NCBI GenBank assembly: GCA_019240125.1 | Contig: JAFAYW010000042.1 | Coordinates: 1-64,000 of the forward strand | Source: Alphaproteobacteria bacterium | GTDB taxonomy: Bacteria; Pseudomonadota; Alphaproteobacteria; ATCC43930; CGMCC-115725 | Length of the DNA stretch: 64,000 bases | Reading direction: 5' to 3' | Shown: piece by piece, positions 1 through 64,000 of the stretch | Layout: each line of letters opens with the position of its first letter | How positions within the stretch are numbered: the first letter of the stretch is position 1 | Position numbers and translations under genes: made by a program | The notes under the pieces: generated by a model | Seen by the model: the letters and a program-made list of their open reading frames with translations, nothing else | What the model was told of the DNA's origin: nothing | Databases searched by the model: none

Positions 1-74
1 CCCGGATCAGGTTCAAAGGGTTGCCGCGGACCGGCGACATCTCAGCCCCTCCACAGGGCACCCCTCGGATACGC
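1..74 (-). promoter_or_regulatory. TPP (THI-element) riboswitch aptamer, truncated at the left window edge
   Basis: Reverse complement reads GAGGGGTGCCCTGTGGAGGGGCTGAGATGTCGCCGGTCCGCGGCAACCCTTTGAACCTGATCCGGG, containing the conserved GGGGTGCC / GGCTGAGA / ACCCTTTGAACCTGATC blocks. Confidence 0.93.
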
Positions 75-179
75 TAATTATAAAAGCGGTTGTCACACAG
101 CCGTCAAGCCAGCCGGTGTGCGGTGCAGCATCGGCCGCCTGTCCCGCAACTGCTTTTCAGCAATGCCGCGATATCGAGC

Positions 180-653
180 TCAGTACTGAATGTTTGTGTT
201 TACCTCGCCGCGGGGGTTGTTCGGCGACACAAACAGATAAGACGTGATAACGCCGGTGGTTGCGGCCAGGACCCCAAGTGCAAAGGAAAGTGCCGTACCG
301 AGATCATCAACTGACATCCCCGCCCCTATCTCGGCGGAAGCACGGTTAGAATAGCCAAACGCAGCTAACGATGCGGCAACTACCAATGCATATATGATAA
401 GCGGCCCTTTCACCAGCAAACCTAGGAATTCGTTGCTTACATTAACGCGTTTTGTCTGATTTCTGAAGATGAAATGCGTCGCAGAGCCCAGATATCCCAA
501 GAATACGGGGCTTACTATCCTGACCATGCCTAGATTCTTTGGATAATCCAAAGGAAATCCAATTACGGGCGCAATTATCAAGAACATTAATTGGCATCCC
601 GTAATGATCAGACTAGCTGATATTATCCATCGCCGAGCGTGATTGATCTCCAT
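180..653 (-). CDS. hypothetical membrane protein
   Basis: 157-aa ORF with several hydrophobic segments; no family recognised. Confidence 0.6.
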   Translation of the reverse strand: MEINHARRWIISASLIITGCQLMFLIIAPVIGFPLDYPKNLGMVRIVSPVFLGYLGSATHFIFRNQTKRVNVSNEFLGLLVKGPLIIYALVVAASLAAFGYSNRASAEIGAGMSVDDLGTALSFALGVLAATTGVITSYLFVSPNNPRGEVNTNIQY

Positions 654-672
654 CTAAATTCTCTTTCAGAGA

Positions 673-1725
673 TCAATTGCACGTAAAACTCTCTGCATCC
701 ACTTTTGTACTTTTTGGACAAGCGGATGTGATCGATTTGGCCACTAAGTCATCAAAAGCCGCCAAGTAACGATCGCGCTGCCCGTCACTCAGGCCTTGAT
801 ATTGCGTCTGGGAACCAACCGCCTGCCTACTAACCAAGGCCATTAACGATCCATCAAACTCAAATCCTTGTTTTTTCAAATCGGAAATATTCCTAATATC
901 CATGTAGAAATCGAACGCCTCTCTCCAGCCGTCCGGTAAGGTCTTCGAATTCCGCAGAGGAGCCGATGTTTGGATAGACACCGCATACACCTTCCCGTCC
1001 GTATCCGTGGTCAATTTGATCTTTGCTACCAAATTCTGCTCCGAACTTAGTAGCGAAATAAGGGATTTCGAAAATAACTGGATATCCCTCCCGGTCTCGA
1101 CAATCCAATGAATACCTATGCTACCGGAGACGCGCGAGTACCCGCCTACTTGGCATGCTACAGACTTGGGAATTCGCTCTCCCGTTCGGTCTAGCTCTCC
1201 TCGCAGCCAGCTTTCTCCACCTCCAAGGATAGCCACCGTGTCACACTCTCGTGGCGGCCCTCCCTGCGCCGACACACGACACAAGGCAAGGTGCTGTTCG
1301 CCGGAAATGCTTGGCGTTGCCTCTACCACTTGTGTCCCCTTGTCCAATCGGCCAGATTTAGCCAGGTCCAAGAGTGCCCTGAGACGCTTCGATCCGTCGT
1401 TAAATTCTTCAGGACGCGCCCATATGTACTTAGGTTCTTTGCCGCAGAGACGGTTTAATCCTTGAGGTGTTGTAGTCAACCGTTGTTTGGGTTCTTTCAA
1501 TTCAGCGCGAGACTGTCTTGCTTCTGCAAGACTGGTGTCTGAACCACAGCTTGGCGGTATATTCGCGTGTCCGGAGAAAAGCACTTTTGAGTCGATGGAG
1601 CTCAGCGGTGCGGTGCAATCTACGGGGGCCGCGATTGCGACCTCGGCAGCGGAGACCCGCGCCGCTCCGAACTGTATCGCAAACAACGCGAGTACAAGGC
1701 GTGCTGCCTTTTGGATATTCGGCAT
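673..1725 (-). CDS. hypothetical secreted protein
   Basis: ORF with a signal-peptide-like start at MPNIQKAARLVLALFAIQFGAARVSAAE (start trimmed from 1869). Confidence 0.6.
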   Translation of the reverse strand: MPNIQKAARLVLALFAIQFGAARVSAAEVAIAAPVDCTAPLSSIDSKVLFSGHANIPPSCGSDTSLAEARQSRAELKEPKQRLTTTPQGLNRLCGKEPKYIWARPEEFNDGSKRLRALLDLAKSGRLDKGTQVVEATPSISGEQHLALCRVSAQGGPPRECDTVAILGGGESWLRGELDRTGERIPKSVACQVGGYSRVSGSIGIHWIVETGRDIQLFSKSLISLLSSEQNLVAKIKLTTDTDGKVYAVSIQTSAPLRNSKTLPDGWREAFDFYMDIRNISDLKKQGFEFDGSLMALVSRQAVGSQTQYQGLSDGQRDRYLAAFDDLVAKSITSACPKSTKVDAESFTCN

Positions 1726-1852
1726 GCTTAGCCGCTTGTTGATGAGAGTGCCGCATGGCAACGCTGTGCGCGGCGTAAACTCTGACCGCTTTGATGCATC
1801 CGCACAAGACGTCTTCGTAACGCGCGGTTGCCGTTGCTGCGAAGTTACGACA

Positions 1853-2917
1853 TCAACCGGCGTACTCACTGCTGCCGGCGGCGCGGCGGTGGGCGAAATT
1901 CAGGGTCAGCAGGCGCTCGTTGAAGTCGCCGGGGGTGATGGGTTCGTATTTCGGCGGGTGGTCGGCGTCGACGCAGGTCGGTACCGGGGCGACCACGACA
2001 TCGTGGTTGGGGCCAAGGAAGAAGGGGCAGGCGTAGCGCGCCTCGTTGTTGCGGTTGATGACGCGGTGCGGTGTCGCCGGGAAGCGGTCGTTCGAATAGC
2101 GCGCCAGCATCGCGCCGGTATTGACGACAAACGTGCCGGGAATTGCCGGCGGACGGATCCATTCGCCCTCGGCGGTACGCACCTCAAGGCCTGGCAATGC
2201 CGACTGCGCCAGGAAGGTGATGAAGTTGTTGTCGGTATGCGGCGCAAAGCCGAATTCGTTGTCACCCGGGTCCTGCTGCGGCGGGTAGTGGATCAGGCGG
2301 ATCGTCCCGTTCGGCTCGGCAAACGCCTCATCGAAATAACCTTCCGGCAAACCCAGTGCCAAGGCAAAGAGCGGCACGAGGCGCGTCGTCATCGCCTCCA
2401 TCGCGGCGTAGTAGGCGGTTGTGGCGGCGCGCAATTCGGGCATGTCGGCTGGCCAGCGGTTGAGGCCGATCAGCCGCTTTTTGCTGACGATGTCGGGGTG
2501 GTCGGGCGCCCTGTCGCGGGTGATGTAAAAGCTCTCGCTGAAATTCGGCTTGGTGTTCTTGTTGACCGGCGAGTGGCGCACGACCTGCCCGCCAAACGGC
2601 AGATAGCCGATATTGAGATCGCCGACTTTTAGCGCCAGCTTATCGTCCTCGGGCCTGGCAAAGAACTTGGCGGCGACCTCGAACACCCGGGCCGGCAATT
2701 CCTGCGCGATACCGTGATTGGCGACGACGAGAAAGCCGGTATCGGCGCAGGTGCGGGCGACCTCGCGGGCCAGGGGTGCTTCGGCGCCTTGTGTGCCGGC
2801 GAGAAACGGTCCGACATCGAGGACCGGGATGCGGCCGTGATCGCTCGTGTCGTCAGTGTGGCGCGGGTCGGCGCGGGTGACGTTTGGCGCGGTGATGTCG
2901 TTCATGGCTTTGTCCAC
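1853..2917 (-). CDS. 2-oxoglutarate/Fe(II) oxygenase, isopenicillin N synthase family
   Basis: PVLDVGPFL N-terminus, HTDNNFITFL, GTFVVNTGAMLARYSNDRFPATPHRV motifs. Confidence 0.88.
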   Translation of the reverse strand: MDKAMNDITAPNVTRADPRHTDDTSDHGRIPVLDVGPFLAGTQGAEAPLAREVARTCADTGFLVVANHGIAQELPARVFEVAAKFFARPEDDKLALKVGDLNIGYLPFGGQVVRHSPVNKNTKPNFSESFYITRDRAPDHPDIVSKKRLIGLNRWPADMPELRAATTAYYAAMEAMTTRLVPLFALALGLPEGYFDEAFAEPNGTIRLIHYPPQQDPGDNEFGFAPHTDNNFITFLAQSALPGLEVRTAEGEWIRPPAIPGTFVVNTGAMLARYSNDRFPATPHRVINRNNEARYACPFFLGPNHDVVVAPVPTCVDADHPPKYEPITPGDFNERLLTLNFAHRRAAGSSEYAG

Positions 2918-3687
2918 GCAAGGATCGCGCCGGCCACCTCACCCGGCTGGTCGAGTTCGGCGAGATGGCCGGCGCCGGCGATGATGCTGATCTCGCTCGG
3001 TCCGGCGATGCCGGCGGCGAAGCGGTCGGCGTAACTGCGCGGCATGATGCGGTCGTGCTCGCCCCAGACCAGCAGGGTCGGGGCCGTGATCAGCTTCAGG
3101 CGCTTCTCCAATTTGCTATTGCCGAGCGGCCAGAAGATGCGCGCCGCCGCCTCGTTGGCGCGTACCTGCTCGATCGGCCATTCCGGCGAGTTCTGCCCCT
3201 CGGGCTCGGCCTTGAGCGCGGTCCAGCGCTCCGGGTCGGCGCACAGCAGCCCCGGGATGTCGGGGGCGCGTTGCGCCCAGGGGTCGGTCGCGGGGTCTTT
3301 TTCGTCAAACAGGCCAAAGGGGGCAATCAGCGCCAGTGTCCTGACCGATTGCGGCCAGATCGCCGCGATTTCGGCCGCCAGCGAGCCGCCGACCGAGCTC
3401 CCCGCGAGGTCGGCACCCGCCAGTCCCGCTTTGTCGAGCAATTGCCGTGTGGCCAAGACCCAATCGAGATGCGTATCGAGGACGGTATGGCCGCGATCGC
3501 CGCCGGGAAATCCGGGCAGGGACGGCACGATTACGGTGCGCTCGCGCGCCACCGCGTCGAGGAACGGGGTCCACCGCGGCAACCCGCCATAACCCGCAAG
3601 AAAGCCGAGCACCGGGCCGCTCCCCTTGCGCCAGACGCGGCAGGAAAAACCGTTCACTTCGACGGTTGTCGTATCAGGTTCGCTCAC
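2902..3687 (-). CDS. alpha/beta fold hydrolase
   Basis: GSSVGG nucleophile elbow, PTLLVWGEHDRIMP, GAGHLAELDQP. Confidence 0.88.
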   Translation of the reverse strand: MSEPDTTTVEVNGFSCRVWRKGSGPVLGFLAGYGGLPRWTPFLDAVARERTVIVPSLPGFPGGDRGHTVLDTHLDWVLATRQLLDKAGLAGADLAGSSVGGSLAAEIAAIWPQSVRTLALIAPFGLFDEKDPATDPWAQRAPDIPGLLCADPERWTALKAEPEGQNSPEWPIEQVRANEAAARIFWPLGNSKLEKRLKLITAPTLLVWGEHDRIMPRSYADRFAAGIAGPSEISIIAGAGHLAELDQPGEVAGAILAWTKP

Positions 3688-3773
3688 TTCGTTTCGCTCC
3701 CTGCGTTCGGCTTTGGAACGCAGTCTAGCGCCGGCATGGCCGGAGCGTCACGCTGGAGCGTTTCGACGAGGGG

Positions 3774-4940
3774 TTATTTACCGAGGGAAGTGCCGAGCGC
3801 CTGGCTGTGGCGCGCCGCGGCGGCGGCGATTTCCTCGTCGTGATCGGCGAAGCGCTCGGCGATCGCCGCAAAATCGGCGGTGTGGGCCAGGAAAGTATCG
3901 AGAATGTCCGGGTCGAAATGCGTGCCGCGACCCTCGCACAAGATTTCGATCGCCTTCTGCTGCGAGAAGGGGGCCTTGTAGATGCGCCGGCTGATCAATG
4001 CGTCATACACATCGGCCACCGCCATCAGCCGCGCCGATAAGGGGATCTCATCGCCACTGCGGCCCTCGGGATAGCCGCTGCCATCCCATTTTTCCTGGTG
4101 CGACAATGCGATTTCCTTGGCGTAGCGCAGGAATTCGACCGAGGTGCCGAGCCGTTGCTCCGCCGATGCGATGCTTTCATAACCCAGCGTCGTGTGGGTC
4201 TTCATGATCTCCATTTCCTCGAAATCGAGACGACCCGGTTTCAAAAGGATGCGATCGGGGATGCCGACCTTGCCGATGTCATGCAGCGGCGCCGATTTGA
4301 ACAGCAGCTCAATTGTGCCTTCGTCGATCTGTGAGCGGAAGCGTGGGTGCTTCTGCAGATGCGTCGCGAGCGTGCGTACGTAATGCTGGGTGCGGCGAAT
4401 GTGGTTGCCGGTCTCGTTGTCGCGCGTCTCGGCCAATGAGGCGACAGCCAATACCGCGACATCCTGAATGACGCGCATTTCCTGGGTTCGGCGCTGAACC
4501 TCCTGCTCCAGGAACAGGTTTTGCCGCTTGAGAAGGTCCGCCGTCGATTTCATGTTGAGGTGGTTGCGCACCCGGGTGCGAACCAAAGGCGGGCTGATCG
4601 GTTTGGAGATGTAGTCGATGGCGCCGAGTTCGAAACCGTGCTGCTCGTTCTCGGAAGCGGCACGGTCGGTCAGGAAGACCACCGGAATATCAACCGTCAA
4701 CGGGTCGCGCTTCAGCTGATAACAGACCTCGAGCCCGCTCAGCCCGGGCATCACCGTGTCGAGCAGAATCAGGTCGGGCAACGGCCTGCCGCGTGCCATC
4801 CGCAGTCCGGTTTCGCCGTCCGGGGCAGCGATGATGCGGCACTGATCGGATAGCGCCTGCCCGATGCCCATCAGACTCTCCGGCGAATCATCGACAACCA
4901 GAACGGTCGGCAATTCGATCACGCCGCGAACATCGTCCAT
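3774..4940 (-). CDS. response regulator with HD-GYP phosphodiesterase output domain (RpfG-like)
   Basis: REC domain (VLVVDDSPES, LILLDTVMPGLSG, KP) followed by HDIGKVGIPD and HQEKWDGSGYPEG. Confidence 0.92.
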   Translation of the reverse strand: MDDVRGVIELPTVLVVDDSPESLMGIGQALSDQCRIIAAPDGETGLRMARGRPLPDLILLDTVMPGLSGLEVCYQLKRDPLTVDIPVVFLTDRAASENEQHGFELGAIDYISKPISPPLVRTRVRNHLNMKSTADLLKRQNLFLEQEVQRRTQEMRVIQDVAVLAVASLAETRDNETGNHIRRTQHYVRTLATHLQKHPRFRSQIDEGTIELLFKSAPLHDIGKVGIPDRILLKPGRLDFEEMEIMKTHTTLGYESIASAEQRLGTSVEFLRYAKEIALSHQEKWDGSGYPEGRSGDEIPLSARLMAVADVYDALISRRIYKAPFSQQKAIEILCEGRGTHFDPDILDTFLAHTADFAAIAERFADHDEEIAAAAARHSQALGTSLGK

Positions 4941-5149
4941 TCGTTCTTGCCTCGTACCCCGTAATGCAACGCGATGCGGATCGCCTGCGAAGTCGTCCTA
5001 AGTTCAGGTAACAACCGCCGCGATACACAGGTCCGCAGGCAAGCCTCGACCCGATGAAATGTTCTCCGAGAGTTTGCCGGGAGTCTCTGAAGTTTCAGTT
5101 AAAAAGCAAGCTGATGGCCCGCTGGTTGGGGTTCTCGCAGGCAAAGAAA

Positions 5150-5176
5150 AATGGCCGGACGCGAGGTCCGGCCATT
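5150..5176 (-). terminator. Rho-independent terminator downstream of the Bax inhibitor-1 gene
   Basis: Minus strand AATGGCCGGAC-ctcgc-GTCCGGCCATT followed by TTTC; perfect 11-bp stem. Confidence 0.85.
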
Positions 5177-5201
5177 CGAGGCTTTCTCGATTCGAGCGGC
5201 G

Positions 5202-5929
5202 TTAGTCGCGGCGGGTTCCCATCAGCTGCATCAACATCATGAACAGGTTGATGAAGTCGAGGTACAGCCGCAGAGCGCCCATCACCGCTGTCTTGCTGGC
5301 GGTCTGGCCATCCGCGTACTGGTAGCCGTAATAGCTCTCCTTCAGCGACTGGGTATCCCAGGCAGTCAGACCGGTGAACACCACGACGCCGATTACCGAG
5401 ATCGCGAATTGCAGCGCGGTAGAGCCGATGAACAGGTTTACCAGGCTGGCGATGATGATGCCGATGAGGCCCATGAACATGAACGAGCCCACCTGCGTCA
5501 GGTCGCGCCGCGTCGTATAGCCGTAAAGGCTGGTCGCCGCGAACGTGCCGGCCGTGATGAAGAACACCCGCGCGATGCTGGCGCCGGTAAAGACGTAGAA
5601 GATGCTGGCCAATGAAAGGCCCATCAGGCCCGAGTACAGCCAGAACAGCATCTGCGCCGTGCTCGCCTGCATCCGGTTGATGCCGTAGCTGAGCCACATC
5701 ACCAAGCCGATCGGCGCCAGCATCACGATGTATATCAATGGCGTGCGCGCGATCGACATATAAAAGCCGGATCCATACGCGACATAGGCGACAATGCCGG
5801 TCAACGCCAGGCCCGACGCCATGTAGTTGTAGATGCGGAGCATGTACTCGCGCAGGCCGACATCGATGTCGGCCTGGGCAGCACCATACGCCGGCCGCAC
5901 CGTCCAGCGGGGTTGCGAACCGAGAGCCA
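5202..5929 (-). CDS. Bax inhibitor-1 / YccA family membrane protein
   Basis: Multi-TM protein with RxYLDFINLFMMLMQLMGTRRD C-terminus; start placed at MALGSQPRWTVRPAYG. Confidence 0.88.
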
Positions 5930-6070
5930 TAGAAGCCACTCCAACGGAAATGAGGATGATCCCTCGATCGCGGATATTGGCACAAAATGGGGGATTTTCA
6001 ATGTGCCGCCCGGTGCGGCCCGTTGGCCGTCGCGCTATCGCACTGATTGAATTCCGTTTTGGCTCGGCGA

Positions 6071-8584
6071 TCACTCGTTGCGCAGATACGCGGCGGGCTT
6101 GGCACCCAGCGCGCGCCAGGTGCCGGCGAGGCCGAACCCCAGGGTGATCAGGATGGCTGCCGCGGCCGTGCCGAACAGTGGCCGCGCCAGGAAGACCCAG
6201 TCGCTGTGCAGCGGTCCTGTCACCAGCAGATACGCGGCGCTCGTACCAACGGCGACGGCCACGAGCGCGACGGCGCCGCCGAGCAACGCGTGCTCCATCA
6301 GGAAAGCGCGCGCGATCGTGCCGCGGCTCGCGCCGAGCACCTGCAGTATCACTGCGTCATAGACACGACGACGCTGTCCCGCCGCTAGCGCCGCGCCAAG
6401 TACGAGCACTCCCGCCCCGAGGGTTACCAGCCCGACAACGCGGATCGCCACCCCGATCGTGGCGACGACGCCTGCCACCGTGGCAAGCGACTCGCGCACT
6501 GGGATGGCGGAGACATTGGGAAACTGCTCGGTCACCTGCCGCACCAGCCCTTCCTCGCGGGCCGGCGGCAGATACACGGCGGCGAGATGTGTCTGCGGCG
6601 CGTCTTCCAGCACTCCAGGCGCGAAGACGATGGCGAAATTGATGCCGAGCTGCGTCCAGTCGATGCGGCGCAGGTTGGCGATGCGGGCGGTAACATCGCG
6701 TCCCAGCAGGTTGACGGTCAGCGTGTCTCCGATCTTGAGGCCCATGCCTTCGGCCAGGCCGGCATCGAACGAGATCAAGGGCGGCCCGTGATAATCCGCG
6801 GGCCACCAGCTGCCGCTCGACACTTGCGACCCATCCGGGACAGTCGACGCATAAGTCAGCCCGCGGTCGCCGCTCAGCGCCCATCGCGACCCTTCCTCGA
6901 CCTGGGCTTTTTCAACCGCGACGCCGTTGATCTGCGTGATGCGGCCGCGCAGCATCGGCACTTGCGCGAAGGTAGCGTCTGGCGTCGAACGCACCATTGC
7001 CTCAAACCCGGCCAACTGATCGGGCTGGATGTCCAGGAAAAAATCCGCCGGAGCGTGTTCCGCCAGCCGACTCCTGATCTCCACCCCGAGATTGCCCTGC
7101 ACCAGGGCAATCGCCATCATCACGCTGAGCCCGATACCAAGTGACAGCACCACTCGGGGCGTCGGCGCGCCGGGCCGGTGCAGATTGGCTAGCGCAACCC
7201 GCCACGCGGGACGTAAGGGGCGCGGCAAGCGACGCGCCCCTATCACCACCAGGGCACCAGCGCCGCGGAAGATCGCAAACGCGCCTAGCGCCGCCGCGAT
7301 ATACCACACCGCGATGCGCCGGTCGGGTGCGGTAGCGATCACCAGCACCGCCAGGCCCAGCGCCGCGACAAAGCTGCCGAATGCCGCCACGGGCGCGAGA
7401 CCCCGCCGCACCGGCTCGACCCGCTCGCGGAACAGGGCGGCCGGGCGCACCGCTCCAATCGCCGCCAGCGGCCATAGCGAAAACGCCAAGGTCGCCAGTA
7501 CGCCGCACAGCGCCGCGATCGCCAGCGGCTCGACATACAGCCCGGATTGTACTGTGACCGGCAACACGCCCTTGATCAGCGGCGCGATCACCATCGGCGC
7601 GGCGCCGCCGACCGCCAACCCCATCGCGATCCCGCTGGCGGCCATCACCAACAGCTGCAACAGATAGGCGGAAAAGATCAGAGCGTTCGAGGCGCCGAGG
7701 CATTTCAGCGTCGCGATCGATCCGGTCCTGCTCTCGACGTAGCCAGCGACGGCATTGCCAATCCCGATGCCGCCGACCAGCAACGCCGAGATAGCCGCCA
7801 GATGCAGAAAAAAGGCGATGCGATCGAGAAACCGCTGCAGCCCGGGCGACCCCTCGGCGGCGCTGCGCAATTGCCACCCCGCCTCCGGGAAACGCGCCTT
7901 GGCGGTGGCGATCCACTCCGCGGCATTTGTGCCGGCTGGCAGCCGCAGGCGGTACTCGTAGTTGACGATCGCCCCCGGTCCCAGCAACCGCGCCGCGTCG
8001 AGTCCGGCTCGCGACAACAGTACACGCGGCCCAAAGGCGAGCCCGGCGAAGGCAGCATCGGGCTGGTTTTCAATCACGCCGCGCAGTTGCAAGGTCGCGC
8101 TGCCAATACGAAAGGTGTCGCCGACGGCGATGCCAAGGCGGCTCGCTACCGCCGCCTCGACCGCGGCGCCATAGGTGCCGTCTTTCGCCGCAAGCCCCTG
8201 CGCAAGCGACTGCGCCGGCTTTAACGTGACCGCACCGTAAAGCGGGTAGGCGGCATCAACCGCCTGCAATTCGATCAGGCTGCGCTTGCCGCCGTCAATC
8301 GAGCGCGCCATCCCGCGCATGCGGATAGCTTCAGAAACCGTGCCGCTGGCCCCCAGGAACTGGCGTTCATCGTCGTTCGCGGGGCGCAAGGCGAGGCGGG
8401 CGCTGACATCGCCGCCCAGCATGTCGCGCGCGTTGGCGACGATACCGCGCTGGACCGCGGCGCCCAGCGAGCCCACCGCCGCCACAGCCCCGACTCCGAG
8501 TGCCAGACAGGCGAGGAAGACGCGGAAGCCGCGGCCGCCGCCGCGCATCTCGCGGCGGGCCAAACGGGCAGCCTGCACCAGCAT
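6071..8584 (-). CDS. ABC transporter permease, FtsX/YbbP family
   Basis: 837 aa, two FtsX-like permease halves; directly downstream of its ATPase gene. Confidence 0.9.
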   Translation of the reverse strand: MLVQAARLARREMRGGGRGFRVFLACLALGVGAVAAVGSLGAAVQRGIVANARDMLGGDVSARLALRPANDDERQFLGASGTVSEAIRMRGMARSIDGGKRSLIELQAVDAAYPLYGAVTLKPAQSLAQGLAAKDGTYGAAVEAAVASRLGIAVGDTFRIGSATLQLRGVIENQPDAAFAGLAFGPRVLLSRAGLDAARLLGPGAIVNYEYRLRLPAGTNAAEWIATAKARFPEAGWQLRSAAEGSPGLQRFLDRIAFFLHLAAISALLVGGIGIGNAVAGYVESRTGSIATLKCLGASNALIFSAYLLQLLVMAASGIAMGLAVGGAAPMVIAPLIKGVLPVTVQSGLYVEPLAIAALCGVLATLAFSLWPLAAIGAVRPAALFRERVEPVRRGLAPVAAFGSFVAALGLAVLVIATAPDRRIAVWYIAAALGAFAIFRGAGALVVIGARRLPRPLRPAWRVALANLHRPGAPTPRVVLSLGIGLSVMMAIALVQGNLGVEIRSRLAEHAPADFFLDIQPDQLAGFEAMVRSTPDATFAQVPMLRGRITQINGVAVEKAQVEEGSRWALSGDRGLTYASTVPDGSQVSSGSWWPADYHGPPLISFDAGLAEGMGLKIGDTLTVNLLGRDVTARIANLRRIDWTQLGINFAIVFAPGVLEDAPQTHLAAVYLPPAREEGLVRQVTEQFPNVSAIPVRESLATVAGVVATIGVAIRVVGLVTLGAGVLVLGAALAAGQRRRVYDAVILQVLGASRGTIARAFLMEHALLGGAVALVAVAVGTSAAYLLVTGPLHSDWVFLARPLFGTAAAAILITLGFGLAGTWRALGAKPAAYLRNE

Positions 8585-8586
8585 CG

Positions 8587-9315
8587 TTAGCGCCGGACCA
8601 GGACCGGCTGGACCAGCGGCCGCGCCAGCTGTTCGCCGACAATCCGGCCATCTTCCAGCCGCAGCTGGCGGTCACAGCGCTCGGCCAGGCTCGCGTCATG
8701 CGTGATCAGGAGCAGGGCCGCACCGGAGCGAGCGCGTTCCTCGAACAGGCACTCGATCACGAGCCGGCCGGTCGCGCCATCGAGATTGCCGGTCGGCTCG
8801 TCCGCCAGCAACAGTTCCGGCGACCCGACCAGGGCGCGGGCTATCGCCACGCGCTGCTGCTCGCCACCCGACAATTGCGCCGGATAATGCGCCAGCCGGG
8901 CGCCCAGCCCGACCCGCTGCAGCGCGGCGCGCGCGGCCGGGAGGGCGTCGCGCGTCCCCGCTAATTCGAGCGGGATGGCGACATTTTCCATCGCGGTCAT
9001 GGTCGGCAACAGGTGGAACGACTGAAACACGATACCGACATGCCGTCGCCGCAGGCGCGCCAGCGCGTTCTCGTCGAGCGCCGCCAAATCCTCACCGGCA
9101 ACAAGAATGCGCCCAGCGGTGGGACGCTCCAACCCCGCCAGAACCATCATCAGACTGGATTTGCCGGAGCCCGAGGGGCCGACGATCGCCACCGCCTCAC
9201 CCGGCATGATCGCGAGCGAGACCTCGCGCAGAATTTCGACGGGACCTGCCGCGCTGGCCAGGGTCAGCGATATATTCTCAGCGCGTGCGAACGGAGCGTC
9301 AGCGAAAGGAGTCAT
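8587..9315 (-). CDS. ABC transporter ATP-binding protein, YbbA-like
   Basis: Walker A GPSGSGKSS, LSGGEQQRVAIARALVG, LLADEPTGNLD; start MTPFADAPFARAENISLT. Confidence 0.92.
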   Translation of the reverse strand: MTPFADAPFARAENISLTLASAAGPVEILREVSLAIMPGEAVAIVGPSGSGKSSLMMVLAGLERPTAGRILVAGEDLAALDENALARLRRRHVGIVFQSFHLLPTMTAMENVAIPLELAGTRDALPAARAALQRVGLGARLAHYPAQLSGGEQQRVAIARALVGSPELLLADEPTGNLDGATGRLVIECLFEERARSGAALLLITHDASLAERCDRQLRLEDGRIVGEQLARPLVQPVLVRR

Positions 9316-9359
9316 GCTGACATGAACGCCGCGCCGCCGGCTTTGCGGCAGGGATGCGG

Positions 9360-10739
9360 CTAATAGGCGTAATCGGTAAAGACCGGATCGATATTGCCGT
9401 TCCAACGCGTCTCAAAATCCTGCAACAACTCCTCGGCCGGGCTGCGTCCCGAGCCGGCGATCGAGAACAGCGTATCCAGATGGTGCGTTTCGTCTTCGCC
9501 GCAAAGGTCGCGCCGCGCCCGCCGGTGTAAACCCTCGCGCGCTATCTCCAGCACCTCGAGCGCGATATCGCGCAGGGTGCGGCTGCGGTGCGGTGTATTA
9601 AGGCCGAGCCGCGGCACGTCGCGCAGCATCGCGGCACGCTCCTCCTCGGTCCAGTCCACAATCAGATCATAGGCGGCATTGAGCGCCACACCGTCATAGA
9701 ACAACCCAACCCAAAGCGCGGGCAGCGCACAGAGGCGCCGCCACGGGCCGCCATCGGCACCGCGCATTTCGAGGTAGCTCTTGAGACGTACCTCGGGAAA
9801 GGCGGTTGTCACGTGATCGGCCCAATCACCGATCCGGGGCAATTCGCCTGGCAATGCCGGCAATCTGGCCTGCATGAAATCACGGAACGACTGGCCGCTG
9901 GCGTCGATATAAGCGCCGTCGCGATAAACAAAGTACATCGGCACATCGAGCAGATAATCGACATAACGTTCGAACCCGAACCCGTCCTCGAATACGAAGG
10001 GCAAAGTCCCGCTACGATCCGGGTCGGTATCGGTCCACACCAGGCTGCGCTCGCTGAGGTAACCCGAGGGCTTGCCCTCGACAAACGGCGAGTTGGCGAA
10101 CAGCGCCACCGCAAGCGGCTGCAAGGCCAGGCTCATACGGAACTTGCGCACCATGTCGTGCTCAGATTCATAATCCAGATTGGCCTGCACCGTGCAGGTA
10201 CGCAGCATCATGTCGAGGCCGCGTCGGCCCTTCTTCGGCATGTAGTCGCGCATGATGCGATAGCGGCCCTTAGGCATCCACGGCACATCCTCGCGCCGTG
10301 ACCGCGGGTCGAAGCCGAGCCCAAGCATGCCGAGACCGAGCTCATCACACACCTCGCGCACCTGCCGCAAATGCTCGTGCACTTCCTCACAGGTCTGGTG
10401 GATGGTTTCGAGAGGAGCCCCGCTGAGCTCGAACTGACCGCCGGGTTCAAGAGTGATCGAACATCGGCTGTCATTCGACAGCGCGATCAGCTTGTCCTTT
10501 TCGTAGACCGGCTTCCAACCAAAGCGCGTCATCCCCTCGAGGATCGCGCGGATGCCGTTCGGCCCGTCATAGGTCGCCCGGCCGAGATCGGCGCGGCGGA
10601 AGACAAATTTCTCATGCTCGGTCCCGACCCGCCAGTCGGATGGCGGCTTGTTGCCGTCCTCATGGAACGCTACCAGCTGCCGCTTCTCCGTGATCGGCGG
10701 TCCCTCGATGCTAGACGGGCCAGACATGCGCCTCTTCAA
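9360..10739 (-). CDS. gshA: glutamate--cysteine ligase
   Basis: GTEHEKFVF, SLEPGGQFELSGAPL-like motif (ITLEPGGQFELSGAPLETIHQTC), MRGADGGPWRRLCALPALWVGL. Confidence 0.93.
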   Translation of the reverse strand: MKRRMSGPSSIEGPPITEKRQLVAFHEDGNKPPSDWRVGTEHEKFVFRRADLGRATYDGPNGIRAILEGMTRFGWKPVYEKDKLIALSNDSRCSITLEPGGQFELSGAPLETIHQTCEEVHEHLRQVREVCDELGLGMLGLGFDPRSRREDVPWMPKGRYRIMRDYMPKKGRRGLDMMLRTCTVQANLDYESEHDMVRKFRMSLALQPLAVALFANSPFVEGKPSGYLSERSLVWTDTDPDRSGTLPFVFEDGFGFERYVDYLLDVPMYFVYRDGAYIDASGQSFRDFMQARLPALPGELPRIGDWADHVTTAFPEVRLKSYLEMRGADGGPWRRLCALPALWVGLFYDGVALNAAYDLIVDWTEEERAAMLRDVPRLGLNTPHRSRTLRDIALEVLEIAREGLHRRARRDLCGEDETHHLDTLFSIAGSGRSPAEELLQDFETRWNGNIDPVFTDYAY

Positions 10740-10753
10740 TCCCCCGATCGGCG

Positions 10754-11521
10754 TTATTGCAGTCGGGTTTCACGCGACCTGGCACGGCGCCAATCTCCGG
10801 CGATCGCCTGGAACACCGCCAAGGCGGCGAGAGCGGCCGTCTCGGCGCGCAGCACCCTCGGGCCAAGCCCGACGCGGTTAACAATGGGAAGTTTACCGAG
10901 AGCGTCAAGCTCCGTTTCAGTCAACCCCCCTTCCGGACCGATCAGCACCGCCACCGGTGTTTCGTGCACGCTGGTTGCAAGCACCTCAGCCAGCGGCACG
11001 CCGCCGCCGGTCTCATCGCACACGATCAGCCGCCGCTCCTTTGACCACGCCGCCAGCATATGATCAAACGATTGCGGTTCCGCGACCGTGGGCACGCTCA
11101 ACCGCTCACTCTGCTCGGCAGCAGCGGTCGCCAAGGAATGCAGCCGTTCGCGATTGAGACGCTCGGGCTGAGTGCGTGCCGTCCATATCGGGACGAAAGC
11201 ACCGGCGCCGAGTTCGCAGGCCTTCTCGATCAGCCAGTCGAGCCGAGCCCGTTTGATCGGTGCGAAAACGAGCCACGGTCCCACCTCGAACTCGGGAGCG
11301 CGGCGCTGCGCCTCGACCGCGATCATGCCGCCGCGGCGCCCCTGCTGGCGCAGGCGGCACAGCCACTCGCCGTCCCGTTCGTTGAAGGCGGCGATCGGCG
11401 CGCCGTCCGCCAGGCGCAGCACCGTGCGGAGCTTGTGTGCCTGATCCACATCGAGCGCGATTGCCGCACCTGCCGTCAGGGCCGTCGGGATGTAGAGGCG
11501 GGTGGCCGGCCGATCTGGCAT
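10754..11521 (-). CDS. rsmE: 16S rRNA (uracil(1498)-N(3))-methyltransferase
   Basis: AVLIGPEGGLTETELDAL and LGPRVLRAETAALAAL SPOUT motifs. Confidence 0.93.
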   Translation of the reverse strand: MPDRPATRLYIPTALTAGAAIALDVDQAHKLRTVLRLADGAPIAAFNERDGEWLCRLRQQGRRGGMIAVEAQRRAPEFEVGPWLVFAPIKRARLDWLIEKACELGAGAFVPIWTARTQPERLNRERLHSLATAAAEQSERLSVPTVAEPQSFDHMLAAWSKERRLIVCDETGGGVPLAEVLATSVHETPVAVLIGPEGGLTETELDALGKLPIVNRVGLGPRVLRAETAALAALAVFQAIAGDWRRARSRETRLQ

Positions 11522-11584
11522 AATCCGCCCAGATTGAGCGGCCGGCCTCCGATTTTCCAGTTCCGAGTGGACCCATCATCCGAT

Positions 11585-12514
11585 ATGCGCGCCGCCTCAC
11601 CCTTCGGGTCATCCGCGCCGGCGAGCGACATCGTCGCCGGCGATTGGGTGGATCGCTGGCTGCCGCGCTGGGCCGAGCCTTATGCGCGGCTGGCCCGGCT
11701 CGATCGCCCGATCGGCACCTGGCTGCTGCTGTTTCCCGGCTGGTGGGGCATCGCCTTGGCCGGGCCTCGCTGGCCGAACCCATGGCTGATGCTGCTATTC
11801 GCGGTGGGTGCCGTGGCAATGCGGGGCGCCGGCTGTACCCTCAACGACATCGCCGACCGCCACTATGACGGCCAGGTCGCGCGGACGCGGTTGCGGCCCA
11901 TTCCGAGCGGCCGGGTCACGGTATGGCAGGCGGCGCTGTTCATGGCGGCACAGCTGGCCGTTGGCGCCACGATCCTGTTCAGCCTGAATCGCCCGAGCAT
12001 CCTGCTCGGGGTGGCGGTGCTGGTGCTGATCGGCACCTACCCCTTCATGAAGCGCATCACCTATTGGCCGCAATTGTTCCTCGGCCTCAACTTCAACTGG
12101 GGCGCGCTGATCGGCTGGACCGCGGTGACCGGCAGTCTCGCCTGGCCAGCCCTGTGCCTCTATGCCGGCGGCATCTTCTGGACCCTCGGCTACGACACGA
12201 TATACGCCCACCAGGACAAGGAGGATGACGCCCGCATCGGCGTCAAATCCTCAGCCTTGGCGCTCCGCGGCAGGACCCGACCCTTTCTGTTTCTATTCTA
12301 CGCACTGGCATTGCTGCTCTGGGGCGCGGGTGGCGGCACCGCCGGGCTCGGCGGGCTATTCTGGCTCGGGCTGGTCGGATCGGGGATGCAGCTGATCTGG
12401 CAGGCGGCACGGGTCGACACCGAAAACCCGTCGGATTGCCTCGATAAGTTCCGTTCCAATCGATTTGTCGGCTGGCTCTTGCTAGCCGGGATCGTTGCGG
12501 GCCACTTTGCCTGA
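11585..12514 (+). CDS. ubiA: 4-hydroxybenzoate octaprenyltransferase
   Basis: RLDRPIGTWLLLFPGWWGIALA, NDIADRHYDGQVARTRLRPIPSG; start ATG 11585. Confidence 0.92.
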   Translation: MRAASPFGSSAPASDIVAGDWVDRWLPRWAEPYARLARLDRPIGTWLLLFPGWWGIALAGPRWPNPWLMLLFAVGAVAMRGAGCTLNDIADRHYDGQVARTRLRPIPSGRVTVWQAALFMAAQLAVGATILFSLNRPSILLGVAVLVLIGTYPFMKRITYWPQLFLGLNFNWGALIGWTAVTGSLAWPALCLYAGGIFWTLGYDTIYAHQDKEDDARIGVKSSALALRGRTRPFLFLFYALALLLWGAGGGTAGLGGLFWLGLVGSGMQLIWQAARVDTENPSDCLDKFRSNRFVGWLLLAGIVAGHFA

Positions 12515-13166
12515 GGCTCCGGACCGGGTGGGCTTTATCGAGCGCAATACGGCGCTCGAGAGACCGACGTTGATCCCGGAGATCGCGCTCTATCTCGCGA
12601 GCGAAGTGACGCCGCTGTGGCAGGCTACCGAGGCGTCGCTGGCAACCAACGTCATGCCGCCGCCTTTCTGGGCCTTTGCCTGGGTCGGCGGTCAAAGCCT
12701 GGCGCGTTATCTGCTCGATACGCCCGAACAGGTGGCCGGCCGTTCCGTGTTTGATTTTGGCGCCGGCTCCGGCATCGTCGCGATCGCTGCGGCGTTGGCC
12801 GGGGCTACCGAAGTAACCGCTGCCGAGATCGACCCCTATGCCGCCGCGGCGATCCACCTTAATGCCCGCCGTAACGGGGTCGACATCGCCATTTACCCAG
12901 GCGACCCGACCCGCGCCGATCCCATCGCGGCAGACGTCGTGACGGCCGGCGATATTTGCTACGAGCAGCCAATGACGGTGCGGGCTATGGCTTGGCTGCG
13001 AGTGGCGGCAGGGCGTGGCAGCCTGGTTCTGCTCGGCGACCCGGGTCGCACCTACCTGCCACATACCGGGCTCGTCGAGGTAGCGCGCTACAGCGTACCG
13101 ACGACCCGCGAATTGGAAGACCGCGATGTGCGCGAGGGCATTGTCTACCGCGTCCTGCCGGAATAG
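12495..13166 (+). CDS. class I SAM-dependent methyltransferase (ETFB-lysine / PrmA-like)
   Basis: PPPFWAFAWVGGQSLARYLLD, VFDFGAGSGIVAIAAALAGA. Confidence 0.82.
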   Translation: MRATLPEAPDRVGFIERNTALERPTLIPEIALYLASEVTPLWQATEASLATNVMPPPFWAFAWVGGQSLARYLLDTPEQVAGRSVFDFGAGSGIVAIAAALAGATEVTAAEIDPYAAAAIHLNARRNGVDIAIYPGDPTRADPIAADVVTAGDICYEQPMTVRAMAWLRVAAGRGSLVLLGDPGRTYLPHTGLVEVARYSVPTTRELEDRDVREGIVYRVLPE

Positions 13167-13169
13167 CCG

Positions 13170-14204
13170 TTAGTCTGCACCCGCGCCGCCGCAAAGATGG
13201 TCGAAGGCGGTAATCCACCCGGCGATTGCCGTCGGCCAGTCGGGTAAGCGCGCCGCCGCCCGTCGCGCGCCGGCGGCAAGACGCGCCGCCAGCCCGGGCT
13301 CCGCGATGAGACGGCGCAGCGCGTCCCCGAACGCGGCGGCATCGCCCGGCGGCACGAGCAACCCCGCGTCGGGCGGAACAATCTCCGCGACCGCCCCAGC
13401 CGTGGTCGAGACCTGCGGCAACCCCCATGCCATCGCCTCCGCCCAGGCCATACCGTAACCCTCGTGCAGGGAAGCCGAGACAAACGCGTCCGTCGCGGCA
13501 TAGGCGCCCGCGGCCTCGTCGGGCGGCTTGGCGCCAACCAGATATACGCGCGTGCCCAGATCCCGCTCGGCAATCGCCCGGCGTAGCCGCTCAGCGGCGG
13601 CTGCATCGCGATCCAGCGCGCCGATGCAGCACAGTTCCCAGTCGAGATCAGCCAGCCCCGCCAGCGCCTCGATCAGCACTCGATGGCCTTTGCGGGGTAT
13701 TATGTTCGCGACGTATAGCAGCCGCCGTACCGGGCCGCCGGCTCGCATCGGCAGCGGGTTTGGTTTGTCGGTGCCTGGCGGGGTTACCGCGATACGGTCC
13801 ACCGGCACGCCAAGTGCCGCGACCGCGGCGGCGCTCCGCTGGCTGGGGCAGAGCGCGCCGCGAAAGAGCGGCAGAAGGCGTTGCTCCAATGCTTCCGCGG
13901 CGCGCAGCTCGGACAGCGGCAGGCCATATTCCTGGCTTAGCGGATGATGCACAAAGGCGACCGCACGGCACCGCTCCGTCAACTCGGGTACGGCAGCGCT
14001 GATTGCGGGCAGCGCCGTTCCGTCGATGGCGACCGGCAGGCCAGGCGGCAAGGCCGCGATTTCACGTGAAACATCGCCGGCGGTTTCGAGGATGACGACC
14101 TCGCGCCCGGCATCGCGGAGACCGCCGACGATACGGCGATTGAAGAGCTGGCCTCCCGTGAGATCAGTCAGTCGGCCTTCGACGACAAAGGCCAGACGCC
14201 TCAC
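13170..14204 (-). CDS. glycosyltransferase family 4 protein
   Basis: RRLLYVANIIPRKGHRVLIEAL, ASLHEGYGMAWAEAMAWGLPQVST. Confidence 0.88.
   Translation of the reverse strand: MRRLAFVVEGRLTDLTGGQLFNRRIVGGLRDAGREVVILETAGDVSREIAALPPGLPVAIDGTALPAISAAVPELTERCRAVAFVHHPLSQEYGLPLSELRAAEALEQRLLPLFRGALCPSQRSAAAVAALGVPVDRIAVTPPGTDKPNPLPMRAGGPVRRLLYVANIIPRKGHRVLIEALAGLADLDWELCCIGALDRDAAAAERLRRAIAERDLGTRVYLVGAKPPDEAAGAYAATDAFVSASLHEGYGMAWAEAMAWGLPQVSTTAGAVAEIVPPDAGLLVPPGDAAAFGDALRRLIAEPGLAARLAAGARRAAARLPDWPTAIAGWITAFDHLCGGAGAD
14058..14073. promoter_or_regulatory. parS-like palindrome inside the glycosyltransferase CDS
   Basis: GATTTCACGTGAAACA, 14/16 match to TGTTTCACGTGAAACA with a 12-bp perfect palindromic core. 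Confidence 0.55.
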
Positions 14205-14678
14205 TCAGCCGCCGGGTGAGGCTACGCCAAGTTCGCTGCGCGCGACCTGCGGCGACACCAGCGACACGTAGAACGTGTCACGGGTTATCTGGGTCACGCC
14301 ACCATCCGAGCTCCAGGAATCAGAGGCGAGGATCTTGGCAAAACCCTCTTGGCCCGGCGCCAGCGCGATATCCTTCGCCTGATTGGTGTCCTGGCCGAAG
14401 CTCTCCACCGTGAGGTGGTAGGTACCGGGCGGCACATCGCGGAATACCGGTGTCCCATCGGCGCCGACTGTCACCGTCGGCGTGCCGTTGAGCGAGACCC
14501 TGGCATCGTTCAGGCTCACCGAGGGCTCATAGGAGCGGTAGAACCACAGGCGAGCGGCCCCGGCGGGGATCGGCGTACTGAGCGCGACATTGCGGGCGGC
14601 GGGTGATTGGACGCAGCCGGCCAGCGCGAGCAGTGCGCCACAAAGCAACGGCAGGCGGGGATGGACAAGCGTGTGCAT
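14205..14678 (-). CDS. putative lipoprotein with a carboxypeptidase-regulatory/DUF2846-like beta domain
   Basis: Lipobox LALAGC; DVPPGTYHLTVESFG motif. Confidence 0.65.
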   Translation of the reverse strand: MHTLVHPRLPLLCGALLALAGCVQSPAARNVALSTPIPAGAARLWFYRSYEPSVSLNDARVSLNGTPTVTVGADGTPVFRDVPPGTYHLTVESFGQDTNQAKDIALAPGQEGFAKILASDSWSSDGGVTQITRDTFYVSLVSPQVARSELGVASPGG

Positions 14679-14851
14679 GACGGGTGGCTCCTTGCTGAGG
14701 CGCCGGTTGGGCACCGCACGACACCAGCTGCGGCGGCATGACGCAACACACAGTTTCGCGAGCGCTTTCGTTGTGTCCTGCTCATCCTCGCGCCACTTGT
14801 GCTCGTCAGCGCGGCCGCTAGGATCGCGCGTCAGCGTCTATGGGAAGCACC

Positions 14852-15115
14852 ATGCGTCCTCTTGTTGTCCTCGCCCTGTTGCTATTGGCGGCTTGTACCG
14901 AGTCGTCGGCGACACGTATTGCCGAAAACACGTTCCAGATCGAAGGACCGCCCTGCGCCAGCTGCGGCGATGGTCCTAACGAGCGCCTCGCCAGTCGCAT
15001 CTGTCAGGGCAAGGGCTATTACGTCCTTAACTCCGAGAGCCACAGGGGTGGCCCGGACCGCGCCACCGACGAAATCAACCCGATGACCGTATGGACGATC
15101 CGCTGCATCAAGTAG
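14852..15115 (+). CDS. small putative lipoprotein
   Basis: MRPLVVLALLLLAAC lipobox; four later Cys residues. Confidence 0.6.
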   Translation: MRPLVVLALLLLAACTESSATRIAENTFQIEGPPCASCGDGPNERLASRICQGKGYYVLNSESHRGGPDRATDEINPMTVWTIRCIK

Positions 15116-15121
15116 ACCGGG

Positions 15122-16615
15122 TCAACGCGGCCGCAGGGTGGGGAACGCGATCACGTCGCGGATCGACGGGCTATCCGTCAGAAGCATGACCAGCCGGTCG
15201 ATGCCGATCCCGAGGCCGCCGCAGGGCGGCAACCCGTACTCGAGCGCGGTGACGTAATCCTCGTCGAGCGGCTGCGCCTCTTCATCGCCGGCGGCGCGCG
15301 CCTGCATTTGCGCCTCGAAGCGCGCCCGCTGATCGAGCGGATCGTTGAGCTCGGAAAACGCATTGGCGACCTCCCAGCCATAGACATACGTCTCGAACCG
15401 CTCGACAAGGCGCGGATCGTTGCGATCTCCCTTAGCGAGTGGAGAGATGTCGCGTGGGAAGCCGGTCACGTGGGTCGGCTGGATCAGCGTGTCCTCGACC
15501 CGCGCACCGAACACCGCCTCAAGCGCCTGTCCCCAATTTTCCGCGCCATTCAAGGCACAGCCGAGATGTGCCGCAGCGGCCCGAGCCGACGTCGCATCGT
15601 TGATCGCGAGAAAATCGGTGCCCGTCGCCTGGAGCACGAGTTCGGCCATGCTGCGCCGCGGCCAGGGCGGGGACAGGTCGATCTCCGCGCCGCCGTAACC
15701 GAGCTTCGTTCCACCTGTCGCGACCGTCGCGACATGCGCCACCAGCTGCTCAGTCAGCGTCATCATGTCGGTGTAATCGGCATAGGCCTCGTAGAGTTCG
15801 AGCGAGGTGAATTCCGGGTTGTGCCGTGGCGACAGTCCCTCATTACGAAAACAGCGATTGATCTCGAACACCTTGTCCGAGAGCCCGCCGACCACCAGCC
15901 GCTTCAGGTGCAATTCCGGGGCGATGCGCAGGTAGAGGTCGATATCGAGTGCGTTGTGGTGGGTGATGAACGGCTTGGCCGAGGCGCCACCCGCGATCGA
16001 GTGCAGCATCGGCGTCTCGACCTCGAGATAATCCCGCCCGGTCAGCCAGGCACGCATCGCCGACACCACGCGGCTGCGCCGCCGCAAGGTTTCGCGGCTC
16101 TGCGGGTTCATGATCAGGTCGAGATAGCGCTGGCGGTAGCGCAATTCGACATCGGCGAGACCATGATATTTCTCGGGCAGCGGGCGCAATGTCTTGGCCA
16201 GCATCGTGATGCCGGTGGCATTGACCGTGAGCTCGCCGCGCGGCGTCCGCCTGATCTTGCCGGCGACACCGATCAGGTCGCCAAGGTCGAGGAGCTTCAG
16301 CAGCGCGATGCCTTCCGGCGACAGGTAGTCCTTGTGGCTGAAGACCTGAATTTTCCCTGACGAATCGTGCAGGTCGATGAACATGCCGCTGTTGCGGATG
16401 GCGCGGATGCGGCCAGCGATCCTCACCTGTTCGCCGGTGTCGGTGCCGGCAGCCAAGTCGGCATGGCGCTGTTCGAGGGCTGCCGCGAGATCGCTGCGCG
16501 CAAAGCTGACCGGGTAGGGATCGATCCCCAGACCCCGCAGCGCCGTCAGCTTGTCGAGCCGGGCGCGGCGAAATACATCATCGTCAGGCCTTACGTCGGC
16601 GGGCATCGACCGCAC
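15122..16615 (-). CDS. lysS: lysyl-tRNA synthetase, class II
   Basis: [62 protein letters not shown]. Confidence 0.97.
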
Positions 16616-16803
16616 TCCAATCGCGAACGGGAAATTCGCTGGTCTTTAGCGCATATGCGCCGCCCACCGCCATTGTCCACGCGAGACGATACGCTCAGGC
16701 GAACTCCGCTGCGCCGCGCGGCACGTCTGTTTTGCGGGTCGAGGGGAATACGCCGCGGCCGCAAACCGTATTTCTAAAAGCGGTTCGAGCAGGGAGTGCT
16801 GAG

Positions 16804-17193
16804 ATGCCAGGATCGGTGATACGGACAGCGCTTGCTGCCGGAGTCGTGATGGCCTGTGGCCTCGGGGCTTATTCAACCACGGCGCAGGCCCACCATTTCT
16901 GGCCCGGCTTTTACGACGACCCGTACGATGGCCCAGCCTATCCCCGGCCTGTTTTCTATCCGCACCATTTTGACGCGCCGCCCCCGGCGCCGGTAGTTGT
17001 CGAGCGGCCGATCATCGTCGAGCGGCCGGTGGTTGCCTACATGCCGCCGCCACCACCTGCCTATGTATACAGCTACAGTTACCGGTATCGAACGCACTAC
17101 CGGACGCACCGCGTGCACCATGTTGTGAGCCACCCTGCGGCCTGCTCGTGCAATTGCTGTCCCGCCGCTCCGGCCGTCAACTCCGGCAGCTAG
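16804..17193 (+). CDS. hypothetical exported His/Tyr/Pro-rich protein with Cys-rich C-terminus
   Basis: Signal-like N-terminus MPGSVIRTALAAGVVMACGLGAYSTTAQA followed by repeated H/P/Y tracts and CSCNCC. Confidence 0.6.
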   Translation: MPGSVIRTALAAGVVMACGLGAYSTTAQAHHFWPGFYDDPYDGPAYPRPVFYPHHFDAPPPAPVVVERPIIVERPVVAYMPPPPPAYVYSYSYRYRTHYRTHRVHHVVSHPAACSCNCCPAAPAVNSGS

Positions 17194-17249
17194 CCTAGAG
17201 GGCATAGCCGGCGCGGAGCCGGCGGGGGGCCGCCGCGCGCTGCGGCGGC

Positions 17250-18977
17250 TCAGTCGCCCGCCACGGCGGCTTGGGCGACCTGATAGCGGCCGAGATCGAC
17301 GACATTCTCGTGGAACCGGCGCAGCGTGCCATGATGGCCGACGCTGACGACGGTCGGGCCCCACTCGGCCTCGCGCACTAGCCGGTAGAGCGCCGCCTCG
17401 GCGGTCTCGTCAAGCGCCGAGGTCGCCTCGTCAAGAAACACGATTTCAGGCCGCATCAGCAAAACCCGGGCAAAACCCAGCCGCTGTTGCTCGCCGCCGG
17501 AAAGCCGCAGCGCCCAATTACCTTCGTCCTCCAAGTGGTCGATCAGATAGGGCAGCCCCACGGCACGCAGCGCCGCCTCAAGATCGGCGTGCGACGGGCG
17601 GGGCTTGAGCCTGGGATAGGCGATCGCATCCGCCAGGGTCCCGAGCGGCAGATACGGGCGCTGCGGCAGGAACATCGCGTTGCCCTCGCCCAACCGAACC
17701 CGGCCGCTGCCAAATGGCCACAGTCCCGCAATGGCGCGCAACAACGTGCTTTTGCCAACACCGGAGGGACCGGTGATCAATACTGGCTCGCCTGGTTTCG
17801 CCGCCAACCCGATGTCCTCGCGCAGGACGTCGCCGCCCGGCAGGCGCAGATCGAGCCCGTGGACTTCGACACCGGCACCGCTCCGATCGATCGCTATCGG
17901 CTGCTCTCCGTTTTGCGCAGCGACAATGTCGTCAACTTTAGCGCGGAAGCCGCCTAGCCGTTCGACCACAGATTGATACTCGGCGATCTCGGTGTAACTC
18001 GTGACGATAAAGGATAGCGAATCCTGCACTTGGCCGAATGCGGAGGCGATCTGCATCAGGCCGCCCAGTTGAATCTGCTTCGCGAAATAGCGCGGCGACG
18101 CGACCAGGAACGGGAATACCACGGCCAGTTGCTGATAGCCGGTGGTGAACCAGGTCAGTTTCTTGCGGCGGCGAATTACCCCCCACCAGTTCAGCACGAT
18201 GTGGGCGAAGCGCGACTGAAAGACGTCCATCTCGTGGTTTTCACCGCGATAGAACGCGACGCTCTCGGCATTTTCCCGGAGCCGCACCAGGCTGAAGCGG
18301 AAATCCGCCTCGTAGCGCTGCTGGTTGAACAACAGGGTCACCAGCGGCTTGCCGATCTTTTGGGTGAGCCAGGTGCCGCCGACGGCGTAGATGATGGCGG
18401 CAAGCACCATGTAGCCGGGGATCGTGATGTGCGCGTCGCCGAACAATGGAATGGTCAACGCACCCGACAAGCTCCACAGGATGAACAGGAACGAAAACAA
18501 GGTGACGACCGAGTTCATCAGCCCCAGCGACAGGGTCAGCGTGATCGAGGTAAAGCGATCGAGGTCCTCTGAGATTCGCTGATCTGGATTGTCAGTCGCG
18601 TTATGGTCGAGCTGCATCCGATAGTAGGCCTGCTTGTCGAGCCAGGCCTTCAAGAACCGATCGGTGAGCCAGCGCCGCCAGCGTATCTGCAGAATCTGCC
18701 GCAGATAAAGCTGGTAGACCGCGACAATGATAAGGGCGACCGCGATCCCACCAAAGATCGCAAACTGGCGCCAGAAACCACCCCAATCGTAATTCTGCAG
18801 GGCGTTGTAGAAATCGTTATTCCAGGCGTTGAGACGAACGTTGAGCCAAACGGAAGTCAGGTTGAGCGCGATGACGGAGCCGAGCAGCCCCCTGGCGGTC
18901 CATCTTTCCTCGCCCCGCCAGTAGGGCCAGGACAGCCGCCATGCCGTGCGCACCAGCCCCCATCTTGGCGACCCCAT
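17250..18977 (-). CDS. ABC transporter ATP-binding/permease fusion (SbmA/BacA-YddA-like)
   Basis: N-terminal TM domain with WRRWLTDRFLKAWL, C-terminal GPSGVGKSTLLRAIAGLWPFGSG, LSGGEQQRLGFAR, LDEATSALDE. Confidence 0.92.
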   Translation of the reverse strand: MGSPRWGLVRTAWRLSWPYWRGEERWTARGLLGSVIALNLTSVWLNVRLNAWNNDFYNALQNYDWGGFWRQFAIFGGIAVALIIVAVYQLYLRQILQIRWRRWLTDRFLKAWLDKQAYYRMQLDHNATDNPDQRISEDLDRFTSITLTLSLGLMNSVVTLFSFLFILWSLSGALTIPLFGDAHITIPGYMVLAAIIYAVGGTWLTQKIGKPLVTLLFNQQRYEADFRFSLVRLRENAESVAFYRGENHEMDVFQSRFAHIVLNWWGVIRRRKKLTWFTTGYQQLAVVFPFLVASPRYFAKQIQLGGLMQIASAFGQVQDSLSFIVTSYTEIAEYQSVVERLGGFRAKVDDIVAAQNGEQPIAIDRSGAGVEVHGLDLRLPGGDVLREDIGLAAKPGEPVLITGPSGVGKSTLLRAIAGLWPFGSGRVRLGEGNAMFLPQRPYLPLGTLADAIAYPRLKPRPSHADLEAALRAVGLPYLIDHLEDEGNWALRLSGGEQQRLGFARVLLMRPEIVFLDEATSALDETAEAALYRLVREAEWGPTVVSVGHHGTLRRFHENVVDLGRYQVAQAAVAGD

Positions 18978-19066
18978 TCCTGCACTCCGCTTTCGTCACA
19001 CGCTTGTATTGTCATAAGCCTGCCGAATGCTCGGCATGCCCATCATAAGATTGGCGGCGTTTAACA

Positions 19067-19513
19067 ATGCCGCCTGAGTCTAACGCCGCCGGGCTTGCCC
19101 GCGGCATCTGCCGCGCGCTTGCCCAACTCGGCTATGCCAGCCTCGTCGAGTTCTCACTGGCCAATGGCCGGCGCGCCGACATTCTCGCCCTCGGCAGAAC
19201 CGGCGATCTGATCATTGTCGAGATCAAAACTTCGGTGGCGGATTTCCGCTCGGATCGGAAATGGCCCATCTATCGCGAGTTTGCAGATCGGCTGTATTTC
19301 GCAGTTCCCAACGGGTTTCCGGTTGTTCTGATCCCCGAAGATTGTGGCCTGATAGTGGCAGATGACTTCGGCGCGTCGCTTGTCAGGCACGGTTCACCAT
19401 CGGCGCTAACCGCCGCGCGGCGACGCGCCTTGACGTTGCGTTTCGCGCTGATCGCGGCGCAACGGTTACGGCGCCATCTTGACCCCGATTCCGTTTGGTT
19501 CGGTGGTGTCTAG
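19067..19513 (+). CDS. mmcB: MmcB family DNA repair protein (putative endonuclease)
   Basis: RADILALGRTGDLIIVEIKTSVADFRSDRKWPIYREFADRLYFAVP. Confidence 0.87.
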   Translation: MPPESNAAGLARGICRALAQLGYASLVEFSLANGRRADILALGRTGDLIIVEIKTSVADFRSDRKWPIYREFADRLYFAVPNGFPVVLIPEDCGLIVADDFGASLVRHGSPSALTAARRRALTLRFALIAAQRLRRHLDPDSVWFGGV

Positions 19514-19518
19514 GCAGA

Positions 19519-20061
19519 TCAGTCAAGCGTGGATCGGGTGCGCCGCAACAACAGATAAAGCGCCGCCGAGCCGCCGTCGCGCGGTTGCGCCGCCGTCACC
19601 GCGAGCAGCTCGTGACGAAGAGAGGGCTCGTTGAGCCAGCGCGGCACGGCGCTCTTGAGAACGCCGCCGCTCATCCGTCCGTGGCCGGTGATGACCAGCA
19701 CGCAGCGGCGGCCCAACACGCGCGATGTCGCGACAAAGCGACTGACCGCGCGGTGCGCCTCATCCTGAGTCATCCCATGCAGATCGAGGCGCGCCTCGAT
19801 CGGGTAGCGACCGCGCCGCAGGCGGTCGAGGCTGGCGCGATCGATGCCGGCGTGGCGATCGAGCGGCGGTAAGGGGATCGGCACCGGGGGAACGGGCAGC
19901 TTCGGAGCGGCCGCCCGTGGCGCTGATGACAGCGCTGGCTCCGGCGCCGCGATCCTGGCCGGTGTTGGCGCGGGCCGCGACGACCGACCGCGCAGCGGCG
20001 CGACATCATGCATCGCGCGCCGCCACAGACCGAGTTCGTCAGGCGTCAGACGGCGCGCCAT
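19519..20061 (-). CDS. Smr/MutS2-domain protein
   Basis: LDLHGMTQDEAHRAVSRFV and VITGHGR motifs. Confidence 0.88.
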   Translation of the reverse strand: MARRLTPDELGLWRRAMHDVAPLRGRSSRPAPTPARIAAPEPALSSAPRAAAPKLPVPPVPIPLPPLDRHAGIDRASLDRLRRGRYPIEARLDLHGMTQDEAHRAVSRFVATSRVLGRRCVLVITGHGRMSGGVLKSAVPRWLNEPSLRHELLAVTAAQPRDGGSAALYLLLRRTRSTLD

Positions 20062-20761
20062 CCGCAGAATTCCCGTCCACATCCCCAACCACGACGATAT
20101 GCAAGCGGCGCGGCCCGTGCGCGCCGAGCTGGATGCGCTGCTCGATATCCCCGGTACGCGACGGGCCGGTGATCAGATTGACAGTGCGAGGCCACCCCTC
20201 GCCGGAATTCGCGGCGCGCTCGCGGATGAGGTCCCAGCCATCCTCGTAGCCCGCAACGATCTGCCCGGCCCGCACAACAACAATTTGCGTATCGGGCAGA
20301 AAGTTGAGCGTCGTCGGCGTGCCGCTTCCGGATACCAGCATCAATGTGCCCGTCTCGGCAACGGCCGCGAGGCACGGGGTCAATGACACGGCATCGCCCG
20401 GCTCGGCCTTGCCGCGGCGGATCTGCAAAAGCGGCCGGTCTCCCCACGGAACATCCGCGAGGCTGGCATCCGGCGCGACGGCAAGTTCCGCCGGCAGGTT
20501 CTCAGCCGCCAGATAGCGTGCGACCTCGGCCGGAATGTCGGCATCGCAGGCGACCCGCGTCACCGAGGTCTGCACCTCTTCTGCCATCTTGATGAAGAGG
20601 TCGACCCGCGCCGCGCGCGGCAGCGAGGCAGCCCGCGCCGGAATCAGGTTGCGCCGATGCGTCGCCACCCGTTCGCTCAGCGCTGCGGCCGTTTCGACCG
20701 GCACTGCGCCGCGCCCGAGCGAACGGCGGACATTGCGGAGGATGGCGTCGCGGCCGCTCAT
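20039..20761 (-). CDS. lutC: LUD-domain protein, lactate utilisation protein C
   Basis: AVAETGTLMLVSGSGTPTTLNFLPDTQIVVV; ATGA overlap with lutB. Confidence 0.88.
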   Translation of the reverse strand: MSGRDAILRNVRRSLGRGAVPVETAAALSERVATHRRNLIPARAASLPRAARVDLFIKMAEEVQTSVTRVACDADIPAEVARYLAAENLPAELAVAPDASLADVPWGDRPLLQIRRGKAEPGDAVSLTPCLAAVAETGTLMLVSGSGTPTTLNFLPDTQIVVVRAGQIVAGYEDGWDLIRERAANSGEGWPRTVNLITGPSRTGDIEQRIQLGAHGPRRLHIVVVGDVDGNSADGAPSDA

Positions 20762-22188
20762 GCCGCGCCTCTCCGCTTCTGCTGTTCGGCCCACAGGCTG
20801 TGGAAGCTGCGGCCTTGCGGCGCCGGCATATCGCGCACGCCGGTCCAGCCGGCGGCGAGCGGCAGGCTGCGGAAGCGGCCGCGCGATTTGCCGGCCCAGC
20901 CGAGCATGCGCCCGCCAATCTCGGCCAATGTGTGGTACAGGCCCGGCCGTGCCGCCACCCAGGCCCAGGCGCCGAGGCCGGAGCGGTATGTCTTGGGGCT
21001 GAGCTTGCTGGCGAATTCGCGCTCGCGCCAATGCCGCATCATCTTGGGCAGCGGGATCTTGACCGGGCACACGCTTTCGCAGCGGCCGCAGAAGGTCGAG
21101 GCATTCGGCAGATGTCCGGCCTCGTGCAACCCGACCAGCGCCGGTGTCAGCACCGCGCCCATCGGCCCGGGATAGACCCAGCCATAGGCATGCCCGCCGA
21201 CCGCCGCGTAGACCGGGCAGTGATTGAGGCAGGCGGAACAGCGCAGGCAGCGCAGCATGTCCTGAAACTCGCCGCCGAGCAGCTCGCTGCGCCCGTTATC
21301 GAGCAGCACGACATGGTACTGCTCCGGCCCGTCATGGTCGCCGGGGCGGCGCGGGCCGGTCGAGATCGTCGTATAGGACGAGAATTCCTGTCCGGTCGCG
21401 GAGCGGGCCAGCAGGCGCAGCAATGTCGCGGTATCTTCCAGCGTCGGCACAACCTTTTCGATCGAACTGATGACGATGTGGACGCGCGGCAGGGTCTGCG
21501 TCAGGTCGCCATTGCCCTCATTGGTGACGATGATGCTGGAGCCGGTCTCGGCGACGAGGAAATTGCCGCCGGTGATCCCGACATCGGCAGCGAGGAAGTG
21601 AGGCCGCAGGATCGTGCGCGCCTCCTCGCACAGCGCCTGCGCCTCGTCGAGCGGCCGTGCCGGGTCGAGGTGGCCATGCGCGCCGCGGAAGGTTTCCGCC
21701 ACCTGCTCCTTCATCAGGTGGATCGCGGGGGCGATAATGTGGCTCGGCGGCTCGTGCCTGAGCTGGATGATATATTCGCCGAGATCGGTCTCGACCGGTG
21801 TGATGCCGTTATTTTCCAGATAATCGTTGAGGGCGATTTCCTCGGCTACCATCGACTTGCCCTTGGTAACCACCTTGGCGCCGACCGAGCGGCATATATT
21901 CAGGATGGCGCGCCGCGCATCTTCGGCGGTCTGGGCCCAGTGCACCTGGCCCCCCGCAGCGATGACATTGCGCTCGTAAAGTTCGAGGTAATAGTCGAGA
22001 TGCGCCAGCGTGTGGTTCTTGATGTCCTTTGCCTGGTCGCGCAGCGCCTCAAATTCAGGTAATCGCGCTACAGCCTGCTGGCGGCGATAGGGAAAGCCGG
22101 TGCGGGCCATGCCAAGGGCTGTCTGCAATACCGGGTCGGCGAGCCCCCCGCGGGCATTCTCGGGGAAGTTATGGCTGGTCGGCTGCAT
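20758..22188 (-). CDS. lutB: iron-sulfur cluster-binding lactate utilisation protein B
   Basis: CLRCSACLNHCPVY and CGRCESVCPVKIPLPKMM; KGKSMVAEEIALNDYLE. Confidence 0.93.
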   Translation of the reverse strand: MQPTSHNFPENARGGLADPVLQTALGMARTGFPYRRQQAVARLPEFEALRDQAKDIKNHTLAHLDYYLELYERNVIAAGGQVHWAQTAEDARRAILNICRSVGAKVVTKGKSMVAEEIALNDYLENNGITPVETDLGEYIIQLRHEPPSHIIAPAIHLMKEQVAETFRGAHGHLDPARPLDEAQALCEEARTILRPHFLAADVGITGGNFLVAETGSSIIVTNEGNGDLTQTLPRVHIVISSIEKVVPTLEDTATLLRLLARSATGQEFSSYTTISTGPRRPGDHDGPEQYHVVLLDNGRSELLGGEFQDMLRCLRCSACLNHCPVYAAVGGHAYGWVYPGPMGAVLTPALVGLHEAGHLPNASTFCGRCESVCPVKIPLPKMMRHWREREFASKLSPKTYRSGLGAWAWVAARPGLYHTLAEIGGRMLGWAGKSRGRFRSLPLAAGWTGVRDMPAPQGRSFHSLWAEQQKRRGAA

Positions 22189-22955
22189 CAGACGCGTGCC
22201 TTTCCAATCGCCGGCACATCACTGGCCATTCCCGCCAAAACTTCGGCAACATGCCGCGCCTCGGTACGCGCCCCGATGCGACTGAGCTTGCCGGCGATGT
22301 TGAGCAGGCAACCCATATCACCGGCCAGGATCGCGTCGGCGCCGGTGGCGGCGATCTCCGCAGCCTTGTCGCCCACCATTTTGTCGGAGATCTCAGGATA
22401 TTTGACGCAGAACGTGCCGCCAAAGCCGCAGCAGACCTCAGCGCGGGGCAGCTCGCGCAACGCCAGCCCGGTGACCGATTGCAGCAGTTGCCGGGGTTGC
22501 TCTCGGACCCCGAGTTCACGCAAGCTCGAGCAGGAATCATGGTAGGTCACGCTATGCTCAAAATTCGCCGACACCGCTGCCATGCCGCGCACGTCGACGA
22601 GGAACGAGATCAGCTCATGAGTCCGCGCCGATAGGTCTTCGACTTGCGCGAGCATCTCCGGCTCGTCAGCAAACAATTCCGGGTAATGCACCTTGATCAT
22701 CCCGGCGCATGAGCCTGACGGTGCAACGACATAATCAAACTCGGCAAAGGCCTCGATGACCTGACGGGCAATTACCTTGGCATCGGCTCGGTCGCCCGAG
22801 TTATACGCCGGCTGGCCGCAGCAGGTCTGCGCCCGCGGCACCTCGACTGCGCACCCCGCGCGCTGCAGCAATTCGACCGCAGCGAAGCCGACGGTCGGAC
22901 GAAACAGATCGACAAGACAGGTCACGAACAGCGCGACCCGCGCCGGCTCGGCCAT
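22188..22955 (-). CDS. lutA: (Fe-S)-binding lactate utilisation protein A
   Basis: CCG motifs: QTCCGQPAYNSG, EVCCGFGGTFCVKYPEIS; start MAEPARVALFVTC. Confidence 0.92.
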   Translation of the reverse strand: MAEPARVALFVTCLVDLFRPTVGFAAVELLQRAGCAVEVPRAQTCCGQPAYNSGDRADAKVIARQVIEAFAEFDYVVAPSGSCAGMIKVHYPELFADEPEMLAQVEDLSARTHELISFLVDVRGMAAVSANFEHSVTYHDSCSSLRELGVREQPRQLLQSVTGLALRELPRAEVCCGFGGTFCVKYPEISDKMVGDKAAEIAATGADAILAGDMGCLLNIAGKLSRIGARTEARHVAEVLAGMASDVPAIGKARV

Positions 22956-23013
22956 ACGCTTTACCTCGGGCGTGGAGATCATCGGCAAACATAGGGAGCG
23001 CAACCCAATGGAA

Positions 23014-24177
23014 TCAATGCGCCGCGTTGCCCAGCAGCCGCTCCGCCACCGAATGCGGCAACAATAAATAGTAATGCCCGCGGGCGTTCATCGCGCCGGC
23101 ACCCGCCGCCGCATGGTCGCCATTACCCCAGAACAGATCCCCGCGCACCGGCCCGCGAATCGCACCGCCGGTGTCCTGGGCAATCACCAGACGGCGAATT
23201 TCGTCATTCCCGAACCGCTGGCGCGCATCAAGCCACAGCGGCACCCCCAGCGGCAGAAACCGACGATCGACCGCAAGGCTGCGTTCCGGGGTCAGGGGGA
23301 CCTGCTCAGCCCCCAGCGGCCCCTCGCCCTTTAGTTCACGGAAGAAGACATACGACGGGTTCTCGCGCCGCAGCGCCGCGCCCTCTTTCGGATGCGCCTC
23401 CATCCAGACGTGGATGGCCTGCATGGTCAGCTGTTCGCGCGGGATCTCGCGACGATCGAGCAGCAATCGGCCGACGGGGACGTACGTCTTGCCGTTAGCG
23501 CCATCGTAACCGACCCGTACGATCTGTCCTTTCGGCAAGCGCACCAGCCCGGAGCCCTGAATCTCCAGAAAGAATGCGTCGACGGGGCTATCCACCCACA
23601 GTAATTCCAATCCCTGGCCTGCCAGGGCGCCATCCTCGATCTCGCCCCGGTTGAACCGGCCGGGTTCCGGCGGCCGGCGATAGAGCGGCGTCTGGAACAC
23701 GCCGCTGCGCTGTCGCGCACCATTCAACGTGATCTCGAAGTAACCGGTGAACAACCCTTCGGGTGCGCCGTTATTCGCGGCGAGGAGCGGGATCGTCGCC
23801 GTTTCAAAGAACTGTCGGGCCGCGGCGTCGTCATGTGGCGGCAGGCCGGCCGCACGATGACAAAGCGGTCGCCATTCGCCGACATAGCCAAAATCGAGCC
23901 CGTTGGGGCGCGCATCCGTCGCCGCCGTATCGGCTTTTCCGGAGAGCGCCAGACAAGTGCGCAAAAAGGGCAAGATCGCTGCCGACACACGATCATCGCG
24001 CCAGCCGACAAGATCGCTAAAGGAGGCGCGGGTTAGCGTAAGATGCGGTTGCGGTGGCGACCAGAACCACCATCCGGCTAGGCCACCCGCCAGCAGCAAC
24101 AGTAAGAGAGCAGCTCCCGCCCGGCGCGACAGCCTGCGCCCGCGGGTCAGCCGCTGGAGGTGGCGACCAAGACCCAA
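23014..24177 (-). CDS. mltA: murein transglycosylase A
   Basis: GLFTGYFE, IQGSGLVRLPKGQIVRVGYDGANGKTY, QDTGGAIRGPVRGDLFWG. Confidence 0.93.
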   Translation of the reverse strand: MGLGRHLQRLTRGRRLSRRAGAALLLLLLAGGLAGWWFWSPPQPHLTLTRASFSDLVGWRDDRVSAAILPFLRTCLALSGKADTAATDARPNGLDFGYVGEWRPLCHRAAGLPPHDDAAARQFFETATIPLLAANNGAPEGLFTGYFEITLNGARQRSGVFQTPLYRRPPEPGRFNRGEIEDGALAGQGLELLWVDSPVDAFFLEIQGSGLVRLPKGQIVRVGYDGANGKTYVPVGRLLLDRREIPREQLTMQAIHVWMEAHPKEGAALRRENPSYVFFRELKGEGPLGAEQVPLTPERSLAVDRRFLPLGVPLWLDARQRFGNDEIRRLVIAQDTGGAIRGPVRGDLFWGNGDHAAAGAGAMNARGHYYLLLPHSVAERLLGNAAH

Positions 24178-24809
24178 TTGGGGTCGGCGGCGCGAATGTC
24201 GCGCGCAAAGCTCCAGAAATCGGTCTTCTCAACCGGCTGCTCGGGATGACCATCGACAATGCTGCCGTCATGCGCGCGCAGTACGTTGATCTGATCCGAC
24301 ACGAATTTGACGGTGACCCGGGCCATCCGGCCGCTCAGCCCCGCCTCGACGATATCAACCTGCTTGAGGTTCATAATGCGGGTCTCGAGGCTTTCGCCGG
24401 CACCACCCCGGTCATCGATGGCTCCGGCGAACGGTGTGTAGACGTCATCGCTCAACAAGGGCCGCAGCCGCGTTTTGTCGCCCGCCGCAAAGGCGCCGAC
24501 GATCATATCGAACGCGACGCGCGCGCCTTCGAGAAAATGCGCCGGGTCGAAGCTTGTATCCGCGCCACGGATGCGCTCCAGCCCGGTGGCCACTGCGTCA
24601 GCCGGCGGCGCCGTTGTAACGACCGGCGCGAGCGGGCGCCGTCCGCCGAGCGGGAATGGCTTATCGCCCGCGCCGTCTCCCCGGCCAACCACCGGGCGGC
24701 GCTCATGACCGGTGCGGCGGCCTAGAACCGCGCGCAATCGCAGGATAAGAAATCCCGCAACCATCGCGAACAGCACAATGTCAAAATAGTGGGGAAGATC
24801 ACCCATCCG
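24147..24809 (-). CDS. Tim44/TimA domain-containing protein
   Basis: DLPHYFDIVLFAMVAGFLILRLRAVLGRRTG N-terminus; DFWSFARDIRAADPNWVLVATSSG C-terminus. Confidence 0.88.
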   Translation of the reverse strand, partial: RMGDLPHYFDIVLFAMVAGFLILRLRAVLGRRTGHERRPVVGRGDGAGDKPFPLGGRRPLAPVVTTAPPADAVATGLERIRGADTSFDPAHFLEGARVAFDMIVGAFAAGDKTRLRPLLSDDVYTPFAGAIDDRGGAGESLETRIMNLKQVDIVEAGLSGRMARVTVKFVSDQINVLRAHDGSIVDGHPEQPVEKTDFWSFARDIRAADPNWVLVATSSG

Positions 24810-25027
24810 ACACGACAATCCTTTGATTGGCCCGAATAGCAGCAAGCCACCCGCACGACAATCCTAGCGGTGGAAACGTAAATAGGCGGTAGCCGTGCAT
24901 GCGACAAGCGACCGGCCGTGGCTTTCCCCTCGCACAACGCTCGCGATTGCCCTGGCCCAACAATCCATGCTAGCGGGACGCCGACCGACAGGCTCGCCGA
25001 GCGTTACGGCCCAGCCAGGAGAAAACA

Positions 25028-25537
25028 ATGTCAGACCAAGCCAATGGCAATGCCAATGCCGCACCCCTCGCGGCCGGTAATGATCCCGGGCAAGGCCAGC
25101 AACTGATCATCAACGCCCAGTATGTAAAGGATTTCTCATTCGAGAACCCGCGCGCTCCACACAGCCTGCGGCAGCAGCAGACGCCTCCCTCCGTCGATAT
25201 CAACGTCAATGTCGGGGCGCAGAGCCTTGGTCCCGACAATTACGAGGTCGTCCTGACGATCAACGCCAGCGCCAAATCCGGTGACGAAGCGCTCTTCATC
25301 ATCGAGTTGGCTTACGGGGCCATCGTAACGATCCGCAATGTCCCTCAGGAGATGCTGAATGCGATTGTGCTGGTCGAGACGCCGCGGCTGATGTTCCCAT
25401 TCGCCCGGAACGTCATCGCCGAGATGACGCGCGATGGCGGCTTCCCGCCGCTGATGATCAATCCGATCGACTTCGCCGAGCTTTTGCGGCGGAACAGCAG
25501 CGCGACAACCGCGCCCGGCGCTATCGCGACAGCCTAG
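25028..25537 (+). CDS. secB: protein-export chaperone SecB
   Basis: QYVKDFSFENPRAPHSL, TFEIELAYG-like FIIELAYGAIV, ETPRLMFPFARNVIAEMTRDGGFPPLMINPIDF. Confidence 0.96.
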   Translation: MSDQANGNANAAPLAAGNDPGQGQQLIINAQYVKDFSFENPRAPHSLRQQQTPPSVDINVNVGAQSLGPDNYEVVLTINASAKSGDEALFIIELAYGAIVTIRNVPQEMLNAIVLVETPRLMFPFARNVIAEMTRDGGFPPLMINPIDFAELLRRNSSATTAPGAIATA

Positions 25538-26214
25538 CCCGCCGCCAACCAAAGCGGCGCCTTGAGGCTCGCCAGCATCGCCTGGTGCGCCGCAAGTTCC
25601 TCGATCGTCGCGGCGTGTGGCCGCGCCGGGCGCGGCTCGCGGTGGATGACTATCTGGGGCCCGTCCGCCGTGTCTGCTGCCGCTCCCGCGAAGTTGAGGC
25701 CGGGCTGACGGCCTCCGAGCAGCTCGACGTAGACGGCGGCCAGCAGGGCGCAGTCGATCGCCGCCCCATGCAGCTCGCGCGACGACAGATCTATTGCAAA
25801 CCGGCGGCATAACGCATCGAGGCTGGCCGGCGCGCCGGGAAAGCGGCGCCGCGCCATGGTCAGGGTGTCGACAAACGAGCTCGCGAGCGGCGCGCGCCCG
25901 AACCGTGCCAGCTCCGCATTGAGAAAAGCGAGATCGAAATCGGCGTTGTGGATGACCAGCCGGTCGTCGCCGATGAACTCGGCCAGTTCATCGATGATCG
26001 TGTCGAAAGGCGGGTGCTTAGCTAGGAATTCCTCGGTCAAACCGTGCACTGCCAGCGCTTCGGCCGGCATGTCGCGATCCGGGTTGATGTAGCGATGAAA
26101 CTTGCGGCCGGTCGGGACGTGGTGCAGCAATTCGATACAGGCGACCTCACAGATGCGGTGTCCCTCGCGCGGGTCGAGGCCGGTGGTTTCGGTATCGACA
26201 ACGATCTCACGCAT
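25534..26214 (-). CDS. dnaQ: DNA polymerase III subunit epsilon
   Basis: MREIVVDTETTGLDPREGHRICEVACIEL; HNADFDLAFLNAEL; start ATG 26214. Confidence 0.95.
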   Translation of the reverse strand: MREIVVDTETTGLDPREGHRICEVACIELLHHVPTGRKFHRYINPDRDMPAEALAVHGLTEEFLAKHPPFDTIIDELAEFIGDDRLVIHNADFDLAFLNAELARFGRAPLASSFVDTLTMARRRFPGAPASLDALCRRFAIDLSSRELHGAAIDCALLAAVYVELLGGRQPGLNFAGAAADTADGPQIVIHREPRPARPHAATIEELAAHQAMLASLKAPLWLAAG

Positions 26215-26852
26215 CAGCGACGGTCCCCGCGAATCTTTCCACCAGCGCGCGGCACCACGTCTCCCTGCCGCAATGCCCGAACGATTGACTTCAGCCGGCG
26301 GTAGGTGACACCGCGCCCCAAACCGGTCGGCACGACGAAATCGGCACGGCGTCGCTTTTCGCGGTCCGGCACCTGCGCTCGGAGGATCGCGGCAAATCGC
26401 TCGGCGGTCATCCCTGGGCGGCGCATCACGCGCGCGCGTTGGACGCGCCGCGGGGCCGTTACGACCAGGCTTAGATCGCAACGCCGATCGGCGTGCGTCT
26501 CAAAGAGAAGCGGAATGTCGAGTACCACCAGCCTTTGTCCATGAATCCGGGCCAGCGCCACCGTGCGCCGCTCTGTGCGGCGGATCACCGGGTGCAGGAT
26601 CGCCTCCAGCTTGTGCAGCGCATCCGGGTTGGCAAAAACGCGTTGGCCGAGGCGTTGCCGGTCAATCCCACCGGCGGGGTTAGTGACGCCGGGAAACAGT
26701 GCCTCGACTGCCACTACCGCACCGCCGCCAGGCGCCAGCAGCCGGTGCACCTCGGCGTCGGCGTCATAAAGCGGGCATCCAAGTCGGCGCAGCATCGCCG
26801 CGGCGGTGCTTTTTCCCATGCCGATCGAGCCGGTCAGCCCGAGAATGATCAC
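26214..26852 (-). CDS. coaE: dephospho-CoA kinase
   Basis: MIILGLTGSIGMGKSTAAAMLRRLG; DIPLLFET. Confidence 0.95.
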   Translation of the reverse strand: MIILGLTGSIGMGKSTAAAMLRRLGCPLYDADAEVHRLLAPGGGAVVAVEALFPGVTNPAGGIDRQRLGQRVFANPDALHKLEAILHPVIRRTERRTVALARIHGQRLVVLDIPLLFETHADRRCDLSLVVTAPRRVQRARVMRRPGMTAERFAAILRAQVPDREKRRRADFVVPTGLGRGVTYRRLKSIVRALRQGDVVPRAGGKIRGDRR

Positions 26853-27712
26853 CGCGCCGCCGAAAGGGTCGTCAGCACCGACGCGCGCAACTCGCGGGTG
26901 ACCCGGGGTGGTGTGCCAAACCAGGCTTCAAATCCCGGTCGTCCCTGGTGCAACAACATGCCCAGCCCATCGACCACGCGGTTGCCACGCGTCCGGGCCG
27001 TTGTCAGCAAGGTCGTGTCGAGCGGCACGTATACGATATCCGCGACCACAGCCGTTTTCGGCAATGCCGCCAGATCGAGGCCCAGGTCGGGTTCGCCGGT
27101 CATGCCGAGGCTGGTCGTGTTGACGACGATCCCGGCACCTTCCAGCAACGCGGCTCGCTTGGCCCAAGCAGCGACGGATATCGCCGATTTTGCGTCTGCC
27201 AGGTCTTCCGCGATGGCCTGAGCGCGCGCCGAGGTGCGGTTCACCAATCGGATTTCAGACACGCCTTCCTGGATCAGCGCGGCGACGATGGCACGCGCCG
27301 CGCCCCCGGCGCCCAGCACCACAGCCGGACCCGCGTGCGCATTCCAGTCAGGCGCGCAATCACGGAGGTTTTCGCGAAACCCGAAAACATCGGTATTGCT
27401 CGCCGTGAGTTTGCCATCGGCGGTAACAACCACGGTGTTGATCGCACCGATCCGCCGCGCCATCGGCTCGACGCTGTCGACGATCGCCAGCGCCGCCTGC
27501 TTGTGCGGAATGGTGAGGTTGCAGCCACGAAAGCCGAGCGCGGGCAGGGCACGCAATGCGGTTTCGAGACGGTCAGGGGCAACAGCGAGCGGCACGTACA
27601 CGCCGTCCACGCCATATTCATCGAGCCAGAAATTGTGCAGAGCCGGCGATCGCGAATGCGACACCGGCGAGCCCATAATCCCTGCCAGCCGTGTGCGGCC
27701 CGTGATCCTCAT
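26849..27712 (-). CDS. aroE: shikimate dehydrogenase
   Basis: GIMGSPVSHSRSPALHN, NLTIPHKQAAL, VLGAGGAARAIVAAL. Confidence 0.95.
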   Translation of the reverse strand: MRITGRTRLAGIMGSPVSHSRSPALHNFWLDEYGVDGVYVPLAVAPDRLETALRALPALGFRGCNLTIPHKQAALAIVDSVEPMARRIGAINTVVVTADGKLTASNTDVFGFRENLRDCAPDWNAHAGPAVVLGAGGAARAIVAALIQEGVSEIRLVNRTSARAQAIAEDLADAKSAISVAAWAKRAALLEGAGIVVNTTSLGMTGEPDLGLDLAALPKTAVVADIVYVPLDTTLLTTARTRGNRVVDGLGMLLHQGRPGFEAWFGTPPRVTRELRASVLTTLSAAR

Positions 27713-28314
27713 CGCGCCAGCACCTTGCGGTCCCGCAGGAAACCCAGAAGCTCGACCAATGGCAGCCCCAGAATGGCGAAATAATCGCCTGAAATCCGCT
27801 CGAACAGCTGCACGCCCCTCCCTTCGAGCCGGTAGCTACCGACTGAACCCAGCAGCGCGTCTCCTTCCGCTGCCACGTAGGTTTCAACAAAGGAATCACT
27901 AAAGTCCCGCATCGTCAATTCAGGGAGGCTATGCGCCTGCCAGAGAGTTCGGCCGGCTCTGACGACGCAGGCGGCGGTCGCCAGCTGGTGCGTCCGACCG
28001 CGCAGCAATCGCAGCTGGCCGCGAGCCGCTTCCAGGTCACGCGGCTTGTCAAACCAGCATGTGTCCGTTGCGAGAAGCTGGTCGGCGCCAATCACCAGCG
28101 CGCCCGGATGCAGCCGCGACACCGCCGACGCTTTCGCCACGGCGAGCAGTTCGACGCAGGTCACGGGCGAATCACCGCGCCTCAACGCCTCGCGCTTCAC
28201 GGCGTCTTCATCAAAGGCTGACGGGACGATTGTGAAGTCGAGACCCGCGCCTGCGAGGAGTGCCGCCCGTGCCGTACTCGCCGAGGCGAGGATCAGCCGC
28301 TCATTGCTCGGCAC
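27709..28314 (-). CDS. maf: Maf-like nucleotide pyrophosphatase
   Basis: LILASASTARAALLAGAGL, VIGADQLL, YRLEGRGVQLFERISGDYFAILGLPL. Confidence 0.94.
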   Translation of the reverse strand: MPSNERLILASASTARAALLAGAGLDFTIVPSAFDEDAVKREALRRGDSPVTCVELLAVAKASAVSRLHPGALVIGADQLLATDTCWFDKPRDLEAARGQLRLLRGRTHQLATAACVVRAGRTLWQAHSLPELTMRDFSDSFVETYVAAEGDALLGSVGSYRLEGRGVQLFERISGDYFAILGLPLVELLGFLRDRKVLAR

Positions 28315-29125
28315 CGGCCCGCCGCATGTAAAGCCGATAGATCGACGCCGCGGTCTCTTCGATCGAGCGGCGCGTCACATCGATGACCGGCCACTTCCGC
28401 TCGGCGAATACCCGCCGGGCCTCACGTACCTCGGCCTGTACCGCCTCGGTATCGGTGTAATCGGTTGCCTCGTTATGATCGAGCATGCTGAGACGGTTAC
28501 GCCTGAGGTGGATCAGCCGCTCCGGCTCATTGGTCAGTCCCACAATCAGCGGTTTTTCCGCCGCCATCAACTCGGCGGGCAACGCGACACCCGGAACAAA
28601 CGGCACGTTCGCCGCCTTGATCCCGCGATTGGCGAGATAGAGGCAGGTCGGGGTCTTGGAGGTGCGTGAGACGCCGACCAGACACACATCCGCGTCGTGG
28701 ATGCCCCATGGCGACTGGCCGTCATCGTGGTTGATCGCAAAGGTCATCGCATCGATGCGCGCGAAATATTCGCTGTCGAGAAGATGCTGCTTGCCAGGCA
28801 ACCCGCGGCTTTGCCGACCGAGATGTGAGGTCAGTGCACTGATGACCGGGTCGAGCACCGGAATTGCCGGTACCTGCAATCGTCGGCAGCCCTCCTGCAA
28901 CGCCTGCCGCAACGACTCGTTGACCATCGTGAACAGCACAAGCCCGCCATTAGTCTCGATCCCGGCCAGAACCCGATCGATCTGACTGAGCGTCCGCACC
29001 ATGCTCCAGACATGCTCGATAGCCTGAACCTCATCAAACTGGACGAGGCAAGCACGCGCAACGGAATGCACGGTATCTCCGGTTGAATCCGACACTAGGT
29101 GCAGGTGAAAGCGGTTGACGGTCAC
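28301..29125 (-). CDS. ppsR: pyruvate, phosphate dikinase regulatory protein (kinase/phosphorylase)
   Basis: VNRFHLHLVSDSTGDTVHSVARA, DVCLVGVSRTSKTPTCLYLANRGIKAANVPFVPG; GTG start. Confidence 0.93.
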   Translation of the reverse strand: MTVNRFHLHLVSDSTGDTVHSVARACLVQFDEVQAIEHVWSMVRTLSQIDRVLAGIETNGGLVLFTMVNESLRQALQEGCRRLQVPAIPVLDPVISALTSHLGRQSRGLPGKQHLLDSEYFARIDAMTFAINHDDGQSPWGIHDADVCLVGVSRTSKTPTCLYLANRGIKAANVPFVPGVALPAELMAAEKPLIVGLTNEPERLIHLRRNRLSMLDHNEATDYTDTEAVQAEVREARRVFAERKWPVIDVTRRSIEETAASIYRLYMRRAGAEQ

Positions 29126-29545
29126 CTGGCGCTCACACGCGACTGCGACGCCCGGTCTCCGCACGCAGAGCTGTGGATGGTTCTCAGCCTAATGCGCATA
29201 AATTCCGTCTTTTCCAGAGGGAGGCAAGAACGATACCCGAGTTTCGCGCAAGCGGCTGCGGCTTATTCGCTGTTGAACAACCCCGCCGCGTCACCCGGCA
29301 AAGCCGGGGATCATGGTTCATCCCGAACTTCGCCGACGCTTATACACACCACCGGTGCTCCCAACTTGCTGATATTTCACACCATATCACCATTCTCGAC
29401 GGGTCGGGACAATTCAGCGGCAAACGAGATGGCGGGGGACAAATCGCGGATAAGTTGGGGATGCTTGCCAATCCCCGGGATGCACAGCCATTCTCTACAA
29501 CTACATCCCTTATCTAGATTCTCTTAAAAGGAAGAAGGGCGGGCC
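29126..29545. other. candidate chromosomal origin of replication (oriC)
   Basis: Intergenic between ppsR (RP001-type) and hemE. Perfect DnaA box TTATACACA at 29340-29348; TGCGCATAA at 29193-29201 (8/9 on minus); TGTGGATGG 29172-29180, TTATTCGCT 29263-29271 and CGCGGATAA 29445-29453 (7/9 each); flanking genes diverge. Confidence 0.8.
29340..29348 (+). promoter_or_regulatory. DnaA box TTATACACA
   Basis: Exact match to TTATNCACA. Confidence 0.8.
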
Positions 29546-30580
29546 ATGGCTGGGGAGCCTTTGAAGCCCATTTTGGCGGCCCTCAGCGGGCAGACCTTGT
29601 CACGCCCGCCCTGGTGGCTCATGCGGCAGGCCGGACGCTACCTACCCGAATATCGGGCGCTGCGGGCCAACGCGGCTAATTTCATCGAGTTCTGTCTGAC
29701 GCCGACGCTGGCAGCCGAAGTGACTCTGCAGCCGATCCGCCGCTTTGGCATGGATGCGGCGATCCTCTTCGCCGATATCCTGTTGATTCCCCGTGCCCTG
29801 GGGCAAAGCGTGGAGTTTCGCGAAGGCGGCCCGGTGCTTGAGCCGATCTCTCCAGACAAGGGATTGCGGCATCTGCGACTGGAGGGGCTGAGCGCGCTGG
29901 ATCCGGTGTACGAGACGATCGCGCGGGTGCGTCGTGAACTGCCCGCCAGGACCACCCTGATCGGCTTTGCCGGCGCCCCTTGGACCGTAGCGACGTATAT
30001 GGTGGAAGGTGGCGGCAGCCGAGATTATCCCGCGGCCAAGGGGTGGGCCTATCGCGACCCCGACGGTTTTGCCGCGCTGCTTGACCTGATCAGCGAGGCA
30101 ACGGTGAGATACCTTGCGCGCCAGATCGAAGCTGGCGCGGAGGTCATCCAGCTTTTTGACAGCTGGGCGGGTGTTTTACCTGAGCCCCTGTTTGGGCGCT
30201 GCGTGATCGGGCCGACGCGCAGCATCGTGCAACAACTGAAACAGCACTTTCCCGCGACGCCCATCATCGGGTTCCCGCGCGGGGCGGGCCCGCGATATGA
30301 GCGCTATGCTGATGAAACCGGAGTTGACGCGGTGGCTCTGGACACCGTGGTTCCCCTTGAGATGGCGCGCGACCGGTTACAAAGCCGCGTGGCGGTGCAG
30401 GGCAATCTCGACCCGATCGCGTTGCTGACCGGCGGGTCGGCGCTCGAGGCGGCGGTGGTGCGTATCCGCGGAGCGCTGGGTTCCGGTCCGCTCGTCTTCA
30501 ATCTGGGTCATGGCGTATTGCCGCAGACACCGCCGGAGCATGTCGCAAGACTTGCCCAGTTGCTGACCGAACCGATCTGA
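29546..30580 (+). CDS. hemE: uroporphyrinogen decarboxylase
   Basis: PPWWLMRQAGRYLPEYRALR; GFAGAPWTVATYMVEGGGS; NLGHGVLPQTPPEHV. Confidence 0.97.
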   Translation: MAGEPLKPILAALSGQTLSRPPWWLMRQAGRYLPEYRALRANAANFIEFCLTPTLAAEVTLQPIRRFGMDAAILFADILLIPRALGQSVEFREGGPVLEPISPDKGLRHLRLEGLSALDPVYETIARVRRELPARTTLIGFAGAPWTVATYMVEGGGSRDYPAAKGWAYRDPDGFAALLDLISEATVRYLARQIEAGAEVIQLFDSWAGVLPEPLFGRCVIGPTRSIVQQLKQHFPATPIIGFPRGAGPRYERYADETGVDAVALDTVVPLEMARDRLQSRVAVQGNLDPIALLTGGSALEAAVVRIRGALGSGPLVFNLGHGVLPQTPPEHVARLAQLLTEPI

Positions 30581-31564
30581 TTGCTGATGGTGCGGCGTGC
30601 GGTTGTTCTGATGAACCTTGGCGGACCTGATTCGCCAAGCGCGGTACGTCCGTTTCTCTACAATCTGTTCCGGGACCCAGCGATCATTACCCTGCCAACG
30701 ATGTTGCGCGTGCCGTTGGCTTGGGTCATCGCAGCGCGACGCGCCAAAACGGCGGGCGAGATATACGAATATCTTGGTGGCGGATCGCCGCTGCTACCGA
30801 ATACTGAAGCGCAGGCAAGTGCGTTGCAGGCGACGCTGGGTTCGGAATACCGCTGCTTTGTCGCGATGCGTTACTGGCATCCGCTGACAGCCGCTACCGT
30901 GACACAGGTTCAAGAATGGAAGCCGGACGAAGTCATTCTGCTGCCGCTCTATCCGCAATTCTCTACGACCACCACGGCATCCTCGTTCAGGGCTTGGCAT
31001 GCGGAAGCCGCGCGCCAGGGGCTTAGCGCCCCGACACGGGAAATACGCTCGTACCCGACAGCGAGCGGATTGATTGCGGCGCTGGTCGCCAATATCGAGG
31101 CTGGCCTCGCATCGCTCAGAGACCGTCCCTTTCGGCTGTTGCTCAGCGCGCATGGGCTGCCGCTTAAGATCGTCGCCGCGGGAGATCCCTATCCCGAGGA
31201 GGTGCGGGCGACCGCGCAGGCGATCGTGGCTGCCTTGCCTTTCCCGGTTGACTGGACCGTCTGCTACCAGAGCCGGGTGGGACCGCTCGCGTGGCTGGGG
31301 CCATCTGTTGATGATGAACTGCGACGGGCGGCGTGTGACGGCATTGGCGTGGTGATCGCGCCGATTGCATTTGTCTCAGAGCACTCAGAGACGCTTGTCG
31401 AACTGGACCGCGACTACCGGCGGGTCGCCGAAGAACTGCATATCCCGTTTTACGAACGGATTCCCACTGTCGGCGCCAACCCGCGGTTTATCGCCGCGCT
31501 TGCGGCGCAGATAACCGGCGATGTTGACGCCGAGGCTGTCGCGATGGCGGCGGCGTATCGGTAA
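30581..31564 (+). CDS. hemH: ferrochelatase
   Basis: VVLMNLGGPDSPSAVRPFLYNLFRDPAII; LLLSAHGLPLKIV; VCYQSRVGPLAWLGPSVDDEL. Confidence 0.96.
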   Translation: MLMVRRAVVLMNLGGPDSPSAVRPFLYNLFRDPAIITLPTMLRVPLAWVIAARRAKTAGEIYEYLGGGSPLLPNTEAQASALQATLGSEYRCFVAMRYWHPLTAATVTQVQEWKPDEVILLPLYPQFSTTTTASSFRAWHAEAARQGLSAPTREIRSYPTASGLIAALVANIEAGLASLRDRPFRLLLSAHGLPLKIVAAGDPYPEEVRATAQAIVAALPFPVDWTVCYQSRVGPLAWLGPSVDDELRRAACDGIGVVIAPIAFVSEHSETLVELDRDYRRVAEELHIPFYERIPTVGANPRFIAALAAQITGDVDAEAVAMAAAYR

Positions 31565-31570
31565 ACCACG

Positions 31571-32011
31571 ATGTTGAGTGCCGCCTACCCCTGGATCAAA
31601 GGACTGCACATCATTGCCGTCATTGCCTGGATGGCGGGGCTTCTGTATCTGCCCCGACTTTTCGTGTACCACGCCGACGTGCCGCCAGGGTCCAACCGCG
31701 CCGCGATGCTGATGGTCATGGAGCGTCGTTTGCTCCGCGGGATCATGCTGCCGGCATTACTGATGACGTATGGATTTGGCGGTCTGTTGCTGGCAACACC
31801 CGGTGTCGTTGACTGGCAGCGCGGCTGGATCTGGATAAAACTGGCTCTGGTGTTGTCGCTGACGGTTTTCCACATGCTGCTGTCGCGATGGCGCCGCGGG
31901 TTTGCTGCCGGGACGATCCCGCATGACGCGCGGTTTTTTAGAATCGCCAATGAAGTGCCGACTGTCGCGATGATTGTCATTGTGCTGATGGTCGTGGCGA
32001 AGCCGCTATAG
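31571..32011 (+). CDS. hemJ: protoporphyrinogen oxidase HemJ
   Basis: AAYPWIKGLHIIAVIAWMAGLLYLPRLFVYHAD; WRRGFAAGTIPHDARFFRIANEVPTVAMIVIVLMVVAKPL. Confidence 0.95.
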   Translation: MLSAAYPWIKGLHIIAVIAWMAGLLYLPRLFVYHADVPPGSNRAAMLMVMERRLLRGIMLPALLMTYGFGGLLLATPGVVDWQRGWIWIKLALVLSLTVFHMLLSRWRRGFAAGTIPHDARFFRIANEVPTVAMIVIVLMVVAKPL

Positions 32012-32209
32012 GATAATTGTGCGATCAAATAACCGTGGGTCTTGCAAACTTGTTTGACTTGCATATCTCCCTTCGGTAAGGGAAACCGCCATAACCCGCC
32101 GGTTTCCGTCGGACCTCCCAAACCTCCATCTGCCCTCCTGGCTGCGGGAGTCCGTCCCGTACAGCGGTGCCCGAACCGGGTCCACATCCCAAAAGACGAC
32201 GACACATCC

Positions 32210-33466
32210 ATGAATCTCCAGGAACTGAAGCGGAAAACCCCGGCCGAACTGCTGGCGTTTGCCGAAGAACTGCAAATCGAAAATGCCTCTTCTCTGCGTA
32301 AGCAGGACATGATGTTCGCGGTGCTTAAGCAGCTCGCGGAAAATGATGTCACCATTACGGGCGATGGCGTTCTCGAAGTCCTATCCGACGGCTTCGGTTT
32401 TCTAAGGTCGCCGGAGGCGAATTATCTTCCCGGCCCGGACGATATTTACGTCAGTCCAAATCAAGTGCGGCGGTTCGGTCTGCGCACCGGTGACACGGTC
32501 GAGGGTCAAATTCGCTCGCCGCGCGATGGCGAACGTTATTTCGCGCTTCTCAAGGTCAACAGCATCAATTTCGAAGAGCCGGATCGATTACGGCACCGGA
32601 TCAATTTCGATAATCTGACACCGCTCTATCCCGAAGAGAAAATCGAGCTGGAGCTCGATGATCCCACCAAAAAAGACCTGACGACCCGGGTACTGGATCT
32701 GATCACGCCGCTCGGTAAAGGTCAGCGCGCCTTGATCGTGTCGCCGCCGCGGACCGGGAAGACCGTGATGCTGCAGAATATCGCGCACGCTCTCGCCAAG
32801 AACCACCCGGAGACCTACCTGCTGGTCTTGTTGATCGACGAGCGGCCGGAGGAAGTCACCGACATGGCCCGCTCGGTCAAGGGCGAGGTGATCAGCTCGA
32901 CCTTCGATGAGCCCGCGCAGCGCCATGTGCAGGTAGCCGAGATGGTTATCGAAAAGGCCAAACGCCTGGTCGAGCACAAGCGCGACGTCGTCATCCTGCT
33001 CGATTCGATCACGCGTCTGGCGCGCGCCTACAACACTGTCGTGCCCTCATCGGGCAAGGTGCTGACGGGTGGTGTCGATGCCAATGCGCTGCAACGCCCG
33101 AAGCGCTTTTTTGGGGCGGCGCGAAACATCGAGGAAGGCGGGTCGCTGACCATTATCGCGACAGCGCTGATCGACACCGGCTCGCGCATGGACGAGGTCA
33201 TCTTCGAAGAGTTCAAGGGCACGGGTAATTCGGAAATCGTCCTCGATCGCAAGGTTGCCGACAAACGCACCTTCCCAGCTCTCGACATCACCAAATCCGG
33301 TACCCGCAAGGAGGAATTGCTGGTCGACCGCGGGGTTCTCGCCAAGATGTGGGTACTACGCCGCGTGTTGATGCCGATGGGCACGTCGGACGGGCTGGAA
33401 TTCCTGATCAACAAGCTCAAGGAATCGAAGAACAATTCCGAGTTCTTCGACGCGATGAATACCTGA
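32210..33466 (+). CDS. rho: transcription termination factor Rho
   Basis: [21 protein letters not shown] start at ATG 32210; [37 protein letters not shown]. Confidence 0.97.
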
Positions 33467-33489
33467 CCCGACCGTTCCCTGTCATCGGA

Positions 33490-33535
33490 CGAAGCAATCT
33501 TGAGCCGTCGAACTCTTCGGGTTGAGATTGCTTCG
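33490..33535. repeat. palindromic repeat-like hairpin downstream of rho
   Basis: CGAAGCAATCT ... AGATTGCTTCG perfect 11-bp arms, extended by CGTCGCTCGCAGTGATGG, resembling the widespread proteobacterial 'CATTGCGAGC...GAAGCAATC' palindromic repeats. Confidence 0.6.
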
Positions 33536-33559
33536 CGTCGCTCGCAGTGATGGCTAAAG

Positions 33560-34534
33560 CTACACGGTAAACACTGTCGAGCCGGTGGTTTTGCGGTCCT
33601 GCAGGTTGCGATGCGCCTGGGCTGCGTCCCGCAGCGGATAGGTCTGGTTGATCGCCAGCTTTACGACGCCCTTTTTCACCACATCGAACAAATCGCTCGA
33701 TGCCGTCAGCAGATCGTCGCGGCTCGCTGTGTAGGTGTTGAGCGTTGGCCGGGTTACGAACAGCGAACCCTTGCCGGCGAGGATGCCGAGATCGAACGGC
33801 GGTACCGAGCCCGAAGATTGCCCGAACAAGGCCAGCAGCCCAAGCGGCGCCAGACAATCCAGCGACTTCATAAACGTGTCTTTGCCAACCGAGTCGTAGA
33901 CCACCGGGAGCTTTTTGCCGCTGGTGATCTCGCCGACGCGCGCAACAAAATCTTCCTTGCGGTAGTTGATCGCGTGATCGCAGCCATTCGCTTTGGCCAG
34001 TCTGCCCTTCTCCTCATCGCCAACCGTGCCGATCACCGTGGCGCCGAGATGTTTTGCCCACTGGCAGACGATCAACCCGACGCCGCCAGCCGCGGCATGG
34101 ATCAGAATCGTCTCGCCCGGCTTCACGGCATGGGTGCGGCGGATCAGATACCAGGCGGTCATGCCCTTGAGCATCATCGCCGCGGCCTGCTGGTCGGTGA
34201 TGCCGTCCGGCACCGGAACCAGCCGATCGGCTGGCATAACCCGCGACTCGCTATAGGCACCGAGCGGGCCACCGGCATAGGCGACGCGGTCACCGGCTTT
34301 CAGCCCCGACACTCCCGGGCCGACCTCTTCGATGATCCCGGCGGCCTCAGAGCCCAGCCCGCTCGGCATCGCCATCGGGTAAAGGCCCGAGCGCTGGTAG
34401 GTATCGATGTAATTCAGCCCGACCGCGGTATGCCGCAGCCGTACCTGGCCGTCGCCCGGCCTGCCGACCTCGACGGTCTGCCACTCCAGCACTTCGGGGC
34501 CGCCAGTTTTCGCCAATCGGATTGCCTGCACCAT
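33560..34534 (-). CDS. NADPH:quinone oxidoreductase (MDR family)
   Basis: VGLNYIDTYQRSGLYPM, GSEAAGIIEEVGPGV, ILIHAAAGGVGLIVCQWAKHLGATVIGTV. Confidence 0.93.
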   Translation of the reverse strand: MVQAIRLAKTGGPEVLEWQTVEVGRPGDGQVRLRHTAVGLNYIDTYQRSGLYPMAMPSGLGSEAAGIIEEVGPGVSGLKAGDRVAYAGGPLGAYSESRVMPADRLVPVPDGITDQQAAAMMLKGMTAWYLIRRTHAVKPGETILIHAAAGGVGLIVCQWAKHLGATVIGTVGDEEKGRLAKANGCDHAINYRKEDFVARVGEITSGKKLPVVYDSVGKDTFMKSLDCLAPLGLLALFGQSSGSVPPFDLGILAGKGSLFVTRPTLNTYTASRDDLLTASSDLFDVVKKGVVKLAINQTYPLRDAAQAHRNLQDRKTTGSTVFTV

Positions 34535-34610
34535 CGCTCTCTCCCGTGCGTCTCATTGCTTGATGGCAGGAGGATAGAGGCGGCGCCACAACTCGTCACG
34601 AGCGCAATGA

Positions 34611-35066
34611 TCAGGCGGCCCTGAGCAAGACTCCTTCCAGGCCGAGCAGCCACTGCTTGGTGGGCAGGCCGGTACCACCGCTGTAGCCTCCCATGCCGCT
34701 GCGACCGAGAATGCGGTGGCAGGGCACGATGATCGGGATCGGGTTTCGGCCACAGGCACGCCCGACGGCGCGCGGCCCGGAGTCCAGCTCGTGCGCCACG
34801 TCGCCATAACTGCGCGTCTGGCCGTAGGGGATCGCGCACATGGCGGCCCAGACGGCCTGCTCGAATTGCGATCCCGCCGCACCAAGCGGCAGGTCGAACG
34901 CGGTTAGCTTCCCGTCTAAATAGGCTGACAATTGGCGCGCTGCTTCGAGCAGCAAAGGGCTGCCATTACTCTGTGCGTCCTCGCACCAGCGGACGCCGAC
35001 GATCGCCTCATCCGTTTCATCAAGGGTCAAGCGCCCGACGGGGGTGTTCAAAGAAAGCGAAGGCAT
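34611..35066 (-). CDS. methylated-DNA--[protein]-cysteine S-methyltransferase
   Basis: PIIVPCHRILGRSGMGGYSGG active-site PCHR motif. Confidence 0.95.
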   Translation of the reverse strand: MPSLSLNTPVGRLTLDETDEAIVGVRWCEDAQSNGSPLLLEAARQLSAYLDGKLTAFDLPLGAAGSQFEQAVWAAMCAIPYGQTRSYGDVAHELDSGPRAVGRACGRNPIPIIVPCHRILGRSGMGGYSGGTGLPTKQWLLGLEGVLLRAA

Positions 35067-35099
35067 CGGCTCAACTCCATCAGGAACATTAAACGAACA

Positions 35100-37124
35100 T
35101 CAATGCCGCTTGGAAAGGCTTTCGATCAGTTCCGGCGGCTGAGTTATCGGCAGCGAGCACACCGGCCCCTCGCACACATAAGCCGCCGCGTGTCCGTCGA
35201 CGAGACCCTTGCCCCAGGCCGGATGCCCAGCCGGCAGTGCGCTGTCGGGGGCGACGCATTGCACGACCCGCAGCGGCAGCGAAACGGCGTAGGCTGCGCG
35301 CTGCAGTGCGGCTGCGGCAGTATCGCCGGCATCGCCGACAATCACGATCTGCAGCGGCTTTGCGGCCAATTCGGCGTTGTTGATCAGCGTCGACAGCGGG
35401 AAGAAGTTGCGTGCGACTTCGCCCGCGAAGGCTCGGATGATGGCCTCGGCTCGCTCACGATAGGCCGCCTCGCCGGTCAACACGGCGAGTCGCACCAATA
35501 CGCCGATCAGCGTGCCGTTGCCCGACGGCACCGCGGCGTCGCTCGCGGTTTTGGCGCGGGCGATCAGGTCCTGCGTGTCGTCGGCGGCGAAGAAATAGCC
35601 ACCCCCCGCGGCATCCCAGTAATGCTGGTCGAGCACTTCAGCCCATTCGCGGGCTTGAGCCAGATAGCCAGGGTCGTTTGTTGCTTCGTGCAAGGCGAGC
35701 GCGGCCCGCGAGAGGTTGGCGTAGTCATCGACGGTCGCCGGGTGCCGCGCCCGCCCGCCGCGCCAGCTATGCCGCAGTCGTCGATCGGCGCCGATCATCT
35801 CGCGCTGGATAAAGGCGAAGGCGCGCGCCGCCACATCGATCCATCCACCGCGGTCAAAGGTCAGGCCGGCCTCGGCCAGCGCGGCAATCATCAGCCCGTT
35901 CCAATCCGCCAGAATCTTGTCGTCGAGGCCAGGTCGTATCCGGTTGGCCCGGGCCGACAATAGCAAGTCGCGACTGGCCGACAGTTCGGCTTCGGTCGAA
36001 GTATCGGCAAGCTCCGGATGGGCAAGGCGGTTCAGGATATTGTGCCCCTCCCAATTACCAGCGGGCGTGACGTCGTAATAGCGTTTGAACAACGCGGCGC
36101 GCTCACCCAGGACACTGTCGATCTCGGCTTCAGGCCATACGTAGAACTTGCCTTCCTCATGCTCGCTATCCGCGTCGAGGCTGCTGTAAAAGCCGCCGCT
36201 CGGATCGAGCATCTCGCGTTCGAGCCAGCCGATCGTCTCGGCGACACGCTGCGCGTAAAGCGGGTCGCGGGTCTCCTGCCAGACCAGCGACAGCAGGCTT
36301 ATCAGTTCGGCGTTGTCGTAGAGCATCTTCTCGAAATGGGGCACCAACCATCGCGCATCGGTGGCATAACGTGCATAACCGCCGCCCAGATGGTCGTAGA
36401 TGCCGCCCTGCGAAATGGTGGTGAGAGTCCGGGTGACTGCCTCGTGGAACGGATCGCGCCGCGAGCGCTTCCAGCCCCGCCACAGCACTTCGAAGATGCC
36501 GCATTGTGGGAATTTCGGCGCGGTGCCGATGCCCCCGTTTAGCGGATCGATCTCGCGCAATAGCCGTTCAGCGATGCGATCGTATAATTCCGGGCTAATC
36601 CCATCCCCGGCCTGTGGCTGCCCCAGCTTTTGCAAGGCGTCGCGCAGGGCGGTGACATTCTTGCCGATCGACTCGGTATCGTTGCGATAAGCGTTGGCGA
36701 TGCCGGCGAGTACCTGCGGAAAACCCGGCCGTCCCCAGCGGGCCTCCGGCGGGAAATAGGTGCCGCCCCAAAACGGCTCGCCCTGCGGTGTCAGGAACAT
36801 CGTCAGCGGCCAGCCGCCCTGTTCGCCCATCAGCGACAGCGCATGCTGATAGATCGCATCGAGATCGGGGCGCTCCTCCCGGTCGACCTTGATGTTGACG
36901 AAGTGCTCGTTCATCGGCTCGGCGATCGCCGGGTTCTCGAAACTCTCATGCGCCATCACGTGGCACCAATGGCACGCCGCATAGCCGATCGACAGCAGGA
37001 TGGGTTTGTCAGCCGCCTGCGCGCTGGCTAGCGTATCGGGGTTCCAGGCCTGCCAGTGAACCGGGTTGTCTTTGTGCTGCAGCAGATAGGGGCTGGTCTC
37101 GTCGCCGAGGCGGTTTTGGTCCAT
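35100..37124 (-). CDS. thioredoxin-domain protein, YyaL/DUF255 family
   Basis: NRLGDETSPYLLQHKDNPVHWQAW, GYAACHWCHVMAHESFENPAIAEPMNEHFVNIKVDREERPD. Confidence 0.95.
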   Translation of the reverse strand: MDQNRLGDETSPYLLQHKDNPVHWQAWNPDTLASAQAADKPILLSIGYAACHWCHVMAHESFENPAIAEPMNEHFVNIKVDREERPDLDAIYQHALSLMGEQGGWPLTMFLTPQGEPFWGGTYFPPEARWGRPGFPQVLAGIANAYRNDTESIGKNVTALRDALQKLGQPQAGDGISPELYDRIAERLLREIDPLNGGIGTAPKFPQCGIFEVLWRGWKRSRRDPFHEAVTRTLTTISQGGIYDHLGGGYARYATDARWLVPHFEKMLYDNAELISLLSLVWQETRDPLYAQRVAETIGWLEREMLDPSGGFYSSLDADSEHEEGKFYVWPEAEIDSVLGERAALFKRYYDVTPAGNWEGHNILNRLAHPELADTSTEAELSASRDLLLSARANRIRPGLDDKILADWNGLMIAALAEAGLTFDRGGWIDVAARAFAFIQREMIGADRRLRHSWRGGRARHPATVDDYANLSRAALALHEATNDPGYLAQAREWAEVLDQHYWDAAGGGYFFAADDTQDLIARAKTASDAAVPSGNGTLIGVLVRLAVLTGEAAYRERAEAIIRAFAGEVARNFFPLSTLINNAELAAKPLQIVIVGDAGDTAAAALQRAAYAVSLPLRVVQCVAPDSALPAGHPAWGKGLVDGHAAAYVCEGPVCSLPITQPPELIESLSKRH

Positions 37125-37272
37125 GCCGAGAAATCCTGTGTCGCGAATGGGCGAGCTGCGCCGGGATCGGTTGCCGGGAGCGGCGCGAGGCGCTAGCCTT
37201 TGACTCTGATATAGACCGAGAACGGCGGCTCGCGAGAGACGCTCCGCCGGCCTCATCCAGATGGAGAGCCGA

Positions 37273-37632
37273 ATGTCAGATGCGACTGCCGATCCGCCGC
37301 TTTTCTACAGTAGCCACATCTTCTTCTGTAACAACCAGCGCGCCGAGGGCCATCCGCGCGGCTCGTGCAATGCCCGCGCGGCGGCGCTCGGCGGCGTCGA
37401 GAAACTGCGTGGCTACGCCCGCGAAAAAGCACGACAGCTGGGCATCGAGAACATCCGCTGCAACGGCGCCGGCTGCCTCGACCGCTGTGAGCTCGGCCCT
37501 AATCTGGTCATCTATCCGGAAGGCGTCTGGTACCGTTACGAGACGACGTCGGACATCGACGAGATCCTTGAAACCCACGTCAAAAATGGCGGTCGCGTGC
37601 AGCGTCTTCTGCTGCAGCCGGACCAGAAGTAA
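37273..37632 (+). CDS. (2Fe-2S) ferredoxin domain-containing protein
   Basis: HIFFCNNQRAEGHPRGSCNARAA, GAGCLDRCELGPNLVIYPEGVWYRY. Confidence 0.9.
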   Translation: MSDATADPPLFYSSHIFFCNNQRAEGHPRGSCNARAAALGGVEKLRGYAREKARQLGIENIRCNGAGCLDRCELGPNLVIYPEGVWYRYETTSDIDEILETHVKNGGRVQRLLLQPDQK

Positions 37633-37661
37633 CGTCGGCTAGTCCACCGCTCTCGGAGCTC

Positions 37662-38975
37662 GTTTCCGAGACGATCTATGCGCCGGCGACCGCCGCCGGC
37701 CGCGCCGCGATCGCGATTATCCGCCTCTCCGGACCCTATGCCGGCGCCGCGTTGCGGGCGATCGCCGGCGGATTGCCGGCCCCGCGCGTCGCGACCCACG
37801 CGCGCCTGCGCGATCCCGCAACGGACGAGACCCTCGACGATAGTCTCGTTCTGTGGTTCCCCGCACCGCACAGCGTAACCGGCGAGGATGTCGCCGAGTT
37901 GCAGGCGCATGGCGGCCGCGCGGTGCTAACGTCGGTGCTGGCGGTGCTGGGGCGCCTCGGCTTGCGGCTTGCTGAGCCCGGCGAATTCACCCGGCGGGCG
38001 TTTCTCAATAACAAACTCGATCTCGTCCAGGCTGAGGCGATCGGCGATCTGACCGCCGCCGATACTGAGGCACAGCGCCGCCAGGCCCTGCGCCAGCTTG
38101 AGGGCGCGCTCGGCGAGCTGTATCGCGGCTGGAGCGCGCGGCTGCTGCGCTTGCTCGCGCATCTCGAAGCCGTGATCGATTTCCCCGATGAAGACCTACC
38201 TCCCGAGCTCGAAGCGCAGATCGTTGCTGAAACGGTCGCGCTATGTGGCGAAATACAGCATCATCTGACCGATGGGCATCGCGGTGAACGGCTTCGCGAC
38301 GGTATCGCGCTCGCCATCGTCGGACCGCCCAACGCGGGCAAGTCCACGCTTCTCAATCAGCTGGCGCGGCGCGAGGCGGCGATCACATCTCCCATCGCCG
38401 GGACGACACGCGATGTGATCGAGGTTGCCGTTGACCTTGCCGGCTACCCGGTCGTATTCGCCGATACCGCCGGGCTCCGCGACAGCGCCGATGTAATCGA
38501 GCAGGAGGGACTGCGGCGCGCCCGCGCCCGTGCCGATACCGCCGATCTGCGCCTGTTTGTCTATGATGCGACGGAGCCGGCCGATGCCGCTGGCGCCGCG
38601 GCGTGGTCCGCGACCACGACATTTCTGGTGGCCAATAAATGCGACCTCCTGGGGCACCGGCAGACCCCACTGCCAACGGGGGCCTTTGCCATTTCGGCGA
38701 CGAGCGGCGAGGGCATCGCGGCGCTTACCTCGGCTATCGCCGCGCGCATCGGGGCAGATTATGATGGCACCGCTCCATTACTGACCCGCGCCCGGCACCG
38801 CGCGGCACTCGAGGCCGCGGCGGCGGCGCTGCACCGCTCCGCGAATGCTCCGTTGCCGGAGCTGCGGGCGGAAGATTTGCGGCTCGCCTGGCGCAGCCTG
38901 GGCCAGATCACCGGTAAGGTGGATGTCGAAGACCTGCTCGATGTGATCTTCGCCGATTTTTGCCTTGGCAAGTGA
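37662..38975 (+). CDS. mnmE: tRNA modification GTPase MnmE; start codon unresolved
   Basis: In-frame ETIYAPATAAGRAAIAIIRLSGP precedes the first TTG (37752); GPPNAGKSTLLNQLARREAAITSPIAGTTRDVIEV; C-terminal FCLGK. No ATG/GTG/TTG between in-frame TGA 37569 and the conserved N-terminus. Confidence 0.92.
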   Translation, partial: VSETIYAPATAAGRAAIAIIRLSGPYAGAALRAIAGGLPAPRVATHARLRDPATDETLDDSLVLWFPAPHSVTGEDVAELQAHGGRAVLTSVLAVLGRLGLRLAEPGEFTRRAFLNNKLDLVQAEAIGDLTAADTEAQRRQALRQLEGALGELYRGWSARLLRLLAHLEAVIDFPDEDLPPELEAQIVAETVALCGEIQHHLTDGHRGERLRDGIALAIVGPPNAGKSTLLNQLARREAAITSPIAGTTRDVIEVAVDLAGYPVVFADTAGLRDSADVIEQEGLRRARARADTADLRLFVYDATEPADAAGAAAWSATTTFLVANKCDLLGHRQTPLPTGAFAISATSGEGIAALTSAIAARIGADYDGTAPLLTRARHRAALEAAAAALHRSANAPLPELRAEDLRLAWRSLGQITGKVDVEDLLDVIFADFCLGK

Positions 38976-39010
38976 TGGGCGCAAGTGATGGGTGCCGGGT
39001 GGCCCCGAGC

Positions 39011-39026
39011 TGTTTCACGTGAAACA
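39011..39026. promoter_or_regulatory. parS: parS site
   Basis: TGTTTCACGTGAAACA, perfect 16-bp palindrome matching the consensus parS, in the mnmE-mnmG intergenic region. Confidence 0.93.
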
Positions 39027-39088
39027 GCGCTTACGAAATCGCCCGGCAATCTCGACAGTTCGGGCGCCGCTCCCTAAATTCCGCCGCC

Positions 39089-40966
39089 ATGAGCGAAGCG
39101 GTAGCGTCATATGATGTCGTCGTGATTGGCGGCGGGCATGCCGGGTGCGAGGCGGCCGCAGCGGCGGGTCGGGTCGGAGCGCGCACGGCCTTGCTGACCC
39201 ATCGGCGCGACACGATCGGCGAAATGTCGTGCAACCCCGCCATCGGCGGTCTCGCTAAGGGACATCTGGTTCGTGAGATCGATGCGCTCGATGGCGTCAT
39301 GGCGCGGGCGATTGATCGCGCCGGCATCCAGTTTCGCCTGCTGAACCGCAGCAAGGGACCAGCGGTGCGCGGCCCGCGTGCGCAGGCCGACCGCAAATTA
39401 TATCGGCAGGCCATGGCGGCTCTGCTCGCGGAAATCAGCAATCTCACGATCATCGAGGGAGCCGCCGAGGATCTGCGGCTCGACGGCCAGAACCGGGTAT
39501 GCGGCCTTATCCTGGGCGACGGACGCGAAATAGCGGCGGGCCGGGTCGTGCTGACAACGGGCACGTTCCTTGGCGGTCTCATTCATATCGGCGCCGAGAA
39601 GATCGCGGCCGGCCGCGTCGGCGAAGCGCCGTCGCTTGGTCTGTCGCATACCTTGCGGCGCTGCGGCTTCGCGCTGGGTCGCCTCAAGACCGGCACGCCA
39701 CCCCGCCTCGATGGCACGACGATCGATTGGGCCGGTCTCGACGTGCAGCCCGGCGACGATCCCCCAGTGCCGTTTTCCTTCATGACCAAACGCATCACCA
39801 CGCCGCAGATCGTCTGCCACATCACCGAAACCAATCCGCACACCCATGCGATAATCAACGCCAACCTCGGTCGATCGCCGCTGTTTGCCGGCGATATCAC
39901 CGGGGTGGGGCCGCGCTATTGCCCGTCGATCGAGGATAAGGTGGTGCGTTTCGCCGAGCGTGAGCGGCACCAGATTTTTCTTGAACCCGAAGGCCTAGAC
40001 GACGATACGATCTATCCCAACGGCATCTCGACCTCATTGCCGCGCGATGTGCAGGCGGCCCTTATAGCGACGATCCCCGGCCTTGAACGCGCGGTGATGC
40101 GGCGGCCGGGCTATGCCATCGAATACGATTATGTCGATCCGCGCGAACTGCACCCCAGCCTCGAAACAAGGCGGGTCTCCGGCCTCTACTTCGCCGGGCA
40201 AATCAATGGCACGACCGGCTACGAGGAGGCGGCAGCACAGGGGCTGATCGCGGGCCTTAATGCGGCGCTGGCGGCCGGGGGTGGCGATCCGCTCGTGTTC
40301 GATCGTGCCGATGGCTATCTCGGCGTGCTGGTCGATGACCTGGTGACGCGCGGCACATCCGAGCCCTACCGCATGTTCACCTCCCGCGCCGAATATCGCC
40401 TGACATTGCGGGCGGATAATGCCGACCAGCGGCTGACGCCGATCGGATTGCGGTGCGGCGCTATCGGGAGCGAACGCGTGAAGGCCTTCGCGGGCAAGAT
40501 GACGGCGCTCGACGCGGCGCGGCAACTCGCGGCGGGGTTGTGTCTCAGCCCGTCGGCATTGCGGCGGCGCGGCTTCGCGGTCAACGCCGACGGAGTGGCG
40601 CGTTCCGCTCGCGAATTGCTGGCGCATCCCGATATCGATGTGGCGCGGCTGACGGCGGTGTGGCCGGAACTCGGCACATTGCCGCCTGACATAGCCGAGC
40701 AGCTTGAGATTGACGCGCGGTATTCGGGTTATCTCGATCGGCAGGCGCGCGATATCGCCGCGTTTCGGCGCGACGAATCGCTGATATTGCCGGACACTCT
40801 GGATTACGCGGCAGTGGGTAGTCTGTCGGCGGAAATCCGCGGTAAACTGACGGCGGCGCGGCCCACGACGCTCGGTGCCGCGGCGCGGATTTCCGGTGTG
40901 ACGCCGGCGGCGCTGGTCGCGTTGCTGCAATTTGTGAAGCGGCGTCCTGAAAACCGCGCGGCTTGA
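39089..40966 (+). CDS. mnmG: tRNA uridine-5-carboxymethylaminomethyl modification enzyme MnmG
   Basis: [55 protein letters not shown]. Confidence 0.97.
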
Positions 40967-41570
40967 CCCTGCGGGGTTCGCCGCCGCCACGGGTGTTTCA
41001 CGTGAAACGCTGCAGCGGCTGGACGCCTACGCTGCGTTGCTGCGGCAATGGGCGCCGCGCATCAATCTGGTCGGCGCCAACACCATCGATGATCTGTGGA
41101 ACCGGCATTTTCTCGATTCGGCGCAACTCCACGCCCTGATCCCGCCGACTGTCGGCAGTCTCATCGATCTCGGCAGCGGCGCCGGCTTTCCGGGCTTGGT
41201 GTTGGCGATCCTCGGTGTCCCAAACGTCGAACTGGTCGAGAGTGACGCGCGCAAATGTGCTTTCCTGCGCGAGGCCGCACGGGTCGCTGCGGTGCCGGTG
41301 ACGATACGCACGGCGCGAATCGAAACCGTGCCGCCGCACGCGGTAGACGTTGTGACGGCGCGCGCCTGTGCCTCGCTCGACCAACTTCTACAATGGAGTC
41401 AATTGTTTATCGGACCTCATACACTCTGTCTCTTCCCAAAAGGAGAGCACGCGGCGCATGAAGTGACGACGGCTGAGCGCGACTGGTCGATGCAGGTAAC
41501 GCAACATCCCAGCCGGAGCGATCCGCGGGGGGTCATCCTATGTCTGCAGCATGTGAGGCGGCGTGACTGA
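40947..41570 (+). CDS. rsmG: 16S rRNA (guanine(527)-N(7))-methyltransferase RsmG; start codon unresolved (CTG 40947 candidate)
   Basis: In-frame [34 protein letters not shown] precedes or includes the first TTG at 41037; [15 protein letters not shown]. Confidence 0.9.
40994..41009. promoter_or_regulatory. parS: parS site inside the rsmG N-terminal coding sequence
   Basis: TGTTTCACGTGAAACG, 15/16 to consensus with perfect GTTTCACGTGAAAC core; encodes VSRET. Confidence 0.88.
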
Positions 41571-42432
41571 CGCTGCTGAGGGCGAGATCGGAGCCGGGAG
41601 CCGAAGCAGCAGCGCCGCCGTTGCCCGGCTTACCGCGCGGCTCGCGGCGGCGCGCCGGGCGCGCATTATTGCCGTCGCCAACCAGAAGGGCGGCGTCGGC
41701 AAGACCACCACGGCGGTTAATCTGGCCACGGCGCTCGCGGCGGCCGGGCGCCGGGTACTGGTGATCGACATCGACCCGCAGGGCAATGCCAGCACCGGGC
41801 TCGGCATTGGGCGCGAGGCTCGCAATACCGGCAGCTATGACGTGCTGACCGGCGAGAGCGAATTGCCGGCGGCGACGCTCGAAACCGCGGTGCCCCGTCT
41901 GTCTCTGGTGCCGGCGACGCAGGACCTCGCCGGCGCCGAATTGGAGATGAGCCAGCGCGAACACCGCGAGTTCCTGCTGTCACGGGCGATCCGCTCGCGC
42001 CTCGCTGCTTACGAGGACGTGCTGATCGATTGTCCGCCGTCGCTGAATCTGTTGACAATCAATGCTTTAGTGGCTGCCGATCGCGTGCTGGTGCCGTTGC
42101 AGTGCGAGTTTTATGCGCTCGAAGGTCTGGCGCAGCTCATGCGCACGATCGAGCGGGTTCAGCATGGCCTCAATCCGCGTCTCGAACTCCAGGGGGTCGT
42201 GCTGACAATGTACGATCGGCGCAACAATCTCTGCGATCTGGTGGCGGCGGATGTGCGCGAGCATTTCGGCAAGAAGGTTTATGACACGATGATCCCGCGC
42301 AACGTCCGTATCTCGGAGGCGCCATCGCATGGCATGCCGGTGTTGATTTATGACCATCGCTGCGTCGGCTCGCAGGCCTATGTGCAGCTCGCGGCCGAAA
42401 TGCTGCGCGAGCGGCGGCGGGCGCGGGCATGA
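41563..42432 (+). CDS. parA: chromosome partitioning ATPase ParA
   Basis: RIIAVANQKGGVGKTTTAVNLATALAA; VLVIDIDPQGNASTGLG. Confidence 0.96.
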   Translation: MTDAAEGEIGAGSRSSSAAVARLTARLAAARRARIIAVANQKGGVGKTTTAVNLATALAAAGRRVLVIDIDPQGNASTGLGIGREARNTGSYDVLTGESELPAATLETAVPRLSLVPATQDLAGAELEMSQREHREFLLSRAIRSRLAAYEDVLIDCPPSLNLLTINALVAADRVLVPLQCEFYALEGLAQLMRTIERVQHGLNPRLELQGVVLTMYDRRNNLCDLVAADVREHFGKKVYDTMIPRNVRISEAPSHGMPVLIYDHRCVGSQAYVQLAAEMLRERRRARA

Positions 42433-43301
42433 GCGAGCCGGTACCGTTGCGCGCCAAGCGGCAACCGCTGGGGCGCGGCCTGGCGGCGCTGTTTGGCGAA
42501 AGCGGCGCGCGTGTCGCCGACCCGGCCGGCGGAGCGCGTGTCGTCCCGATCGAGTCGATCCGTCCCTCGCCGTTCCAGCCGCGCCGCCATTTTGCCGAGG
42601 ATGAACTTGAGGGGTTGGCTCAGTCGATCCGTGAACGGGGTATCATACAGCCGCTCCTGGTGCGGCCGGTCGCCGAGACCGAGGCGGATTTCGAGCTCGT
42701 GGCCGGCGAGCGCCGCTGGCGCGCCGCGCAGCGCGTGGGGCTGCACGACGTGCCGGTTGTGGTGCGGTCGCTCGGCGATTCCGACGTGCTGGAAATCGCG
42801 CTGATCGAGAATCTGCAGCGTGAGGATTTGTCGGCCTTTGAGGAGGCCGAAGCCTATAACCGGTTGATGCGCGAGTTCGGACGCAGTCAGGCGACGCTGG
42901 CCGAGGCGGTTGGCAAGAGCCGCAGCCACGTCGCGAACACGATGCGCCTGTTGTTACTGCCCGAGCCGGTGCGACGCCGGGTGGAAGACGGTGCGCTAAC
43001 GGCGGGACACGCGCGGGCGTTGATTGGTGCCCCCGACCCGGCCGATCTCGCCGCCGAGGTGATCCGCCGCGGGCTTAATGTCCGCGCCACCGAAAAACTG
43101 GTCAGGCGCCGCGCCGCGCAACCCGCACCGCCGCGGCGCCCCGTCCGTTCGGCCGATGCCGCTGCGGTTGAGCGCGAATTAGCAGCGCAGCTTGGCTTGC
43201 GGGTGGCATTGACTGCCAAGAAGCGCGGCGGCAGCCTGACGCTTCACTACAGCAGCCACGAACAGCTCGATCGCATTCTCACGCTATTGCGTCAGCATTA
43301 G
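42429..43301 (+). CDS. parB: chromosome partitioning protein ParB
   Basis: KRQPLGRGLAALFGE, IRPSPFQPRRHF, LVAGERRWRAAQ, ALIENLQREDLSAFEEAEAYNRLM, HTH KSRSHVANTMRLL. Confidence 0.96.
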   Translation: MSEPVPLRAKRQPLGRGLAALFGESGARVADPAGGARVVPIESIRPSPFQPRRHFAEDELEGLAQSIRERGIIQPLLVRPVAETEADFELVAGERRWRAAQRVGLHDVPVVVRSLGDSDVLEIALIENLQREDLSAFEEAEAYNRLMREFGRSQATLAEAVGKSRSHVANTMRLLLLPEPVRRRVEDGALTAGHARALIGAPDPADLAAEVIRRGLNVRATEKLVRRRAAQPAPPRRPVRSADAAAVERELAAQLGLRVALTAKKRGGSLTLHYSSHEQLDRILTLLRQH

Positions 43302-43345
43302 CCCGCCGACCATAGTCAACGAGAAACGACCCGAGGGAGATCGGC

Positions 43346-44353
43346 ATGCCCGTCACTGTCCTTTACCCCGAGCCCCGGCAGCAGCCCGACGAGGTCGAGC
43401 GCAGCATTTTCGGGCCCGACGTCCACATCGTAAAGCGCGATGCGGCGTCGCTGGCTGATATCCCTGATGAGGATTGCGCGGCCGCCGACGGGCTGATGAT
43501 CATGGGGTTCGCGGTTACCGGGGCCGACCTGGCGCGGTTTCCCAACTTGCGCGCGATCGTGCGCATGGGGGTCGGCTATGACAAGCTCGACCGGCCGGCC
43601 GCCGCGGCGCGGAATGTGCTGGTTTGCAATGTCCCGGATTACGGCACGACCGAGGTCGCCGACCACGCGATCGCGCTGGCGCTGACCTTGCGCCGTGGCA
43701 TCCTGCTGCATCATGAACACCAGCGACACGACCCGCCGGCTCCCTGGCGCTCGTTTCACGACCCGCTGATCCAGCGGCTCGGCACTCAGACCTTTGGGAT
43801 TGTCGGGCTTGGGCGGATCGGCACGGCTGTCGCGCTGCGGGCCAAGGCGTTCAACTTCCGCGTCGTATTCTACGACCCCAAGCACCCGAACGGGCATGAG
43901 CTGGGGCTTGGTATCGAGCGCGCCCCCACCCTCGAAGATTTGATGCGGCAGACTAACACGCTATCGATCCATTGTCCGCTGACCAGCGAAACCAAGGGGA
44001 TGATCGGCCGCGAGCAATTGGCGCTATTGCCCAAGGGGGCGGTTGTCGTGAACGACGCGCGCGGCCCGATCCTCGATCTCGACGCGCTCGGCGAAGCATT
44101 GCGCAGCGGTCATATCGCCGGCGCCGGTCTCGACGTGTTGCCGGTCGAGCCGCCGGTCGACCCGATCCCCAATCTGCTGCGAGCCTATCGGGCGCGCGAG
44201 AAATGGCTGGAGGGGCGGCTGGTCGTGACGCCGCATTCGGCGTGGCTGACGCCGCATTCCGAGATGGATACGCGCCGGAAATCGGCGGAAACCATGCGCG
44301 CTGCACTTTTAACCAACCAACCACAGAACGTCATCACGCCCGACATGTTCTAA
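43346..44353 (+). CDS. C-terminal binding protein-like D-2-hydroxyacid dehydrogenase
   Basis: FGIVGLGRIGTAVALRAKAF; NDARGPILDLDALGEALRSGHIAGAGLDVLPVEPP. Confidence 0.9.
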   Translation: MPVTVLYPEPRQQPDEVERSIFGPDVHIVKRDAASLADIPDEDCAAADGLMIMGFAVTGADLARFPNLRAIVRMGVGYDKLDRPAAAARNVLVCNVPDYGTTEVADHAIALALTLRRGILLHHEHQRHDPPAPWRSFHDPLIQRLGTQTFGIVGLGRIGTAVALRAKAFNFRVVFYDPKHPNGHELGLGIERAPTLEDLMRQTNTLSIHCPLTSETKGMIGREQLALLPKGAVVVNDARGPILDLDALGEALRSGHIAGAGLDVLPVEPPVDPIPNLLRAYRAREKWLEGRLVVTPHSAWLTPHSEMDTRRKSAETMRAALLTNQPQNVITPDMF

Positions 44354-44393
44354 TCTGCATCAGACCCGCTCGTCATTATCACCGGAGGGGTGG

Positions 44394-44912
44394 TTGCATC
44401 GGTTGCACCTGCTGCGTCACGCCAAGGCCAGTCGCGACGACGACATGAGCGACAAGCCGCGGCCGCTGAGTCGGCGCGGCCGGGAGACTGCGCGCCGCAT
44501 CGGCGAAACCTTGCCGGCGGCGCTCGACTCGATCGACTTGGTGCTGTGCTCGTCATCGCTGCGGACGCGTGAGACGGCGGAGCTTGCTCTTGCGGCCTTC
44601 CCTGCGACACCGCAGATCCTGTTCGAGGACGTGCTCTACCTCGCTTCGCATCGTGTCCTGTTGCGCCGCCTGCGCCTGCTCGACGAAACGATCGGTGCGG
44701 TATTGGTGATCGGGCACAATCCCGGGCTGCACGAGTTGGCCGTCGCCTTGGCCGAACCGTCTTCGCCGCTTTACGCGATGCTGGCCGAGGGGAAGTTTCC
44801 GACCTCGGCGCGCGCCAGCTTCACCATCGCCGGTCCATGGAATGCGCTGGCGGAAGGCAATGTGCCGCTCGCCGCTTACGTTACGCCGAGGGATCTCGGG
44901 CTTCTGGACTGA
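44394..44912 (+). CDS. SixA-type histidine phosphatase
   Basis: LHLLRHAKASRDDD; VLVIGHNPGLHELAVAL. Confidence 0.9.
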   Translation: MHRLHLLRHAKASRDDDMSDKPRPLSRRGRETARRIGETLPAALDSIDLVLCSSSLRTRETAELALAAFPATPQILFEDVLYLASHRVLLRRLRLLDETIGAVLVIGHNPGLHELAVALAEPSSPLYAMLAEGKFPTSARASFTIAGPWNALAEGNVPLAAYVTPRDLGLLD

Positions 44913-45570
44913 GGCCCGCTTCCGCGATGACGCGGCGGGCCAGCGGAATGCTGATCGGCCCTTTACGTCCGAGCGCGGCATCGTCCAACGCCGCCGCGAT
45001 GGCATCGGCGGCCGCGAGCGAACGCTCCATCCGGCGCAACAGAAAACCGATCAGCGATGGCTCGACCCGCACCTGACGGTCGGCGAAGTGCTTGACCAGC
45101 ACGGCGGATAGCAACGCATCGTCAGGGGTGCCGATCGCAACCTCGGGAGCGGCGCGCAGGCGCGAGGCGAGGTCGGGCAGCGCTACCGCCCATCGCAGCG
45201 GCGCTTGGCGCGCAACGATCAGCACATTGCCGCCAGTTTCTTTGCTCCAGTTATAGAGGTGCAAGAGTGCCCGCTCTGAAGCTGAGTCGGCCATATCGAC
45301 GGCAATGGCGCGGCGCGGCGCCAGCCCTGCCGGCGTCTGGTCTGTCAGCTCCGGGCCGGCGAGAACGATGGCGTCCGAGCGCTCCTGCCACAGGCGCGTG
45401 AGATGGGTTTTGCCGCTGCCCGGCGGCCCATGCAGGATCAGCGTATGGGCCGGCCAATCCGGCCAGCGCTCGATCCAGCCAAGCGCCGCCCGATTGCTGT
45501 CGGACGCCAGAAAATCAATCCGGCCCGAAGCCCGCTGCCGCGGCGGCAGAGGCAGGCTTATCTGTTTCAT
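44881..45570 (-). CDS. DnaA-homologous regulator (Hda/HdaA-like)
   Basis: QISLPLPPRQ N-terminal clamp-binding-like peptide; ILHGPPGSGKTHLTRLWQERSDA; short DnaA domain III without domain IV. Confidence 0.85.
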   Translation of the reverse strand: MKQISLPLPPRQRASGRIDFLASDSNRAALGWIERWPDWPAHTLILHGPPGSGKTHLTRLWQERSDAIVLAGPELTDQTPAGLAPRRAIAVDMADSASERALLHLYNWSKETGGNVLIVARQAPLRWAVALPDLASRLRAAPEVAIGTPDDALLSAVLVKHFADRQVRVEPSLIGFLLRRMERSLAAADAIAAALDDAALGRKGPISIPLARRVIAEAGLSPEARDPSA

Positions 45571-46721
45571 CGCAGGCGCGACAGGTTCGTCACGTTCTCC
45601 GGACCGGGCTCCTGTGGATTGGACCGCGCGTCATAGAGGCTGCTCTGGCGATATTGCGCGAGAGCGAAGCGCGCCAGTACGCCGATCACCGCGGCCGCCG
45701 GCACCGCTACCAGAATCCCGGCGAACCCGAACAGCGTACCGCCCGCGAACAGCGCGAAGATGACCCAGACGGGGTGCAGGTGGATGCGGTCACCCACCAG
45801 CTTTGGGGTCAGGATGTTGGCCTCGACCGATTGCCCGATGGCAAAGATGCCGCCGACGAGCAGAACCTCGGTCCAGCTGCCGTATTGCGACGCCGCGAGG
45901 CCGAGCGCGAGGATGAGGCCGGTGGTTACGCCCAGCATCGGGATGATGGCCAACGCGCCGATCAGCATGCCCAGAGCCAACCCCGATTCAAGCCCGGCCA
46001 AGGTCAGTGAAATCCCATAATAGACCGCGAGGATCAGACAGACGAGCGCCTGCCCGTGGATAAAGCCGACCAGCGTGTCGCTGACCAGCCGAGCCTGCCC
46101 CCGTACCGTTTCGACGGATTGGCGCGGCAGGTAGGAATCGATCAGCGCGACCATCTCCTCCCAGTCACGCAGCAGAAAAAACGTCACGATCGGGGTCACG
46201 ATAACCAAGGAGAGGATGTTGAGGATCGCCAGGCTGCTGGTCAGCAGGCCCTGCACCAGCCCCGCGATCCAGGTGATCGCCTCCGCCAGTTTGGCGCCGA
46301 TCAGATCGCGTACCTTGCCAACGTCGTCCGCGGGTAGCCGCTCCTGCAATAGCACGAGCCATTTGCCGACCTCGTCCTGCGACCACCGCACCAGGCTTGG
46401 TACTTTGGTGATCAGCTGTACGATCTGGCCCTGCACCAACGGTACCAGGATGACGAGCAGGAGAGCCAGCGCTAGCACAAACGCGATCAAGATGACCAGA
46501 CTGGCGAGACCCCGGCGCACGCCATAACTTTCCAGGCGGCCGACACCGGGCGCCAGGACATAGGCCAACGCAAATCCGGTGGCGAACGGCATCAGAATGC
46601 CCTGTACCAGACCGAGTGCGAGAATGGCGAGCAGCAGCAGGCCGAGCCAGAACAGCGTGCGATAAATTCGTGGGCTCACAGGGTCCGGTCCGCCGGCCGC
46701 AGCAAGCGCAGCCAGCGCCAC
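45567..46721 (-). CDS. AI-2E family transporter (PerM-like)
   Basis: Multi-TM; LILALGLAASQYGSWTEVLLVGGIFAIGQSVEANILTPKLVGDRIHLHPVWVIFALFAGGTLFGFAGILVAVPAAA. Confidence 0.92.
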   Translation of the reverse strand: MALAALAAAGGPDPVSPRIYRTLFWLGLLLLAILALGLVQGILMPFATGFALAYVLAPGVGRLESYGVRRGLASLVILIAFVLALALLLVILVPLVQGQIVQLITKVPSLVRWSQDEVGKWLVLLQERLPADDVGKVRDLIGAKLAEAITWIAGLVQGLLTSSLAILNILSLVIVTPIVTFFLLRDWEEMVALIDSYLPRQSVETVRGQARLVSDTLVGFIHGQALVCLILAVYYGISLTLAGLESGLALGMLIGALAIIPMLGVTTGLILALGLAASQYGSWTEVLLVGGIFAIGQSVEANILTPKLVGDRIHLHPVWVIFALFAGGTLFGFAGILVAVPAAAVIGVLARFALAQYRQSSLYDARSNPQEPGPENVTNLSRLR

Positions 46722-47302
46722 AGGTAGGAAAACCCTGACAGCAAGGTTGTGATCGCGGTCAACACGATCAGCATCCAGGTGACCGGACCCGCCTCGATGT
46801 CGAGCCCAAGTCGCGCCAGCACAAAGCCAACCAATGCAATCTGCAGGAAGGTATTGACCTTGCTGACATAAAGCGGCCCGAACTGGCGCGGCGCGTTGGC
46901 GATCATGTGGATGATCGCGAAACCAAGCACGATCGCGATATCTCGCCCGGCCACCAATACAACAAGCCAGATTGGCAATTGACCGCCATAGCCGAGCGTC
47001 AGATACACCCCCGTCAGCAGCAATTTGTCCGCTGCGGGGTCGAGCAGCGCACCGAGCCGCGTTCGTCGGTTGAAGTGCTTGGCGATATAGCCGTCGAGCC
47101 CATCGGAAATGCCGGCCGCGACAAACAGCCAGAAGGCCGCGCCGTAGCGCTCATCGAGGATCAGCCAGAGGGCAAACGGCACCGAGACCAGACGCGCGAG
47201 CGTGATCAGATTCGGCAGGTTGAGGTCGGGGCTCAAGACCGCGGCCTCGCTCATCATCGGGGGCGCCGCCAGTTTCGGGCCCGGGGTGGTCTCGGGAACC
47301 AT
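46676..47302 (-). CDS. CDP-alcohol phosphatidyltransferase family protein (PgsA-like)
   Basis: NLPNLITLARL and DGLDGYIAKHFNRRTRLGALLDPAADKLLL motif. Confidence 0.92.
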   Translation of the reverse strand: MVPETTPGPKLAAPPMMSEAAVLSPDLNLPNLITLARLVSVPFALWLILDERYGAAFWLFVAAGISDGLDGYIAKHFNRRTRLGALLDPAADKLLLTGVYLTLGYGGQLPIWLVVLVAGRDIAIVLGFAIIHMIANAPRQFGPLYVSKVNTFLQIALVGFVLARLGLDIEAGPVTWMLIVLTAITTLLSGFSYLWRWLRLLRPADRTL

Positions 47303-47327
47303 GCGATTAACTTACAGGAGCGGCACG

Positions 47328-48545
47328 CTATTGGGTATGCGATGGCTCGGCGCGGCTCAGCCGCCACATCGGGTTACCCCGCGCGAGGGTCAAGTTGATA
47401 CCGGCAAACGCGTCCTTCAACTGATCAATGCTCCCTTTGTAGCCAATCTCGATCGTGGCCTCCTGTCGCGACAGGGCGACGAGCGAGATCTTACGAACCA
47501 GGGAGACAGCCGCGATGCGGTCGCGTGCGTGCACCCAATCGTCGAGGCCAGTAATTGGCAGGACAGCCGTCAGGCTACCTTCCTGATCGGCCCGCGCACT
47601 CGTGTCCTTTTTCCAACCGCCAGCGATGTCGGCGCCCACTGTGGCGACTGCTCGACTTACCATCGCATCGCTGGTCTCGCCAGGATTGGCGGTTACCGAA
47701 TCGCTGTGCGAATCGGCGAGCTGTCCGCCGCGATAGCGCCGCACCGCGATATCTATGCTGCTCGGCTTATCGGCGGGACCCTGCAGAGATGCGACAGCGA
47801 CCAATGCCTCGTCAGCGCCATTATGTTTGGCAATCGCGGATAACGCGGCGGCATCACCACTGCGTGCCTTATCGGCATCGATCGTTGCGACATCACCGGC
47901 ATCGCCCAGCGGCACGATCACGTGCTGCACACCCACATTAGGCGGGTGCTGGTCCCAGGCCTCACGCCATGGGTTTGGCTCATCCCACAGTCGCGCCGGT
48001 CCCTGTGCTCCTGCCTGGTAGACCGGCAGCACGACAATCGGCTTTCCGGTATCAGCGCTCTGGTCGGGGGCGTTTGGCGCGGAGCCGGCAACAGGGTTTC
48101 CTCCGGCGCTTGGTCCAGCGGTAGCCCCGGCAGCGGTATTGGCGTTCGCGCTGACGCCGAGCAGCCTGCGGGTTTCGCCGGGGCGAAAGTGAAATGTGTA
48201 GTCCGCTGTATACCGCACCGCCGACGTGTGTTCGTGGACCACATCGAAGCTGGTGACGAGGTTGGTGATCGCCTTGTCGTCGAGCTTCGGTACCTTGACC
48301 GGCGTCCCACCGTTCGACAAATGCTCGGCGACCGCAGCAAGCGCGCGCCGCTGTCCGTCGAGCAATGCCATCTCGCGGGCCTTGGCGGGAGATTCCGCCG
48401 TCGCATCCACCGGCACCGTGGCCGAGAATTGGTCCTGATCATCGGCTGTGGCCGGGGCGATCCCGGTAAGCAGCAGCAGAACCGCGGCTATGAGCATCGA
48501 GCCCGGTCCCGGCCGACGCGCGTAGCTTGCCGGTTCCTGTGACAT
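47328..48545 (-). CDS. DUF2066 domain-containing protein
   Basis: AESPAKAREMALLDGQRRALAAVAEHL, VVLPVYQAGAQGPARLWDEPNPWREAW; start MSQEPASYARRPG. Confidence 0.82.
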   Translation of the reverse strand: MSQEPASYARRPGPGSMLIAAVLLLLTGIAPATADDQDQFSATVPVDATAESPAKAREMALLDGQRRALAAVAEHLSNGGTPVKVPKLDDKAITNLVTSFDVVHEHTSAVRYTADYTFHFRPGETRRLLGVSANANTAAGATAGPSAGGNPVAGSAPNAPDQSADTGKPIVVLPVYQAGAQGPARLWDEPNPWREAWDQHPPNVGVQHVIVPLGDAGDVATIDADKARSGDAAALSAIAKHNGADEALVAVASLQGPADKPSSIDIAVRRYRGGQLADSHSDSVTANPGETSDAMVSRAVATVGADIAGGWKKDTSARADQEGSLTAVLPITGLDDWVHARDRIAAVSLVRKISLVALSRQEATIEIGYKGSIDQLKDAFAGINLTLARGNPMWRLSRAEPSHTQ

Positions 48546-48626
48546 TCTGTGGTGATAGCGCAGATTCTGCGCAGACGCTACGGTGGCCCCGAGAACACCC
48601 GGCAGCGGTGGGTCAAAGCGAACGGC

Positions 48627-49343
48627 ATGCGAATGGCGCGGGTCAAGACTGGTGTCCTGATTTCCGGACGCGGCTCCAATCTCCAGGCGTTGATTGACGC
48701 GGCAGCCGATTACGCCTACCCGGCTGAGATTGCTGTGGTCGTCAGCGATCGGAGAGATGCGCCCGGACTGCAGAAGGCAGCGGCGGCCGGCATTCCGCAT
48801 CTCACCTTTCCAGCAGCCGATCGTGGCGCATTCGCGCAGGCGGCGAAGGCGGCGTTGCATAACGCCGGGGTGGAGCTGGTGGCGCTCGCCGGGTTCATGC
48901 GCATTTTGGATGATAGCTTTGTTGCTACCTGGCGCGATCGGCTGATCAACATCCATCCGTCGCTGTTACCGGCATTTCCCGGTTTGCACCCGCAGCGCCA
49001 GGCCCTCGCGGCTGGCGTCAAATTCTCGGGCTGCACCGTGCATTTCGTGCGTGCCGCGGTCGATACCGGACCGATCGTCGGGCAAGCCGTGGTGCCCGTG
49101 GAGCCGGGCGACGATGAGGACCGACTGGCTGCCCGCATCCTCGCCGCGGAACATCGCCTTTACCCGCTCGCCCTGCGCGCCATTGCCGAGGGCCGAACCC
49201 GCATCGCCGGCAACACGGTGAAGATCGCTGGCGGGTTGTCGCCCGATATTGTCGTCTTCAACCCGCTAGAGTCGCTTGCCTCGCCACCCGGTTCGGCTAT
49301 ACCAGCGAGCGAGAGAACGCAACCGCGAGGCGACCAATGCTGA
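48627..49343 (+). CDS. purN: phosphoribosylglycinamide formyltransferase
   Basis: VKTGVLISGRGSNLQALIDAA; GFMRILDDSFVATWRDRLINIHPSLLPAFPGLHPQRQAL. Confidence 0.95.
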   Translation: MRMARVKTGVLISGRGSNLQALIDAAADYAYPAEIAVVVSDRRDAPGLQKAAAAGIPHLTFPAADRGAFAQAAKAALHNAGVELVALAGFMRILDDSFVATWRDRLINIHPSLLPAFPGLHPQRQALAAGVKFSGCTVHFVRAAVDTGPIVGQAVVPVEPGDDEDRLAARILAAEHRLYPLALRAIAEGRTRIAGNTVKIAGGLSPDIVVFNPLESLASPPGSAIPASERTQPRGDQC

Positions 49344-49465
49344 CCGCGATCGATCCGGAACTGGAGCGGCACCGCCGCACCTGGATCGGCTTTACCTGGT
49401 TTCTCAAGATCGCGCTGATCGTGGTCGTGCTTGTGCTGGCCGGCATGGCGATTTTCCTGGTGTAA
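49337..49465 (+). CDS. 42-aa single-TM protein, possibly aa3-type cytochrome oxidase subunit IV-like
   Basis: Below the ORF-track cutoff: MLTAIDPELERHRRTWIGFTWFLKIALIVVVLVLAGMAIFLV*; its ATG overlaps the purN stop (caATGcTGA). Confidence 0.6.
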   Translation: MLTAIDPELERHRRTWIGFTWFLKIALIVVVLVLAGMAIFLV

Positions 49466-49485
49466 GCCTGGGGGCTATCGCAGGG

Positions 49486-50850
49486 TCAGACGCGGCGCCA
49501 TTCGGTAGCGCCGCCCGGCTTATCCTCCAGAATAATCCCGTCCGCCGCAAGTTCGGCGCGGATTCGATCGGCATCGGCAAAGCGACGCTCCATCCTCGCC
49601 GTCGCGCGATCAGCGATCCGTTCTTCGATCGCAGAACCGTCACCGCCGCCCTGCAGCCAGGTGCCCGGCGGCGCCTCCAGCAGACCCAGCAACCCGGCGC
49701 CGGCCTTTAACTGCGCTTGCAACGCGGCTTTTTCCGCGGGTTCCTGTGTCCGGTATACCGCCGCTGCCAGATCGTGCAGATGGGTAATCGCCAAGGGCGT
49801 GTTCAGATCGTCCGCTAATGCGGCATCGACCGCTTCGGAGACGGCAGCGTGCGTTGCTGGCCAACGCAGCAACGCGCGATACCAGCGATCAAGGGTTTGC
49901 CGCGCCTGACTGAGACGGTCTTCCGTCCAGTCGAGCGGGTCGCGGTAATGCGTCGAGAGCAGCGCCAGCCGGATTGCCTCTCCAGGCACGCCGCGCTCCA
50001 GCAACTCGTGCGTCGTGACGAAATTGCCGAGCGATTTCGACATCTTCTCGCCTTCGACCGAGAGGAAGCCGTTATGCACCCAGAAGCGCACAAAGGGCCG
50101 GCCATCATGTGCCGCCTCGCTCTGCGCGACCTCGTTTTCGTGATGCGGAAAGATCAGGTCGATCCCGCCGCCGTGGATATCGAAGGTCTCGCCGAGATGC
50201 GCCTCGCTCATCGCCGAGCATTCGATATGCCAGCCGGGGCGGCCACGGCCCCACGGGCTGTCCCAACCCGGCTGGTCCGTGTCCGACGGTTTCCACAGCA
50301 CGAAGTCGCTGGGGTCGCGCTTGTAGGGCGCGACCTCGACCCGCGCGCCGGCCACCATCTCGTCGCGGCTGCGGCGCGCCAGCTTGCCATAACCCTGCCA
50401 TGAGGCGACGGCGAATAGCACGTGGCCCTCGGCCGCATAAGCATGGTCGGCGGCGATCAATCGCTCGATCATCGCGATCATCTGCGGGATGTGCGCGGTG
50501 GCGCGCGGCTCGACATCCGGGGGCAGGGCCCCGAGCGCCGCCATGTCGTCGTGAAACAGCCGCGTGGTGCGCTCGGTCAGTGCCTCGATCGCTTCGCCAT
50601 TGGCCCGCGCCGCGTCGATGATCTTGTCTTCGACATCGGTGATATTGCGGACGTATTTGACATGCGCAGCGCCGTACTGATGCCGCAGCATGCGATAGAG
50701 CTGATCGAACACGATGACGGCGCGAGCGTTGCCGATATGGGCGCGGTCATAAACCGTCGGCCCGCAGACATACATGCGCACCTTGGCCGGCTCGATCGGC
50801 GCGAAATTCTCTTTACGGCGGGTCAGCGAATTGTAGAGGACGAGCGGCAT
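49486..50850 (-). CDS. cysS: cysteinyl-tRNA synthetase
   Basis: YVCGPTVYDRAHIGNARAVIVFDQLYR; MSKSLGNFVT; GWHIECSAM. Confidence 0.97.
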   Translation of the reverse strand: MPLVLYNSLTRRKENFAPIEPAKVRMYVCGPTVYDRAHIGNARAVIVFDQLYRMLRHQYGAAHVKYVRNITDVEDKIIDAARANGEAIEALTERTTRLFHDDMAALGALPPDVEPRATAHIPQMIAMIERLIAADHAYAAEGHVLFAVASWQGYGKLARRSRDEMVAGARVEVAPYKRDPSDFVLWKPSDTDQPGWDSPWGRGRPGWHIECSAMSEAHLGETFDIHGGGIDLIFPHHENEVAQSEAAHDGRPFVRFWVHNGFLSVEGEKMSKSLGNFVTTHELLERGVPGEAIRLALLSTHYRDPLDWTEDRLSQARQTLDRWYRALLRWPATHAAVSEAVDAALADDLNTPLAITHLHDLAAAVYRTQEPAEKAALQAQLKAGAGLLGLLEAPPGTWLQGGGDGSAIEERIADRATARMERRFADADRIRAELAADGIILEDKPGGATEWRRV

Positions 50851-51013
50851 CGGCAGGGTCTATCCGGCGGCTTACGGGCGGCACCAGCGTTACTAGATTC
50901 CCCGGCCGCAATCCAGCGCAAGGGGCTGGCGCGGGCCGTCGCTCAAACTGGAAGGGGTCGGGCGCCCGGATAAAGGCGCCCGGTCCCATTGACGTTGGTG
51001 TCGGCTTTGTCGC

Positions 51014-53899
51014 CTAACGCTTGCCGGCAAATGTCCCGGAGGCGAGATAATTGACGCCGGGAACGGTCGATTGCAGCGCGAAATTTCCGCCGGTTTCCGC
51101 TGCGGCGGGGCCGTAGAACGTGCCGTTGACGCTGCCGCTCATGCCATTGCCGCTGGCGGCATAGCTGTAATTGGCGCCACTGAGAGGCGCGCGCCCGGAA
51201 GCGCCGAAATTGCGACCGTCGAAATTGGTGATCGCGATCGAGCCCGACTGCGTGCCGAAATTATAGCTCCCGTTAAACCCGCCAGCCGCTAGGTAGCTGC
51301 TGCCATTATTGAACACCGACCCGATCGCCGCACCGTTGTAGGTCGCGGTTGCCGATTGGCTGATCAGGCTGTTGAGGTCGGCGACCGAAGTGGGCGTGCC
51401 AGCAATCCAGGTGTTGATGTGCGCGCGGTTGACCTGGGAGACGTTGCTATCGGTAGCGTCGCCGGTCCGCAGGTCGCCGCCCCAGTAGCCCCATTGCAGG
51501 TATTGGCACTGGCAGAACGAGGCACCGGTCGGCAGTAATTGGGTCGGCGTTCCGGCGGCGCCTGAACTGACTAGGTAGAGCTTGCCGGCATCCGCGGTAC
51601 TGCCGTTGACTACCAGGTTCTGCCCATTGACCTGCTGCGGACTTTGCTGGCTCTCCAGCGCGGCAAAGTGACTATTGTCGATAAACGCCGTGCCGCCGTT
51701 CACGTTTCCAGTCAGCCCCCCATACTGCATGGTCAGGCTTGTGACGTTGGTTGACGTCGTTTGCGTGCTCGCGAAGGTCGCCTGTACCCGATTGGTCGAT
51801 GCGTCGGTCGAGATCAGAGTGTTGCCTTGCACTGCGTAGGGAGTTGACTGCGCGGTGGAGTACATCAATCCGCCAAATGTCCCCGTGAGCGCCTGAGTTG
51901 TCCGGTTGGTGGTGCTGACGCTGGTCGGCACCGTTGTTGGGAGCGCCGGCTGGGCAAACCCATAGGATGTTGATGTGCCATTTAGCGCGACCTCGCTGGA
52001 GGTAGAGGGTATGACCGCCGCCCCCAGCGTGCCGTTGCCGTTATTGACGTACTGCGTCTGACCGAGGGTGAACCCGGTGATTGAGTTGTTGCCATAGATG
52101 CTGGTTCCGGTTGGATCTGGCGACGAGGTGAGCCCGGATGCGATCCGCACCGGCGTGCCGCTCGCCGTGAGCTGCGAGGAACCGCGCACCACGCCGCCGA
52201 GCATCGGCGTCGGATTGTTCGGGTTGTTTAGCGATGTCGCGACGGACCCAGTCGCCACCGAAATCACGGATTGCTGATTCGCCCCCTGACCGTTGATCGC
52301 GAGGCTCGCTTGCAGGGCGCGCGCGCCGACCGATGTCGAGTCGTTGCCGATCGGGCTGCTTGCTGGCGCGACGACATACAGCGGCGACACTTGTGCGTTT
52401 GGCAGATTGCCTCCGGCCTGGCTGCGAATGAACGGGATGTTGGATTGCAGCGCCGCATCCGGTTGTACGGTGAACGCCAGGATCCGGGTGCTGCCGGTCT
52501 GGGCGAAAGCCTGCGAATTGGCCGGCGTGCCCCCCGAGATGAACAGCCGCTCAGTCGGCTGGTTGGTCGGGATGATCGTGGCGTAGAAATAGCTGTTATC
52601 CGCCGACAGGAAGCTCGAGCCGGTGATGGGGCCGAGAACGCTCGACGTACCGGAGAACGTTGCCGATCCCGGTATTAGCGGAAAGCTGAAATTCCCGAGG
52701 CTGCCGCCATTGCTATTGAACGTACCCGTGAACACGCCGCTGTTCGGACTGCCCTGCGGGAAACTCAGCGTCGCTGCTTGATAGGCGATATCGGCGTTGC
52801 CGGTCTGTCCGACAAAACCCTGCGCGGTGCCGTTGCCGTTCGTGTTACGCACGCGGCCGTTAAACGAGAGCGTGGTCGTCTGTGTCCCACCACCGCCGCC
52901 TCCACCACCACCGCCTCCTCCTCCAGAGCCGCCACCGCCGCCACCACCGCCACCGGTGCCGCCACCACCTCCGGAACTGCCGCCGCCGATGAACGAGGTG
53001 CCACCTCCCGAACTGCTCGACGAGCAGGTTCCCGCCGCAGCGCAGTCGGGGCCCGAATTCGCGGCGTTCTGGGTCTGAGCCAGGGTATTTGTCGCCAGCA
53101 CGGTCTGGTTGGTGCCGGACGATTGGGTATTCGGGGTTTGGTTCAGCGCCTGCTGAATGCTGTATGGCAAATTGCCCGAGATGTTCTGCGAGATGCCACT
53201 ATTGGCCACAATCGAATCGCTTGGGATCGAGCTGGCGCCGCCGTTTCCGCCGCTGCGCCCGTCAAGCTGCGCCAAGTATTGCGCGAGCTGGCCCGGCGGT
53301 TGCGGCGCCGGCGTCGTTGGCGGGCTGCCGGCGACGACGGTTGTCTGGAAACCTGGGCGCGTCACCGTGGTGATGCCGCCGGTGTTGCTGGTGACGGTCA
53401 GCCCCTTGCCATAGATGAAGACGGCATTGGTCGTGCCATTGGGGCCGACATTGACGATAAAGGCGCCGCCGCGCACCGCCAAGGTCGCGGTGCTGGTCTT
53501 CAGCGTGACGGCCTCGTCCTGCTTGCTGAGTTTGCCGCCGACATACCGCAGCAATCCGCGGGTTGCGCTCATCGCCAGTTTGCCGGAGCCGCTTTTCGGG
53601 TCGTAGACGAACTGGTCGATCGTCAGGTCAGAACTCGGCCCGACTGCCATCGACGATTCATCGACGAACAGCAACTGGGTTTGCCCCGCGGGGCCGGTAT
53701 TGATGTGTTCGTTGAAGACGACATCCTGCCCGATCACCAGCTGGCGGGTTGTGCCCCCGGGCGGCGTGCCCGTTGCCTGCGGGTTGACCGCGCTGTTGAC
53801 GCCGACCTTTTCCTGGGCCCCGAGCGGACCCGCGACAGCCATAAAGACAGCACTCGCCAGCAGGGTGACACGCAGCTTAAAGGAACCCTTACCGGGCAT
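51014..53899 (-). CDS. FecR-domain exported protein with poly-Gly linker and C-terminal TbpB-like beta-barrel handle
   Basis: Signal peptide ending ...AGPLGAQ; FecR region (QLLFVDESSMAVGPSSDLTIDQFVYDPKSGSGKLAMSATRGLLRYVGGKLSK); Gly tract; C-terminus GSVNGTFYGPAAAETGGNFALQS...YLASGTFAGKR. Confidence 0.85.
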   Translation of the reverse strand: MPGKGSFKLRVTLLASAVFMAVAGPLGAQEKVGVNSAVNPQATGTPPGGTTRQLVIGQDVVFNEHINTGPAGQTQLLFVDESSMAVGPSSDLTIDQFVYDPKSGSGKLAMSATRGLLRYVGGKLSKQDEAVTLKTSTATLAVRGGAFIVNVGPNGTTNAVFIYGKGLTVTSNTGGITTVTRPGFQTTVVAGSPPTTPAPQPPGQLAQYLAQLDGRSGGNGGASSIPSDSIVANSGISQNISGNLPYSIQQALNQTPNTQSSGTNQTVLATNTLAQTQNAANSGPDCAAAGTCSSSSSGGGTSFIGGGSSGGGGGTGGGGGGGGGSGGGGGGGGGGGGGTQTTTLSFNGRVRNTNGNGTAQGFVGQTGNADIAYQAATLSFPQGSPNSGVFTGTFNSNGGSLGNFSFPLIPGSATFSGTSSVLGPITGSSFLSADNSYFYATIIPTNQPTERLFISGGTPANSQAFAQTGSTRILAFTVQPDAALQSNIPFIRSQAGGNLPNAQVSPLYVVAPASSPIGNDSTSVGARALQASLAINGQGANQQSVISVATGSVATSLNNPNNPTPMLGGVVRGSSQLTASGTPVRIASGLTSSPDPTGTSIYGNNSITGFTLGQTQYVNNGNGTLGAAVIPSTSSEVALNGTSTSYGFAQPALPTTVPTSVSTTNRTTQALTGTFGGLMYSTAQSTPYAVQGNTLISTDASTNRVQATFASTQTTSTNVTSLTMQYGGLTGNVNGGTAFIDNSHFAALESQQSPQQVNGQNLVVNGSTADAGKLYLVSSGAAGTPTQLLPTGASFCQCQYLQWGYWGGDLRTGDATDSNVSQVNRAHINTWIAGTPTSVADLNSLISQSATATYNGAAIGSVFNNGSSYLAAGGFNGSYNFGTQSGSIAITNFDGRNFGASGRAPLSGANYSYAASGNGMSGSVNGTFYGPAAAETGGNFALQSTVPGVNYLASGTFAGKR
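52887..52972. repeat. low-complexity Gly-codon (GGN) tract within the FecR-domain gene
   Basis: Near-continuous cc(n)cc(n) triplets on the plus strand encode an almost pure Gly run on the minus strand. Confidence 0.9.
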
Positions 53900-54057
53900 T
53901 AATGCCTCCCCTGGCGACCGGGCGGCGGCAGTCGAACGGCCAGTACGCCCGGTTGATAAATAACAAAGATACAATACTGATAGACGACCGCGCTGTCATG
54001 CTGTGCCTGTGGCGCGGTGCGTGCCGGCAGCCGCGTTAACCTTGATTGCGGCGACGC

Positions 54058-55479
54058 CTAGAAGCGGATTTGCGGGCCTAGCAGGATGCTGTTGCTGGTA
54101 TAGGCGTAGAGCGACAGGTTGGATGACACGATGTCGCGCTGGAACTGCCCAACCAAATCAACATTATCCCACAGCTGGACAGCCTGGCTGACGCCAAACC
54201 GCCAGTGCCGATCGTATCGATCGCTCGTGCCAAATCCGGTCCTGCTGGTGTTGCAGCACGGGTCGGGCGACGCGTAATTGGCGTAGCTGCGGCTTCCGAA
54301 AAAGGTGGTCTCCATCGGGTATCGCGACAAGCCGATGGGATCGTTGTAGCGCAGCTTATAGGCCACTGATCCGGCGTAGCTCTTATTGGTGTAGTAGGCG
54401 AACTTGGTATCCTGATCGAGGAAGTCAAATTCCAGGTTGAGCTCGGAATAGAAGGGCTGCGACGTTATCGGCTTGCTGGCGAACAGCGAGAACAGCTTGT
54501 CGCTGCCATTGAGTCCGCTGGAAACCGGCCGATCGGGTGCGTCCTGGAAGATCTTGTTGCGGTATTCGAACACCGATTTGAGCCGCAGGTCATCCCAGAC
54601 CAGCGCGGTGCTCTCGCCGCCGACGCCAAAGGTATGGAAATACTGATTGCCGCCCAGGGATACGTCGTTGACGATCGCGTAGGGCTTCAATGTCGCGGTG
54701 TCGACCCCATTGAACGGTTTGTTGTAGTTGAACCGGGGCCCGGCGGTGATCTCGGCCAGACCGAGATCGAGGCGATTGACGGTCGCGCGGCCGTAATGGT
54801 TGGCAAAGCCGGTACCCAGCACCTCGATTGTGTCGCGGTCTTGATTGCCCAGATCGTATGTGTAGAGCGCCGACGCCGTCGCGAAGAAGTTTGAGCTCGG
54901 CAGCTTGACGAATTGGCTGTTCAGCAAGACGTCGCCGACCGGTGAGTGAACCAGCGGCGACCCCGGTGCGACGTTTGCGTCGGACTGATACTGGCCGCCG
55001 AAGAACAGATAGCCGGTCAACTGCTGCGGCGAGTTCAGATGATTGATCTGTGCCTCGTAGGTGTTAATCCGATCGGTCACGTCTTGTGGCGGATTGGCCG
55101 CGAGAGCCTTGTCGAAATACGTCCGCGCGATCTCGTATGACCCCATACGGAAATACAATGCGCCAAGTTCGAGGTCGACCCGGGGCAGGTTCGGGTTGAA
55201 TAGCAGCATGCGCTCCAGCGCCGATACCGCCGCTTCATTGTCGCCGAGCTTGGCTGACACATCGGCGTAGGCGAACGCGACATCGAGATTCCCCGGCTCC
55301 CGCAAGTTCTGCTGGAACAACGAATCCTTCTGTGCCTGCAACTGCGCCCGTTCACCAGCCGATAGCGACTGTGCGGACGCGCCGCCACCGCCAAAGACGC
55401 AGATGGCGAGCGCGGCAATCGCCAAATGCCGCCCCCAGCGAACGCCCCGCGACAAGTACCCAACAATAGAGCCCGACAA
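54058..55479 (-). CDS. TPR-containing outer-membrane protein, Slam (surface lipoprotein assembly modifier)-like
   Basis: Signal peptide (AICVFGGGGASAQS), TPR region ALERMLLFNPNLPRVDLELGALYFRMGSYEIARTYFDKAL, then a barrel ending in aromatic ...SNSILLGPQIRF. Confidence 0.82.
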   Translation of the reverse strand: MSGSIVGYLSRGVRWGRHLAIAALAICVFGGGGASAQSLSAGERAQLQAQKDSLFQQNLREPGNLDVAFAYADVSAKLGDNEAAVSALERMLLFNPNLPRVDLELGALYFRMGSYEIARTYFDKALAANPPQDVTDRINTYEAQINHLNSPQQLTGYLFFGGQYQSDANVAPGSPLVHSPVGDVLLNSQFVKLPSSNFFATASALYTYDLGNQDRDTIEVLGTGFANHYGRATVNRLDLGLAEITAGPRFNYNKPFNGVDTATLKPYAIVNDVSLGGNQYFHTFGVGGESTALVWDDLRLKSVFEYRNKIFQDAPDRPVSSGLNGSDKLFSLFASKPITSQPFYSELNLEFDFLDQDTKFAYYTNKSYAGSVAYKLRYNDPIGLSRYPMETTFFGSRSYANYASPDPCCNTSRTGFGTSDRYDRHWRFGVSQAVQLWDNVDLVGQFQRDIVSSNLSLYAYTSNSILLGPQIRF

Positions 55480-55900
55480 GTCGTCCCCCCAACCCCGGCG
55501 CTCACAAGCGCGTCGACGAAAGCGTAGCTAACCGGCGGTTGCTTAGCAACTTGCGTGGCTTTCGCGAAAGGCGCTCTATCTGGCCAGGCCGACATTAGGG
55601 CCGCACTGTTGCCGTTTTGCATAGCTGTGGTATGTCGGCTGCTCATTACGAGCGGCACGGGCTCGGCAGGATTAATTACAAAGCCCCCCTGATACCGAAT
55701 CGGGCGCTCGCGGGTGCGGCTCGCCCGGAAGCCCTAGGCGTCTGATGGGTTGGTGCAAATTGATAAGTTTCATCATTGAATCGCCGCAATTCCCGCAAAC
55801 GGAAGTCGCATTTCGCGTCGTTAATGCACATGTAGGGTTCATCCTTACAGGTTTGTCCCCCAAACCTCCGGCCCGGCCGGCACTCCCGGTCGGACACAAA

Positions 55901-55936
55901 GCGGCTCCGGAACTCCCCCTCCGGAGCCGCCTTTTT
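55901..55936 (+). terminator. intrinsic terminator immediately upstream of ccmA
   Basis: GCGGCTCCGGA-actcccccc region-TCCGGAGCCGC followed by CTTTTTAT. Confidence 0.85.
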
Positions 55937-55955
55937 ATACCTATTGTTCGCCGCC

Positions 55956-56645
55956 ATGAGCGTGAGTAACGAAACCGCGGCCGTCAGTGCGCTGCCGGGC
56001 GATCTGGTGGGTGAGGGACTCGCCTGCCGTCGCGGCGAGCGGCTTGTTCTGGCACGTCTCGATTTTCGATTAGCGGCGGGCGGCGCCCTGGTTCTCACCG
56101 GTCATAACGGCACTGGCAAATCCAGTCTGCTGCGGCTGCTCGCCACCCTGCTGCCACCGGCGGCGGGGCGATTGCTGTGGCACGGCGAGCCAGTTGCCGC
56201 CGATGTCACACGCTACCGGGGGGCGTTGCACTATCTCGGCCACCTCGATGCCGCGAAACCCGCGATGACCCCGCGTGAAACCCTGCACTTCTGGTGCACT
56301 CTGCACGGTGCGGCGCATCCCGCGATCGACATGGGGCTCATGACCTTCGGCCTCGATCGCGTCGCCGACTGGCCGTGCCGCTGGCTGTCGGCGGGACAGC
56401 GCCGTCGCCTTGCACTCGCGCGGCTGATTGCGGCGCCGGCGCCGATCTGGCTGCTTGACGAGCCGACTGCTGCGTTGGACAGGGATGGTGAGGCACGGCT
56501 GGTCGCGGCCATTGCCGCCCATCGCGCCGGCGGCGGCCGTGTCGCGCTGGCAACGCATCAGCCGATCGATGTGCCCCAGGCGCTTTCGATCAGCCTTGAT
56601 GATTACGCCGTGCAGCCCGACGATCCGCTTGCGATGCTGTGGTGA
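55956..56645 (+). CDS. ccmA: heme exporter ATP-binding protein CcmA
   Basis: LTGHNGTGKSSLLRLLATLLPPAAGRLLW; LSAGQRRRLALARL; WLLDEPTAALD. Confidence 0.94.
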   Translation: MSVSNETAAVSALPGDLVGEGLACRRGERLVLARLDFRLAAGGALVLTGHNGTGKSSLLRLLATLLPPAAGRLLWHGEPVAADVTRYRGALHYLGHLDAAKPAMTPRETLHFWCTLHGAAHPAIDMGLMTFGLDRVADWPCRWLSAGQRRRLALARLIAAPAPIWLLDEPTAALDRDGEARLVAAIAAHRAGGGRVALATHQPIDVPQALSISLDDYAVQPDDPLAMLW

Positions 56646-56651
56646 CGCGCT

Positions 56652-57320
56652 GTGTTCGCGGCGTTTTTTGGGCTGTTCCGGCGCGACCTGCGGCTGGCAT
56701 TGCGTCAAGGCGGCGATGTCGGGCTGGTCCTCGGCTTCTTCATTCTTTCGGTATTGTTATATCCGTTCGGTGTCGGGCCGGAGCCGGAACTCCTGGGGCG
56801 CATCGCGGCCGGCATCATCTGGGTGGCGGCGCTGCTCGCCGCGGTGCTCAGTCTCGACCGGCTGTTCGCGATGGATCATGCCGATGGCGGGCTTGACCTG
56901 ATCGCGCTGTCTCCCTCCGCGCTGGAGATCGCGGTCCTTGCCAAGGTCGCGGCGCATTGGGTTGCAACCGGGCTGCCGCTCGTGGTGCTGAGCCCGGTCC
57001 TGGCGATCTTTGTCGATCTCGACCCGATCGCCATCCCGGTCCTGATGGCCGGACTGGCGATCGGCACGCCGGCGTTGAGCCTGCTCGGGGCGATTGCCGC
57101 CGCGTTGACGCTGGGGGCGCGGCGACCGGGCGTTCTGGTGTCCCTGCTGGTGTTGCCGCTCTTTCTACCGATATTGATCTTTGGCACCGGCGCGGTCGAA
57201 GCGGCGCTGACGGGCGCCGGCGTGCGGCCGCATCTGCTGCTGCTGGCGGCGGTGACTCTTGCGGCATTGCCCCTGGCCCCTCTGGCCACCGCCGCTGCCG
57301 TGCGGCAGGCGCTCGACTAG
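56652..57320 (+). CDS. ccmB: heme exporter protein CcmB
   Basis: FRRDLRLALRQGGDVGLVLGFFILSVLLYPFGVGPEPELLGRIAAGIIWVAALLA. Confidence 0.95.
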   Translation: MFAAFFGLFRRDLRLALRQGGDVGLVLGFFILSVLLYPFGVGPEPELLGRIAAGIIWVAALLAAVLSLDRLFAMDHADGGLDLIALSPSALEIAVLAKVAAHWVATGLPLVVLSPVLAIFVDLDPIAIPVLMAGLAIGTPALSLLGAIAAALTLGARRPGVLVSLLVLPLFLPILIFGTGAVEAALTGAGVRPHLLLLAAVTLAALPLAPLATAAAVRQALD

Positions 57321-57424
57321 TGGCGCCAAGGCACGATTGTTTCGGCTGCGACGCCACCTCGCGCTGACGCCGGCGCGGTACTAGGTTAAACTGCGGCAGT
57401 TGTTCTGGAGATCGCAGCAGGCCG

Positions 57425-58207
57425 ATGCTCTCTCGTTTAGCCAATCCAGCGCGTTTCATGCGCGTGAGCGGCGCAGTGCTGCCATGGCTCGGTCTGATCA
57501 CCGGCATTGTATTGCCGGCAGGGCTGGCCTGGGCGTTGGTAATTGCCCCGCCCGACTATCAGCAGGGCGAGAGCGTTCGCATCATGTTCATCCATGTGCC
57601 GTCGGCCTGGATGGCATCCTCGGTCTATCTTTTTATTGCGGTGGCCAGCGCGGTGGCCCTGGTCTGGCGCCATCCGCTGGCGGAAGTCGCCGCGCAGGCG
57701 GCGGCTCCGGTAGGGGCCGCGTTCACGCTTGTCTGTCTCGCAACCGGTTCCTTATGGGGCCGGCCCATGTGGGGCGCCTGGTGGGTCTGGGACGCGCGCC
57801 TCACCTCGGTCCTGGTGCTGTTCTTTCTCTATCTCGGTTATATCGCGCTGGTGAACGGGTTTGACGATGCCAATCGCGGTGCCAAGGCCGGCTCGCTGCT
57901 GGCGCTTGTAGGGGTGGTCAATCTTCCGATTATCAAATTCTCGGTCGATTGGTGGAATACGCTGCACCAGCCCGCGAGCATCGTCCGGCTTGGCGGTCCG
58001 ACAATCGACAAGTCGCTGTTGCTGCCGCTGTTAGTCATGATTATCGGGTTCATGCTGTTGTTCGGCTGGCTGCTGCTGTTGCGCATGCGGACCGCGCTCA
58101 ACGAGCGCAAACTGCGCGCACTGCGGCTGCACGGCCTGGCGGTGTCGGCGCCGGCGGCTCGCGGTGGCGGGGTTGCCGAGCCGGCGGGCGTCGCGGTCCG
58201 GCAGTGA
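57425..58207 (+). CDS. ccmC: heme exporter protein CcmC
   Basis: WWVWDARLTSVLVLFFLYLGYIAL (WWD-type motif); YQQGESVRIMFIHVPSAWMA. Confidence 0.96.
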   Translation: MLSRLANPARFMRVSGAVLPWLGLITGIVLPAGLAWALVIAPPDYQQGESVRIMFIHVPSAWMASSVYLFIAVASAVALVWRHPLAEVAAQAAAPVGAAFTLVCLATGSLWGRPMWGAWWVWDARLTSVLVLFFLYLGYIALVNGFDDANRGAKAGSLLALVGVVNLPIIKFSVDWWNTLHQPASIVRLGGPTIDKSLLLPLLVMIIGFMLLFGWLLLLRMRTALNERKLRALRLHGLAVSAPAARGGGVAEPAGVAVRQ

Positions 58208-58220
58208 TGGTGCGGTCGTG

Positions 58221-58394
58221 ATGCAGATGCTTTCCGCCTGGTTGGCGATGGGCGGATACGCCGTCTATGTCTGGCCGGCTTACGGTATTGCGGCCGTGGT
58301 GCTCGGGGGTGTCATGGTCAGTTCGTGGCAACGCCATCGCGAGAGTGTGCGCACCCTGGCGCGGCTGCAGCGCCAGTTCGGAAGCCGCGAATGA
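58221..58394 (+). CDS. ccmD: heme exporter protein CcmD
   Basis: MQMLSAWLAMGGYAVYVWPAYGIAAVVLGGVM; small single-TM protein in the expected position. Confidence 0.88.
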   Translation: MQMLSAWLAMGGYAVYVWPAYGIAAVVLGGVMVSSWQRHRESVRTLARLQRQFGSRE

Positions 58395-58879
58395 CCCGGA
58401 AACGGCGGCGGCTGCTGGCGCTGGTGATCGGGTTGGGTCTGTTGGGTGGTGCCACCGCGATGGTGCTCGCGGCCTTCAATGACAATCTTGTCTTCTTCTA
58501 CGGCCCGAGTGAATTGGCGGCGAAGGGAGTACCTGCCGGGCGTCGCATCCGCATTGGTGGTCTGGTCGAGGATCACAGCCTGGAGCGGCAGGCCAGCGGC
58601 CACGCGATTGCCTTCCGAGTCACCGACGGTCAGCACGAGATCCCGGTCGTTTATGACGGTGTCCTGCCCGATCTGTTTCGCGAGGGACAGGGTGTGGTGG
58701 CCGAGGGCCACATGCAGGCCGATGGCGTATTCGCCGCCAGCAGCGTCCTGGCCAAGCACGACGAGAAATACATGCCGCCGGAAGTCGCCGACGCGCTGAA
58801 GAAGGCCGGCCGCTGGCAGGAGGGCAGTGCCACGGCCGCGGCGCCAGCCAAGCCGCTCCCCGCGGCTGTCCGCCAGTAG
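58391..58879 (+). CDS. ccmE: cytochrome c maturation protein CcmE
   Basis: LAAFNDNLVFFYGPSEL; GLVEDHSLER; VLAKHDEKYMPPEV; ATGA overlap with ccmD. Confidence 0.95.
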   Translation: MTRKRRRLLALVIGLGLLGGATAMVLAAFNDNLVFFYGPSELAAKGVPAGRRIRIGGLVEDHSLERQASGHAIAFRVTDGQHEIPVVYDGVLPDLFREGQGVVAEGHMQADGVFAASSVLAKHDEKYMPPEVADALKKAGRWQEGSATAAAPAKPLPAAVRQ

Positions 58880-58931
58880 CCCGCTCATCCCCGAGGTCCT
58901 GCCGCCGCTACAGCGGGATCACAGCGTCCCG

Positions 58932-59486
58932 TCAGGTCTCGGGGGTATCCTTGGCGCGCGCGGTCGTCTCGAGGAAGCGCGGGAGATCGCGCCAAGCATA
59001 GCCCGTCGCCTCGACCTGCGAGCCGCCCACGGGAAATTTCTTGCGGCGTACTTCCTGACCGCCGAGGCGTTGATAAAAGTAGCGGTTCGGGTTGTCACGC
59101 AGGACCCATATGATCGCTGAGCCGCAGCCCTGATCGACCAGCCGCTCAAACAGCGACAGCAATAATTGCCGCCCGATACCCAGATTCTGCCAATCCTGCC
59201 CGATATAGAGGGTGAAGACCTCGCCGGCGAACTCGGCTCGATCGCGGCTGCGACCGCAGCTGCCAAAGCCGATGACGGTACCCTGCGCATCCGTCGCAAC
59301 ACGCACGTCGCGCGGTTCGCGCTCGATCACCGTCGCCCAGCCAAGCTCGCGGCGCGGCGCCGACAGGGCGACGAGAAACGAGTTGGTCAGAATGCCCGCA
59401 TAGGTCGCGCGCCAGGTATCGACATCAAGCCGGGCGATGCGGGCAGCGTCACCGGGTCGCGCGACGCGGACGTGGAATTCCTCCAT
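58932..59486 (-). CDS. GNAT family N-acetyltransferase
   Basis: VRVARPGDAARIARLDVDTWRATYAG; LYIGQDWQNLGIGRQLLLSL. Confidence 0.9.
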   Translation of the reverse strand: MEEFHVRVARPGDAARIARLDVDTWRATYAGILTNSFLVALSAPRRELGWATVIEREPRDVRVATDAQGTVIGFGSCGRSRDRAEFAGEVFTLYIGQDWQNLGIGRQLLLSLFERLVDQGCGSAIIWVLRDNPNRYFYQRLGGQEVRRKKFPVGGSQVEATGYAWRDLPRFLETTARAKDTPET

Positions 59487-59589
59487 CGGCTTATTGTGCG
59501 CCTTTTTTGTCGCGAAGGGGAGAGTGGCGTGTCGAGACGCGGCGGCGGGCGCCGTGGTGCTGAGGCCGCCGTCCTTGTATGATGCGACG

Positions 59590-60342
59590 ATGAGCAGAAT
59601 CGTTCGTACCGCTATGCTTACCGTGATGTTGGTCCCGTTCGCGGCCGGCGTGGTCGCGGCCGCCTCGCATCCGCGCCGCACGCCAGAGGCAGCGGCACCG
59701 GCCCGCACCATCGCGCCCGGTACCGAGGCGCTCGGGCGTGCCGATTCGTGGGCTGCCTATGCCTCGCAGGACAGTACCGGGCGGGTGTGCTACGTCGTCG
59801 GGCAGCCCCAGAAGAGCGAGCCCGGCGGGTTCGCGCGGAAAAGCCCCACGGCGATGGTGACGCATCGTCCGGCGGAAAAGATCACCAACGTGGTCAGCTT
59901 TGTCGAAGGCTATGGGCTCAAGGAGGGCAGCGAGGTCGCGCTCGACCTCGGCGGCACCACCAGGTTTCAGCTGTTCACCAAGGATGACAGCGCCTGGGCC
60001 CGTACCTCGGATATGGACAAGACGATCGTCGCGGCGATGCTGAAAAGCCGGCAGGCCGTGGTCAAGGGCACTCCGGCGCGCGGCCCGGCGACCACCGACA
60101 TCTACAATCTCAGCGGTTTTGCCAAGGCGCTGGCGCTGATCGATAAAGCATGCGGTGTGGCGCGCGCCGGCGAGCCCGCACTGGCGACCGCTGCGCCGCC
60201 GACTGCCCCAAACCCTGCCCCGGCGGCGACAGCACCCGCGGTCAGTGCGCCGAGCGTCGCCAAGGCGAAGGCGCATAAGCGGATTCATCACGCGCGCCAT
60301 AAGGCCAAAAAACAGACGGCGGCGCAGGCCTCTCATCCGTGA
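59590..60342 (+). CDS. invasion associated locus B (IalB) family protein
   Basis: [81 protein letters not shown]. Confidence 0.88.
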
Positions 60343-60365
60343 GCCCCGTTCCCCATATAGCGGCG

Positions 60366-61493
60366 ATGCCCCTCGATATTGCCGAAACCGCCAACTCGTC
60401 GATCGCCGAACCCACCAACCTGGTCGGCCTCGGGCGTGACGAGCTGAAGGCGGAAATGTCGGCGTTTGGCGCCGAATCGTTCCGGGCACGCCAGTTGTGG
60501 CACTGGATCTACCATCGCGGCGTCACCGATTTCGCCGTGATGACCAATCTGGCAAAGGGGTTTCGCGAGCGGCTGGCAGCGCAGTACGCGTTGCGGCGAC
60601 CGGAAATCTCACGGGCGCAGGTGTCCCGCGATGGCACCCGCAAATGGCTGCTGCGCTTTGCTGACGCGCAGGAGGCCGAGACCGTTCACATCCCGGAATC
60701 CGATCGTGGCACACTATGCGTTTCGTCACAGGTCGGCTGCACGCTGACCTGCACGTTCTGCCATACCGGCACGCAACGTCTGGTGCGCAATCTCGGTGCG
60801 GGCGAGATCGTCGCCCAGATCATGGTGGCGCGCGACGCGCTCGGCGAATGGCCGTCGCCGCACGAAGACAGGCAGCTCACCAACATCGTCCTGATGGGGA
60901 TGGGTGAGCCGCTCTACAACTATGACAATGTCGCCGCCGCGATGAAGATCGTCATGGACCCCGAGGGGCTGGCGATCTCGAAACGAAAAATAACGCTGTC
61001 GACCGCGGGCGTGGTGCCGATGATCGCGCGTTGCGGCGCGGAACTCGGCGTCAATCTTGCGATTTCGCTGCATGCGGTGACTGACGAGTTGCGCACCGAG
61101 CTGGTGCCGCTCAACAGGAAATACCCCATCGCCGACTTGCTTGAAGCCTGCCGCACCTATCCCGGGTCGAGCAACGCCCGCCGCATCACCTTCGAGTATG
61201 TGATGTTGAAGGGTATCAACGACAGTCCGGCCGAGGCCCGTGAACTGGTTCGGCTGCTTAAGGGCATTCCGGCCAAGGTCAACCTGATCCCGTTCAATCC
61301 CTGGCCCGGCGCCCCGTATGAATGCTCGACCGACGCGGCGATCGCGGCGTTTTCCGATGTCGTGTTCAACGCGGGTTACTCGGCGCCGGTGCGAACCCCG
61401 CGCGGCCGTGACATCTCGGCAGCCTGCGGCCAGCTCAAATCGGACAGCATCCGCGCCCGCCGCACCGTTACCGCGCCGGCACCGGCGGCCTGA
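60366..61493 (+). CDS. rlmN: 23S rRNA (adenine(2503)-C(2))-methyltransferase
   Basis: [24 protein letters not shown] radical-SAM motif; [17 protein letters not shown]. Confidence 0.97.
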
Positions 61494-61520
61494 GCCAGCC
61501 TCCTCCGCCCCGCGCCTGCC

Positions 61521-62363
61521 TTGTCTCTGCCTCGGCGCCGCGTTCTCGTGACGATCGCCGTTCTTGTCCTTGGAGTGCCGTTGGCCGCCTATCTGGGCAT
61601 CCTCGGTTACATCTATTTCAACCAACGCAGTCTGCTTTACGTGCCGGACACGGCGCGGCCGACTCTCGGCGATCTGGCCTCGCTCGGGATCCGCGAGGTG
61701 CCGCTATCGACGCGAGACGGGTTGCTTTTGCTCGCGTGGTTTCGCGCCCCGGCGCCGGGCCAGCCGGTGCTCGTGTACTTCCACGGCAATGGCGGTAGCC
61801 TAGGAAACCGCCGCAATCGGACGCGCCGTTTCGGGCAGGCCGGGCTTGGGCTGTTGATGGTCGAATACCGCGGGTACGGCGGCAATCCAGGATCGCCGAC
61901 TGAAGCCGGCATTTATCTCGACGCCGAAGCCGCACTCAATTTCCTGGGTAAACTGGGGTTTGGGCCCAACCGCCTGATCCTCTATGGCGAGTCCCTTGGC
62001 ACAGGTGTCGCTGTCCACGTGGCAGCCCAATGGACGGTGCGCGGGGTGATCCTGGAGTCGCCCTATACCAGCGTCGCCGCGGCGGCCCAATACCATTATC
62101 CGTACATTCCCGCCGCGCTGCTTGTCTGGGATCGCTTTGACTCGCTGGCCGCGATCGCTGCCGTCAAGTCGCCGCTGCTGGTACTATCGGGGGATCGCGA
62201 TACGATCGTTCCGCCGCGTTTGTCGCGTGCCTTGTTCGCCGCGGCGAACCAGCCAAAGCAGCTCTTCAGCGCCCCCGACGCCGGTCATCTCGATCTCGAC
62301 GATTACGGCGCGCAGGATGCCGTGCTCGCCTTTATCGAGCGGCATGCCGGCACAAGCGATTAG
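61521..62363 (+). CDS. alpha/beta hydrolase, ABHD13/17 (BEM46)-like
   Basis: VLVYFHGNGGSLGNR; YGESLGTGVAVHVA; LVLSGDRDTIVPP; DAGHLDL. Confidence 0.9.
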   Translation: MSLPRRRVLVTIAVLVLGVPLAAYLGILGYIYFNQRSLLYVPDTARPTLGDLASLGIREVPLSTRDGLLLLAWFRAPAPGQPVLVYFHGNGGSLGNRRNRTRRFGQAGLGLLMVEYRGYGGNPGSPTEAGIYLDAEAALNFLGKLGFGPNRLILYGESLGTGVAVHVAAQWTVRGVILESPYTSVAAAAQYHYPYIPAALLVWDRFDSLAAIAAVKSPLLVLSGDRDTIVPPRLSRALFAAANQPKQLFSAPDAGHLDLDDYGAQDAVLAFIERHAGTSD

Positions 62364-62388
62364 CGCAACCGCGCCGGTACCGGCTCTC

Positions 62389-62766
62389 CTAGCGACGTTG
62401 CCACGTCATCTGATAGCTGCAGTTCAGCACCAGCACCCCGACGACGCGACCCTGAGCATCGATCTGCCCCTCGAAATGGCCCCCCGGCGAACGCATCACA
62501 AGTGCCCCTTGCGGGCTGACGGTTCCTTCCAACGGGTATTGCTGCGACCCGGCATGTGCGACACCGCCGGAGATGGTCAGGGGCGCGGGCACCGCATCGG
62601 GTTCGCAGCTCCGGGTACGTCCGGTGGACATCGCACCGCCGGCCAGCTGGCGCGATACGCCCTGGTAAACGCCGTCAAACGGCGAGCGCATCTGGGCCTG
62701 TACCTGCACGGCGCCGCTCGCGCTGAGCGCGACAACGCAGCCGGCAAACCATGATGACAGCTTCAT
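62389..62766 (-). CDS. hypothetical exported protein
   Basis: Signal peptide SSWFAGCVVALSASGAVQVQA; no family recognised. Confidence 0.65.
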   Translation of the reverse strand: MKLSSWFAGCVVALSASGAVQVQAQMRSPFDGVYQGVSRQLAGGAMSTGRTRSCEPDAVPAPLTISGGVAHAGSQQYPLEGTVSPQGALVMRSPGGHFEGQIDAQGRVVGVLVLNCSYQMTWQRR

Positions 62767-62849
62767 GTGCGTAACCTCCCCAATGTGCTAGTTCAAAGCC
62801 GGAGCGATTGTGAGTCTCCGATCGGGCGCAAAGTTTAAAGGGCTGGCGT

Positions 62850-64000
62850 ATGGCTGAACAGGTTCGGAAGGTGGTGCTGGCCTATTCGGGTGGGCTCGAT
62901 ACGTCGGTAATCCTAAAGTGGCTACAGGAGACCTACCGCTGCGAAGTGGTCACCTTCACCGCCGATCTGGGTCAGGGCGAGGAGCTGGAGCCGGCGCGTA
63001 AAAAGGCCGAGATGTTCGGCGTGCGCGAGATCTTCATCGACGATTTGCGTGAGGAGTTCGTTCGCGACTTCGTCTTTCCGATGTTCCGTGCCAACGCGCT
63101 GTACGAGGGGCAATACCTGCTCGGCACCTCGATCGCGCGGCCATTGATCGCCAAGCGTCAGATCGAAATTGCGCGCCAGACCGGGGCCGATGCGGTGGCG
63201 CATGGCGCCACCGGCAAGGGCAACGATCAGGTCCGGTTCGAGTTGAGCTATTACGCGCTGGCGCCCGACATCAAGGTCATCGCGCCGTGGCGCGAATGGG
63301 AGCTGACCTCGCGCACCAGGCTGATCGAGTACGCCGAGCAGAACCAGATCCCGATTGCCAAGGACAAGCGCGGCGAGGCGCCGTTCTCGGTCGACGCCAA
63401 TCTGCTGCACATCTCGGCCGAGGGCAAAGTGCTGGAAGACCCGTGGCAAGAGCCGGAGGAATATGTCTACAGCCGCACCGTCGCGCCGGAACAGGCGCCG
63501 GACCAGCCGGAATATGTCGAAATCGACTTCATCAGCGGCGACCCTGTGGCGGTGGACGGGGAGACGCTGTCACCGGCAGCGCTGCTGACCCGGCTCAACG
63601 AGTTGGGCGGCAAGCACGGCATCGGCCGCCTCGACCTGGTCGAAAACCGGTTTGTTGGCATGAAGTCGCGTGGTGTTTACGAGACTCCCGGCGGCACGAT
63701 CCTGCTCGCGGCGCATCGCGGTATCGAGAGCCTCTGCCTCGATCGCGGTGCGATGCACCTCAAGGACGAGGTGATGCCGCGCTATGCCGAGCTGATCTAT
63801 AACGGTTTCTGGTTTTCACCCGAGCGCGACATGCTGCAGTCGCTGATCGACAAGAGCCAGGAGCGAGTCGCCGGCCGCGTCCGCCTCAAATTGTACAAGG
63901 GCACGGCTCGCGTGGTTGGCCGCCAGTCGCCGAACAGCCTCTACAGCCAGGCGCACGTCACCTTCGAGGAAGACCAGGTCTACGACCAGCGCGACGCGGA
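62850..64000 (+). CDS. argG: argininosuccinate synthase (truncated by the right window edge)
   Basis: [43 protein letters not shown]; open to the window end. Confidence 0.97.

Follow-up and report, generated by a model that had tools for sequence, protein, structure and literature searches.

The window, a 64-kb stretch of DNA at the start of one contig of an alphaproteobacterial draft genome (6.27 Mb in 372 contigs), carries the gene order coaE-aroE-maf-ppsR on one side of an intergenic gap and hemE-hemH-UPF0093-rho on the other, the names coaE and rho being taken from translations (Table 1). A divergent pair of ppsR (COG1806) and hemE separated by an intergenic gap is a defining arrangement of Cori-type origins. 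A GTG at 29164 is a possible start for the ppsR open reading frame; the domain begins near 29104 and the GTG at 29125 seems the likelier start. Across 92 measured loci the gap was mostly 400-600 bp. The distance between ppsR and hemE was larger at loci L053 and L056 (1.6 kb and 3.8 kb respectively), possibly through insertions or rearranged origins. An Rfam search of the gap found no RNA family, a simple scan revealed no sigma-70-like promoter or terminator and no plasmid similarity was found. The gap has a GC content of 56% against ~64%. A first, sequence-only reading had pointed to AT-richer patches; the gap is indeed AT-richer, but its AT-richest stretch, a probable unwinding element, lies beside hemE and is not the central patch that was quoted.

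Table 1. Features of the ppsR-hemE gap and of its surroundings, with positions in the window
Feature	Position	Strand	Basis or remark
parS-like, 2 mismatches	14058-14073		genome-wide parS scan
ppsR (COG1806, Kinase-PPPase; formerly DUF299, RP001-type)	28301-29125	-	PF03618 E=4e-94 and ORF list
Proposed oriC, ppsR-hemE gap	29126-29545		flanking genes, box enrichment in orthologous gaps, KOPS switch, parS
7/9 box CCATCCACA inside GCTGTGGAT	29172-29180	-	8-mer context enriched in family gaps
8/9 DnaA box TTATGCGCA, ppsR-proximal	29193-29201	-	sequence match
Perfect DnaA box TTATACACA	29340-29348	+	129 bp upstream of tandem pair
IHF-like site, 1 mismatch, TATCAGCAAGTTG	29362-29374	-	single-genome match
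Weak DnaA-box-like sites in inverted orientation, TTATCCGCG and GCATCCCCA	29445-29464	-	just upstream of tandem pair
DnaA-box-like site 1 of tandem pair, CAATCCCCG, alphaproteobacterial AATCCCCG form	29469-29477	+	blind profile, AATCCCCGNNNTNCACAG uniqueness
DnaA-box-like site 2, GGATGCACA	29478-29486	+	abuts site 1; blind profile, AATCCCCGNNNTNCACAG uniqueness
AT-richest stretch of gap (64% AT)	29486-29535		beside hemE, reaches hemE ribosome-binding site
Spacer, then trio-like tract with CTACAACTA (CNA units) at 29495-29503	29487-29506	+	class-wide 3-nt periodicity
GANTC (GATTC) site between tract and hemE	29517-29521		GANTC in this part in 18/26 family gaps
hemE, uroporphyrinogen decarboxylase	29546-30580	+	PF01208 E=5e-111
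parS, perfect, TGTTTCACGTGAAACA	39011-39026		just after mnmE
parS, 1 mismatch	40994-41009		genome-wide parS scan

The perfect DnaA box and the 8/9 box named in the sequence-only reading were both found, the latter on the minus strand, but its count of three 7/9 boxes was too low: the gap holds nine such matches, and matches of this grade carry little information. TTATNCACA occurs 35 times in the 6.27 Mb genome against 44 times for a reversed control; it is not enriched genome-wide and therefore only ~0.002 copies are expected by chance per 420 bp. Enrichment was assessed in orthologous gaps taken from the 92 loci, with dinucleotide shuffles as controls. Boxes with at most one mismatch numbered 63 in 26 family gaps (5.3 in shuffles) and 181 in 64 class gaps (20 in shuffles), so that DnaA-box-like sites are ~10-fold enriched in the ppsR-hemE gap at both levels. 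A cluster of DnaA sites above chance is a further mark of Cori-type origins. Within the family TTATCCCCA was observed 10 times against 0.08 in shuffles, so a form of the box with C in place of A is in use in the lineage as well.

A 38-column profile was learned from 77 gaps, with the window and its genus excluded; its consensus reads tAATCCCCGtTaTCCACAGggctacAcaAccaaccacc. Applied blind to both strands of the 64-kb window the profile scored 24.3 bits at 29469-29506, where the sequence is CAATCCCCGGGATGCACAGCCATTCTCTACAACTACAT, and the next best match reached 9.4 bits. All of 19 non-redundant gaps outside the training set scored 15.2-23.0 bits on the 19 box columns, against a shuffle 95th percentile of 9.3. 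The most conserved element of the gap is 29469-29506, and it had been overlooked at first. The view that few strong boxes suggest a lineage-specific layout was right in spirit, but weak boxes (G- and W-boxes) are the rule in the Caulobacter origin too (PMC4468827) and the boxes chosen were not the best conserved. The element consists of the pair CAATCCCCG-GGATGCACA followed by CTACAACTACAT, the end of which falls where the gap is richest in AT; CAATCCCCG matches the TTATCCCCR form at seven of nine positions and GGATGCACA matches TTATNCACA equally well. The arrangement resembles the basal unwinding system (BUS), which combines tandem DnaA boxes with DnaA-trios. Tandem DnaA boxes of this kind are present at 29469-29486, and the pair is kept class-wide. 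The box-pair pattern AATCCCCGNNNTNCACAG has a single copy in the genome, at this gap; the exact pattern is not class-specific by itself, the single copy in 7 of 11 other genomes having no hemE or ppsR match in its 3-kb locus. Counted from the module, recurrent inverted boxes stand at -24/-25 and -13 across the class. Family gaps have recurrent plus-strand boxes at -66 to -69 and at about -119 to -138, the central box of the window sitting at -129, and recurrent inverted boxes 276-306 bp upstream. With the 38-bp signature the likely site of opening can be marked in alphaproteobacterial origins, and oriC can be located in fragmented genomes, where skew is not computable.

The tract that follows the boxes was analysed by anchoring on the box columns only and taking the next 40 nt in 99 origins. 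Runs of CNA had a mean of 2.22 against 1.19 (z=22), and NTN runs were not enriched in the same 40-nt stretch (z=0.2). It is also apparent that in the class repeat, CNA (3'-GNT-5'), conservation falls on C and A, the middle base being free. The published DnaA-trio rule is 3'-NAN-5' (consensus 3'-GAT-5'), with a minimum of three units no more than 16 bp from the box (PMC8287927), and 3'-NAN-5' reads as NTN on the hemE-sense strand. The window does not follow this rule, its only NTN run of three lying at offset 31, near 29518, and its own tract is short, with three CNA units; for both reasons the module is described as BUS-like and is not classed as a BUS. The tract at 29487-29506 is proposed as the start of strand opening. 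In some lineages the tract is partly explained by ATCCAC weak-box repeats, and an alternative that we consider unlikely, though the most serious of those weighed, is that the tract represents degenerate extra DnaA boxes of this sort, or hemE promoter sequence, with the CNA pattern as a by-product. Several origins do read ATCCACAG-GC-ATCCACT-ATCCACTAC, the independent set gives a signal at lag 7 and the run in the window has three units only. However, the class tract shows periodicity at lag 3 (z 11) and lag 6 (z 8), long CTACTACTAC/CAACAACAACTAC runs stand right after the boxes, and upstream of the boxes a control stretch had neither CNA nor NTN runs (z 0.6).

The DnaA of this genome (G000:C313:34623-36110) offers a possible counterpart to the three-base repeat. 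In Bacillus DnaA the middle base of the trio is read by Asn187 (PMC10721633). Alignment to structure 8btg placed Tyr237 at this position, and the dinucleotide-pocket residues N187, I190, I193, R202 and E228 correspond to Tyr, Ile, Leu, Lys and Glu; the pocket is retained in outline, with a different residue as middle-base reader. All 30 alphaproteobacterial DnaAs compared have Tyr or Phe at the Asn187 position. The free middle base may be linked to this substitution; inside the class the residue hardly varies, which leaves little covariation to look for. A tentative proposal, to which we give slightly less than an even chance, is that Alphaproteobacteria open their origins by a variant of the BUS in which a AATCCCCG-type anchor box is followed by 3'-GNT-5' trios, the middle base of which goes unread because DnaA has Tyr or Phe and not Asn. 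Together with the AATCCCCG form of the box, the relaxed trio looks like a class-level variant, and the conserved C and A, the free middle base and the altered reader in DnaA depart from the published trio rule in a way that is open to testing.

Opening could instead take place at the centre of the same origin, in the AT-rich patch near box 29340, with the hemE-proximal module acting as a mere DnaA loading or timing site. The perfect box and the composition of the patch (29366-29400, ~50% AT) would suit this reading, but it is quite improbable. The most conserved and also the most AT-rich part of the gap is 29469-29535, the central box shifts among relatives (-68 or -119 to -138), and a trinucleotide tract behind tandem boxes is the known geometry of an opening site (PMC8287927).

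That the gap is the chromosome replication origin is supported by evidence from beyond the gap itself. The whole 6.27 Mb draft has only two parS sites that deviate at one position or fewer, and both are in the window (39011 and 40994), 10-12 kb from the gap; the site at 14058-14073, which lies across the origin at a distance of ~15 kb, is a possible third. Skew around the full circle is not computable for this genome because the draft is in 372 contigs with 6.5% contamination. The GC-skew check that had been suggested was run in two complete genomes of the same taxonomic order (G037 and G038), and agreed only loosely with a switch at hemE: the skew was weak and its best split lay 10% of the circle off. 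Denser sampling of G038 placed a local cumulative-skew minimum at ~5.575 Mb, 39 kb from hemE. This genome also has two parS 12-15 kb beyond hemE. As GC skew alone was too weak, the polarity of KOPS (GGGNAGGG) was used, with twenty 20-kb samples per chromosome. In G038 the counts were 46:17 downstream of hemE and 15:33 upstream, and in G037 they were 27:5 and 8:30. The contrast peaks at rotation 0-1 of 20, which puts the switch at hemE or within ~5% of the circle. A switch of strand polarity and nearby parS sites are further marks of Cori-type origins, the switch having been found in the two relatives and the parS sites in the draft itself; KOPS within the 64-kb window are uninformative, there being too few sites.

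Other candidate locations fared poorly. The dnaA locus was rejected as the origin, since no box within one mismatch of the consensus occurs in the 9.3 kb at the end of the dnaA-dnaN-recF-gyrB contig. Pairs of perfect boxes on contigs C249, C63, C307 and C2 are isolated, 72-1125 bp apart, and none is in a larger cluster; those on the first three are in or beside ordinary genes. DnaA is known as a transcription factor in alphaproteobacteria, and the module lies directly upstream of hemE, with the GANTC and the ribosome-binding site immediately after it. Even so, a reading in which the conserved boxes let DnaA regulate hemE (and ppsR), with the origin elsewhere, for example at dnaA, is scarcely tenable against the KOPS switch at hemE, the adjoining parS cluster, the box-free dnaA contig and the experimental mapping of the Caulobacter origin to the same boundary genes (PMC1914354). 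The proposal of the sequence-only reading that oriC lies between ppsR and hemE is supported by the parS sites, the KOPS switch in relatives, the box enrichment, the blind profile and the lack of boxes at dnaA.

Methylation offers one possible level of control of the origin. The GATTC noted earlier at 29517 was found; a single GANTC in 381 bp is by itself unremarkable for this gap. The window as a whole holds 104 GANTC against 266 in shuffles, a 2.5-fold depletion of the kind expected in genomes with CcrM, and a RAMA-domain protein (CcrM-type) is present in the genome (G000:C4:10116). GANTC is denser in the origin gaps of relatives (4.4-10/kb vs 1.6/kb), and these gaps are rich in it beside hemE. 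In Hyphomicrobiales-type origins (L064, L066, L067, L069, L073, L077 and L078) the last 100 bp before hemE have GANTC-rich AGAGTCTAAGAATCAGAATC, not CTACTAC, past the tandem boxes, as if methylation sites stood in place of the three-base repeat.

The best explanation of the whole, which we hold to be very probable, is that the gap is an origin in which DnaA acts on weak boxes, the strands open at the tract and ParB/parS effects segregation. Position, conservation, uniqueness and parS were computed here, and polarity in relatives; from the sequence we infer the binding of DnaA, the direction in which its oligomer grows and the site of opening. DnaA would bind scattered weak boxes: inverted copies towards ppsR, a plus-strand box of consensus sequence in mid-gap and the tandem CAATCCCCG-GGATGCACA by hemE. 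An ATP-DnaA oligomer would then grow rightward from the tandem pair onto the three-base tract CTACAACTACAT and open the AT-rich stretch up to the start of hemE, where helicase would be loaded. ParB at the parS sites 10-12 kb away would segregate the new origins.

The location of the origin was already known or expected, and the wider interest lies in the class-level variant of the opening element. The gap resembles the Cori of Caulobacter crescentus in its hemE-COG1806 pair, its few and weak DnaA sites and its AT-rich part (PMC1914354, PMC4468827). Cori, however, has five CtrA sites (PMC1914354, PMC4468827) and T-to-G substituted G-boxes, whereas the gap has TTATACACA/AATCCCCG forms and no CtrA site (TTAA-N7-TTAA) with at most one mismatch. 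CtrA sites are present in Caulobacter and absent from most other oris, and are hence not class-defining (PMC4468827). The origins of Rickettsia, Wolbachia and Ehrlichia share the hemE boundary and an intergenic gap of ~400 bp (PMC1914354), but the sites that served to define them, in genomes of higher AT content, were those of CtrA, IHF and DnaA, and the gap of the window is without CtrA sites. The BUS of Bacillus subtilis differs in that the first box of the window is of the AATCCCCG form, that the alphaproteobacterial tract keeps the C and A of CNA with a free middle base, which is reported to be conserved in Bacillus, and that the tract of the window falls short of the three 3'-NAN-5' units that the published rule requires within 16 bp. 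With the BUS and its predicted relatives the module shares abutting tandem DnaA boxes and, to the same side of them, a short spacer and a trinucleotide tract, all within an AT-rich stretch.
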